Shown: positions 1-28,415 of the stretch, piece by piece | Numbering within the stretch: position 1 is the stretch's first letter | Layout: every line of letters starts with the position of its first letter | Origin: a virus | IMG/VR virus record: IMGVR_UViG_3300005293_000049 | Span: 1 to 28,415 of that record | DNA length: 28,415 nucleotides | Direction: 5' to 3' (one strand) | Program-made: the position numbers and the translations under genes | The notes under the pieces: model-generated | What the model was told of the DNA's origin: nothing | What the model saw: only the letters and a program-made list of their open reading frames with translations | Database searches by the model: none

Positions 1-11
1 CTTAAAAAATG

Positions 12-55
12 CCCCGGGGGAAAAATCCCGGGAACAATTCCGGATGATCCGGATC
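12..55. repeat. GC palindromes, possible leftward terminator
   Basis: A CCCGGG/CCCGGG hairpin (13-18 with 27-32, loop 19-26) is followed by a second palindrome GATCCGGATC at 46-55. Read on the minus strand, the first hairpin is followed by ATTTTTT, which is the layout of an intrinsic terminator for leftward transcription. On the plus strand there is no T-run after it. What lies to the left of the window is unknown, so the role is only a suggestion. Confidence 0.35.
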
Positions 56-72
56 AATCGAAAGGTACTGTC

Positions 73-264
73 ATGGCTGAACCCACTGAACCCACCGTCA
101 ATGAGAACAAAGCACCGGAAACCACCGCCCCCGCCAACTTCATCATGCCCAACCAGCACCTGATCGAACAGGTCATCGACCTTCGCCTCGCCGCTCATGC
201 GAAAGCTGAGAAGCCGGCCGCCAAGACGACTCGCGCTGCCGCCAAGGACGCCGACAAGTCCTAA
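73..264 (+). CDS. Small Ala/Pro/Lys-rich protein, unknown function
   Basis: A 63-residue protein starting at ATG 73 behind an AAAGG ribosome site. The first third is Pro/Thr/Glu-rich and probably disordered. A short hydrophobic, helix-prone stretch follows (about residues 22-42, containing MPNQHLIEQVIDLRL). The tail is rich in Ala and Lys and resembles the low-complexity basic tails seen on nucleic-acid-associated small proteins. No family is recognised and no transmembrane segment or signal peptide is present. It is the last gene before the structured gene-free region at 271-668 and is read in the same direction. Its G+C and codon choice (GCC, ACC, AAG) are on the high side for the window, which suggests good expression. 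Function unknown. Confidence 0.6.
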   Translation: MAEPTEPTVNENKAPETTAPANFIMPNQHLIEQVIDLRLAAHAKAEKPAAKTTRAAAKDADKS

Positions 265-270
265 GTAGTA

Positions 271-406
271 CAGCCCATGTAGGCTTTAAACGGTACCTAG
301 AGCTCCTAGTCTCCGGTCTTCCGGGTCGACCGTGAGAGACTTAGTTGTTCAAACAGGCAGTTGGCGCTGCTGAGCACTAGGTACCGCTTAAGGCCTACAT
401 GGGCTG
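271..406 (+). ncRNA. Structured RNA candidate A, multibranched with a long closing helix
   Basis: A gene-free element with a nearly perfect helix. Bases 271-284 pair with 393-406, 285-289 continue with 388-392 (one G-U), there is one A-C mismatch (290/387), and 291-300 pair with 377-386. Inside, GCTC 302-305 pairs with GAGC 372-375 and encloses three hairpins: 306-344 (CTAGTCTC/GAGACTTAG, extended by CGGTC/GACCG), 346-355 (TGT-TCAA-ACA) and 357-370 (GCAG/CTGC). The plan matches that of the element at 544-668. It is not a canonical tRNA: the arms are too long and there is no proper T-arm. Strand is assigned from the flanking genes only. Transcription is not shown; a DNA-level role such as a packaging site is the alternative. 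Confidence 0.6.
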
Positions 407-411
407 ACCAC

Positions 412-516
412 TTTTGCCTGTAGATGGAATGCCGGTTTAACTCATCGGAAATCTCATCTTACGACACGATCGTAGATTGCCAAATCACCAAACCGGCATT
501 CTTTCCATAGGCAAAA
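412..516 (+). ncRNA. Structured RNA candidate B, long hairpin between A and C
   Basis: TTTTGCCT (412-419) pairs perfectly with AGGCAAAA (509-516). After a small internal loop, ATG 424-426 pairs with CAT 506-508 and GAATGCCGGTTT (427-438) pairs perfectly with its complement at 490-501. The apical part holds a minor hairpin TACGA/TCGTA (460-464/470-474). It does not resemble A and C in sequence, but its 5' strand is the ACTTTTGC motif that also follows A and C. No reading frame of useful length is present. It could be an RNA or a DNA cruciform. Confidence 0.5.
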
Positions 517-543
517 ACTATACCTAAACTACTACACAACTGC

Positions 544-668
544 GTAGGATCTTCCCGAAAGGGTACTAGTTCTCACAATATGTAAGGCTCTTAAACCTTA
601 CACTCCTTTCAAGAGGCGGATTGCTCAGAATCCGTTCGAGACCTAGTGCCCTTTCAGTGAGATCCTAC
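544..668 (+). ncRNA. Structured RNA candidate C, homologue of A
   Basis: The closing helix is formed by GTAGGATCT 544-552 with its complement 660-668, followed by 557-569 with 643-655 (13 pairs, one G-U). TCTC 571-574 pairs with GAGA 638-641 and encloses hairpins 581-587/596-602 (TGTAAGG/CCTTACA), a small CCT-TTCAAG-AGG (605-616) and CGGATT/AATCCG (617-622/629-634). Arm order, the TTCAA-containing middle hairpin and the 3' flank (CCTACATAGCCTGACCACTT) match element A, while most stem bases differ. That is the pattern expected of compensatory change in a folded RNA. No tRNA T-arm or anticodon arm is evident. Function unknown. Confidence 0.6.
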
Positions 669-766
669 ATAGCCTGACCACTTTTGCGTGTTGAGCTACA
701 TACACTTTTAACTTTTGCCTAACCAGCCACTCTGGCATCATCAAACACACTAACCACGGGGGTATC

Positions 767-1033
767 ATGAAGAAATTGCTAGCCACTTTTGCCTTGGCCG
801 CAACACTGGCCATTGGCGGAACCGCTTTGTCGGCTACGCCCGCATCGCTGACCACACCGAAGGCTGAAGCAGCCACCTACTCGCAGTGTTTCACGGCGAT
901 GAACGGTGAACGATGGTGCTACCGAACCGGATGCACCTTCTGGGAATGGGCTGGAGGATGCCGAGATGGTTGGGTTCGAACAAACACTTGGTACGCACGC
1001 GGTGCTCACCAAATCCTCGGCATCTACGCGTAA
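767..1033 (+). CDS. Small secreted four-cysteine protein
   Basis: An 88-residue protein starting at ATG 767 behind a GGGGG-type ribosome site. Residues 1-35 look like a Sec signal peptide: a KK n-region, a hydrophobic core (LLATFALAATLAIGG) and an AEA-A cleavage site near residue 35/36. The predicted mature part, about 53 residues, is rich in Trp, Tyr, Gly and Arg and has four cysteines (in YSQC, RWC, TGC and GGC), enough for two disulfides. Such a product would be exported across the host membrane. It lies between the structured RNA region and the small terminase. No family is recognised. Superinfection exclusion, wall interaction or a bacteriocin-like role are all possible; none is shown by the sequence. 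Confidence 0.75.
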   Translation: MKKLLATFALAATLAIGGTALSATPASLTTPKAEAATYSQCFTAMNGERWCYRTGCTFWEWAGGCRDGWVRTNTWYARGAHQILGIYA

Positions 1034-1071
1034 CCCAAACACAAACTATTGACCTAAGGAGGTGAACCCCT

Positions 1072-1482
1072 ATGGCGGGCCCCGGTCGACCAAGAAAGTC
1101 TTCAGCACTCGTATCTCAGTCTCGTAAAGTTTATGAGTCAGAGATTGAACCTGAAGAAAAGCCCCAAAGGCGAATGCCTCTTGCCCGAACACCAGAAGCA
1201 CGAGAAGCACAACTTGCTGCTCTTGCTTATGACTTGGCTGAGAAGCAATTCCTAGATGGCACGGCCTCGTCACAGGTAACGGTTCATTTCCTTAAGGTTG
1301 GTTCAACCCTTCAGAAGCAAGAGCTTCAGAAGCTTAAGCAGGAAACACTACTCGTCGAGGCTAAGGTCAAGGATCTCGCCAATGTCGAAGAGATGAAGAA
1401 GCTCTACGTGGAAGCAATGGACGCTATGCGCGGCTATGCAGGACATGAGACAGGCGTGACAGATGACCCGAACATTTTCTGA
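1072..1482 (+). CDS. terS: Putative terminase small subunit
   Basis: A 136-residue protein starting at ATG 1072, nine bases after a perfect AAGGAGG. It is highly charged. The N-terminus is basic and probably disordered (GRPRKSS), then a helical segment from about residue 40 to 65 (PEAREAQLAALAYDLAEKQF), then a heptad-like helix (about 75-120, rich in Leu, Lys and Glu) that would suit oligomerisation, and an acidic tail. Size, composition and the position directly before an HNH nuclease and upstream of the large terminase fit a small terminase that recognises the packaging site and forms a ring. No helix-turn-helix motif is sharp enough to prove it, so the call rests partly on context. Confidence 0.6.
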   Translation: MAGPGRPRKSSALVSQSRKVYESEIEPEEKPQRRMPLARTPEAREAQLAALAYDLAEKQFLDGTASSQVTVHFLKVGSTLQKQELQKLKQETLLVEAKVKDLANVEEMKKLYVEAMDAMRGYAGHETGVTDDPNIF

Positions 1483-1897
1483 GCTAATGGAGCTCACTTC
1501 CTTTGAGGATCGGTTTGAATACCTAAGTCTCAAAGGTGTAGTAGGCGAATCCACATTCGGATTCGAACGCCACCTCAACCAGAAGTTCTATACCTCGAGA
1601 GAATGGCGTCTGACTCGTGATGCTGTCATAACTCGTGACTACGGTTGTGATCTGGCCATGCCCGGCTTTGAGATCTACACCCGGATTCTTATTCATCACA
1701 TGAATCCCATCACTCCTGAAGACATAGTGCACGGTAACGTGGACATTCTTGATCCGGAGTATCTGATCTCCGTAACCCACAGAACCCACAATGCAATTCA
1801 CTACGGCGACAAACATTTACTGGCACTACCAGTTGTTGTACGTCGTCCCGGTGATACTCGTTTGTGGGGAAACCAAACACTAAGGAGCGTAGCATGA
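1463..1897 (+). CDS. HNH endonuclease
   Basis: A 144-residue protein that overlaps the small terminase by 20 bases. The core has the HNH layout: SREWRLTRDAVITRDYGCDLA (about residues 45-65), then the strand with LIHHMNP (about 76-82) supplying the first histidines, then TPEDI, and LISVTHRTHNAIHYG (about 100-114) with the Asn and the metal-binding His. HNH proteins next to terminase genes assist cleavage of concatemeric DNA during packaging in HK97-like phages, and that role is inferred here. A free-standing homing nuclease is the alternative. The ribosome site before 1463 is weak; ATG 1487 is another possible start. Its stop overlaps the next start as ATGA. Confidence 0.85.
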   Translation: MTRTFSELMELTSFEDRFEYLSLKGVVGESTFGFERHLNQKFYTSREWRLTRDAVITRDYGCDLAMPGFEIYTRILIHHMNPITPEDIVHGNVDILDPEYLISVTHRTHNAIHYGDKHLLALPVVVRRPGDTRLWGNQTLRSVA

Positions 1898-3000
1898 CCT
1901 TTTCACAGCTCATCTCGGGGACCATTCCCCATCACAACAAATTCTCTTCACGCAGCGGTACTGCAGTAGCCCGAGTCATCCAGCACCACCATGCTGCAGT
2001 CTCCGATGCCGGCACACGCCGTCTGACAGACCCGAATGCTCCGGCATCCGTGCACTACAACATCCTGAGCGACGGCACCATCTGGGGTCAGGTTCCGGAA
2101 GAGTACCGTGCATGGACTTCGGGCAGCTTCGCCGCTGATGCTCCGGCAATCACCTTCGAAGTCCAGAACAACGGCGCGCAGATCAACGGTAACGACAACG
2201 ATCCGGGCTCATGGTCCATTTCTGAAGCAGCCTACTCTGCGGTTGTGGCTCTGCTTGCCGACATCGCCGTTCGTTATGGCTGGGGCGCTGTCTCCACGGG
2301 CAACTATCAGGGTCACCGTCAGTGGAAAGCAACAGCTTGCCCCGGCGGAAATCTTTGGTCGCTCATGCCCAAGACTCGAGACTTCGCCAATGGCTACATC
2401 AACGGTACCGCACAGCCGATGGCTACTCCTCCCACTCCTCCCACCGAGAGCAAGACCGTTTGGCAGCTTGCCGACGAAGTCCTTGCTGGTCTCCACGGCT
2501 CCGGAGAGGCACGACGCATTTCTCTTGGTGGGAAGTTCGCTGAAGTGCAGGCTGAAGTCAACCGACGTCACGGTGTTGGTGTAGCTCCGGCTGTAGCCAA
2601 GACTCTCGACCAGTTGGCCGACGAAGTCATTGCAGGAAAGCATGGAAATGGCGATGCTCGCCGTGCCGCACTGGGCAACCAGTACGACGCAGTTCAGGCA
2701 GTCATCAATGCTCGCACTGGTGGAGGTGGCGTTGCTCCTCAGGGACCAAACATCGCCTTCCTCGCCGATCAGGTCATTGCTGGCGCCTATGGTTCTGGCG
2801 AACAGCGCATCGCTATCCTCGGTGCGAACTACCGAGCCGTTCAGGCTGAAGTCAATCGTCGCATCAACGGCGGAGTCAACATCAATCAGCTCGTTGAAGA
2901 AACCCTTGCCGGTAAATATGGCAATGGTGACGCTCGGCGGGCTGCTCTTGGTGCTCACTTCAATGCCGTTCAGGCAGAGATCAACCGTCGTTACTCATGA
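1894..3000 (+). CDS. Endolysin: amidase/PGRP domain plus four CW_7-type repeats
   Basis: A 368-residue protein starting at ATG 1894 behind AAGGAG. Residues about 10-170 form an Amidase_2/PGRP-type N-acetylmuramoyl-L-alanine amidase. Visible zinc-ligand candidates are His in HHH (31-33), His141 in GHRQW and Cys149 in ACPGG; the SVHYNILSDGTIWG strand is typical. After a Pro/Thr linker come four repeats of about 40 residues (from about residue 187) with the signature LADEVxAGxxGxGxxR...LGxxYxAVQAxxNRR, which matches Cpl-7-like (CW_7) wall-binding repeats. No signal peptide, so a holin is needed for release. The frame overlaps the HNH gene upstream and the small membrane gene downstream by ATGA. 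It sits inside the packaging module, far from the Dp-1-like holin. Confidence 0.93.
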   Translation: MTFSQLISGTIPHHNKFSSRSGTAVARVIQHHHAAVSDAGTRRLTDPNAPASVHYNILSDGTIWGQVPEEYRAWTSGSFAADAPAITFEVQNNGAQINGNDNDPGSWSISEAAYSAVVALLADIAVRYGWGAVSTGNYQGHRQWKATACPGGNLWSLMPKTRDFANGYINGTAQPMATPPTPPTESKTVWQLADEVLAGLHGSGEARRISLGGKFAEVQAEVNRRHGVGVAPAVAKTLDQLADEVIAGKHGNGDARRAALGNQYDAVQAVINARTGGGGVAPQGPNIAFLADQVIAGAYGSGEQRIAILGANYRAVQAEVNRRINGGVNINQLVEETLAGKYGNGDARRAALGAHFNAVQAEINRRYS

Positions 3001-3164
3001 GCAGCGGAAAAATTGCTGAACTATCGCTTAGGGCTGTTGCTCTAAGCATAGTTTGCGCCATTATCTGCTACATGCTCTTCGTACTTGCAATGTGGGTGGT
3101 CGCTATCGTTCAGATCGCGATCTTCATATTTGTGACTATTGCGGAGGGGTGGCCGGTTGGGTGA
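2997..3164 (+). CDS. 55-residue membrane protein, candidate holin or lysis partner
   Basis: The start codon at 2997 overlaps the lysin stop (ATGA). The 55-residue product has a short polar N-terminus (MSSGKIAELSLR) and one long hydrophobic stretch from about residue 13 to 50 (ALSIVCAIICYMLFVLAMWV and onward), long enough for one or two membrane passes, then a short EGWPVG tail. Translational coupling to the endolysin and the tiny membrane-only architecture make it a plausible holin, antiholin or release protein. The lack of a charged C-terminus is not classical. The next gene starts inside its end, so it is not a random open frame between genes. Confidence 0.65.
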   Translation: MSSGKIAELSLRAVALSIVCAIICYMLFVLAMWVVAIVQIAIFIFVTIAEGWPVG

Positions 3165-3543
3165 CGACAGTATTCTCGACGTAACTAAGCGGTTGTGTAT
3201 GCTCGATCCCGACGATACCTCATACGATCTCGAGATCATCACGCACATCAACACCGTATTCTTCGTACTCAAAGGATTGGGAGTAGGGCCTGCAAATGGC
3301 TTCTCGATCATTGATAAAGCGGAGACTTGGTCACAGTTTATTGGAGAAAGTGAGATTCATGCCGTCAGAACCTACATGGGACTGAAGGTGCGGATGTTAT
3401 TCGACCCTCCGGCAACTGGACCAGCCACTGCAGCCATGGAACGCCAAGCCTCCCATTTGGAATGGTTGCTTAACATCGATGCTGAGGGGGTGAAATGGGA
3501 ACAAGCACAGCAGACGTACTTGCTGAACACGGTATCGGAATAG
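3157..3543 (+). CDS. Head-tail adaptor (HK97 gp6-like connector)
   Basis: 128 residues if the TTG at 3157 is used, which lies seven bases after GGAGGGG (3143-3149). The protein matches the adaptor family of many Gram-positive siphophages: an N-terminal helix (ILDVTKRLCMLD), then FD-like YDLEIITHINTVFFVLKGLG, the GVGPxxGF turn, TWSQF, then VRTYMGLKVRMLFDPP and a C-terminal helix with LEWLLN. Adaptors form a 12- or 13-mer ring under the portal. This gene normally sits just downstream of the major capsid gene with the closure and terminator genes; here it lies about 4 kb earlier, upstream of the large terminase. It overlaps the membrane gene upstream and the next gene downstream. Confidence 0.82.
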   Translation: MGDDSILDVTKRLCMLDPDDTSYDLEIITHINTVFFVLKGLGVGPANGFSIIDKAETWSQFIGESEIHAVRTYMGLKVRMLFDPPATGPATAAMERQASHLEWLLNIDAEGVKWEQAQQTYLLNTVSE

Positions 3544-3947
3544 ACGAGGAAACTCTCGAACATTACGGTGTGCCGGGAATGAAATGGGGTAAGCGGAGGG
3601 CAGCTAAGAATGCTCGAAAAGCAGATAATGCTCAGAGGGCTGAAGCTCGCGCTAAAGTTAAGGACATGAGCGATGACGATCTTAAATCGGCCATCAATCG
3701 TCTGAAACTGGAGAAAGAGTTCAAGACGCTCAACGCTCACCAAGTTTCTGAAGGGCAAAAGATCGTGGGTGACATCCTCAAAGATGTCGGCAAGCAGTAT
3801 GCCAAGAACTACATCACTAACTCACTCAATTCGGCTACCAAGCCGGGTGCTTTGGGTAAGATGAAAGCGGATCTGCTTACAAAACCGATCGCAGCAGCTC
3901 CGAAACCGGTTCTGCAATTCAACAAGACGTTTACCGGACGCATCTAG
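3495..3947 (+). CDS. YGVPGMKWG-motif phage protein (first copy)
   Basis: A 150-residue protein starting at ATG 3495 behind GAGGGGG and overlapping the adaptor gene. Residues 23-34 carry HYGVPGMKWGKR, a variant of the H-[HY]-G-[IV]-x-G-x-K-W-G-x-R motif found at the N-terminus of proteins in the head modules of many Gram-positive phages. Residues about 55-80 (MSDDDLKSAINRLKLEKEF) match the helical segment that commonly follows it. The rest is basic and helical, with no membrane segment. The motif recurs in the gene at 5714. The molecular role of this family is not established to my knowledge; a scaffold-, capsid- or terminase-associated role is suggested by position only. Confidence 0.7.
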   Translation: MGTSTADVLAEHGIGIDEETLEHYGVPGMKWGKRRAAKNARKADNAQRAEARAKVKDMSDDDLKSAINRLKLEKEFKTLNAHQVSEGQKIVGDILKDVGKQYAKNYITNSLNSATKPGALGKMKADLLTKPIAAAPKPVLQFNKTFTGRI

Positions 3948-3962
3948 AAAGGAGGGTTGGCG

Positions 3963-5717
3963 ATGGGACTATCTAACACAGCAACACCTATCTACTATGG
4001 CAAGTTTCGAGAGAAAGTGCTTAGTGGAGAGATCCCAGTATGTCGAGAAATCGAAGCTGAGATGAACCGGGTTGATGCTCTCATCGCCGACCCTCGTTAC
4101 TACTATGACGACTTGGCGATCAACGGCTTTATCTCCTATTGTGAGAATGAGCTAACACTAACTGATGGATCTGACTTTCACATGCTTGATAGTTTCAAGC
4201 TTTGGGCTGAGCAGATCTTCGGTTGGTGGTACTTTGAAGAAGAAAGCGTCTACATCCCTTCCCCCGACAACCATGGTGGACAGTTTGTACGACAATCGGT
4301 AAAGAAGCGACTCACGGTGAAGCAGTATCTAATCGTGGCTCGTGGCGCAGCAAAGTCAATGTACGCCGAGTGCATTCAAAGCTACTTCCTAAACGTCAAC
4401 ACTACTACTTCGCATCAGATCACTACAGCGCCAACAATGAAGCAAGCTGATGAAGTCATGTCGCCCTTCCGAACTGCAATCACGCGCTCGCGGGGACCAC
4501 TGTTTAGGTTCCTTACTGAGGGATCAATACAGAACACTACCGGCAACAAGTTGAACCGGGTCAAGCTCGCGTCAACGAAGAAGGGTATCGAGAACTTCCT
4601 TACTGGATCACTCCTCGAAGTCCGACCCATGAAGGTGGACAAGCTACAGGGTCTCCGACCAATGATCTCTACGGTCGATGAGTGGCTCTCTGGTGACGTT
4701 CGTGAAGATGTTGTCGGCGCAATTGAGCAGGGTGCTTCTAAGCTAGGTGAAGGTAACTATCTGATTGTTGCCATCAGCTCAGAGGGGACTGTTCGTAACG
4801 GCAGTGGCGACACTGTCAAAATGGAACTAGCCGACATTCTCAAAGGTGATACCTATGCGCCCTTCATCTCAATCTGGCACTACAAACTCGATGAACTCGA
4901 GGAGGTGCCTGATCACCGCATGTGGCCAAAGGCTCAGCCGAACATCGGACTCACAGTTTCCTATGAAACTTACCAGCGAGATGTCGATCGTTCTGAGGCA
5001 GCACCTGCATCGCGGAACGATATCTTGGCTAAGCGCTTCGGAATTCCCATGGAGGGCTATACGTACTTCTTCCCCTATGAAGAGACGGAAGTCCATGACT
5101 ATGTTCCAAACTACTGGAACCTACCTTGTGCTATGGGAGCCGACCTCTCACAGGGTGATGACTTCTGTGCCTTCACTTTCCTTTTTCCTCTTCGTAATGG
5201 AAGGTTCGGAATAGTAACTCGCAGTTACATCTCCGAGAACACTTTCTTTAAGCTATCTAGCGGTCCTCGTCAGAAGTATGAAGAGTTCATTGCCGAATCA
5301 AGTCTTCACGTTCTCCCCGGAGTAGTGCTTGACATGATGGCCGTCTATGATGATCTGGAAGCCTTCATTGAGAAGGAGCAATACGACGTTAGAGCTCTAG
5401 GCTTTGACCCGTACAACGCAAAAGAGTTCATCACTCGGTGGGAAACTGAGAATGGTCCATTCGGTATTGAGAAGGTGCCTCAGGGTGCCCGAACCGAGTC
5501 GGTTCCTCTAGGCGAACTTAAGCATTTGTCCGCTCGACGAGAACTCCTCTTCGATCAGACACTCATGAGCTACGCCATGGGCAATGCCATCACTATTGAG
5601 GATACTAACGGTAACCGTAAGCTTCTCAAGAAACGACATGACCAAAAGATCGACAATGTGTCCGCACTAATGGATGCATATGTCGCATACAAAGCGAATA
5701 AGGAGAACTTCGAGTGA
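3963..5717 (+). CDS. terL: Terminase large subunit
   Basis: 584 residues from ATG 3963, six bases after GGAGGG; a TTG at 3957 is the alternative. An N-terminal ATPase domain has a Walker A variant VARGAAKS (about 125-132) and a Walker B region MISTVDEW with Asp-Glu at about 239-240, followed by the coupling segment IVAISSEGT. The C-terminal RNase H-like nuclease begins at MGADLSQGDDF, with the first metal-binding Asp near residue 394; GFDPYN near 478 is the later acidic strand. It powers DNA translocation into proheads and cuts the concatemer. It is separated from the presumed small terminase by about 2.5 kb of lysis and connector genes, which is unusual. The GTG start of the next gene overlaps its stop codon. 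Confidence 0.95.
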   Translation: MGLSNTATPIYYGKFREKVLSGEIPVCREIEAEMNRVDALIADPRYYYDDLAINGFISYCENELTLTDGSDFHMLDSFKLWAEQIFGWWYFEEESVYIPSPDNHGGQFVRQSVKKRLTVKQYLIVARGAAKSMYAECIQSYFLNVNTTTSHQITTAPTMKQADEVMSPFRTAITRSRGPLFRFLTEGSIQNTTGNKLNRVKLASTKKGIENFLTGSLLEVRPMKVDKLQGLRPMISTVDEWLSGDVREDVVGAIEQGASKLGEGNYLIVAISSEGTVRNGSGDTVKMELADILKGDTYAPFISIWHYKLDELEEVPDHRMWPKAQPNIGLTVSYETYQRDVDRSEAAPASRNDILAKRFGIPMEGYTYFFPYEETEVHDYVPNYWNLPCAMGADLSQGDDFCAFTFLFPLRNGRFGIVTRSYISENTFFKLSSGPRQKYEEFIAESSLHVLPGVVLDMMAVYDDLEAFIEKEQYDVRALGFDPYNAKEFITRWETENGPFGIEKVPQGARTESVPLGELKHLSARRELLFDQTLMSYAMGNAITIEDTNGNRKLLKKRHDQKIDNVSALMDAYVAYKANKENFE

Positions 5718-6295
5718 CCGCAGAAGTAGTAGTAGTAGTAGAAGACAATCTCGCACACTACGGTGTGCCCGGGATGAAGTGGGGTAAGCGTAAGAACGCT
5801 GCGCGCGTACAGAAAAACGCAATAATCGACGGTGCTCGTGGACGTCAAGCAGTCCGAAAGGCTGAGGTTCGAGGTCTTAGTGCCGAGCGAATCAATGCAC
5901 GTACTGAAAAAGGTAAGGCGCATCTCGATCGAAAGATTGCTAACAAGAAATTCGAGATCGAGAACAACGATGACGCCGCGATCGCCAAGCAGCTGAAGAC
6001 CAGCGAAAAAGTACTGAAGGGTGCTAAAATCGCAGCCATTATTGGCATGTCGGTAGTTGGTCTTGGTACCGCAGCCTCGATCATCAACAGCGAAATCAGT
6101 GCGCGTGAAAATGAAGGTTCGGGAGCAAGGCTCACCGAAGAATTCAAGCGGCAAGCTGAAGAAAATGGGAGTAGCCGTACGCTGAGTAGCAGCATCGTTA
6201 CGCCCGGATACTCAATTGTCAACGGCAAGATCATCCAGTCGCACGTCTCTCCTGAAAAGGCGCTAGAACTTCACGATCGTGCCAACGGTCGTTGA
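5714..6295 (+). CDS. YGVPGMKWG-motif protein with a membrane segment (second copy)
   Basis: A 193-residue protein starting at GTG 5714, overlapping the terminase stop (GTGA), with AAGGAG at 5700-5705. Residues 15-26 repeat the HYGVPGMKWGKR motif of the gene at 3495. The remainder is unlike that gene: a basic helical, coiled-coil-prone region (about 30-103), a hydrophobic segment at about 105-124 (IAAIIGMSVVGLGTAASI) and a polar C-terminus. A run of GTA codons (5726-5740) gives VVVVV near the start. It sits between large terminase and portal. The shared motif suggests both proteins meet the same partner. A hydrophobic segment in this family is worth noting because it could anchor the partner at a membrane or bury in a portal complex. 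Confidence 0.7.
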   Translation: MTAEVVVVVEDNLAHYGVPGMKWGKRKNAARVQKNAIIDGARGRQAVRKAEVRGLSAERINARTEKGKAHLDRKIANKKFEIENNDDAAIAKQLKTSEKVLKGAKIAAIIGMSVVGLGTAASIINSEISARENEGSGARLTEEFKRQAEENGSSRTLSSSIVTPGYSIVNGKIIQSHVSPEKALELHDRANGR

Positions 6296-6310
6296 TTCCC
6301 AACTTCTAAT

Positions 6311-6330
6311 TTACCCTCGAGAGGAGGTAA
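6311..6330 (+). promoter_or_regulatory. Hairpin over the portal ribosome site
   Basis: TTACC (6311-6315) pairs with GGTAA (6326-6330); after one mismatch, a T-G and a C-G pair close a GAGA tetraloop (6319-6322). The portal Shine-Dalgarno AGGAGG (6322-6327) lies in the 3' arm and the start codon is at 6334. The stem is short, so masking would be partial. Confidence 0.4.
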
Positions 6331-6333
6331 CTT

Positions 6334-7626
6334 ATGGGTATATTCAACCAACTTAAAGACGGCCTCATGCACGCAGCATTTAAATCCTTTGGTAAGGACG
6401 ATGAGAATCGTTACGTATCTTGGGGTGGTGGTGCGGGCAGCTTCGGGGCAAACCCAAGTCGTACTCGCGCGCGTTCATCGGGAGATAAGACTGTAATCAC
6501 AGCAATCTATAATCAGATTGCTATTGACGTCGCATCTCACCGTATCCTACACGTGAAAGTTGACGTGGAGACCGATCGCTATCTGGAAACAATGGCTAAG
6601 AGCGGCATCAATGACTGTCTGACATTTGAGGCAAACATTGATGAGAGTGCTCGAGCTTTTCGACAGAACATTGCGATGGCTCTCTTCGACACTGGCGTTG
6701 CTGCAGTGTGCATCATGGAAGCTGACAAAGATCCAGAGACCTCGATGTCTTACAACATCGAAAAGCTCCGTGTTGGTGAAGTTCGAGCTTGGTTTCCAAA
6801 CCATGTTCGGGTTCTAATCTATGACGAAGAGACGGGTATCAAGAAAGAGCGGACCTTTCCTAAAAGTCAGGTTGCTATTATTGAGAACCCTCTCTATGCA
6901 GTCATGAATGATGAAGTGTCTACCCTAAAGCGGTTGACTCGTAAGCTTAGTATCCTCGATGCTATCGATGAACAGGCTGGTTCAGGGAAACTTGACATCA
7001 TCATCCAGCTACCGTACGTCGTTAAGTCCGAGTCACGAAAGCTTCAGGCTGCCGCACGTCGACAGGACATGGAAGAGCAGCTGCACAACTCTAAGTATGG
7101 CGTAGCTTACGCCGATGCGACTGAGAAGATCACGCAGCTCAACCGACCGGCTGAGAACAACATGCTTGCGCAGGTGGAATTCCTAACCAAGCAGCTCTAC
7201 TCGCAGCTGGGTATCCCTAAGGATGTGTTTGATGGAGTTGCCGATGAGCGGACGATGATTAACTATCACAACCGCACGATCGATCCAATCCTTACGGCGA
7301 TCACTGAAAACATGGAGCGCAAGTTCCTGTCTAAGACTGCTCGCTCACAGGGTCAGAGAATCAGGTACTTCAAAGATCCATTCAAGAACATGGCGCTTAG
7401 TGAAATTGCTGAAATCGGCGACAAGCTTTCGCGCAACGAAGTTGTTTCACCAAATGAACTTCGTTCAGGTATCGGTCTAATGCCTTCTAAGGAAGCTAAG
7501 GCCGACAAACTGCAGAACTCCAACATGCCGAACGAAGACAATGTTGGTCAGGTCAATCAACCACCGGAAGCAACTCAAGAAAGGAAGGAGAACCTTCAAA
7601 ATGACAGTAGCAACAATGCTGCCTGA
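6334..7626 (+). CDS. Portal protein
   Basis: A 430-residue protein starting at ATG 6334 behind GAGGAGG. It follows the HK97/SPP1-type portal plan. A short N-terminus with MGIFNQLKDGLMHAAFKSFG is followed by the wing domain (TVITAIYNQIAIDVASHRI...). The central part has SAMPLE-type strands, then the stem/crown region with EFLTKQLYSQLGIPKDVFDGVADERTMINYHN, which is highly typical of portals, and a C-terminal helical region with NEVVSPNELRSGIGLMPS. Twelve copies form the DNA channel at one capsid vertex. The last residues (Asn/Glu/Gln-rich) are disordered. The end overlaps the protease start by 26 bases. A hairpin over its ribosome site may limit output. Confidence 0.93.
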   Translation: MGIFNQLKDGLMHAAFKSFGKDDENRYVSWGGGAGSFGANPSRTRARSSGDKTVITAIYNQIAIDVASHRILHVKVDVETDRYLETMAKSGINDCLTFEANIDESARAFRQNIAMALFDTGVAAVCIMEADKDPETSMSYNIEKLRVGEVRAWFPNHVRVLIYDEETGIKKERTFPKSQVAIIENPLYAVMNDEVSTLKRLTRKLSILDAIDEQAGSGKLDIIIQLPYVVKSESRKLQAAARRQDMEEQLHNSKYGVAYADATEKITQLNRPAENNMLAQVEFLTKQLYSQLGIPKDVFDGVADERTMINYHNRTIDPILTAITENMERKFLSKTARSQGQRIRYFKDPFKNMALSEIAEIGDKLSRNEVVSPNELRSGIGLMPSKEAKADKLQNSNMPNEDNVGQVNQPPEATQERKENLQNDSSNNAA

Positions 7627-9760
7627 TTTCACAGGCTATGCAACTCGATTTAATCGAGAGTGCTCCGATGGTCGTACGATCCGCCACGGCGCGTTCCTCC
7701 ATCAGGACAAAACTCAGGTCCCCCTCGTCTGGATGCACCAGCACGACAGCCCGGGTAACGTCCTCGGATATGCAATCCTCCACCACCGCGATGACGGCGT
7801 CTACACCGAAGCGTACTTCAATGAAACGACTTCGGGACAGGAAGCCAAAGAGCTCGTTCGCCACGGCGACATCAAAGCGCTTTCCATCTTCGCCAACAAG
7901 CTCAAGCAGAGTGGTGCCAATGTCGTTCACGGCAACATCACGGAAGTCAGCTTGGTCTACAAGGGTGCGAACCCGGAGGCATTCATCTTGGACGTCAACC
8001 TCGCCCACAGTGGCGATGGTACCGACGACATGTATGGAGAGGTAATCATCCACTGGGATGAAGCCCCCACCGTACCGGCCCTCGAGTCCAAGGAAGCAAC
8101 GGTCCTCCCGTCCAAGCCGGCCCTCAGTTCGCTCGCTCACAAGCAGGCGCCTGAGACCGTAGCGGACGTCTGGAATTCCCTTTCGCCCCTTCAGACAAGG
8201 GTTATGCTCGCCATCATCAGCGATGCCGCAGGTAATGTGGCTAAGCACACCGATGATGACGGCATGATTCTCATCCATGCTGAAGATGGTGAGAAGATCG
8301 ATGTTCAGGAAGTTATTGACTCGCTCTCTCCCAAGCAGCGCACCATTGTCAACGCACTCATCGGCTCTGCCCTTGAAGCCGACGACGAAGATGACAACGA
8401 GTCATCTGCCGAACACTCCGATGACTCCGATGAGTCCAAGGATTCCAATCTCCAGCACACTCAGGAAGGCACTGCCAACATGAACTACAAAGCATTTGAC
8501 TCCAACTCCGGCGGCACGGCGGTTGCCGAGCGTCAGACCCTGTCCCACGCCGACGTCGAGGAACTCAACTCCCTCGCCAAGGAAAAGGGCTCCTTCAAGA
8601 AGGCCTTCGAGTCCTTCCAGCTGTCCCACGCCGACTACGGCATCGAGAACATCGACGTCCTCTTCCCGGACGCTCGCGTTTCCTCGCAGCAGCCGGAACT
8701 CATCTCCCGTCAGACGGAGTGGGTCTCCAAGGTCCTCGGCGCAACGAAGCACTCCCCGTTCGCCAAGGTCAAGACCATCCTCGCCGACCTCACGGCCGAA
8801 GAGGCTCGTGCCAAGGGTTACACCAAGGGTGACCTGAAGACCGACGAAGTCGTTGTGCTCCTGCAGCGCTCGACCTCCCCGGCCACGATCTACAAGAAGC
8901 AGAAGCTGGACCGCGATGATGTCATCGACATCACGGACATCGACATCATCTCTTGGCTGAAGTGGGAAATCCGCTTCATGCTGAACGAGGAAATCGCTCG
9001 CGCGGTTCTCATCGGCGATGGTCGTGCCGTGGGCAACAAGGACAAGATCAAGGACCCGCAGGGCCAGACCGATGGCATCGGCATCCGCTCCGTCGCCAAC
9101 GACCACGAGCTCTACGCCCACAAGGTGCAGCTCGCAGCCAACGTGGCACCCGACGTGATGATCGATGAGATCACCCGCTCGCGTACCAACTACCGCGGCT
9201 CCGGTTCCCCGACCTTCTACAGCACCGACGCCGTGCTGACCGAGATGCTCCTGCTCAAGGACAAGATGGGACGTCGTCTGTACGAGACCGAAGCATCGCT
9301 GGCTGCGGCCATCCGTGTCAAGGAGATCGTGCCGGTCGAACCGATGGGCGAGGATGCGACTCTGATCGGCATCATCGTCAACCTGATCGACTACACGCTG
9401 GGTACCAACAAGGGTGGCGAAATCACCTCCTTCGAGGACTTCGACATCGACTTCAACCAGTACAAGTACCTGATGGAAACCCGCATGTCGGGTGCCCTGA
9501 CCAAGCCCAAGTCGGCTCTGGTCATCCGTCGGGATGCTGGCGTTGAGGCCACGGCTACGGCTCCGTCCTTCAACACCAGTACCAACACGATCACCATCCC
9601 CGCTGTGACGGGCGTCGATTACGTCATCGACGGTGTCGTGCAGGCCGCTGGTCCCGTCGTGATCGAACAGACCACGGATGTCGTGGCTGAGCCGAAGTCC
9701 GGCTACTACCTCGCTCCGCTGTCGACCCGTAACTGGACCTTCAGCTACACCGCGCCGTAG
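7601..9760 (+). CDS. Fused prohead protease, scaffold and major capsid protein with Ig-like tail
   Basis: 719 residues from ATG 7601, ten bases after AAGGAAGGAG; an upstream in-frame ATG (7541) lies inside the portal gene. Residues 1-130 form a U35-type prohead protease: His46/48 in WMHQHDSPG, Ser95 in ALSIFAN and the TEVSLVYKGANPEAF strand. Residues about 131-293 are acidic and helical (DDEDDNESS), suiting a scaffold or delta domain. Residues 294-649 are an HK97-fold capsid protein (PELISRQTEWVSKVLGATKH..., WLKWEIRFMLNEEIARAVLIGDG). Residues about 650-719 are an Ig-like domain also found on the major tail protein. The MNYKAFDSN start at 8480 has its own ribosome site. The protease would act inside the prohead. 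Codons are GC-rich at third positions from 8480 on. Confidence 0.93.
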   Translation: MTVATMLPDFTGYATRFNRECSDGRTIRHGAFLHQDKTQVPLVWMHQHDSPGNVLGYAILHHRDDGVYTEAYFNETTSGQEAKELVRHGDIKALSIFANKLKQSGANVVHGNITEVSLVYKGANPEAFILDVNLAHSGDGTDDMYGEVIIHWDEAPTVPALESKEATVLPSKPALSSLAHKQAPETVADVWNSLSPLQTRVMLAIISDAAGNVAKHTDDDGMILIHAEDGEKIDVQEVIDSLSPKQRTIVNALIGSALEADDEDDNESSAEHSDDSDESKDSNLQHTQEGTANMNYKAFDSNSGGTAVAERQTLSHADVEELNSLAKEKGSFKKAFESFQLSHADYGIENIDVLFPDARVSSQQPELISRQTEWVSKVLGATKHSPFAKVKTILADLTAEEARAKGYTKGDLKTDEVVVLLQRSTSPATIYKKQKLDRDDVIDITDIDIISWLKWEIRFMLNEEIARAVLIGDGRAVGNKDKIKDPQGQTDGIGIRSVANDHELYAHKVQLAANVAPDVMIDEITRSRTNYRGSGSPTFYSTDAVLTEMLLLKDKMGRRLYETEASLAAAIRVKEIVPVEPMGEDATLIGIIVNLIDYTLGTNKGGEITSFEDFDIDFNQYKYLMETRMSGALTKPKSALVIRRDAGVEATATAPSFNTSTNTITIPAVTGVDYVIDGVVQAAGPVVIEQTTDVVAEPKSGYYLAPLSTRNWTFSYTAP
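8463..8482 (+). promoter_or_regulatory. Internal ribosome site and start for free major capsid protein
   Basis: AGGAAGG at 8463-8469 is followed, ten bases later, by an in-frame ATG at 8480 that opens MNYKAFDSN. Initiation here would give a 426-residue capsid protein without protease and scaffold. The strong site, the change of domain and the sharp change in codon use at this point support it. Proteolytic cleavage near the same place is the alternative or an addition. Confidence 0.7.
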
Positions 9761-9772
9761 TAGCACTTCAAA

Positions 9773-10114
9773 ATGGCACGATTCTGCGGTGAGATCGGTT
9801 TCGGTACCCCAGTAGAAGTCGCGCCCGGTCGTTGGAAGGACGTCATCGTTGAACAAATATTCTTCGGTGACGTCCTTCGCAACGACATTAACTCCGAGTC
9901 TGGGGAAAAAGTTGTTCCGGACTTCACGTTTACAAATCGCATAAGCATTGTAGCTGGACGTGATGCGCTCAAAAGGCGTAAGCAGATTCGCTACATTAAG
10001 TTTGAAGATGACCTCTGGAAGATCGAAAGTATCGAAGTTCAAGAGCGTCGTTTGATCCTTAGCTTAGGGGGTGTGTATAACGGACCGACAGCCGCAGCTC
10101 CAGATTCTGCTTAG
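9773..10114 (+). CDS. Head-closure (stopper) protein
   Basis: A 113-residue, beta-rich protein starting at ATG 9773, only 12 bases after the capsid stop and without a clear Shine-Dalgarno, so it may rely on re-initiation. The sequence follows the head-closure family that lies next to the tail terminator in many Gram-positive siphophages: WKDVIVEQIFFGDVLRND, TNRISIVA, IRYIKFEDDLWKIESIEVQ and the closing LILSLGGVYNG. Such proteins form a ring that plugs the portal-adaptor channel and receives the tail. The gene overlaps the tail terminator gene by 44 bases. The adaptor gene that usually stands immediately upstream has moved to 3157. Confidence 0.78.
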   Translation: MARFCGEIGFGTPVEVAPGRWKDVIVEQIFFGDVLRNDINSESGEKVVPDFTFTNRISIVAGRDALKRRKQIRYIKFEDDLWKIESIEVQERRLILSLGGVYNGPTAAAPDSA

Positions 10115-10385
10115 CAGTATTCCCGGAGTTAAGAAGGCCTACTTCGAAGAGCCACCTGCAAACATGATGGAATACCCGTGCATCCTCTATAAGTTGGATA
10201 AACGTGAAGCCCGTCATGCGAACAACGCTCCGTATCAGAAGTCGAAGCGCTACCAAGTTACCGTTATGGAGCAAGAAGGCACCAGCCTGATTCCCGAAGC
10301 GGTCGAAGATCTTCCACGTTGCTCCTTTGAGAGGCGCTTTGTGGTGGGTCAACTTTACCACGATGTATTCAATCTGTATTTCTGA
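10071..10385 (+). CDS. Tail terminator protein
   Basis: A 104-residue protein starting at GTG 10071 just after TTAGGGGG. It has the tail-terminator signature of Gram-positive siphophages: an N-terminal helix (LQILLSSIPGVKKAYFEEPP), MMEYPCILYKLD, a strand pair with RYQVTVMEQEGTSLIPEAVEDLP, C-SFERRFVVGQLYHDVFNLYF at the end. The product caps the tail tube as a hexamer and joins it to the head. Start choice rests on the ribosome site and the absence of an ATG upstream in frame. It overlaps the closure gene and precedes the major tail gene, as in related phages. Confidence 0.8.
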   Translation: MCITDRQPQLQILLSSIPGVKKAYFEEPPANMMEYPCILYKLDKREARHANNAPYQKSKRYQVTVMEQEGTSLIPEAVEDLPRCSFERRFVVGQLYHDVFNLYF

Positions 10386-10396
10386 AAGGAATCCCC

Positions 10397-11269
10397 ATGA
10401 CCGTACTTGAATGGGACAAAGTCAGCGAGAAGGTCTTCGAGACCGGCGTTGACAAAGGTGTCCTCTACATCCCCGACAGCTTTGGCGTCTACGCCGAGGG
10501 TCACGCTTGGAACGGCCTCGTCTCCGTCTCCGAGAGCCCCTCGGGAGCCGAATCCAACAAGCAGTACGCGAACAACCGCGTCTACCTGAACCTCACTTCG
10601 GCTGAGGAATTCAGCGCAACGATCGAGGCGTACACCTACCCCAAGGCGTTCGCTCGGTGCGACGGTACCGCGGAACTGGCTCCGGGTATCTACCTCGGCC
10701 AGCAGCGTCGGAAGACCTTTGGTCTCTCCTACCGCTCTCTCATCGGCAACGATGTCGAGAACACCGACTACGGCTACAAGCTCCACTTGGTCTACGGCGG
10801 CCTCGCTGCTCCGACCGAGAAGACCTACAGCACGATCAACGATTCGCCCGAAGCGGCAACGTTCAGCTGGGAAGTCTCCACGACTCCGGTCAACGTTCCC
10901 GGCTACGGCCCGTCCGCGACCATTGTCATCGACTCCACGGAAGTTGACGCTGGCAAGCTGGCCGACCTCGAAGCAATCCTGTACGGAACCGCTGGTTCCA
11001 CCGCACGGCTGCCGCTGCCTGAAGAGGTTGCGGCTCTGTTCGAAGGTTCCGCTTCGGTTGAGGTTCGAGCAATCGCTCCGACCTACAACTCGGCCACTGA
11101 CACCCTGACGGTTCCGACCGTTACCGGTGTGGTCTACAAGATCAACAACGAGGTCGTCGCTGGCGATGTCGTGATCGCCGAAGACACGATCGTGTCTGCC
11201 GTTCCGGCTCAGGGATACAAGTTCCCGGCCGTGTCCGACAACGACTGGTTCTACGACCACGTCGTCTAA
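10397..11269 (+). CDS. Major tail protein with C-terminal Ig-like domain
   Basis: A 290-residue protein starting at ATG 10397 behind GAAAGGA. Residues 1-225 are a tail-tube protein: WDKVSEKVFETGVDKGVLY, HAWNGLVSVSESPSGAE, TIEAYTYPKAF, GLSYRSLIGND, GYKLHLVYG, TINDSPEAATFSWEVSTTPV and IDSTEVDAGKLADLEAILYG. Residues about 227-290 form an Ig-like/BIG-type domain (APTYNSATDTLTVPTVTGV...). That domain is closely related to the capsid's last 70 residues. Many copies stack into the tube, with the Ig-like domain exposed outside. Third codon positions are GC-rich, as expected for a highly made protein. A paralogue lacking this Ig-like domain is at 11867. Confidence 0.92.
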   Translation: MTVLEWDKVSEKVFETGVDKGVLYIPDSFGVYAEGHAWNGLVSVSESPSGAESNKQYANNRVYLNLTSAEEFSATIEAYTYPKAFARCDGTAELAPGIYLGQQRRKTFGLSYRSLIGNDVENTDYGYKLHLVYGGLAAPTEKTYSTINDSPEAATFSWEVSTTPVNVPGYGPSATIVIDSTEVDAGKLADLEAILYGTAGSTARLPLPEEVAALFEGSASVEVRAIAPTYNSATDTLTVPTVTGVVYKINNEVVAGDVVIAEDTIVSAVPAQGYKFPAVSDNDWFYDHVV

Positions 11270-11294
11270 CACCCAAACGAAAGGAGATCAGGGA

Positions 11295-11849
11295 ATGCTT
11301 GAACTCACTATACAAGGCGATGAAGATTGGGATGAAGAAAGCCAAACTTTCATCTACCCCAATGCTGTCACTTTGGAGCTTGAGCATTCCCTGCTCTCCC
11401 TTTCAAAATGGGAGGAGATTTGGGAGAAGCCCTTCCTGTCTCCTGATGAGAAGTCATCTGAAGAAACCATAAGCTACATTCAGATCATGTGTTTGACCCC
11501 AAACGTAGACCCGGACGTTTGGAAAAACCTTAGTCAGGCTAATTACAAGCAGATCAATGACTACATGGATGCGAAGCGATCGGCGACTTGGTTTACGCAA
11601 CTCCCGGGAACCGGTAGAAGTTCGGCCAAGCGTGAAACCATCACTTCTGAACTTTTGTATTACTGGATCTTTACGTCTGAGAACATAGACGTCTCGGTTC
11701 AGGAGTGGCATCTCAACAGACTGTTCACACTTCTTAAGGTCTTCAATGAGAAGAATGCGCCACCTAAGAAGATGAAGAAGCAGGATGCTGCTGCGCAACG
11801 ACGCTTGCTAAATGAGCAGCGCAAAACCAAACTTAACACTTCGGGATAG
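11295..11849 (+). CDS. Putative tail assembly chaperone
   Basis: A 184-residue protein starting at ATG 11295 behind AAAGGAG. It matches a conserved protein that follows the major tail gene in many Gram-positive siphophages. Its features are LELEHSLLSLSKWEEIWEKPFL, SEETISYIQIMCLTPNV, a central QINDYMDAKRSATWF, then ITSELLYYWIFT, WHLNRLFTLLKV and a basic tail PPKKMKKQDAAAQRRLLNEQ ending LNTSG. By position it is the tail chaperone that binds the tape measure. No slippery sequence or out-of-frame extension for a longer frameshift product was seen, and the tape measure is 5 kb downstream rather than adjacent. The role is therefore moderately supported while the family match is strong. Confidence 0.65.
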   Translation: MLELTIQGDEDWDEESQTFIYPNAVTLELEHSLLSLSKWEEIWEKPFLSPDEKSSEETISYIQIMCLTPNVDPDVWKNLSQANYKQINDYMDAKRSATWFTQLPGTGRSSAKRETITSELLYYWIFTSENIDVSVQEWHLNRLFTLLKVFNEKNAPPKKMKKQDAAAQRRLLNEQRKTKLNTSG

Positions 11850-11861
11850 CCCGGAAGGAGG
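11839..11861 (+). promoter_or_regulatory. Stop-codon hairpin touching the next ribosome site
   Basis: CTTCGGG (11839-11845) pairs with CCCGGAAG (11850-11857, one bulged G) around the loop ATAG that contains the chaperone stop codon. The 3' arm runs into AAGGAGG (11855-11861) of the next gene. A terminating ribosome would open it, which could couple the two genes. Confidence 0.35.
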
Positions 11862-11866
11862 AACGC

Positions 11867-12685
11867 ATGGCTGAAATTATCTGGGACGAATCAGGACAAC
11901 GCTTCTTCGAAACGGGTATTGATCGAGGAGTATTCTACAACTCTGAAGGTATGGGGCACGCTTGGAATGGACTAACATCTGTAACTGAGTCTCCTTCTGG
12001 TGGCGAATCTACTCCGTACTACATTGACGGTATCAAATACCTAAATGTAGCTAGTCGAAAAGAATTCCAAGGCACCATCGAAGCGTATACCTACCCAAAT
12101 GCCTTTGCCGAGTATGATGGCTACGTGCACGTTGGTCACGGTCTCGTAGTCGATGAGCAGCCCCGTATGCCTTTCGGTCTTTCTTACCGTACGAGAATCG
12201 GAAATGACCTCTCAGGTTCTGAACACGCTTACAAGATCCATCTGATCTACAACGTGTTGACCGAACCCTCGGAGAATGAGTTTACATCCATAGGCGATGA
12301 GATTGAGCCTGTGAATTTCTCATGGGCATTCAGCACCACGCCAATTAGGCCTCCCTCAGGTCTACTCCGACCGATATCTCACGTCGTTATCGACTCCATG
12401 AAGACGAATCCTACTCAGTTGATGTTTATTGAGCAGTATCTTTACGGTACGACATCCCGACCACCGACAATGCCTTCTCTTGATGAGCTGTTTAGCTTGT
12501 TTGAGAATCCGATGGTCACACTTATCATCCAGCCTGATCCAGTAACGGGTATTTCCCAGCTTACTGAATCGGATACGGTTAGGGGTGATCTTCGTGGTCG
12601 GCTCAATGAGGGTCTCTATTCTCGTGGAGACTTCTCACGCCTCTTCGAATCCACCACTGAAGGTATTTACAATCTGGAGTCCTAA
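11867..12685 (+). CDS. Second major-tail-protein paralogue with a different C-terminus
   Basis: A 272-residue protein starting at ATG 11867 behind AAGGAGG. Residues 1-210 align along their length with the major tail protein at 10397: IIWDESGQRFFETGIDRGVFY, HAWNGLTSVTESPSGGE, TIEAYTYPNAFAEYDG, FGLSYRTRIGND, YKIHLIYN, FSWAFSTTPI, and VIDSMKT...QYLYGT. The Ig-like domain is absent. The last about 60 residues are a different, charged tail (VTLIIQPDPVTGISQLTESD onward). Codon choice is less biased than in the main tail gene, so it is probably less abundant. It may form a minor ring, a tail-tip or a fibre-attachment ring, since fibre genes follow. The downstream gene overlaps as TAATG. Confidence 0.88.
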   Translation: MAEIIWDESGQRFFETGIDRGVFYNSEGMGHAWNGLTSVTESPSGGESTPYYIDGIKYLNVASRKEFQGTIEAYTYPNAFAEYDGYVHVGHGLVVDEQPRMPFGLSYRTRIGNDLSGSEHAYKIHLIYNVLTEPSENEFTSIGDEIEPVNFSWAFSTTPIRPPSGLLRPISHVVIDSMKTNPTQLMFIEQYLYGTTSRPPTMPSLDELFSLFENPMVTLIIQPDPVTGISQLTESDTVRGDLRGRLNEGLYSRGDFSRLFESTTEGIYNLES

Positions 12686-12879
12686 TGGTTAATTTTCTAA
12701 TCTACCCAACCATAAATTCTGAGCATGGTTTTCCAGAAGAAGTAAACCGCGCAATTGCTGGGGCTCCCGAAACTTCGGAAGTAACATCAGCATTACTTAG
12801 TGATCCGGAAAATCCGATCAGACAACGTCTAGACACTCTGTACACAAACACCACGATATTTGATGGTGGTACACCCTAA
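12685..12879 (+). CDS. Small tail-module protein with C-terminal DGGTP tag (copy 1)
   Basis: A 64-residue protein whose start overlaps the preceding stop (TAATG). It is a paralogue of the protein at 12912: both open M-x-NF...P-[ST]-I, contain an F-x-x-x-V helix start, a DPENPIRQRLDTLY-like segment, and finish with DGGxP. The end, IFDGGTP, is shared with the tail fibre at 13135. No catalytic motif or membrane segment is present. It may be a fibre-base or attachment peptide, or the N-terminal piece of a once longer fibre. Function unknown; the conserved end suggests a docking tag. Confidence 0.65.
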   Translation: MVNFLIYPTINSEHGFPEEVNRAIAGAPETSEVTSALLSDPENPIRQRLDTLYTNTTIFDGGTP

Positions 12880-12911
12880 TGGCGTTCGACTATTTCTAAC
12901 ATGGAGTACAC

Positions 12912-13115
12912 ATGCCAAATTTCAATCGGCACCCTTCAATCGATGAAAATGATCGATTTGCTCAACCAGTCATTGATGCGTTGATGGACTCCGATGAGTT
13001 CACAGCTGCTGCAGCAGACCGCATCGCAAACGCTGAGAATCCTGTACGAGTCGCACTTGATGGCTTGTATATTTCTCTTTCGCCGTCCACAGTCATCGAT
13101 GGTGGATTGCCCTAA
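12912..13115 (+). CDS. Small tail-module protein with C-terminal DGGLP tag (copy 2)
   Basis: A 67-residue protein starting at ATG 12912 behind ATGGAG. It is a paralogue of the preceding small protein: MPNFNRHPSIDENDRFAQPV, a central acidic helix, NAENPVRVALDGLYISL and the end VIDGGLP. Together with 12685 it looks like a tandem duplication that has diverged. The intervening 32 bases hold only a six-codon frame (ATG 12879) that is probably meaningless. Function unknown, linked to the tail-fibre cassette by position and by its C-terminus. Confidence 0.65.
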   Translation: MPNFNRHPSIDENDRFAQPVIDALMDSDEFTAAAADRIANAENPVRVALDGLYISLSPSTVIDGGLP

Positions 13116-13134
13116 CCTGTAAAGGAAACTAACT

Positions 13135-14361
13135 ATGCCAGCTTTGACAGTATTTCAGATGCGTCGTGGTACCGCTGCTCAGTGGACCACACAAAACCCG
13201 ACTCTTGGGTCGGCAGAACCGGGCTATGAGACGGACACAGGGGACTTCAAGCTTGGCGATGGAATCCTGTCTTGGTCGGCTCTCCCCTACGTAGGCGCTG
13301 ATAAGGCACTAGCAGGACATACGCACCTTGCTAGTCAGATCTCGGATTCGACGGCTACTGGTCGATCGGTCCTTACTGCATCCTCGGCAGCAAATGCACG
13401 AGCCGCTATTGGTGCAGGAACATCAGATCTCGTACTTGGTAGTACTGCAGGAACCGCTAAAGCTGGCAACTGGGTACCATCATTCTCCGAAGTCACCGGT
13501 ATTCTGGGTACCAACCAGCTTCCTCCGTTGGCTATCAACCAGCCTACGCCGGTTGCAAGTCAGGCAGCTATGCTTGCCTTGGTTGCTCAGCGTGGTGACG
13601 TTGCGATTCGGACGGATATTGGGAAGACCTTCATCCTCGCCACCGACAATCCGGGCACAATTGGCGACTGGCTCGAACTCATCGGTACCAGCGATGTAGT
13701 ATCTGTAGCTGGTAAGACTGGTGCGGTAACGCTTGCTAAAGCAGACGTAGGACTCTCCAACGTTGACAATACGTCGGATGCAGCAAAGCCGATTTCCACT
13801 GCCACGGCAACCGCTCTCGCCGGCAAGGAAGATACCATTGCGGTAGGAACTGTCTCCCAGTACTTGAAGGGTGACAAGACTTGGGCCACGCTAGATAAGA
13901 CTGCCGTTGGTCTCAGCAACGTCGACAACACGTCTGATGCCAACAAGCCGGTCTCTTCCGCAACCAACACGGCACTTGCGGCCAAGGCTCCGCTTGCTTC
14001 TCCGACTTTCACGGGTACGGTTACGCTTCCGGCAACCACCAATGGACTCACGAAGTCCAACGTTGGTCTATCTAGCGTTGACAACACCTCGGACGTCGGT
14101 AAGCCGGTCTCTACTGCTCAGCAGACTGCACTCAACCTCAAAGCCAACCTTGCTTCGCCTACCTTCACGGGTACTGTGGTCCTTCCATCGACCACTAACG
14201 GTCTGAGCAAGACAAACGTTGGTCTGACCAACGTGGACAACACGTCCGATGCGGCAAAGCCGATTTCCACCGCCACAGCGACTGCTCTGGCAGGAAAAGC
14301 AGCCTCATCGCACACCCACACCACGAACGACATCACCACCATTGATGGAGGTACTCCTTAA
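13135..14361 (+). CDS. Tail fibre with N-terminal attachment domain and about 52-residue repeats
   Basis: A 408-residue protein starting at ATG 13135 behind AAAGGA. Residues 1-55 are an attachment-type domain (QMRRGTAAQWTTQNPTLG...GYETDTGDFKLGDG...WSALPY), shared with the next gene. The middle has AGHTHLASQISD. The C-terminal half carries four copies of VGLxNVDNTSDxxKPxSxA at residues 205, 258, 310 and 362. The last two intervals include SPTFTGTV and ATTNGL; this repeat type is typical of phage fibre shafts. The end is THTTNDITTIDGGTP. Repeats at 13780 and 14250 are nearly identical in DNA, so recombination could change shaft length. The next start overlaps as TAATG. Confidence 0.88.
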   Translation: MPALTVFQMRRGTAAQWTTQNPTLGSAEPGYETDTGDFKLGDGILSWSALPYVGADKALAGHTHLASQISDSTATGRSVLTASSAANARAAIGAGTSDLVLGSTAGTAKAGNWVPSFSEVTGILGTNQLPPLAINQPTPVASQAAMLALVAQRGDVAIRTDIGKTFILATDNPGTIGDWLELIGTSDVVSVAGKTGAVTLAKADVGLSNVDNTSDAAKPISTATATALAGKEDTIAVGTVSQYLKGDKTWATLDKTAVGLSNVDNTSDANKPVSSATNTALAAKAPLASPTFTGTVTLPATTNGLTKSNVGLSSVDNTSDVGKPVSTAQQTALNLKANLASPTFTGTVVLPSTTNGLSKTNVGLTNVDNTSDAAKPISTATATALAGKAASSHTHTTNDITTIDGGTP

Positions 14362-16511
14362 TGACTAAAATTCAAGTTCGTCGCGGCTCCTCAGCACAGT
14401 GGGCAGCCAGCGCGAACCCCATCCTCTCAGCTGGAGAGGAGGGATATGACACTACGGTAAAAGACAGTAAGATCGGCGATGGTGTAACGACATGGGCGCA
14501 GCTTCCATTCAGGAAGTCGGGCAAATATGCATGGGTTGAAGATTACTTCCCAGCTAACCGTGTTCCGGGCACCACTGATGACCGTGCGGCTTTTGAAGCT
14601 GCACGAGCTACAGGTAAATTCGTTCGAGCTGGGGAAACGACCTTCCATATCAGCCGTAGTCCTGACTGGGGCGACAATGCTCGCTTCAAGGGTGCTGGTA
14701 AAGGTAAAACCATCATCAAGCTGCTGGACACCGCAGTGCAAACCGCAGATGTCTGGTCGAATGCTAGCCTCACGGGTACAGTTCAGGGATATTTCTCGGA
14801 CTTCACTCTTGATGGTAACTGCACGCGTCAGGGTGGTTTCGCTGATGGTGGCGGAGGCTCACAGGGGTCCTGCTTGGTTCTTAGGAATGTGAATCATTTC
14901 TATGTCGACCGAGTAGAAGCTATCAACCCCAACCAGCACTGCTTTGACGTTACTCGTGGCAGCCTGCAGTATGCCTATGGTGGCGATGGTGTGCTCGCAA
15001 GCCTCCGTTCTGAGAATGTATATTTCAATCAGGTTCAGGGTTCTAACTTTGGCGACGATGGATTTACCACTCACAGCTCGGACTTCGTACACGTATCGAA
15101 CTCGGTATTCTTCAACCCTCGTAACCGTGGCAACTGTAACGGCATCGAGTTTGATGGCGATAGCCGCTTCTGCACCTCGACGAATAACCGAACCTTCAAC
15201 TGCTATGCCGGCATTGAAATCAAGGGTCATGGTTCGGAAAGTGCTGCACAGGGTATCACTATCAACGGTCACATCGACACCGGTAGTGTTCGCTCGTACA
15301 ACTTCCGCCACATCGGTTTCCACAGTGGTGCAGAGCCCGTCTCTGTATCTGCTAGGGACATCACGGCTACGAACCTCGTATCCATCTGGCCGAACAACGA
15401 TGCGGGATTCCAAGATGACGCTACCCCAAGAGCGCTTGCGATCAGTGCATATCACAACGTCACGATTGCTGGATTCACAGCTATTGGTCGCGGTGATTAC
15501 GATGACAATACCATCGCCATCTCGGTGCAGTATCGTGCTCGAAACATCAGCATCACAGGCATCAACATTCGAAACTTCTTGGGCGCCTTTGCCGATATCT
15601 CCATTACAACCGGAGACGTCGTAACTATTGGCGGTAACATCGAATACTCGGCTGATCGAGCCTTGTATGTTGGATCGAATGTTGAAACGGTCAACCTTGT
15701 AGGGTTCAATGCAACAGCACCTCTCGTAGGTGCTCAGCATGGACTTGATCTCTACAGCGAAATCTCTGCGAATGCTGTTCAGGAATCCTATGGTGTTAGT
15801 CTACGTGGCTATCCCAATCAGGTTCGGGCAGGCGGCATCAACTACACTTCATGGGCTCTGTTCATGAGGCGTATTCGGGACATTCCGGCAGGGATTACAC
15901 GACTCATCGATCTGCCGCCGGAGTATACGTACTACGGCAGCTCTACGGTGATGAACACGATCACAGACCACCCGAGTATCGGTGGTGCGGCCATCATTGA
16001 ACATTCCGATGTCAGTGATGTCTTCAAGCAGACGGTTACCCGTAACACTACGGGTGCTACGCTTCAGGCTCAGGCTTGGCGCATCTGTTACACCAACCTC
16101 ACTAATGGTCCATGGAACCGAGTGGTTCTGGCAAGTGACGTAGCAGTTAGCGATACAGGCTTCCGAAACATCGGTGGCGCTGCCGCAATGACTGCTGGGT
16201 GGGTAAGTTATGCAGAAGACATCATCTTGGCTCGTGAGGGGAACATTGTTCACTTCTCCGCGAAGGTTGATAGCACGGCAGCTACGGCTGACGGCTTCAT
16301 GACTCTCCCGCTTGGGTTCCGTCCGGATTGCCCGGACTGGTTCCCGCTAGCAACGTACAACTCAGTAGGTACTGGACGATGGGGGCGTGTCTCACCTGCG
16401 GGTGTTGTTTCGTGCTCACGACCAGCGCCGCTTGGCTGGCACTATGTTGCCGGAACGTGGAAGACGCGAGATGCGTGGCCCACCGTACTCCCCGGAGTAG
16501 CACGACCGTAA
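14361..16511 (+). CDS. Tailspike with pectate-lyase-like beta-helix
   Basis: A 716-residue protein whose start overlaps the fibre stop (TAATG). Residues 1-50 repeat the attachment domain of the fibre (IQVRRGSSAQWAASANPILS...KIGDGVTTWAQLPF). From about residue 70, DRAAFEAARATGKFVRAG... and FKGAGKGKTIIKLLD are the entry cap of right-handed parallel beta-helix proteins of the pectate-lyase-3 type. The helix continues with many Asn-rich turns (YFNQVQGSNFGDDGFTTHSSDFVHVSNS) to about residue 450. The C-terminal part (RITDL, TWRIC...W) resembles the terminal domains of fibre proteins. It probably binds or cuts a surface polysaccharide. Which sugar is cut, or whether it is catalytic, cannot be told from sequence. 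Confidence 0.85.
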   Translation: MTKIQVRRGSSAQWAASANPILSAGEEGYDTTVKDSKIGDGVTTWAQLPFRKSGKYAWVEDYFPANRVPGTTDDRAAFEAARATGKFVRAGETTFHISRSPDWGDNARFKGAGKGKTIIKLLDTAVQTADVWSNASLTGTVQGYFSDFTLDGNCTRQGGFADGGGGSQGSCLVLRNVNHFYVDRVEAINPNQHCFDVTRGSLQYAYGGDGVLASLRSENVYFNQVQGSNFGDDGFTTHSSDFVHVSNSVFFNPRNRGNCNGIEFDGDSRFCTSTNNRTFNCYAGIEIKGHGSESAAQGITINGHIDTGSVRSYNFRHIGFHSGAEPVSVSARDITATNLVSIWPNNDAGFQDDATPRALAISAYHNVTIAGFTAIGRGDYDDNTIAISVQYRARNISITGINIRNFLGAFADISITTGDVVTIGGNIEYSADRALYVGSNVETVNLVGFNATAPLVGAQHGLDLYSEISANAVQESYGVSLRGYPNQVRAGGINYTSWALFMRRIRDIPAGITRLIDLPPEYTYYGSSTVMNTITDHPSIGGAAIIEHSDVSDVFKQTVTRNTTGATLQAQAWRICYTNLTNGPWNRVVLASDVAVSDTGFRNIGGAAAMTAGWVSYAEDIILAREGNIVHFSAKVDSTAATADGFMTLPLGFRPDCPDWFPLATYNSVGTGRWGRVSPAGVVSCSRPAPLGWHYVAGTWKTRDAWPTVLPGVARP

Positions 16512-16525
16512 CCATCAAAATAGGA

Positions 16526-16579
16526 GTTAAAGGAGCCGTTATGTCTGGATTTAAGATCGAGTCTAGCGGCTCCTTTAAC
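16526..16579 (+). promoter_or_regulatory. Long hairpin masking the ribosome site and start of the gp10-like gene
   Basis: GTTAAAGGAGCCG (16526-16538) is the exact reverse complement of 16567-16579. The stem extends by a G-U (16539/16566), T-A (16540/16565) and A-T (16541/16564), so even the A of the ATG at 16541 is paired. The Shine-Dalgarno AAAGGAG is buried; the loop is 22 bases. No T-run follows, so this is not an intrinsic terminator. The previous gene stops at 16511, 14 bases before the stem. A control element for translation of 16541 and, by coupling, the tape measure is the simplest reading. Confidence 0.75.
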
Positions 16580-16927
16580 AACCTTGAGCGTTATCTTTCG
16601 GCTATGTCTAAAGGTGACGTATTTTCTTCGCTGGAACAGTATGCCCGCGAAGGGGTCTCGGCACTTTCCAAAGCAACCCCTTTGGAAACTGGCGAAACTA
16701 GAAACTCTTGGAGCTATGTAGTTAAAAAGACCCGAGGGTCATACACGATAACGTGGACTAACGACCACAAAACTGCTGGTGGCGATCCCATTGCAATCAT
16801 GCTGCAGTTTGGCCATGGCACTGGTACGGGCGGTTATGTTCAGGGTAGAGATTACATCAACCCCGCAATGAAACCCGTATTCGATAAGATTGCAGACAAG
16901 GCTTGGAAGGCGGTGACCTCTGCATGA
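16541..16927 (+). CDS. HK97 gp10-like neck/tail-completion protein
   Basis: A 128-residue protein from ATG 16541. It matches the HK97 gp10 family of head-tail joining proteins: ALSKATPLETGETRNSWSY (about 42-60), TITWTNDHK, IAIMLQFGHGTGTGGYVQGR, DYINPAMKPVFDKIADKAW at the end. The conserved GHGTG-GYVxGRDYINP block is diagnostic. In related phages this gene stands between head-closure and tail-terminator genes. Here it lies alone, directly upstream of the tape measure and after the spike genes. Its stop overlaps the tape-measure start (ATGA), so both are probably translated together under the preceding hairpin. Confidence 0.85.
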   Translation: MSGFKIESSGSFNNLERYLSAMSKGDVFSSLEQYAREGVSALSKATPLETGETRNSWSYVVKKTRGSYTITWTNDHKTAGGDPIAIMLQFGHGTGTGGYVQGRDYINPAMKPVFDKIADKAWKAVTSA

Positions 16928-19900
16928 GTAGTAGCATTGACGAGAGAATCGTCTCAATCAAGTTCAACAACAGCCAGTTTGAGGCTGGTATTCGAACGAC
17001 AATGACCTCGTTGGATGGACTCAAGAAGAGTCTGAACTTCTCGGCGGCAATCACAGCACTCGGCAATCTCGATGCTGCTGGTAAAAAAGTCAACATGAAG
17101 CTCGATAACACGGGCTTTGATGCAAGTGTTAAGAACGTCGTGGACTCATCGAACAGGTTGAAGACCAGCCTCAAGTTCGATGGAGTAACCAAAGGACTCA
17201 ACGATCTCGATGCCGCGGGTAAGAAGGTCAACCTAAAGCTTGACGCGGCAGGCTTCCAAGCAGGCGCTAAAGCTGTTGTAGATGCCGCAACCACGATCAA
17301 GCAGAACTTGAACTTTGAGTCTGCTCAGCGTGGGATCGGTAACCTTAAGTCTTCTGTCCAGAACTTCTCATTCCAGAGTCTCATCACTGGGTCTCAGAAT
17401 GCCATGCGGAGTCTTGGAGAGCTTGACCTCGCAGGTAAAGCAGTAAACTTCCTACCCATATCTGAGGGTGCTGATCGAGCACACCAGAGCATTAGCGCTA
17501 TGTCTGTGGCGGGTATTGCAGCACTTGCGGGTCTCGCATTTAAGGCTGCTTCGGTAGGTGCCGACATGGCTAAGTCGCTCTTCATCGATCCGGCTAAGTC
17601 TGGTCTGGCTGAATACGAATTGAACCTTGGTTCAATTCAGACGATCATGGCTAACACCCAGAGTAAGGGTTCAACACTCACCGACGTCAACGGCGCCCTT
17701 GATGAGTTGAATGCATATTCCGATAAGACCATCTACAACTTTGCTGAAATGGCCAAGAACATTGGTACATTCACCTCGGCTGGCGTAGGTCTGAAGGATT
17801 CAACTACCGCCATCAAGGGTATTGCAAACCTTGCCGCACTGTCTGGCTCAAACTCTGAGCAGGCTTCTAGTGCCATGTACCAGCTCTCACAGGCCATGTC
17901 CACAGGTAGCGTAAAGCTTCAGGACTGGAACTCTGTTGTCAACGCTGGTATGGGTGGTGAAGTCTTCCAGAATGCACTTAAGGAGACTGCTAAGAATCAA
18001 GGCACGAACGTTGATGCGCTGATTGCAAAGCACGGTAGCTTCCGAGACTCGCTGACCTCCGGCTGGGTCACCGATAAGGTTATGCTGGAAACTCTTTCTA
18101 AGATGACTGGCGACCTTACCGATGAGCAGCTTCGGGCAATGGGTTACAACGATGAGCAGATCAAGGGCATTCAAGCAATGGCCGTGACTGCTAGTGATGC
18201 TGCTACGAAGATCAAAACCTTCTCACAGCTCACTGGAACTCTGACTGAAATCACTGGCTCAGGTTGGGCGCAGTCGTGGAAGTACATCCTCGGTGACTTT
18301 GAACAGGCTAAGGTCATGTGGACCAGCATCTACAAAGTCATCGGCGGAATGGTTCAGGGTACGGCAGATGCTCGAAACAAGATGCTTCGGGAATGGAATG
18401 AAGCTGGCGGTCGTCAAGAGATGATCTGGGCTGTCGGCAATGCGTTCCGCGCACTTGTCGGTGTCCTCAAACCTGTACAGGAAGCCTTTAGAGAGGTCTT
18501 CCCACCAACTACAGGGCAGCAATTGTTCGAGATCACTAAGGCTATTCGCATCTTCACGGAAGCACTCCTTCCAAATGAGCATGTCGTTGGCCTGATCAAG
18601 AACACGTTCAAGCTCTTCTTCACAGTCATCAAAATAGGAGTAGACATTATCAAGGGGGCACTCTCAGTAGTGTTCGCCTTCTTCAAGGCCTTTGCTACTG
18701 GTGGTGATTCTATCTCCGGAAGCATGAAGCCCATAACGGATGCTCTTGCAGCCATCACGAAGAGTCTTCAGGAATCTAAGATTGTTGAGAAGTTCTTTGC
18801 TGCATTGGCAACCGCGGCTACAACCTTGGGTAATGTTCTCCGAACGATGGTTGGCTTTGTCGTTAACGTCGGGCTTGCGCTCTACAACATCATTGCCGGC
18901 ATCGTTGGCGCTATCAGCTGGTTCGGTCTCATTGAGTTTGCTTTGGATGCTGCTAATGGAGCATTCCGAACTTTCGGTGAGATGATTCAGTTTGTACTTA
19001 CCTATATCGACAACCTTGGCGTCGCTCTTCGTGAGGGGGCTAAGGCTTTCGTTAAGGGCGGTATTAGCGCAGCTATCGATGCCTTCCAGAACAGCCTGAC
19101 TGCTATGGGTGATGTTGGTGAGATCGTGCTCACGCGCATCGAAGCTAGGCTTGCATCCATTCGTCGCTTTGCGGATCGTCTGGCTAGGGCTTGGGATCAG
19201 GTCATGGCAGTTCTTGGTCGTGTATGGGAAAAGATGCTTCCTCTTCGTGAGGCAGTAGCGGACCTGTTTGCAGACCTCAGTAATGAACTGAAGAACGTCT
19301 TCACCAACGTCAACTTCAATGACACGCTGGACATGGTTAACACTGGGCTTCTCGCAGGTCTTGTGCTGCTCTTCCGTAACACGTTCAAGAAGATGCTTGG
19401 TATGGGCGATGGGGTAAAGGAAGGTCTTCTGGCAAACCTTGATACGGCCTTCGAGTCGATCAATGGCGTGCTTGAAGGTCTTACTGGAACGCTTGAAGCT
19501 ATGCAGCAGAACTTGAAGGCTGACACGCTGATGAAGATTGCTATGGCTATCGGTATCCTTGCGATATCTGTGGTCGCACTGTCTTTGATCGACTCCGGCA
19601 AACTGACAAAGGCGCTTGTGGCTATCGGCGTGATGGTGGTTATTCTCACCAAAGCGATGGAAGCATTGGACAAGATATCTATCGGGTCTGGCTTCCTAAA
19701 GATTCCATTCATTGCTGCGGCTATGATTCTGTTGGCGATCGCACTTGCTATTCTCGTTATTCCAGTAACACAGCTATCACAGCTTAGTTGGAATGAGCTT
19801 ATCAAGGGTCTCGTAGGAACTATCGCATTGATGGTCGGCCTGTCTAAGGCTGCTGAGTCAATGTCGGCAAACCCTGCGGACCTTATTGCAACAGGCGTAG

Positions 19901-21951
19901 GCCTTATTGCGGTAGCGATTGCCATCAAGATCCTTGCTAGTGCTGTGAAGGATATCTCTGAGCTTAGCTTCGGAGCTATGATTCAGGGTCTTCTCGGTGT
20001 TGGAGCGCTGCTCACAGCACTCGCCATATTCAACAACATGACCAAGGTTAACAAGGGTTCCTTTGCTTCGGCAGCGGGCTTTATTCTCCTAGGTATCGCG
20101 CTGAAGATCATGGCTAGTGCTCTAGGCGACTTTGCCGCAATGGATACTGCTTCGCTTATTCAGGGCATGGGTGTTCTAGCTATTGTGCTTGCACTCATGT
20201 CTCGGTTCAGCAACACGATCAAGCCTGCGGATATCATGCAATCAGCAGCTGCGATGATCCTTCTAGCCTTCGCCATGAAAATCATGGCTAGTGCTATTGG
20301 TGATCTAGGCAGTATGCGATGGCAAGATCTTGCGCAAGGCATTGTCGTGATGGTTGTAGCACTGGATGCGATGAGTAAGGCGATGGCACGAGTACCTCCA
20401 AACATGCTCACGTCAGCGATAGGCTTCATGGCTGTTGCTGCTGCGATGAAGGTTCTAGCCTCAGCTCTACAGGACTTCGGCGGAATGTCGTGGGAAGAAA
20501 TTGCTAAGGGTCTTACGGTTCTGGCGGCTTCTCTCTTGCTCATTTCCGTAGCCCTGATTGCCATGGAGGGGACCTTGACTGGTGCTGCCGCAATCCTGAT
20601 CGTAGCGGTTGCGCTGGGCATTCTTGCACCCGTGCTTGAACGCTTTGGACAGATGTCTTGGGAAGAGATGCTTCACGGCTTTGCTGCCTTGGCCGGTATC
20701 TTCGTCATATTCGGTCTTGCCGGATTGGTGTTGGCGCCTATCGTTCCCATTCTGTTTGCTCTAGGTATCGCTATGGCAATGCTCGGTATCGGACTCTTCG
20801 GAGTTGGTATGGGTACAGTCCTATTTGCCGCTGGCATGGTGGCTATGGCTACCGCAGTCGTAGTTGCTGGGCCAATTCTAGTAGCCTTCGTTGCTAGCCT
20901 GCTAGCTTTGATTCCACTGGCATTGGCTGAGTTCGGTAAGGGCGTAGTCGCCTTTGCAGATGTTATTGGTGGGGCAATGCCGACGTTCTTGAACGCCTTC
21001 GTTGCACTGTTGACAACACTGCTTACGGCAGTCACTATCGTATTCCCGCAAATCATGTCAACGCTCTGGATGGTCATCGTAGGCCTTGTTGATTTGGTGG
21101 TTCGAGCTGTTCCGCTGTTCGTCGATGCTGGTATGAAAATCATCATCGGCATCTGGACAGGTATCGGAAACAACATGGGTAAACTCGTAGATGCGGCCGT
21201 CAAGGTTGTGACTGAGTTCATCGATGGTATCGCTCGAAATATCGGCAAGATCATCGACTCTGGTGTGAACCTCATCATCAAGTTCGTTGAAGGTCTTGCT
21301 CGATCCGTTCGTGAAAACTCGGATCGAATGAGTGACGCAGGGTACGACCTTGCTAAGGCGATCATCGACGGTATGGTCAACGGCATTGCCAAGGGTGTTG
21401 GGCGTGTTATCGAAGGTGCTAAGAATATGGCCAACGACGCACTCAACGCTGCTAAGAACCTCTTGGGGATTAAATCTCCTTCTCGAGAGTTCTTCGCAAT
21501 TGGTAAGTTCGTAGACATGGGCTTCGCCAACGGTGTCGATAAGTATGCACATCTCGGTGTGAACTCCATCGAAGGAATGGGTACGACTGCTATGGGAGTG
21601 CTCAAGAAGACGATGGCAAATATCGGTACTGCTGCGGTAGCAGTCATGGACGTATCTCCGACGATTCGACCAGTGCTGGATCTTTCAGCAATTAAGCGAG
21701 ACTCCGGTCTTGTAGCAGGAATGCTTGGAGTCCCAAGTTTGGCTGTAAGTGGCACGTACGATAAGGCGGCAACGCTAGCAGTGCAGGCACGAGCTAACAA
21801 GGACACCCAAGTTGCAGCACCTGAGGGAGCGGTTACTCCTTCAACAGGCGATACAATCACATTCATCCAGAACAACTCTTCGCCAAAGGCTTTGTCCAGA
21901 GGAGAGATCTATCGTCAAACCAAGAACCAGTTGTCCGTAGTTAAAAAATAA
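16924..21951 (+). CDS. Tape measure protein
   Basis: 1675 residues from ATG 16924 (ATGA overlap), the largest gene. The N-terminus (SIDERIVSIKFNNSQFEAGI) is the usual tape-measure opening. At about residues 30-135 a segment LNDLDAAGKKVNxKLDxxGFxA is repeated at least twice. After a long helical region with typical LGSIQTIMANTQSKG and GMGGEVFQNAL, residues about 870-1275 are very hydrophobic. They are made of seven units anchored on KILASA-like blocks followed by a MSWEExxxGL helix. The C-terminus has LLGIKSPSREFFAIGKFVDMGF, a hallmark. At 1.5 angstrom per residue this would suit a tail near 250 nm. No lytic domain was recognised. Confidence 0.95.
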   Translation: MSSSIDERIVSIKFNNSQFEAGIRTTMTSLDGLKKSLNFSAAITALGNLDAAGKKVNMKLDNTGFDASVKNVVDSSNRLKTSLKFDGVTKGLNDLDAAGKKVNLKLDAAGFQAGAKAVVDAATTIKQNLNFESAQRGIGNLKSSVQNFSFQSLITGSQNAMRSLGELDLAGKAVNFLPISEGADRAHQSISAMSVAGIAALAGLAFKAASVGADMAKSLFIDPAKSGLAEYELNLGSIQTIMANTQSKGSTLTDVNGALDELNAYSDKTIYNFAEMAKNIGTFTSAGVGLKDSTTAIKGIANLAALSGSNSEQASSAMYQLSQAMSTGSVKLQDWNSVVNAGMGGEVFQNALKETAKNQGTNVDALIAKHGSFRDSLTSGWVTDKVMLETLSKMTGDLTDEQLRAMGYNDEQIKGIQAMAVTASDAATKIKTFSQLTGTLTEITGSGWAQSWKYILGDFEQAKVMWTSIYKVIGGMVQGTADARNKMLREWNEAGGRQEMIWAVGNAFRALVGVLKPVQEAFREVFPPTTGQQLFEITKAIRIFTEALLPNEHVVGLIKNTFKLFFTVIKIGVDIIKGALSVVFAFFKAFATGGDSISGSMKPITDALAAITKSLQESKIVEKFFAALATAATTLGNVLRTMVGFVVNVGLALYNIIAGIVGAISWFGLIEFALDAANGAFRTFGEMIQFVLTYIDNLGVALREGAKAFVKGGISAAIDAFQNSLTAMGDVGEIVLTRIEARLASIRRFADRLARAWDQVMAVLGRVWEKMLPLREAVADLFADLSNELKNVFTNVNFNDTLDMVNTGLLAGLVLLFRNTFKKMLGMGDGVKEGLLANLDTAFESINGVLEGLTGTLEAMQQNLKADTLMKIAMAIGILAISVVALSLIDSGKLTKALVAIGVMVVILTKAMEALDKISIGSGFLKIPFIAAAMILLAIALAILVIPVTQLSQLSWNELIKGLVGTIALMVGLSKAAESMSANPADLIATGVGLIAVAIAIKILASAVKDISELSFGAMIQGLLGVGALLTALAIFNNMTKVNKGSFASAAGFILLGIALKIMASALGDFAAMDTASLIQGMGVLAIVLALMSRFSNTIKPADIMQSAAAMILLAFAMKIMASAIGDLGSMRWQDLAQGIVVMVVALDAMSKAMARVPPNMLTSAIGFMAVAAAMKVLASALQDFGGMSWEEIAKGLTVLAASLLLISVALIAMEGTLTGAAAILIVAVALGILAPVLERFGQMSWEEMLHGFAALAGIFVIFGLAGLVLAPIVPILFALGIAMAMLGIGLFGVGMGTVLFAAGMVAMATAVVVAGPILVAFVASLLALIPLALAEFGKGVVAFADVIGGAMPTFLNAFVALLTTLLTAVTIVFPQIMSTLWMVIVGLVDLVVRAVPLFVDAGMKIIIGIWTGIGNNMGKLVDAAVKVVTEFIDGIARNIGKIIDSGVNLIIKFVEGLARSVRENSDRMSDAGYDLAKAIIDGMVNGIAKGVGRVIEGAKNMANDALNAAKNLLGIKSPSREFFAIGKFVDMGFANGVDKYAHLGVNSIEGMGTTAMGVLKKTMANIGTAAVAVMDVSPTIRPVLDLSAIKRDSGLVAGMLGVPSLAVSGTYDKAATLAVQARANKDTQVAAPEGAVTPSTGDTITFIQNNSSPKALSRGEIYRQTKNQLSVVKK

Positions 21952-21966
21952 GAAGGAGCACTAAGT

Positions 21967-22800
21967 ATGCTGACTAAGGTAGAAATCAGTACCGATCAGG
22001 GTGCTACATTGGAGCTCCTCTTGGGAGATCCGTCTAACGGATATCTCGTCAAAGAGATTGAGGGTCTAGACCCGGTAAAAGCAACGATCGTTTCGTCAAG
22101 TCGTGCGACCATGGATGGGGAACAATACCAGTCCAGTCGACGCGAATCTCGGAATATCCTGCTCAAGCTGGGTCTAGACGCTGATCAAACTACGGAGACT
22201 GTCAGGGCTTTGCGTAAGAGGCTGTATAGCTATCTCATGCCGAAGTCCAACGTGCGTCTGCGCTTCCATGTGGAGGAGGGGGATGGTGACGATCTGATCG
22301 TTGACATTTATGCAAGGGTTGAATCGTTCGATTCTCCCTCCTTCACAAAGGAGCCAGAAGCGACTATTTCGCTCATTTGTCACCAGCCAGATTTCTATGT
22401 ACCCACCCCGGTGGTGCTTAGTGGAATGACGGTTTCGGACTCGACCGAGTTCATCATCGACTATGAGGGATCTGTAGAAACCGGTATTCTCATCAGCATG
22501 TTACTGGAACGCGACCTCTCTGAGTTCGTGGTACACCACCGACCTGCTGATGGAAGTAATCGAAGCTTGCAGTTCTCAGAGCCTCTTCTCGCTGGAGACA
22601 TACTGGATATCAGTACTGTCTCTGGCCAGAAGGGCGCCATCAGAACCCGTGGCGGACTTCCAGAGTCTGTCCTTTATGGCGTCTCGCCATATTCAAACTG
22701 GATCACGCTGTTTCCGGGTGCGAATGCCATTCGCGTATATTCGGAAGGGGCTCCGGTACCTTTCCTGATCGAGTACACGACTAAGATCGGAGCTATCTAA
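21967..22800 (+). CDS. Distal tail protein (Dit-like)
   Basis: A 277-residue protein starting at ATG 21967 behind AAGGAG, directly after the tape measure, the position of Dit in siphophages. The N-terminal barrel includes GYLVKEIEGLDPVKATIVSSS and YQSSRRESRNILLKLGL, then TVRALRKRLYSYLMPKSNVRL and a typical EATISLICHQPDFYVP. The C-terminal part is a galectin-like beta region ending in LFPGANAIRVYSEGAPVPFLIEYTTK. It would form the hexameric hub between tube and tip. The next start overlaps its stop as TAATG. Confidence 0.85.
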   Translation: MLTKVEISTDQGATLELLLGDPSNGYLVKEIEGLDPVKATIVSSSRATMDGEQYQSSRRESRNILLKLGLDADQTTETVRALRKRLYSYLMPKSNVRLRFHVEEGDGDDLIVDIYARVESFDSPSFTKEPEATISLICHQPDFYVPTPVVLSGMTVSDSTEFIIDYEGSVETGILISMLLERDLSEFVVHHRPADGSNRSLQFSEPLLAGDILDISTVSGQKGAIRTRGGLPESVLYGVSPYSNWITLFPGANAIRVYSEGAPVPFLIEYTTKIGAI

Positions 22801-23978
22801 TGGAGTTGTATATTCTTGATAGTCGGCTTCGACGCATCGAAGTAATCGATCAGTTTGAATCGCTCATCTGGACGGAACGCTGGGGTGATATTGGTGACTT
22901 CGAACTCATCATTCACTCCACTCCTGAACGACGACGTCGACTGGTTGCCGACACCATGTTCGCCACTAACGATTCCGATCGTGTCATGGTGATCGAAACC
23001 GTTGAGAACTCTCGAAACTCGGATGGACTAGCGACACTCTCAGTCACTGGACGTACGATAGAGAAGATCCTCGACGATCGTGTAGCTACTGAGGGGTTTG
23101 CCGGGCTTACTGATAAGCCCGAATGGGTACTTACTGGTACGCCCGGCAATATCGCTCGTCACATCTTTCAAAAGATTTGTGTTGAGGGCATCCTCAGCAC
23201 CGCAGACATCATCCCGTTCATCACTGAGGGAACTCTATATCCTGAGAACAGCATTACAGAGCCTGATCAGGTAATCACAATGGAGTTCCCGATTGCATCC
23301 GTCCACGAGTCGATCAAAGACGTGTGCGATATTTACAGCCTAGGGTATCGACTGGTTCGCAACCTAGACTTCAGTGAGCTGTACTTCGATATCTACACTG
23401 GTAGCGATCGAACCACACAACAGAGCTCTCTAGCCCCTGTCGTATTCAGCCCAAACCTTGATAACCTACAGGACATCAAGGAGCTATCCTCGGTGGCTAC
23501 GTATAAGAACGTGGCCTACGTTATCTCTAAGAACGGAACTGAGGTTGTCTATGCTAATGGCGTAGATCCCTCGGCAACCGGCTTCAAGAGACGTGTGATG
23601 GTCGTCGACGCCAATGATATCGATGAGGCTATAACGGGTCCTGAACTGCAGACCATGCTGATCAACAAGGGCTTGGAAGAATTAGCAAAAAACCGGAGTG
23701 TGTATGCCTTTGATGGAGAGATCCCTCAGACGTCATCATATCTCTATGGCATTCACTACCATCTTGGCGATATCGTCGAGATGCGCACCGAAGAAGGCAT
23801 TACGAATAACATGCGTGTAACAGAGCAGATTTTCGTATCAGATGCTGAAGGCGATCGATCATATCCGACATTGGCGCTAGACACGCTTATTATGCCGGGT
23901 ACTTGGCAGTCTTGGGACTTTGGAGAAACGTGGTCTACCGCCGATGATGAGTGGGCCACCGCAGGACCTAGTTGGTAA
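22800..23978 (+). CDS. Tail protein, ReqiPepy6 Gp37-like (Tal/baseplate hub)
   Basis: 392 residues, start overlapping the Dit stop. The opening (ELYILDSRLRRIEVIDQFESLIWTERWGDIGDFEL) and the following RLVADTMFATNDSDRVMVIE, VTGRTIEKILDDR, plus VYVFDGEI-like and YHLGDIVEMR segments match the siphovirus Gp37-like family named after Rhodococcus phage ReqiPepy6. The family is a tail-tip hub, equivalent to the N-terminal part of Tal. There is no C-terminal lytic domain; the end is SWDFGETWSTADDEWATAGPSW, a short Trp/acidic tail that could bind the next proteins. Position after Dit supports it. Confidence 0.88.
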   Translation: MELYILDSRLRRIEVIDQFESLIWTERWGDIGDFELIIHSTPERRRRLVADTMFATNDSDRVMVIETVENSRNSDGLATLSVTGRTIEKILDDRVATEGFAGLTDKPEWVLTGTPGNIARHIFQKICVEGILSTADIIPFITEGTLYPENSITEPDQVITMEFPIASVHESIKDVCDIYSLGYRLVRNLDFSELYFDIYTGSDRTTQQSSLAPVVFSPNLDNLQDIKELSSVATYKNVAYVISKNGTEVVYANGVDPSATGFKRRVMVVDANDIDEAITGPELQTMLINKGLEELAKNRSVYAFDGEIPQTSSYLYGIHYHLGDIVEMRTEEGITNNMRVTEQIFVSDAEGDRSYPTLALDTLIMPGTWQSWDFGETWSTADDEWATAGPSW

Positions 23979-23990
23979 GGAGGATAGAAC

Positions 23991-24227
23991 ATGGCAGTAG
24001 GAGATGAAGCAAGCTCCGCAGGATATCCAACAGTCCCTGATACTGGGGAAGAGGGTAAAGTTAAATGGGGCGCTCGAGAGATCAATCGAACACGAGATTT
24101 CATTGCGCAACTGAAGGTCTTCATTCCTTCAAACAAGGCCGCGGCTCGCACAGCATCCGGCATTAGAACAGGTACCAGCAACCCTTCTGGTGGCGAAGAT
24201 GGCGATATCTACTTTAAGATTCAGTAG
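23991..24227 (+). CDS. Small minor tail protein ending GGEDGDIYFKI
   Basis: A 78-residue protein starting at ATG 23991 behind TAAGGAGG. Two parts are visible: a helix (WGAREINRTRDFIAQLKVFI) and a C-terminus GTSNPSGGEDGDIYFKIQ. That last motif is common at the end of small tail-tip proteins and fibre N-termini of actinobacterial phages. It lies two bases before the next gene. It is probably a tail-tip or fibre-base component. No enzymatic motif is present. Confidence 0.6.
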   Translation: MAVGDEASSAGYPTVPDTGEEGKVKWGAREINRTRDFIAQLKVFIPSNKAAARTASGIRTGTSNPSGGEDGDIYFKIQ

Positions 24228-24229
24228 CT

Positions 24230-25033
24230 ATGGCTGTCGGCACTTTTAGCGGTAACGGGAACTACAAGATAGATGTTGACGCAGCCTTTACTGGTCACAG
24301 TGGACTGTCATCGAATGTCTACTGGCGAATATACGTCATCAAGTCGAACACTACGGGTCACCGTGCTTGGGGTAACACGAACAGTAATGGTCGTGCAGAC
24401 TCCAATCTAGGCGGAGCAAATGACCTTTGGTATAACGGCAACATGGAGTACAACTTCCAGAATAACTCTTTGAACGGCACCTTCCTGATTGCTGAAGGTA
24501 CCTTCAACATTGGACATCGTGCTGATGGTACCCAAGAGTATTTTGTGACAGGGGCTCTAAATTTCATCAACCTCGGTTCGGCATCAGCTAGCACTGGTAT
24601 TCGTTCCCTTCCACGCATTCAAACCGCCTCAGTTCCTCCAGCCCCTTCAGGCAAAGGCTTCGGCGCCATATCGCAAACCAATATTCAGTACTTGTTTCAG
24701 AATAATGGTGATGGCGGTTCGCCCGTCCGTGAGTGGCAAGCTAGGTGGCAAAATGCAACTCGTAATGGCACGTTGAATGAGTACTGGTCAAACGGATCTA
24801 CTGATATTGGTGGATTGAACCCGGGTGAGCTATACAACTTCTGGTCTCGCGGACGTAATGATGTTGGCTGGGGACCTTGGTCTTCAGTGTCTTCAGCTAG
24901 AACAATCGCCGGAGCTAGAGTTAGACGTGAGGGTGAATGGCGACCTGCCGTCCCTTACGTAAAAGTCAACGGTGTCTGGCGACTAGCCCAGCCCTACATA
25001 AACGTCGATGGGGTATGGAGAAAGACAATATGA
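24230..25033 (+). CDS. Minor tail protein with FN3-like domain and C-terminal Trp repeats
   Basis: A 267-residue protein from ATG 24230, two bases after the previous stop and without a clear ribosome site, so translational coupling is likely. Residues 1-135 are beta-rich with many Asn and Gly (GTFSGNGNYKIDVDAAFTG, LNGTFLIAEGTFNIGH) and may be a fibre or DUF859-like domain. Residues about 140-225 look like fibronectin type III (VREWQARWQNATRNG, LNPGELYNFWSRGRNDVGWGPWS). The end carries three repeats of the type W-[RK]-x-A-x-PYVKVNGVW, a sticky C-terminal motif frequent in actinophage minor tail proteins. Surface or glycan binding is likely. Confidence 0.75.
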   Translation: MAVGTFSGNGNYKIDVDAAFTGHSGLSSNVYWRIYVIKSNTTGHRAWGNTNSNGRADSNLGGANDLWYNGNMEYNFQNNSLNGTFLIAEGTFNIGHRADGTQEYFVTGALNFINLGSASASTGIRSLPRIQTASVPPAPSGKGFGAISQTNIQYLFQNNGDGGSPVREWQARWQNATRNGTLNEYWSNGSTDIGGLNPGELYNFWSRGRNDVGWGPWSSVSSARTIAGARVRREGEWRPAVPYVKVNGVWRLAQPYINVDGVWRKTI

Positions 25034-25473
25034 GAAAACCTTTACATCTAATAGTGGCACTACCACTCTACAAGATGGTCTTTTCAATCTACATGAGGAT
25101 TGCCGAACCGCGAGTCAAACGACTGATCTACTTCGTGATCTATCTGCTACTTACGGCACTTGGCGCTACCTCAACATTTATGCCAAACCCCCGCATTGAA
25201 CAACTCCTTGGAGGAATGACTTTGGTCTACCTCTTCGGTGGTCTCATTATCGTTGGGGCATTGGTTTGCCTGTTTTCTGTTCTTCCGGGAATATGGGTGT
25301 TTGAAAGAGCGGGCCTTGTCGCACTTGGTACTGGGGTAGTCTTATATTCGACCACCTTGGTCTTTCTTGGTGCGAGCATTGCAATCACCGTTGTTCCATT
25401 CATTCTCATTCTCATGTTCCTTCTTCGCTGGCTGGACATCAAAGATTATTTGTTAGCGCCTAGAAAGGGATAG
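25030..25473 (+). CDS. Four-helix membrane protein of the lysis region
   Basis: 147 residues from ATG 25030, overlapping the preceding stop (ATGA), with GGAGAAAG upstream. After a basic N-terminus come about four transmembrane segments: YFVIYLLLTALGATSTFM, LVYLFGGLIIVGALVCLF, a third around AGLVALGTGVVLYSTTLVFL and a fourth around ITVVPFILILMFLL. A short cationic tail (DYLLAPRKG) follows. No catalytic motif is seen. Position next to two further membrane genes suggests a role in lysis timing or in membrane-located exclusion. It is too long for a simple holin; an antiholin or accessory protein is possible. Confidence 0.65.
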   Translation: MRKPLHLIVALPLYKMVFSIYMRIAEPRVKRLIYFVIYLLLTALGATSTFMPNPRIEQLLGGMTLVYLFGGLIIVGALVCLFSVLPGIWVFERAGLVALGTGVVLYSTTLVFLGASIAITVVPFILILMFLLRWLDIKDYLLAPRKG

Positions 25474-25475
25474 CC

Positions 25476-25775
25476 ATGGACGAAACAGTAAAGCAGGTCT
25501 TCACCTTTTTGGGGACAGCAGGTGGTGCAGCTTTTCTGGTGCTAATTGGCAAAGGTATAGCTAAAATCTGGACTGGTACTGCACAGCGAGAACGTGTAAA
25601 AACTACCAGCCTCGTAACACGTACTGAATCTGCTGAAAAAAAGAAGGATGACGCTGAGGCTGAAACTGAAAAAGAGATTAAGCTTCGCCGTAAGGCAGAG
25701 CACCACGTAGCTCTTCTTCAGCGTCAGATCGTCCTATTGGGTGCGAAGCCCACCGACAACGACTACGACAACTAG
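25476..25775 (+). CDS. Membrane-anchored coiled-coil protein of the lysis region
   Basis: A 99-residue protein starting at ATG 25476, two bases after the previous stop, behind AAAGGGA. One hydrophobic segment (VFTFLGTAGGAAFLVLIG, about residues 7-25) is followed by a long charged, coiled-coil-prone region (ESAEKKKDDAEAETEKEIKL...) to about residue 85 and an acidic Asp-rich end. Similar one-helix-plus-coil proteins sit between tail genes and the holin in many actinophages, where they are called minor holin-like or membrane proteins. Spanin-like function is unlikely in a Gram-positive host. Function not established. Confidence 0.65.
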   Translation: MDETVKQVFTFLGTAGGAAFLVLIGKGIAKIWTGTAQRERVKTTSLVTRTESAEKKKDDAEAETEKEIKLRRKAEHHVALLQRQIVLLGAKPTDNDYDN

Positions 25776-25782
25776 GAGTATC

Positions 25783-26169
25783 ATGGCAGAACATGCCGCT
25801 ACAAACACTGGACCGATCCAGTTGAATGATGCCACTTACGATGTGCTTCGGCGCTTCGTTGAGCTGATCATTCCGGGACTTGCTGCTTTCTATGCCGCAG
25901 TCGCCCTCATTTGGGGCTGGGGCTATATCGCAGAGGTCGCCGGTACAGCTGCCGCCGCTACTGTACTCGGAGGTGTCCTTCTGAAGTTTGCCCGTCAGGG
26001 ATACGAACCTTCCAAGGAAGTTCCGCCGGGTGGTTACGACGGCAAGGTTGTTGAGGATGTTAACGATGAAGGACTTCCCGTTCTTCGTCTTGAACTCAAC
26101 GCCACGGCCACTGAAGACATCATGAACAAGCAACAGCTCGTCATCAAAGGGTTTGACGCAGGCGCCTGA
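25783..26169 (+). CDS. Holin, Dp-1-like
   Basis: 128 residues from ATG 25783 behind CTAGGAGT. The pattern TYDVLRRFVELIIPGLAAFYAAVALIWGWGYIAEVAGTAAAATVLGGVLLKFAR is that of Dp-1-type phage holins, with two transmembrane segments (about residues 26-46 and 51-69) joined by a short WGWGYI loop. The C-terminus is unusually long and acidic (about 55 residues, EVPPGGYDGKVVEDVNDEG...), which could be regulatory. It would permeabilise the membrane for the endolysin, encoded far away at 1894. It is the third of three neighbouring membrane-protein genes. Confidence 0.82.
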   Translation: MAEHAATNTGPIQLNDATYDVLRRFVELIIPGLAAFYAAVALIWGWGYIAEVAGTAAAATVLGGVLLKFARQGYEPSKEVPPGGYDGKVVEDVNDEGLPVLRLELNATATEDIMNKQQLVIKGFDAGA

Positions 26170-26176
26170 GTAGCGT

Positions 26177-26206
26177 TCGCAACGAATACATGCCCTATAA
26201 TGAAGA
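26177..26206 (+). promoter_or_regulatory. Promoter-like box P0
   Basis: TCGCA at 26177, TACA at 26187 and TATAAT at 26196-26201, the same spacing as seven later copies. It lies directly after the holin gene and 26 bases before the start of the next gene. The TATAAT is a perfect minus-10 element; there is no good minus-35. Confidence 0.7.
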
Positions 26207-26226
26207 ACTCTTGAAAGGAGACTCTC

Positions 26227-26508
26227 ATGTTTAAAAAAGAACACCCCAACACCGGTATGCAACTGGTGATTGACGCAGCAACCGCCGAACTCCTCAAGGA
26301 AAGTCCCGGTTCTGACAGGTACAACAAGATTGTTGAACAGATCGAAAAGCTTAACAAAGTCGCCGCTAGTAATAGAAGCGACAAAGTGAGCAAAGACGGT
26401 CTGATTGCAGTTGCGGGAAACCTGCTCGGAATCGGAATCATCGTAGGACACGAACGATTCGCCGTCATCACCTCGAAAGCCATCGGCTTCGTTGGGAAGT
26501 TCCGCTAG
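26227..26508 (+). CDS. Conserved small phage protein with C-terminal hydrophobic helix
   Basis: A 93-residue protein starting at ATG 26227 behind GAAAGGAG and headed by promoter box P0. The N-terminal two-thirds is soluble and helical (LVIDAATAELLKESPGSDRY NKIVEQIEKLNKV). The segment DKVSKDGLIAVAGNLLGIGIIVG (about 60-80) is a hydrophobic helix, then ERFAVITSKAIGFVGK. The D-x-V-S-x-D-x-L-I/A-x-x-x-G-N-L-x-G-I pattern recurs in small proteins of many actinophages. Their function is not known to me. It is the first unit of the single-gene array and ends before a strong terminator. Confidence 0.75.
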   Translation: MFKKEHPNTGMQLVIDAATAELLKESPGSDRYNKIVEQIEKLNKVAASNRSDKVSKDGLIAVAGNLLGIGIIVGHERFAVITSKAIGFVGKFR

Positions 26509-26539
26509 CATGGACCACACTACCAAGTAATTCAAAATG

Positions 26540-26589
26540 GGAGTCGTGTGTAAGACTTAAAACCTCTTACACACGGCTTCTATTTTTTG
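26540..26589 (+). terminator. Intrinsic terminator after 26227 gene
   Basis: CGTGTGTAAG (26545-26554) pairs exactly with 26566-26575 and is extended by weaker pairs on both sides. The loop is 26555-26565 and TATTTTTT follows at 26581-26588. It ends the transcript that may include the whole late operon. Confidence 0.85.
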
Positions 26590-26592
26590 CAA

Positions 26593-26640
26593 GCGCAATC
26601 CCTACAAAGCCTCCTTTATTTTGCTTTTCTCAAAAACCCC
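26593..26640 (+). other. Decayed terminator or promoter relic
   Basis: CCCTACAAAGCCTCCTTT (about 26600-26617) resembles the right half of the terminator at 27269 (CCCTAACAAGGCCTCCTCTT), but the left arm is missing. A CCCCGGGGG run at 26637-26645 recalls that near position 12. The stretch may be the scar of a lost cassette. No gene is visible here. Confidence 0.3.
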
Positions 26641-26663
26641 GGGGGAGATTTCGGACAAAACAA

Positions 26664-26693
26664 TCGCAAGTTTTACGTAGGCTATAGTGAGAA
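26664..26693 (+). promoter_or_regulatory. Promoter-like box P1
   Basis: TCGCA at 26664, TACG at 26674, TATAGT at 26683-26688, then GAGAACC. It heads the gene at 26717. Confidence 0.75.
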
Positions 26694-26716
26694 CCCCTAC
26701 TAACAAAGGAACCCCC

Positions 26717-26926
26717 ATGAATGGCTATAAGAGAACTGTTATGACCATCGACAACGTTACGATCGATGACCACATCAAGGTATCTGGAGTCTTGTACCGC
26801 ATTACTGCAATCGAAAAGATTGGTACTGCATACTTGATCCAGTTCCAAAATGTGCGTCGTCCGATCCTCAACGGAATGTTGACGCTCGAGACTAACACGC
26901 TTATGCATATCTGGAACCAAAAGTAA
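26717..26926 (+). CDS. Small array protein, 69 residues, probably beta-rich
   Basis: ATG 26717 follows AAAGGA; upstream in-frame codons lie within promoter P1. The protein alternates hydrophobic and polar residues (VTIDDHIKVSGVLYRITAIEKIGTAYLIQFQNV), suggesting a small beta barrel, perhaps SH3- or KOW-like. This is an impression of pattern, not a family match. No membrane segment. It forms one transcription unit by itself between P1 and its own terminator. Function unknown. Confidence 0.7.
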   Translation: MNGYKRTVMTIDNVTIDDHIKVSGVLYRITAIEKIGTAYLIQFQNVRRPILNGMLTLETNTLMHIWNQK

Positions 26927-26934
26927 CACTCAAG

Positions 26935-26966
26935 CTAGAAGACCCTACAAGGCCTTCTAGTTTTTG
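26935..26966 (+). terminator. Terminator of the 26717 unit
   Basis: CTAGAAG (26935-26941) pairs with CTTCTAG (26954-26960), with CC/GG above one mismatch and loop CTACAA; TTTTT follows. P2 begins three bases after the T-run. Confidence 0.85.
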
Positions 26967-26968
26967 CA

Positions 26969-26998
26969 TCGCAGGTTCTACGTATCCTATAGTGAGAA
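26969..26998 (+). promoter_or_regulatory. Promoter-like box P2
   Basis: TCGCA at 26969, TACG at 26979, TATAGT at 26988-26993, then GAGAACC. It heads the gene at 27021. Confidence 0.75.
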
Positions 26999-27020
26999 CC
27001 CCCTCTATGAAAGGAACACC

Positions 27021-27263
27021 ATGTCCCTGCAAGCCCTGAAGCTTACGAAGGAAAACCTCACCACCATCGCCGAAACGATCGGTGCCAACCCCGAATCACT
27101 CAAGATGCTCGCCGCCCAGCGCGACAAGTACATCATGTTTGAAACGATGACGGTTGTCAACGACCGCAACTGGACGATGATCGGTGATGTCCAATTCCGT
27201 CAGAACTTCGTGTTTACAGAACCTGAAACCAACCGCTTTATAGATGTGATATCCTCACACTAA
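27021..27263 (+). CDS. Small array protein, 80 residues
   Basis: ATG 27021 follows AAAGGAACACC; upstream in-frame codons overlap P2 and are unlikely starts. The N-terminal half is helical (ALKLTKENLTTIAETIGANPESLKML), the C-terminal half beta-like with TMTVVNDRNWTMIGDVQF. The start of the gene is rich in GCC, ACC and ATC codons, unlike its end. No family is recognised and no membrane segment is present. It is a single-gene unit between P2 and a strong terminator. Confidence 0.72.
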   Translation: MSLQALKLTKENLTTIAETIGANPESLKMLAAQRDKYIMFETMTVVNDRNWTMIGDVQFRQNFVFTEPETNRFIDVISSH

Positions 27264-27268
27264 AAGTC

Positions 27269-27298
27269 GAGGCCCTAACAAGGCCTCCTCTTTTTTTT
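27269..27298 (+). terminator. Terminator of the 27021 unit
   Basis: GAGGCC (27269-27274) pairs with GGCCTC (27282-27287), loop CTAACAA, with eight T at 27291-27298. The last T is also the first base of P3. Confidence 0.88.
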
Positions 27299-27327
27299 CG
27301 CAGCCTTTACATGTCCTATAGTGAGAA
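27298..27327 (+). promoter_or_regulatory. Promoter-like box P3
   Basis: TCGCA at 27298, TACA at 27308, TATAGT at 27317-27322, then GAGAACC. The box abuts the terminator T-run. Confidence 0.75.
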
Positions 27328-27346
27328 CCACTATGAAAGGACCATC

Positions 27347-27460
27347 ATGAAACGACTGAGATTGTTTCGTAACCAACATAAGCATGAGGTAGATACCACT
27401 ACCGCATACCTACTGTTCGTTGCGATCATGTCAATGTCTGCACATCTAATGGTGCAGTAA
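27347..27460 (+). CDS. 37-residue single-pass membrane peptide
   Basis: ATG 27347 follows GAAAGGACCATC. The product has a basic N-terminus (MKRLRLFRNQHKHE) and one hydrophobic segment from about residue 19 to 36 (TAYLLFVAIMSMSAHLMV). The positive N-terminus would stay inside, placing the C-terminus outside. It has its own promoter and terminator, which is the main argument that it is a real gene despite its size. A five-codon frame from 27333 ends in an ATGA overlap with this start. Function unknown; a membrane-acting small host-takeover protein is one idea. Confidence 0.6.
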   Translation: MKRLRLFRNQHKHEVDTTTAYLLFVAIMSMSAHLMVQ

Positions 27461-27471
27461 TACTGATCTAG

Positions 27472-27504
27472 AAAAGAGAGTCCCCTACAAGGATTCTCTT
27501 TTTT
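27472..27504 (+). terminator. Terminator of the 27347 unit
   Basis: AAGAGAGTCC (27474-27483) pairs with GGATTCTCTT (27491-27500, one G-T), loop CCTACAA, then a T-run to 27504. P4 starts three bases later. Confidence 0.85.
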
Positions 27505-27506
27505 GC

Positions 27507-27536
27507 TCGCAGAAATTACAAGGGATATAGTGAGAA
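27507..27536 (+). promoter_or_regulatory. Promoter-like box P4
   Basis: TCGCA at 27507, TACA at 27517, TATAGT at 27526-27531. TTGCTC, formed at the terminator edge, lies 17 bases before the minus-10 and could be a weak minus-35. Confidence 0.75.
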
Positions 27537-27565
27537 GAAGACCCTATTAATCTAAGGAATAAATC

Positions 27566-27790
27566 ATGAAAATTGTTGAAAACTTTTTTAACGCCCTGTT
27601 CATCAGCCTTGCTGTTGCAATCGTGTTTCTCGGAACTCTGTTCATCGCCAATGGCGGTAACGTAGAGATCACCGAGCGAAACGCGGTTACCAACGTAACC
27701 AAGCCGCTGACTGCCATGGTCGATATCAAGAAAGATCACCACATGTTTGCCAACGACTACGTCATCATCGACATCAGCTACAACAAGTAG
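27566..27790 (+). CDS. 74-residue membrane-anchored small protein
   Basis: ATG 27566 follows TAAGGAATAAATC. An N-terminal hydrophobic segment (FFNALFISLAVAIVFLGTLFIA, about residues 7-28) is followed by a polar domain of about 45 residues (EITERNAVTNVTKPL...DYVIIDISYNK) with no cysteine. It may be a type II membrane protein facing outward or an uncleaved signal-anchor. Single-gene unit between P4 and its own terminator. No family recognised. Confidence 0.7.
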   Translation: MKIVENFFNALFISLAVAIVFLGTLFIANGGNVEITERNAVTNVTKPLTAMVDIKKDHHMFANDYVIIDISYNK

Positions 27791-27795
27791 CCAAG

Positions 27796-27826
27796 ATGAG
27801 AATCCCACACGGATTCTCATTTTTTG
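27796..27826 (+). terminator. Terminator of the 27566 unit
   Basis: ATGAGAATCC (27796-27805) pairs exactly with GGATTCTCAT (27811-27820), loop CACAC, with the T-run at 27820-27825. Confidence 0.88.
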
Positions 27827-27827
27827 C

Positions 27828-27857
27828 TCGCATGGATTACACGGGTTATAGTGAGAA
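27828..27857 (+). promoter_or_regulatory. Promoter-like box P5
   Basis: TCGCA at 27828, TACA at 27838, TATAGT at 27847-27852, then GAGAAAG. TTGCTC precedes it by the same offset as in P4 and P6. Confidence 0.75.
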
Positions 27858-27882
27858 AGAAATCACTATGAAAGGACTTAAA

Positions 27883-27999
27883 ATGTTTAAGAACACCCGT
27901 CAGAAAGACAACGCTATGCTCCTCCTAGAATGGGAAACCAAATTCTACGGACTAGTCGTTGCTGCTGAACTGAACTGCAACAAGAAGAACCTCAAGTAA
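27883..27999 (+). CDS. 38-residue array protein
   Basis: ATG 27883 lies seven bases after AAAGGA. ATG 27868 in the same frame would add MKGLK but would place the ribosome site inside the gene. The product is MFKNTRQKDNAMLLLEWETK followed by a short hydrophobic patch (FYGLVVAAEL) and a basic end. Its length is near the limit of what sequence alone can support; the flanking P5 and terminator make it credible. Function unknown. Confidence 0.55.
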   Translation: MFKNTRQKDNAMLLLEWETKFYGLVVAAELNCNKKNLK

Positions 28000-28008
28000 C
28001 AACCCTCT

Positions 28009-28040
28009 AAAAGCGAATCCCACAAGGATTCTCTTTTTTT
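28009..28040 (+). terminator. Terminator of the 27883 unit
   Basis: GAATCC (28015-28020) pairs with GGATTC (28026-28031), loop CACAA. The lower stem AAAAG/CTTTT has one mismatch; T-run 28034-28040. Confidence 0.82.
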
Positions 28041-28042
28041 GC

Positions 28043-28072
28043 TCGCATAGATTACATGGGGTATTATGAGAA
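28043..28072 (+). promoter_or_regulatory. Promoter-like box P6
   Basis: TCGCA at 28043, TACA at 28053, TATTAT at 28062-28067, then GAGAAG. TTGCTC precedes it. Confidence 0.72.
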
Positions 28073-28099
28073 GAACACCTACCCAAATTAAGGAATACA

Positions 28100-28222
28100 A
28101 TGAAAAACGTAAAGACCCTTGCCGCCCGTATCGCTGCCTCCGCCAAAAATGGCTGGGACAACTACACGGACCCCGACAAGATGGCTAACGAAAAATCGTT
28201 CCCCATGTTTCGAAAGAAGTAA
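28100..28222 (+). CDS. 40-residue basic array protein
   Basis: ATG 28100 follows AAGGAATACA. The protein begins with a basic amphipathic helix (MKNVKTLAARIAASAKNG), has an acidic middle (DNYTDPDKMANE) and a basic end (FPMFRKK). No membrane segment, no recognised family. As with its neighbours it forms its own transcription unit. Codon choice (GCC, ACC, CCC) is richer in C than in the gene before. Confidence 0.58.
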   Translation: MKNVKTLAARIAASAKNGWDNYTDPDKMANEKSFPMFRKK

Positions 28223-28227
28223 CCTCG

Positions 28228-28259
28228 AATAGGAGACCCTACACGGTCTCTTATTTTTT
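28228..28259 (+). terminator. Terminator of the 28100 unit
   Basis: GGAGACC (28232-28238) pairs with GGTCTCT (28245-28251), loop CTACAC, stem extended by A-T pairs; TTTTTT at 28254-28259. Confidence 0.85.
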
Positions 28260-28264
28260 GCCTA

Positions 28265-28294
28265 TCGCAGGAATTACACGGGGTATAATGAAGA
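28265..28294 (+). promoter_or_regulatory. Promoter-like box P7
   Basis: TCGCA at 28265, TACA at 28275, TATAAT at 28284-28289. It heads the partial gene at the window end. Confidence 0.75.
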
Positions 28295-28321
28295 AGTTAA
28301 TCCCCTATGAAAGGAATCACC

Positions 28322-28415
28322 ATGTCAAACGCCAAAGCCCCCCGCGGAGTTCGTTTCCTCGCATCCGTCGCCCTCGTGCCCCACGCCATTGCATCCCTGC
28401 CCAAAGCAGCGATCC
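28322..28415 (+). CDS. Start of a further array gene, cut by the window end
   Basis: ATG 28322 follows AAAGGAATCACC; ATG 28307 is in the same frame but would precede the ribosome site. At least 31 residues are seen: a basic start (MSNAKAPRGVRF) and a hydrophobic stretch (LASVALVPHAIASLPKAA). Third positions are rich in C. The gene continues to the right, so the array does too. Function unknown. Confidence 0.55.
   Translation, partial: MSNAKAPRGVRFLASVALVPHAIASLPKAAI

Follow-up and report, generated by a model that had tools for sequence, protein, structure and literature searches.

A widespread structured RNA family with an anti-Shine-Dalgarno-like loop motif upstream of the gp1 and HNH genes of tailed phages

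The window analyzed here is an entire virus record of 28,415 bases (IMG/VR record IMGVR_UViG_3300005293_000049). It opens with a cos-type left-end sequence, and a similar start is also found in the complete linear genomes of the Arthrobacter phages DevitoJr, Egad, Giantsbane and Gordon; cluster AU Arthrobacter phages have 9-base 3' cos ends (PMC5513430). Past a gap holding three long hairpins (elements A, B and C), the gene order of the window is that of those Arthrobacter phages (gp1 - HNH - endolysin - ... - TerL - portal - protease/capsid). The features are as follows.

1..28, plus strand: left-end (cos-type) sequence CTTAAAAAATGCCCCGGGGG..., with a near-identical start in Arthrobacter phage genomes
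263..413, listed on the plus strand, no wobble strand bias in the family: element A, closing helix of about 35-43 bp, head with TCCGGG and TTGGCG, 8 distinct relatives
412..516, listed on the plus strand, no wobble strand bias in the family: element B, long hairpin, 6 distinct relatives, the relatives with CACCGG..GATCGT..TGCCGACGCG
544..574, plus strand: element C, 5' arm of the closing helix (fold, covariation)
581..602, plus strand: element C, hairpin H1, stem 581-587/596-602 (fold)
603..615, plus strand: element C, near-invariant motif CTCCTTTCAAGAG, containing CUCCUUUC; CUC/GAG pairing possible
616..635, plus strand: element C, variable hairpin H3, with CUGUCGG or UUCG loops in several relatives
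638..668, plus strand: element C, 3' arm of the closing helix (fold, covariation)
767..1033, plus strand: small ORF of 88 aa, Cys-containing and apparently secreted, between C and gp1 in this clade
1072..1482, plus strand: gp1 (phrog_4259), the gene linked to element C
1463..1897, plus strand: HNH endonuclease (phrog_4321), its gene associated with both gp1 and the RNA
3957..5717, plus strand: terminase large subunit (PF20441, phrog_9)

From its position, one might guess that gp1 is a candidate small terminase. Pfam, PDB sequences and PDB folds gave no support for gp1 as a recognised small terminase; its AF2 model had no match in the PDB, no recognised RNA- or DNA-binding fold was found in it, and a weak BFVD match to the small terminase of phiKT was obtained (E 0.42). 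The small ORF at 767-1033, which has an unusual ribosome-binding site (RBS; CGGGGGT), has comparable ORFs in loci L007, L012, L034 and L035. Within positions 1-1100, a promoter scan found no plus-strand sigma-70-like promoter, and no plus-strand site with the GC stem and trailing T run of an intrinsic terminator was present.

The first-pass annotation had described two homologous cloverleaf-like RNAs in the gap, at 271-406 and 544-668. Both are real, as folding energies compared to dinucleotide shuffles gave z = -9.6 and z = -9.1, respectively (0/200 shuffles as good), with inverted-repeat arms of 35 nt and 31 nt. The fold was found in place as described, including the small hairpins, the 3' flanks that match each other, and the inner stems GCTC/GAGC (302-305/372-375) and TCTC/GAGA (571-574/638-641). 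A third long hairpin between them (element B; 412-516, 27-nt arms, z = -8.1) had been missed, and the arms of element A reach further (263-413) than 271-406. ARAGORN found no tRNA or tmRNA genes in the window, in agreement with the earlier statement that the elements are not tRNAs. A search of the window and 31 related loci against Rfam 15 gave no matches at the gathering threshold and, below it, only unrelated eukaryotic miRNAs and similar hits.

The supposed homology of 271-406 and 544-668 applies to part of each element. The 3' arm plus flank of A and C are related (z 7.3), also in locus L013 (z 4.3); this relatedness comes mainly from the flank, the 3' arm alone giving z 1.5. The heads, on the other hand, are unrelated (z -0.5), and each has separate relatives in other phages. 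At E<1, covariance models of the 544-668 family did not detect 271-406 in the window. A single RNA family comprising A and C was thus rejected on account of the heads and kept for the end of the 3' arm plus flank; duplication of a helix end with exchange of the head would give such a pattern. Meaningful covariation accordingly lies within each family and not, as had been proposed, between the two copies. Left ends of Arthrobacter-type phages carry several different long-stem elements in tandem (A, B, C, D and E).

The members of the C family in Arthrobacter phages, IMG/VR contigs and the phages Eevee and Damascus share a common plan, i.e., a long closing helix, an A-rich linker, H1, CTCCTTTCAAGAG, the variable H3 and the return strand. 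Across the family the closing helix is imperfect (median arm 31 nt), and its pairing is conserved while its sequence is not. The heads of actinophage members have, in addition, two flanking hairpins and a CUC/GAG mini-stem, and their helix shows a recurrent internal mismatch (C.A and U.U, two pairs apart).

Significant covariation, the absence of which had been set beforehand as grounds for abandoning a structured RNA, is present in the 544-668 family. In a MAFFT alignment of 13 sequences, 15/28 pairs showed two-sided changes, and none of 500 shuffles equalled the covariation. A model-fitted alignment of 30 sequences, which is biased towards structure and includes one row that is a minus-strand false match, showed two-sided changes in 26/28 pairs, and the number of compensatory cells was 219 as compared to 60 in shuffles and to 44 or 49 when partners were slid by 1 or 2 columns. 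Because of this leaning and the false row, we consider the MAFFT alignment the cleaner test. Compensatory pairing was also observed in the short internal hairpins of C, and an independent set of Clostridia prophages showed two-sided changes in 20/39 predicted helix pairs. Element C of the window scored 77 bits with covariance model R1 and 75 bits with R2, scores that are not independent, its sequence being among those from which both models were built. R1 recovered members absent from its training set (e.g., L047, L116 and L186) and R2 found further ones, the E-values of these models being rough. Overall, 544-668 is a member of a widespread structured RNA family. This family apparently has been undescribed until now; element C was absent from the open-access literature that was searched.

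To assign a strand, we used a strand-symmetric score in aligning the arms and sorted mismatches into plus-strand G.U and minus-strand G.U (i.e., A.C on the plus strand). In the closing helices of 86 clusters of C (sequence clusters below 75% identity, not a phylogeny), plus-strand G.U wobbles numbered 206 and minus-strand wobbles 43; 67 clusters leaned towards plus, 5 towards minus and 14 were tied. Mismatches of the U.U type also outnumbered A.A mismatches (25 vs 9). Families A, B, D and E from the same phages, by comparison, showed no wobble bias (33 vs 29). These counts indicate that C works as RNA, from the late-gene strand, and, given the plus-strand G.U excess, as neither a DNA cruciform nor a minus-strand transcript. 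Together with the covariation, they strongly support the structured RNA proposed for 544-668; the cruciform that had been offered as another option is disfavored there by the strand bias and may hold for the families of 271-406 and 412-516, which lack that bias. A strand-specific mutation bias is an unlikely source of the G.U excess, as families A, B, D and E, few as they are, do not show it. A minus-strand reading with GAAAGGAG as a Shine-Dalgarno sequence was likewise rejected, since the wobble bias is against it and no regular start codon follows GAAAGGAG.

Element C lies at the same place in the left ends of Arthrobacter phages and was also found in IMG/VR contigs, Curtobacterium phage Eevee and Microbacterium phage Damascus; among named phages, similar elements occur in Lactococcus CHPC971, Faecalibacterium FP_oengus and Bifidobacterium BitterVaud1 (variant ACTCCTTACA). 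The family was found in 136 of the examined loci (86 sequence clusters). The many soil and gut bacteria whose phages or prophages carry it include Arthrobacter, Curtobacterium, Microbacterium, Lactococcus, Faecalibacterium, Lachnospiraceae and Ruminococcus; two of the hosts, Arthrobacter sp. ATCC 21022 and Lactococcus lactis, are common laboratory strains. An RNA kept across such distant hosts probably serves something basic in the phage life cycle. In Arthrobacter phage Zeina (L020), the first annotated CDS (283-624) starts within the RNA element (179-319), and the start of this gene is probably misannotated.

The linkage between C and gp1 was assessed by scans that did not use the loop motif as well as by one that did not use gp1. 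When the 260 nt preceding gp1 were scored for their best inverted repeat regardless of motif, 56/139 loci exceeded the maximum of 414 control windows. Similarly, a motif-free search found a long inverted repeat at most 700 nt upstream of gp1 in 58/63 prophage loci on bacterial contigs as compared to 9/189 controls; the 63 loci came from Lachnospiraceae, Ruminococcus, Oscillospiraceae, Eubacterium, Bacilli and a few bins labelled Bacteroidota, the host labels of metagenome bins being possibly wrong. Pattern-based scanning of 2.9 million viral contigs, in which gp1 was not a criterion, provided 53 loci for analysis, 42 of which had the long helix; gp1 or HNH lay downstream on the same strand in 40 of these 42, and the remaining two loci stop 476 and 68 nt past the motif. 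Among the 11 loci without the helix, gp1 was missing in 10. Genes have been inserted between C and gp1 in several phages, so that the two are separated by anything between some tens of bases and 3 kb. Every complete C element found was accompanied by gp1. Conversely, gp1 is not strictly dependent on C, since gp1-bearing phages of Streptomyces, Gordonia and Rhodococcus showed no match to models R1 or R2. In Gordonia phage Tanis (L192), a long hairpin close to the left end (92-172) lacks the CTCCTTTC motif.

The most constant part of the head is CUCCUUUC, which is identical to the 3' tail of 16S rRNA (the anti-Shine-Dalgarno sequence) and complementary to GAAAGGAG. Of the whole element, only this sequence is retained among hosts whose G+C content differs widely. 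Among 56 loops of at least 15 nt, chosen without reference to the motif, CTCCYT was present in 54 and its reverse complement in none, as compared to an average of 2.9 in shuffled loops; the commonest 8-mer, CTCCTTTC, was present in 50/56 loops. In predicted folds, the mean unpaired probability of the motif was mostly 0.5-0.8, and in actinophages its CUC can pair with GAG, so that part of the motif is hidden. The base preceding the motif is U in 46/56 loops, compared to C in the CCUCC of 16S rRNA, and the identity with 16S rRNA may therefore be a coincidence. The loops of several Clostridia prophages (L194, L196, L208, L210 and L217) contain the motif twice (e.g., CCTCCTTTTACCTCCTTTCA).

Masking of the Shine-Dalgarno sequence of the next gene was considered as a general mechanism and rejected. 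In the window, the RBS of the next gene (767..1033), CACGGGGGT, is not complementary to CUCCUUUC; many gp1 RBSs of actinophages match the motif over 4 nt only; and variant motifs (CUCCCUU in L090, L226 and L235) are not compensated in the RBS. Only the Clostridia prophages were supportive, their gp1 RBSs pairing more strongly with CUCCUUUC than other RBSs bearing a Shine-Dalgarno sequence (median -10.8 vs -9.1 kcal/mol; P = 5e-5), which may simply reflect a strong Shine-Dalgarno sequence or a strong first gene. A switch between the 5' arm and the loop motif was also rejected, the complementarity (median -4.1 kcal/mol) being close to that in shuffles (-4.0 kcal/mol).

Tentatively, we favor an explanation in which the packaging/late module has C as its leader RNA, whose anti-Shine-Dalgarno-like loop makes contact with translation initiation. 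Element C, which has the cos-type left end on one side and the gp1-HNH-...-TerL module on the other, would be a structured leader of the packaging/late transcript, and might be freed as a small RNA by cleavage within the long helix. Its CUCCUUUC would pair with Shine-Dalgarno sequences, or be recognised by the factors for the 3' end of 16S rRNA, and these contacts could tune translation of the packaging/late genes. Since masking of the next start is not a general rule, action in trans or a ribosome-facing role appears more likely. Of the roles listed in the first-pass annotation, the anti-Shine-Dalgarno-like motif in the loop makes a regulatory one the most plausible.

It is possible, if somewhat unlikely, that C is instead a packaging-associated RNA which binds gp1 or another part of the motor and aids cos recognition or motor assembly, with the loop as a protein-binding site; such an RNA would act like phi29 pRNA without being related to it. 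The association with gp1-HNH in the gp1-independent scan (40/42, the other two loci ending early) is consistent with such a role, as are the proximity to cos in many genomes, the long closing helix with its branched head, and the retention of C despite the insertion of whole genes before gp1, as for a trans-acting RNA of the module. The same linkage would be expected for a leader, however, and a packaging role would leave the identity of the motif with the 16S tail a coincidence; several gp1 phages (those of Streptomyces, Gordonia and Rhodococcus) also lack a match to the models, and gp1 itself lacks a recognised RNA- or DNA-binding fold. We consider it distinctly unlikely that C serves processing or stability, i.e., that the long leader hairpin is an RNase III site and/or a 5' shield of the late mRNA and that the loop motif has another purpose or none. 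The closing helix, which is about 31 bp long and conserved in its pairing alone, the recurrent internal mismatch in actinophages and the tandem long-stem elements with different heads would all suit this explanation, which does not account for a sequence-invariant, exposed CUCCUUUC across hosts.

Two further explanations bear on the motif and on the inverted repeats. An RNA decoy against host defences or toxins directed at the anti-Shine-Dalgarno region or double-stranded RNA would explain why the motif equals the 16S tail and why the extra elements (A, B, D and E) come in variable sets. In its favor we also counted MazF-mt11, a toxin cutting at the 16S anti-Shine-Dalgarno sequence (PMC12274833), and the structured RNAs from the terminase region of staphylococcal phages that are sensed by CBASS cyclases (cabRNA, PMC10686824). 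Nevertheless, the cut site of MazF-mt11, CACCU, is missing from element C, no defence partner was identified, and both the near-universal presence of C and its strict association with the packaging module point to a core rather than an accessory function, which makes a decoy improbable. A DNA element, such as a cruciform or a terminase-binding site near cos, might be suggested by the location and by the inverted repeats as such, and the absence of wobble bias in A, B, D and E would fit either function at the DNA level or numbers too few to tell. For C itself, the excesses of plus-strand G.U and of U.U over A.A described above, as well as the compensatory pairing in the short internal hairpins, render this explanation highly improbable.

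Among known systems, the pRNA of phage phi29 is, like C, a phage-encoded RNA near the left end of the genome in which a long helix closes a branched head. The phages carrying C differ from phi29 in having an HK97-type TerL, cos ends and an HNH gene; no phi29 pRNA match was found by Rfam in the window, insofar as the library holds pRNA models, and we know of no counterpart in phi29 pRNA of the defining CUCCUUUC motif. Leader RNAs and small RNAs with anti-Shine-Dalgarno sequences resemble C in that its loop is complementary to Shine-Dalgarno sequences and lies upstream of an operon; unlike these, C has no conserved complementarity to the adjacent start, has a very long helix and is confined to one phage module. 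The 3' end of 16S rRNA (helix 45 and the anti-Shine-Dalgarno sequence within the leader-trailer helix of pre-rRNA) is comparable to actinophage C, where a hairpin is followed by CUCCUUUC near a long closing helix. The resemblance is short, however, the motif of C is mostly preceded by U, H1 is absent or different in low-GC members, and no sequence homology was demonstrated. The cabRNAs (PMC10686824) are also structured RNAs from the terminase region in late-gene sense, but they lie inside the coding sequence of terS/terL and have no sequence in common with one another; C occupies an intergenic position, and its structure and motif are conserved.

More broadly, and as an unlikely generalization, C could be a core RNA of a lineage of cos-type tailed phages (in Actinobacteria, Firmicutes and possibly Bacteroidota) that mimics the 16S 3' end within a pre-rRNA-like helix and either couples the translation machinery to the onset of packaging or joins packaging together with gp1. 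The C family offers an entry to the timing of late/packaging genes in such phages, bears on whether RNA takes part in packaging beyond phi29-like phages, and raises the question of why a viral RNA would display the 16S-tail sequence.

Other features were observed in the left ends. Element D, a long stem adjoining the cos end with a conserved GGGCTAGGGGCCACGACCCGAA, was found in L004 (45-144), L006 (47-144), L007 (242-335) and L110 (937-1077), without wobble strand bias. Element E, also a long stem, was found in L004 (148-251), L005 (168-274) and L018 (171-278), with a conserved AGGTCTCAGA in its head (TTAGGTCTCAGAG). Left ends that have otherwise diverged share a strongly similar structured insertion, GGTACTAGGGCAAGTTTCCTAAACGTG...TTAAGAACGAGGCGACGCTACGCGCCTACTC (L004 342-482 and L013 353-522, also L024 and L025), which had no Rfam match and looks like a small mobile non-coding element. 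Finally, repeats of the ACTTTTGC type lie 3' of the long hairpins (in the window at 394-424, 664-694 and 695-725; CCTACATnGnCTGACCACTTTTGC and TTTTAACTTTTGCC) and recur in relatives, where they may represent protein or promoter sites.

Follow-up and report, generated by a model that had tools for sequence, protein, structure and literature searches.

A hairpin over the Shine–Dalgarno sequence of a gp10-like/tape-measure gene unit in a virus record and in related phages

The gp10-like start and the hairpin over it

The DNA analysed here, referred to as the window, is a linear IMG/VR virus record of 28,415 bases, from a bacterial virus of the soil type whose host is probably an actinobacterium. 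A gene for an HK97-gp10-like protein lies immediately before the tape measure gene; two genes with an Mtd_N domain are found upstream of it, and a Dit-like gene (Sipho_tail domain) follows downstream. The features on which the analysis turns are as follows.

14361–16511, plus strand: upstream gene (spike/tail protein) with an Mtd_N domain; its stop lies 14 nt before the stem
16520–16526, plus strand: second Shine–Dalgarno (SD)-like sequence, ATAGGAG, ending on the first paired base; opening cost 5.2 kcal/mol
16526–16541, plus strand: 5' arm of the hairpin, 13 perfect pairs (16526–16538) and three more; holds the SD and the A of the ATG
16529–16535, plus strand: main SD, AAAGGAG; opening cost 17.3 versus 3.6 kcal/mol with and without the 3' arm
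16541–16927, plus strand: HK97-gp10-like gene, 128 aa (PF04883, E 0.0016, 19.8 bits)
16564–16579, plus strand: 3' arm (anti-SD) of the hairpin, inside the gp10-like gene from the last base of codon 8 to codon 13
16924–21951, plus strand: tape measure gene; homologues are annotated as tape measure protein
21950–22022, plus strand: second, weaker hairpin at the Dit-like gene (ATG at 21967); −27.2 kcal/mol, z −3.19

The PF04883 score of the gp10-like gene is just under the curated cut-off of 21.4 bits, and the homologues annotated as tape measure proteins come from Arthrobacter, Streptomyces, Gordonia, Microbacterium and Curtobacterium phages. The gp10-like frame is open back to a TTG at 16328; this other start was rejected and 16541 was kept, because relatives start at the aligned position with an SD of their own. 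The stop codon of the upstream gene (16511) precedes the stem by 14 nt and the gp10-like ATG by 29 nt.

An initial annotation of the locus had described a perfect 13-base inverted repeat, extended by three pairs, that hides AAAGGAG and pairs the first base of the ATG, as well as an ATGA overlap between the gp10-like and tape measure genes, and both descriptions are borne out. The arms GTTAAAGGAGCCG (16526–16538) and CGGCTCCTTTAAC (16567–16579) form a perfect 13-bp inverted repeat, to which the pairs U16539–G16566, U16540–A16565 and A16541–U16564 are added, giving a stem of 16 pairs around a loop of 22 nt (hairpin 16526–16579). The main SD lies inside the 5' arm and the A of the ATG (16541–16543) takes part in the innermost stem pair, while the gp10-like stop TGA (16925–16927) overlaps the tape measure ATG (16924–16926). 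Folding with RNAfold, the check that the annotation had proposed, gives −30.9 kcal/mol for the hairpin alone (z −8.11) and −39.2 kcal/mol with 101 nt of context (z −5.71), and in each case none of 200 shuffles was as low. The cost of opening the SD is 17.3 kcal/mol once the RNA has folded, compared with 3.6 kcal/mol in an RNA that ends at 16563 and so lacks the 3' arm; on a 4-base measure (16.1 kcal/mol) it is the most buried SD among the 30 candidate gene starts listed in the window. In the alignment of relatives the 3' arm spans the conserved Gly-Ser-Phe codons, here GGC TCC TTT. Structurally the element is a member of the broad kind of SD-sequestering hairpins, in which the SD and/or the start codon is held in a stable cis helix, and it would be expected to repress initiation. 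It also has the layout of a kinetic gate: the 3' arm, which complements the SD, follows the ATG and is transcribed later than the start site.

The window has a single perfect 13-bp inverted repeat whose loop falls in the range 3–60 nt, and at least one such repeat arose anywhere in 9 of 300 Markov simulations of the window, so that the length of the arms is by itself only a mild surprise; the notable point is the exact placement of the repeat on an SD. The 13-mer arm sequence is present in the window only as these two arms, even when 2 mismatches are allowed, and membership of a repeat family was rejected on this ground. No Rfam covariance model matched positions 16400–16750 up to E 5, which led us to discard an Rfam family identity as well. 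There is no terminator-like site at the stem, that is, no GC stem with a short loop followed by a T-run, and no T-run follows the 3' arm; an intrinsic terminator was accordingly rejected. So was a sigma70-type promoter at the stem, none being found in 16350–16750 in a scan for sigma70-like sites.

The second SD-like sequence, ATAGGAG, went unmentioned in the initial annotation. It lies almost wholly outside the hairpin, belongs to a recurrent TCAAAATAGGAG context and might serve as a standby site for the 30S subunit. Around it (window positions 16515–16526, and in relatives) the motif TCAAAATR is seen in 27 of the 258 gp10-like leaders compared below, with 0.46 expected after shuffling, and AAAATAGGAG with at most one mismatch occurs nine times in the window against 1.23 expected; these may be a start-associated sequence.

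Occurrence of the hairpin and selection on the start region

The 420 sequences scanned comprise the window and loci L001–L420 without L091. All relatives were found through protein patterns, mostly away from the hairpin codons, with N-terminal peptides used in some searches. A gp10-like gene is present in 418 of the 420, with a usable start in 417 (all but L217), and 258 non-redundant sequences were left once those more than 85% identical around the start had been dropped. The 196 from the first searches are the set in which the idea arose; the 62 fetched later serve as the check. Gly-Ser-Phe is conserved in the alignment of the gp10-like protein, and a simple pattern divides the sequences into 121 G-S members and 137 others. 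The pattern requires F, W, Y or L after Ser, so that a small number of G-S-T/H members that share the hairpin (L286, L417 and L418) are counted among the others. G-S members with no recognized SD (3 of 85 in the first set and 1 of 36 in the later one) were dropped before the SD counts.

When the first codons were randomly recoded, with leader and protein kept, excess structure in the start region (p ≤ 0.01) was found in 25 of 121 G-S members versus 3 of 137 others. By set, the figures are 18/85 in the first and 7/36 in the later for G-S members, and 1/111 and 2/26, respectively, for the others; the tape measure starts of the same loci, taken as a control, reach this level in 3 of 254. An SD opening cost of at least 8 kcal/mol was seen in 50 of 117 SD-bearing G-S members and in 7 of 112 others, the null mean being that high in 6 of the 117. 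The choice of serine codon is also linked to the leader: with an SD of the form GGRGYC, which complements the Gly codon, Ser is encoded by TCY in 33 of 36 sequences, and otherwise in 21 of 46 (first set; Fisher p 8e-6), and the link recurs in the later set (19/21 versus 7/14, p 0.011).

Permutation of leaders against coding regions in a fixed register showed that, in the first set, true partners fit better than exchanged ones (n=82, z 5.8, 0/2000), with the largest effect at third positions of codons, k+6 among them. This flank covariation failed overall in the later set (G-S members, n=35, z 0.88, 417 of 2000 shuffles as high) and in the TCY class (n=26, z 0.43), only k+6 being weakly favourable (p 0.03 and 0.054). 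We read this as the consequence of a nearly constant core, so that there is little for the test to act on, and the failure stands. Covariation, another check proposed at the outset, is missing for the flanks in the later set as a whole and present in the window clade, which comprises 16 members selected because their proteins group with that of the window, unpaired ones included. Here 77.0% of cells are paired versus 70.2% after shuffling (0/500) and the covariation score is 0.294 versus 0.204 (0/500), and when the partner is slid along, at most 50.8% are paired. Column pairs 15–46 (G-C, A-U, U-A) and 16–45 (C-G, U-A, U-G, G-C) have changed on both sides. At columns 13 and 14, each paired in 16 of 16 members, C is replaced by U only, opposite an invariant G, which fits RNA wobble.

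Several further comparisons were less informative. Among five distinct Gordonia sequences covariation was no higher than in shuffles, and a strand test comparing G-U and A-C counts across the register gave no decisive difference. U is in excess at the two bases after GGRG: among bases other than C it makes up 35 of 62 in the TCY class and 35 of 108 in non-G-S sequences (Fisher p 0.0019, the relatives not being independent). Too few supported pairs were available on the tree for independent-pair tests to decide either way. The synonymous nulls of both sets and the window-clade covariation nevertheless agree that the structure is under selection in relatives: the hairpin is kept by selection above codon choice, beyond coincidence. 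A coding reason for Gly-Ser-Phe exists, and part of the pairing is therefore protein-driven.

Relatives that keep the genes and lack the repeat had been named beforehand as evidence against a role, and they are found in part: the SD opening cost is below 8 kcal/mol in 67 of the 117 G-S relatives, whereas others keep the hairpin, with compensating changes in the window clade. On a tree of the 85 G-S members, few of whose branches are supported, the hairpin label changes 16 times versus 25.3 when shuffled. Among 26 named phages examined for SD burial, all six Gordonia phages (Perkunas, Tanis, Petito, OlgasClover, Untouchable and Mossy) have a hairpin that includes the start codon, the longest being that of Mossy. 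Twelve Arthrobacter phages, from a group whose proteins are about 56–65% identical to those of the window, have no such hairpin (SD opening 2.5–6.6 kcal/mol), which shows that gp10-like and tape measure genes work without it. Together with three other Streptomyces phages, two Microbacterium phages and one phage each of Curtobacterium and Bifidobacterium, they span 1.2–6.6 kcal/mol. In Streptomyces phage SheRa the SD is buried by a different build (10.1 kcal/mol). That many related viruses keep such a hairpin suggests control of when, or how often, the tail genes are translated.

The Streptomyces-phage-like loci L240, L241, L063, L244 and L322 have no Gly-Ser-Phe. Immediately behind their start codon they carry a strong helix of the TTTCGTTCG/CGAACGGAA type, and in some cases the SD is paired outside this helix. 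In four of them (L240, L241, L063 and L322) the SD pairs with later codons around an inner helix of this type. In a longer window L241 folded differently, and this pairing is for that reason a lead and not a result.

A proposed gate and its alternatives

That a phage makes few tape measure proteins, while the same late transcript yields other tail subunits by the hundred, is generally put down to an unspecified strength of the ribosome-binding site. We think it likely that in the window the hairpin acts, by its structure alone, as a cis gate that sequesters the SD of the gp10-like/tape-measure unit and is probably opened by co-transcriptional loading and/or by upstream ribosomes. Our working hypothesis is that in the finished mRNA the SD would pair with the anti-SD arm written in the conserved N-terminal Gly-Ser-Phe codons, so that the hairpin would shut the SD; free initiation would then be denied to the gp10-like gene and, by way of the ATGA overlap, to the tape measure gene as well. 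A start so closed would hardly be a fine-tuned throttle worked by equilibrium breathing, and because the phage needs its tape measure, the hairpin presumably has to be opened by some means. Two routes are proposed because opening at equilibrium would be far too costly. A 30S subunit, perhaps parked on ATAGGAG, could load on the nascent RNA ahead of the synthesis of the 3' arm, and/or ribosomes coming off the upstream gene could provide the opening; such early loading, as at Q-beta A2 (PMC6071253), or upstream ribosomes would be the cheapest ways in. Once started, a ribosome would melt the 3' arm and could admit followers, with few, bursty rounds of translation per transcript as the expected outcome. 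Under the window hairpin translation may be confined to nascent RNA, and low tape measure dosage may be what the arrangement is for.

The suggestion that a ribosome ending at 16511 opens the hairpin is weakened for the window by the gap between the upstream stop and the stem: at 14 nt, judged from the usual footprint, the stem lies roughly out of reach of the front of a ribosome that terminates there. In most relatives with a buried SD the upstream stop is 12–18 nt before the start and touches the arm. Unburied relatives share this spacing, so that nothing in it points to coupling as the purpose.

The simplest alternative is that a strong SD, AAAGGAG, happens to face conserved Gly-Ser-Phe codons (GGN TCN TTY) that resemble an anti-SD, the hairpin having no role. 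The conservation of Gly-Ser-Phe in the protein, the existence of unpaired relatives and the failed flank covariation of the later-fetched set all speak for such a coincidence. We nevertheless regard it as unlikely, since the excess persists in synonymous nulls that keep the protein, is not seen at the tape measure starts, and is accompanied by an enrichment of YC after GGRG where Ser is TCY; in the window clade, moreover, the pairing reaches past the SD and Gly-Ser-Phe, with double changes. An element acting at the level of DNA or of processing, or a repeat that owes its perfection to something other than selection on RNA, seems very improbable. The inverted repeat with its 22-nt spacer is visible in the DNA and could be an operator palindrome, an RNase III site or a terminator, or it could have been perfected by template switching, which can create matched arms. 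Against a DNA or processing element of this kind stand the missing T-run after the 3' arm, the acceptance of U opposite G where DNA symmetry would break, the tie to codon choice and the absence of the element at tape measure starts.

Two further alternatives accept an RNA hairpin and add a second component to it. The operator of the RNA-phage coat protein is a hairpin over or near the SD, and the initial annotation had likewise raised the binding of a phage protein. A phage or host protein that binds the hairpin and represses, after the manner of T4 gp43 or the RNA-phage coat protein, would fit the position of the stem, a hairpin over or near the SD being the usual form of such sites (PMC3014915). 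However, both the sequence and the length of the loop (16–22 nt) vary, in a way that differs from loop-recognized operators, with a loop identity of 0.60 compared with 0.72 for the arms; no conserved loop signature was found among the relatives, and the stem by itself seems strong enough to keep the site shut with no ligand bound. The proposal is weakened to the point of being improbable. There is also little likelihood, in our estimation, of a temporal gate in which long read-through transcripts fold and are silent while a late promoter in or beside the stem yields a short, translatable mRNA. T4 gene e works in this way, and soc, 49 and I-TevI have similar hairpins (PMC3014915); at the window stem the promoter scan described above, limited to sigma70-like sites, found no candidate, although promoters specific to the phage would escape it.

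Among known systems, T4 gene e, soc, 49 and I-TevI and Aeh1 mobE have their SD and/or AUG enclosed in a cis hairpin, which reduces binding of the 30S subunit (PMC3014915). The window element resembles the gene e and mobE hairpins as a cis hairpin holding an SD in a tailed phage. It differs from them in its target, a tail-length operon, and in having its anti-SD arm in the codons of a conserved peptide motif; moreover, gene e is known to escape through late promoters at the hairpin (PMC3014915), and no sigma70-like promoter is seen at the window stem. The gate that we favour would work like that of the Q-beta A2 and MS2 maturation genes, low-copy structural proteins that are translated only until the SD complement has been synthesized or the leader has folded (PMC6071253). 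Those are RNA genomes, whereas the window carries a DNA phage operon for which folding energies suggest nascent-only translation. The hairpin at the MS2 lysis gene is opened by ribosomes of the coat gene (PMC6071253). The likeness lies in a hairpin over a downstream start that would depend on the ribosomes of the upstream gene; unlike the MS2 case, the window has a stop 29 nt before the start and 14 nt from the stem, which makes direct opening doubtful.

SAS/ESAS elements of Cluster K mycobacteriophages are conserved sequences around actinobacteriophage SDs, about half of them with inverted repeats (PMC3203893). The SAS is a 13-bp sequence, GGGATAGGAGCCC, found at non-structural genes; the inverted repeats lie upstream, and the authors report little support for RNA pairing (PMC3203893). 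With 3 mismatches allowed, the SAS has 5 matches in the window versus 5.84 expected, none of them at the gp10-like start, and identity with SAS/ESAS was rejected as showing no excess over chance. A search of the open-licence PMC literature found no paper on an SD hairpin at a tape measure or gp10-like gene, and within that literature the location on the tape measure unit, the breadth of recurrence and the placement of an arm in the codons of a conserved peptide motif are new. The gp10-like/tape-measure pair thus bears a concrete, conserved and breakable RNA element that is present in cultured Gordonia phages, which makes the dosage question directly testable. The same codons encode conserved residues and RNA structure, which matters whenever start-site structure or motifs are read from sequence alone.

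The Dit-like gene and other structures in the window

At the Dit-like gene the SD pairs with codons 16–19 (arms at about 21950–21959 and 22014–22022), and opening it costs 11.5 kcal/mol, or 7.8 kcal/mol when more downstream codons are included. Before the relatives were counted, eight loci whose assumed start is not a start codon were dropped, together with L439, whose match lies at the edge of its locus. No SD was recognized at 7 of the 57 non-redundant starts. Of the 50 SD-bearing sequences that remain, 19 have an SD cost above the synonymous null (p ≤ 0.05) and one falls in the opposite tail. In seven sequences picked after the folds had been seen (the window, L425, L426, L429, L430, L444 and L496), a helix of 14 pairs is kept in 88.3% of cells, with changes on both sides and a covariation of 0.245 versus 0.173 (11/500). 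In a fixed register, applied to 21 of the 50 SD-bearing sequences, no covariation was detected (z −0.59). The hairpin, with a 3' arm encoded by Leu-x-Leu-(Pro/Leu)-Leu codons, is strong in the subset and not in the wider family. L426 (Arthrobacter phage MediumFry) and L444 have the Dit-like hairpin, even though none of the 12 Arthrobacter phages examined has the gp10-like one.

It is interesting to speculate, and we hold this to be a tentative possibility that will more probably prove wrong than right, that anti-SD gates are spread over the tail operons of actinobacteriophages. N-terminal peptide motifs, Gly-Ser-Phe in the gp10-like protein and Leu-x-Leu-Pro-Leu in the Dit-like protein, would then double as RNA arms that close their own SD soon after transcription, and each mRNA would be translated in a brief nascent window. 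In different lineages the gate would be built anew from other codons; Streptomyces-type phages that lack the motif would pair the SD with E-D-S/F-L codons. If gates were so distributed, the stoichiometry of the tape measure and the tail tip would be set by transcripts and not by ribosomes.

Three other structures were noted in the window. A candidate start at 24937 has strong local structure, with a minimum free energy of −36.1 over 87 nt and an opening cost of 8.2 kcal/mol for a weak SD; it is an unsure start because it overlaps the preceding ORF. Between an ORF ending at 264 and one starting at 767 lies a 27-nt inverted repeat (412–516) whose copies are 85% complementary and 51 nt apart (−44.2 kcal/mol, z −6.55). 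After the ORF ending at 26508, a 22-bp near-perfect hairpin (26534–26586; z −6.5 in context), the 5' arm of which contains AAAATGGGAG, is followed by a T-run and reads as a strong terminator-like element.

Follow-up and report, generated by a model that had tools for sequence, protein, structure and literature searches.

An array of small phage genes, each standing behind the same promoter-like box, raises the question of what reads that box. The window analysed here, the whole 28,415-nt stretch of viral DNA, covers the left half of a phage genome and ends within such an array, in which the original prediction had recognised eight copies of TCGCA-N5-TACR-N5-TAT[AT]RTGA with a 19-base spacing. 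Scanning the window bore this out, with eight exact matches to TCGCA-N5-TACR-N5-TATWRTGA, all on the plus strand; no further match was found in the window when up to three mismatches were allowed, the chance expectation being 0.26. The copies lie at 26177..26203 (directly 3' of the holin gene), 26664..26690, 26969..26995, 27298..27324, 27507..27533, 27828..27854, 28043..28069 (with the hexamer TATTAT) and 28265..28291. All eight place the first T of the hexamer 19 bases from the T of TCGCA, and all have A-11 and T-7 of the -10 hexamer. No TTGACA-like -35 element was found at the right distance (16-18 bp before the -10) in any of them.

Behind each copy lies a small plus-strand gene, its ATG 24-34 nt downstream of the hexamer. 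The first (26227..26508, 93 aa) belongs to phrog_5818, and the arrays of relatives likewise open with a gene of about 92-99 aa. It is followed by genes of 69 aa (26717..26926) and 80 aa (27021..27263), neither assigned to a family, then by genes of 37 aa (27347..27460), 74 aa with a hydrophobic N-terminus (27566..27790), 38 aa (27883..27999) and 40 aa (28100..28222), and by the 5' part of an eighth (28322..28415), which leaves the window at 28415. Several of the array products resemble small membrane proteins. Folding the gaps with RNAfold gave a hairpin followed by a T-run in all seven complete gaps, on the plus strand at 26534..26586, 26932..26963, 27269..27297, 27469..27505, 27793..27823, 28009..28037 and 28227..28256; a simple consensus terminator scanner detected only two of the seven on that strand, the third and the sixth. 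An Rfam search of the window returned no matches. The proposed layout of separate promoter-gene-terminator cassettes is supported.

The motif is widespread in phages. It occurs in more than 120 IMG/VR stretches, and the phage group concerned is large, with hosts in the Actinobacteria and Firmicutes; the array lies 3' of the lysis genes in every group member examined. Scanning relatives, a check proposed along with the motif, showed that about a hundred of them carry it. Among 84,980 bacterial genomes there were six hits, one of which has six motif copies and is itself phage-like. All 134 motif sites counted in 14 records follow the coding strand and lie outside the structural arm, and shuffled sequences used as a control for this count yielded no sites. 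The cluster DJ phage Kenosha has eight strong, TATAAT-containing copies, all intergenic, in mid-genome (32213-38803) and past the lysis genes. A search for a second shared intergenic motif that might serve late genes yielded nothing beyond end (cos-like) sequences and a repeat resembling an origin.

What stays constant across relatives is CGC[AG]-N7-CA, giving a core of CGC[AG]-N7-CA-N5-hexamer. The earlier claim that TACR is invariant thus holds within the window and fails in relatives; that the upstream boxes are better kept than any -35 sequence proved correct. At 419 sites selected by the hexamer and a ribosome site alone, with the upstream boxes unused, the first box reads T-31 (95%), C-30 (97%), G-29 (97%) and C-28 (94%) and the second A-20 (92%), C-19 (97%) and A-18 (90%), figures that are somewhat inflated because the contigs behind these sites had been chosen for carrying the motif. 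No -35 element appeared at the 419 sites, the letters from -35 to -32 all reaching at most 46% and amounting to a T-run only.

Could this conservation reflect mere duplication of cassettes carrying ordinary strong host promoters? Motif copies often resemble each other within a genome, and rearrangements at the repeat are known from DJ phages (PMC11008172), both of which would fit. However, the boxes stay constant while the letters between them vary freely, across phages of about 40-61% G+C and two host phyla, and host genomes are nearly free of the motif. Such an origin is therefore very improbable.

A more serious possibility is that the host's RNA polymerase, carrying the main sigma factor, uses these sites as early promoters, a phage activator bound to TCGC and CA replacing the -35 contact by a logic like that of T4 MotA or MerR-type activators. 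The lack of a -35 element fits, and so does TATAAT, the most frequent hexamer whichever of the two phyla the host belongs to. The boxes (-31 to -27 and -20 to -18) fall on the same helix face, and the widely shared right-arm genes phrog_4678 and phrog_4695 could include an activator. The hexamers themselves speak against it. In the main group A-11 is kept no better than T-10 or A-9, unlike in sigma-70 promoters, and in some phages the hexamer is replaced with the spacing kept and the critical A-11 absent. Faecalibacterium phage FP_oengus carries CGCG-N7-CA-N5-CTTTATG in nine exact copies within 8.7 kb (with up to three mismatches, 14 hits against 2.35 expected, a number reached in none of 200 shuffles), and the hexamers of Curtobacterium phage Pippin15 are mostly TTTAAT or TTTAGT. 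Together with tRNA genes that start too near the hexamer, described below, these replacements make an activator working with host polymerase unlikely.

A phage sigma factor was also considered as the reader and rejected, since sigma-70 region 2 (Sigma70_r2) was absent from 13 phages. Over the rest of the genomes, canonical host promoters were in most cases no more numerous than in shuffled sequence, and they were absent from Kenosha, Popy, HotFries and LibertyBell. An activator, an altered sigma and an unusual polymerase contact had all been suggested at the outset; a non-standard reader, of which the polymerase contact is one form, is supported.

The motif does not head protein-coding genes only. 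Thirteen well-paired tRNA genes stand behind it, beginning -1 to 6 nt 3' of the hexamer, nine of them at most 4 nt past it. This bears on a third explanation, proposed for the repeat in Gordonia phage Mossy, that the motif is a translation-associated (start-associated) sequence. Its place 24-34 nt before start codons, running into the ribosome site, would suit such a role, but tRNA genes are untranslated, and some copies lack a gene start at the expected place downstream. The tRNA units largely refute a translation signal, and we regard it as the least credible of the explanations considered. The same units bear on where transcription begins. Transcripts had been expected to start 6-8 nt past the -10 element, which is probably wrong: with tRNA genes as near the hexamer as these, RNA likely starts closer to it than that, judging from gene positions. 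Short-spaced tRNAs could also come from upstream read-through.

What, then, might recognise the two boxes and the hexamer? All relatives whose right end is complete encode a protein of about 900 residues, phrog_4291, for which we predict a two-barrel RNA polymerase fold with a catalytic DFDGD and three helix-turn-helix (HTH) segments. The original prediction had not foreseen a polymerase gene in the relatives. Residues 230-740 of the structural model (pLDDT 82), which is predicted to contain two double-psi barrels, matched QDE-1 (Z 14.8), the phage RNA polymerases P74 gp62 (Z 12.2) and P32 gp64 (Z 11.5), and also RDR2. The ADFDGD metal site is present in 40 of 40 aligned phrog_4291 proteins, K285, K306 and DFDGD are invariant, and HTH hits fall at both protein ends in all eight proteins searched. 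Nearly all of 78 relatives retain the second recognition helix, ES-x-[VI]R, and the arginine in it is there in 78/78. The helix is lost only in P162, the phage without TCGC, whose copies have TTTTA in that place. This covariation of HTH and box is a single change.

Motif and polymerase also occur together. Of 50 motif-bearing contigs 38 encode the polymerase, as do 31 of the 32 that are at least 40 kb long; the exception, contig G028, was considered as a phage with an array and no polymerase and set aside, as it ends before the gene position. Conversely, 21 of 23 polymerase contigs carry the motif, and among named phage records the two agree genus by genus (Gordonia 55/55, Streptomyces 54/54, Rhodococcus 4/4, Microbacterium 4/4). 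Across relatives the motif occurs where the polymerase occurs, a co-occurrence for which common descent could account, and no phage was found to have kept one without the other through loss. The record comprises the left 28.4 kb, and relatives have the gene at their extreme right; we infer that the phage of the window encodes the polymerase as well.

We therefore propose, with a probability of about 0.7, that the motif copies are promoters of the phage-encoded phrog_4291 polymerase and not of host RNA polymerase with a housekeeping sigma factor. Each copy would be a complete promoter of this single-chain, two-barrel enzyme. The CGC[AG] and CA boxes, about one helical turn apart, would probably be gripped by the N-terminal HTH segments, the AT-rich hexamer (TATAAT in the window) would be the melting point, and RNA would start a few nucleotides past it, at or near a conserved GA/AG. 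Promoter, one small gene or tRNA and terminator would then form an independently transcribed unit. Against this reading, TATAAT is also a perfect sigma-A -10 element.

The polymerase operon itself often lies downstream of a motif copy, so either the virion or the host must supply the first dose of enzyme. The homologue in phage 1706, orf75, is deposited in GenBank as a 'structural protein', and the polymerase may be inside the virion; part of it could enter the cell in this way and start transcription without a host promoter. The boldest version of this proposal seems to have somewhat less than an even chance: a virion-delivered, sigma-free two-barrel polymerase whose fused HTH segments serve TCGC and CA and whose hexamer happens to copy the host -10, working for widespread phages of Actinobacteria and Firmicutes that have few or no host promoters.

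Several known systems resemble parts of this arrangement. The cluster DJ Gordonia phages Vardy, Conley and Mossy have an intergenic 50-bp (43-b) motif, reported for DJ only and as a sigma-70 -10 or translation start (PMC9671010, PMC10868162, PMC11008172). The likeness covers the phage group, the position past the lysis genes, TATAAT and the presence of several copies, and the DJ phage Kenosha carries our motif; the comparison follows the published description, the logo being a figure, and is not letter by letter. It is not described there that the motif has two upstream boxes, spreads across phyla or goes with a phage polymerase. Thermus phage P23-45 makes a virion and a non-virion RNA polymerase of the two-barrel kind (gp96 and gp64), which use promoter motifs of their own (PMC10770324). 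It shares with our phages a two-barrel DFDGD polymerase and a conserved motif before early genes, and where a relative has no such polymerase the motif is missing too, much as the motif here tracks the polymerase. In contrast, phrog_4291 is a separate gene with HTH at both ends and is not fused to the tape measure, and the motif (here with a sigma-like TATAAT) and the phages are different. YonO of Bacillus phage SPbeta is likewise a single-chain RNA polymerase with a DxDGD signature, transcribing late genes, whose start-site choice was stated to be open (PMC5467207); we detected no sequence similarity between it and phrog_4291, nor did we find the motif upstream of SPbeta yonK. Repeated intergenic motifs of Microbacterium phage clusters EC, EG and EI and the start-associated sequences of cluster K (PMC7302621) also recur before small genes in actinophages, but their sequence and spacing differ.

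Hundreds of natural promoters, several of which have diverged along with their polymerase, make recognition directly testable, and phages of the group can be cultured on Gordonia, Arthrobacter, Streptomyces and Lactococcus. Transcription by phrog_4291 would explain a repeat hitherto annotated as a sigma-70 promoter or translation start and would offer a compact, host-independent expression system. It would also assign a function to the phrog_4291 protein, which is mostly annotated as 'HTH DNA-binding protein' or 'RNA-dependent RNA polymerase'.

Within the array (26177-28415), eight exact copies of TCGCA-N5-TACR-N5-TATWRTGA lie on the + strand, each heading one small gene as originally predicted, whereas chance alone predicts just 0.26 copies, even when three mismatches are tolerated. 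The first unit lies directly 3' of the holin gene, 8 nt separating the holin stop from the first copy. Folding also bore out a separate terminator for each of the first seven genes, with a hairpin and T-run in 7/7 complete intergenic gaps. At window position 26532, downstream of an array gene, TCAAAATGGGAGT opens the stem of the terminator, likewise in Damascus (25163) and Mudcat (27433); it is possibly a short reading frame or an RNA element. Scanning the genome and its relatives, as the original prediction proposed, revealed no further copy in the rest of record IMGVR_UViG_3300005293_000049 and many in relatives, with 3 to 33 per named phage (≤3 mismatches).

The window covers the left half of a siphophage genome: CCCCGGGGG occurs at nt 12, as in relatives' left ends, and a cos-like sequence, GGGGGAGGGG..CTGCATCGCC, is common to the relatives' right ends in phages ranging from Streptomyces to Lactococcus. 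These ends, conserved across Actinobacteria and Lactococcus phages, map to window 1-30 and, on the right, to Popy 56423-56470 and P162 55535-55584. The relatives include Gordonia cluster DJ (Kenosha), Streptomyces Rimavirus and Scapunavirus (Popy, HotFries), Rhodococcus ReqiPoco6, Arthrobacter Giantsbane, Mudcat, Uzumaki and Paella, Microbacterium Damascus, oral siphoviruses and Lactococcus P162. In the relatives whose annotation was read, genes run from tape measure through minor tail and lysis to a ~95-codon gene (phrog_5818 in the window), the array and then replication genes. One contig binned as Acidobacteria (QHXL01000552.1), with six motif copies within 4.1 kb, is a phage contig; the group may reach Acidobacteria, or the bin may be wrong. 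The non-coding stretch at window positions 265-766, near the left genome end, contains long inverted repeats, CCACTTTTGC closing two or more of them; it gave no Rfam match and resembles a set of two or three structured RNAs.

In 14 records, a weight matrix found 134 sites, every one of them forward, and none in shuffles or in the structural arm of these records. Across 50 viral contigs, all copies within any contig occupied a single strand, and the pattern read backwards gave none. In sites picked by hexamer and ribosome site only, TCGC and (A)CA were kept at 90-97%, the contigs, though not the sites, having been selected for motif presence; no -35 element was found in these sites. The second box varies by clade (TACA, AACA, CACA, TTCA, GCA), as do the bases behind the hexamer (GA or AG), and the first box is TCAC in phages 1706 and CHPC971 and TTTTA in P162. 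Some copies have no protein start where expected (Popy 28647, 28992, 30335 and 34373; contig G048, 2784) and may head small RNAs.

Judged from sequence, the motif acts as a promoter. Directly behind copies lie 13 distinct tRNA genes with good pairing, leaving no room for a ribosome site, and a purely translational role is therefore ruled out. Such cassettes occur in related contigs at L297 11391, L287 11893, L285 8993, L296 242, L304 10083, L281 1150 and others. They are almost leaderless, since the first tRNA nucleotide falls -1 to 6 nt behind the hexamer (n=13; ≤4 in 9/13). Sigma-70 enzymes start ~7 nt behind the hexamer, and under 6 only rarely, in start-site mapping studies. With a host sigma as reader, many of these tRNAs would thus be shortened at the 5' end; upstream read-through could complicate this argument, yet a T-run lies right ahead of several units.

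Despite its -10-like hexamer, the motif is probably not read by a host sigma on other grounds too. It is nearly absent from bacterial genomes, and canonical host promoters showed no excess in the phage genomes. Sigma-70 requires A-11, yet in the main group hexamer positions are about equally kept except -8, A-11 not being the strongest, and A-11 is missing in two relatives. The array recurs in Faecalibacterium phage FP_oengus, there with CGCG-N7-CA-N5-CTTTATG (9 exact copies in 8.7 kb; 14 matches at ≤3 mismatches against 2.35 expected, 0/200 shuffles), one near-copy heading a stretch with Cas4 and polymerase genes, and most hexamers of Curtobacterium phage Pippin15 are TTTAAT/TTTAGT. No sigma-70 region 2 was found in 13 phages of the group.

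The likely reader is instead phrog_4291, a protein of about 900 residues encoded at the right genome end and, among the shared genes of 13 genomes compared, the one with polymerase and DNA-binding features besides the replication enzymes. It carries LSGADFDGD, a site covered by a weak RdRP Pfam match, and K285, K306 and D523/D525/D527 are invariant in 40 sequences. Its AlphaFold model (pLDDT 81.9) matches QDE-1 (Z 14.8, 377 residues, 4.5 A), as well as plant RDR2 and the phage polymerases P74 gp62 and P32 gp64. HTH or sigma-region-4-like matches lie close to both ends (8/8). The second N-terminal HTH contains the helix ES-x-[VI]R, whose arginine is kept in 78/78 relatives, plus FP_oengus and 1706. 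P162 alone has SPGSVTN there, and its copies read TTTTA instead of TCGC; this joint change is a single event and so no more than suggests a link between helix and box.

The polymerase is present in 38/50 motif contigs and in 31/32 of those ≥40 kb, the sole exception being truncated; conversely, 21/23 polymerase contigs carry the motif, the remaining two being 25-kb fragments. Among deposited phages, motif and polymerase counts agree by genus for Gordonia, Streptomyces, Rhodococcus and Microbacterium but disagree for Arthrobacter (62 and 95), probably because a short BLAST query missed diverged copies. In Giantsbane, Uzumaki and Mudcat the polymerase gene has motif copies 0.9-1 kb ahead of it, so the enzyme may drive its own expression. 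The first molecules would then have to be brought in by the virion or made through weak host transcription; in the original GenBank record of Lactococcus phage 1706 the homologue (orf75) is called 'structural protein', a name repeated for ReqiPoco6, which makes virion delivery a lead.

Reports on cluster DJ phages already give the repeat and its TATAAT (PMC9671010, PMC10868162, PMC11008172), and Thermus phage P23-45 exemplifies phage two-barrel polymerases with their own promoter motifs (PMC10770324), a pairing resembling the one we infer here. What appears to be new is a cross-phylum promoter with two upstream boxes, the replacement of its hexamer and its putative link to a polymerase family with HTH segments. 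Four relatives carry iteron-like CCCACTTTTG / CAAAAGTGGGCA repeats in a non-coding region ahead of the polymerase operon (Popy 51336-51778, Damascus 52010-52410, Giantsbane about 52400-52700 and Paella 109394-109500); this region looks like a replication origin.
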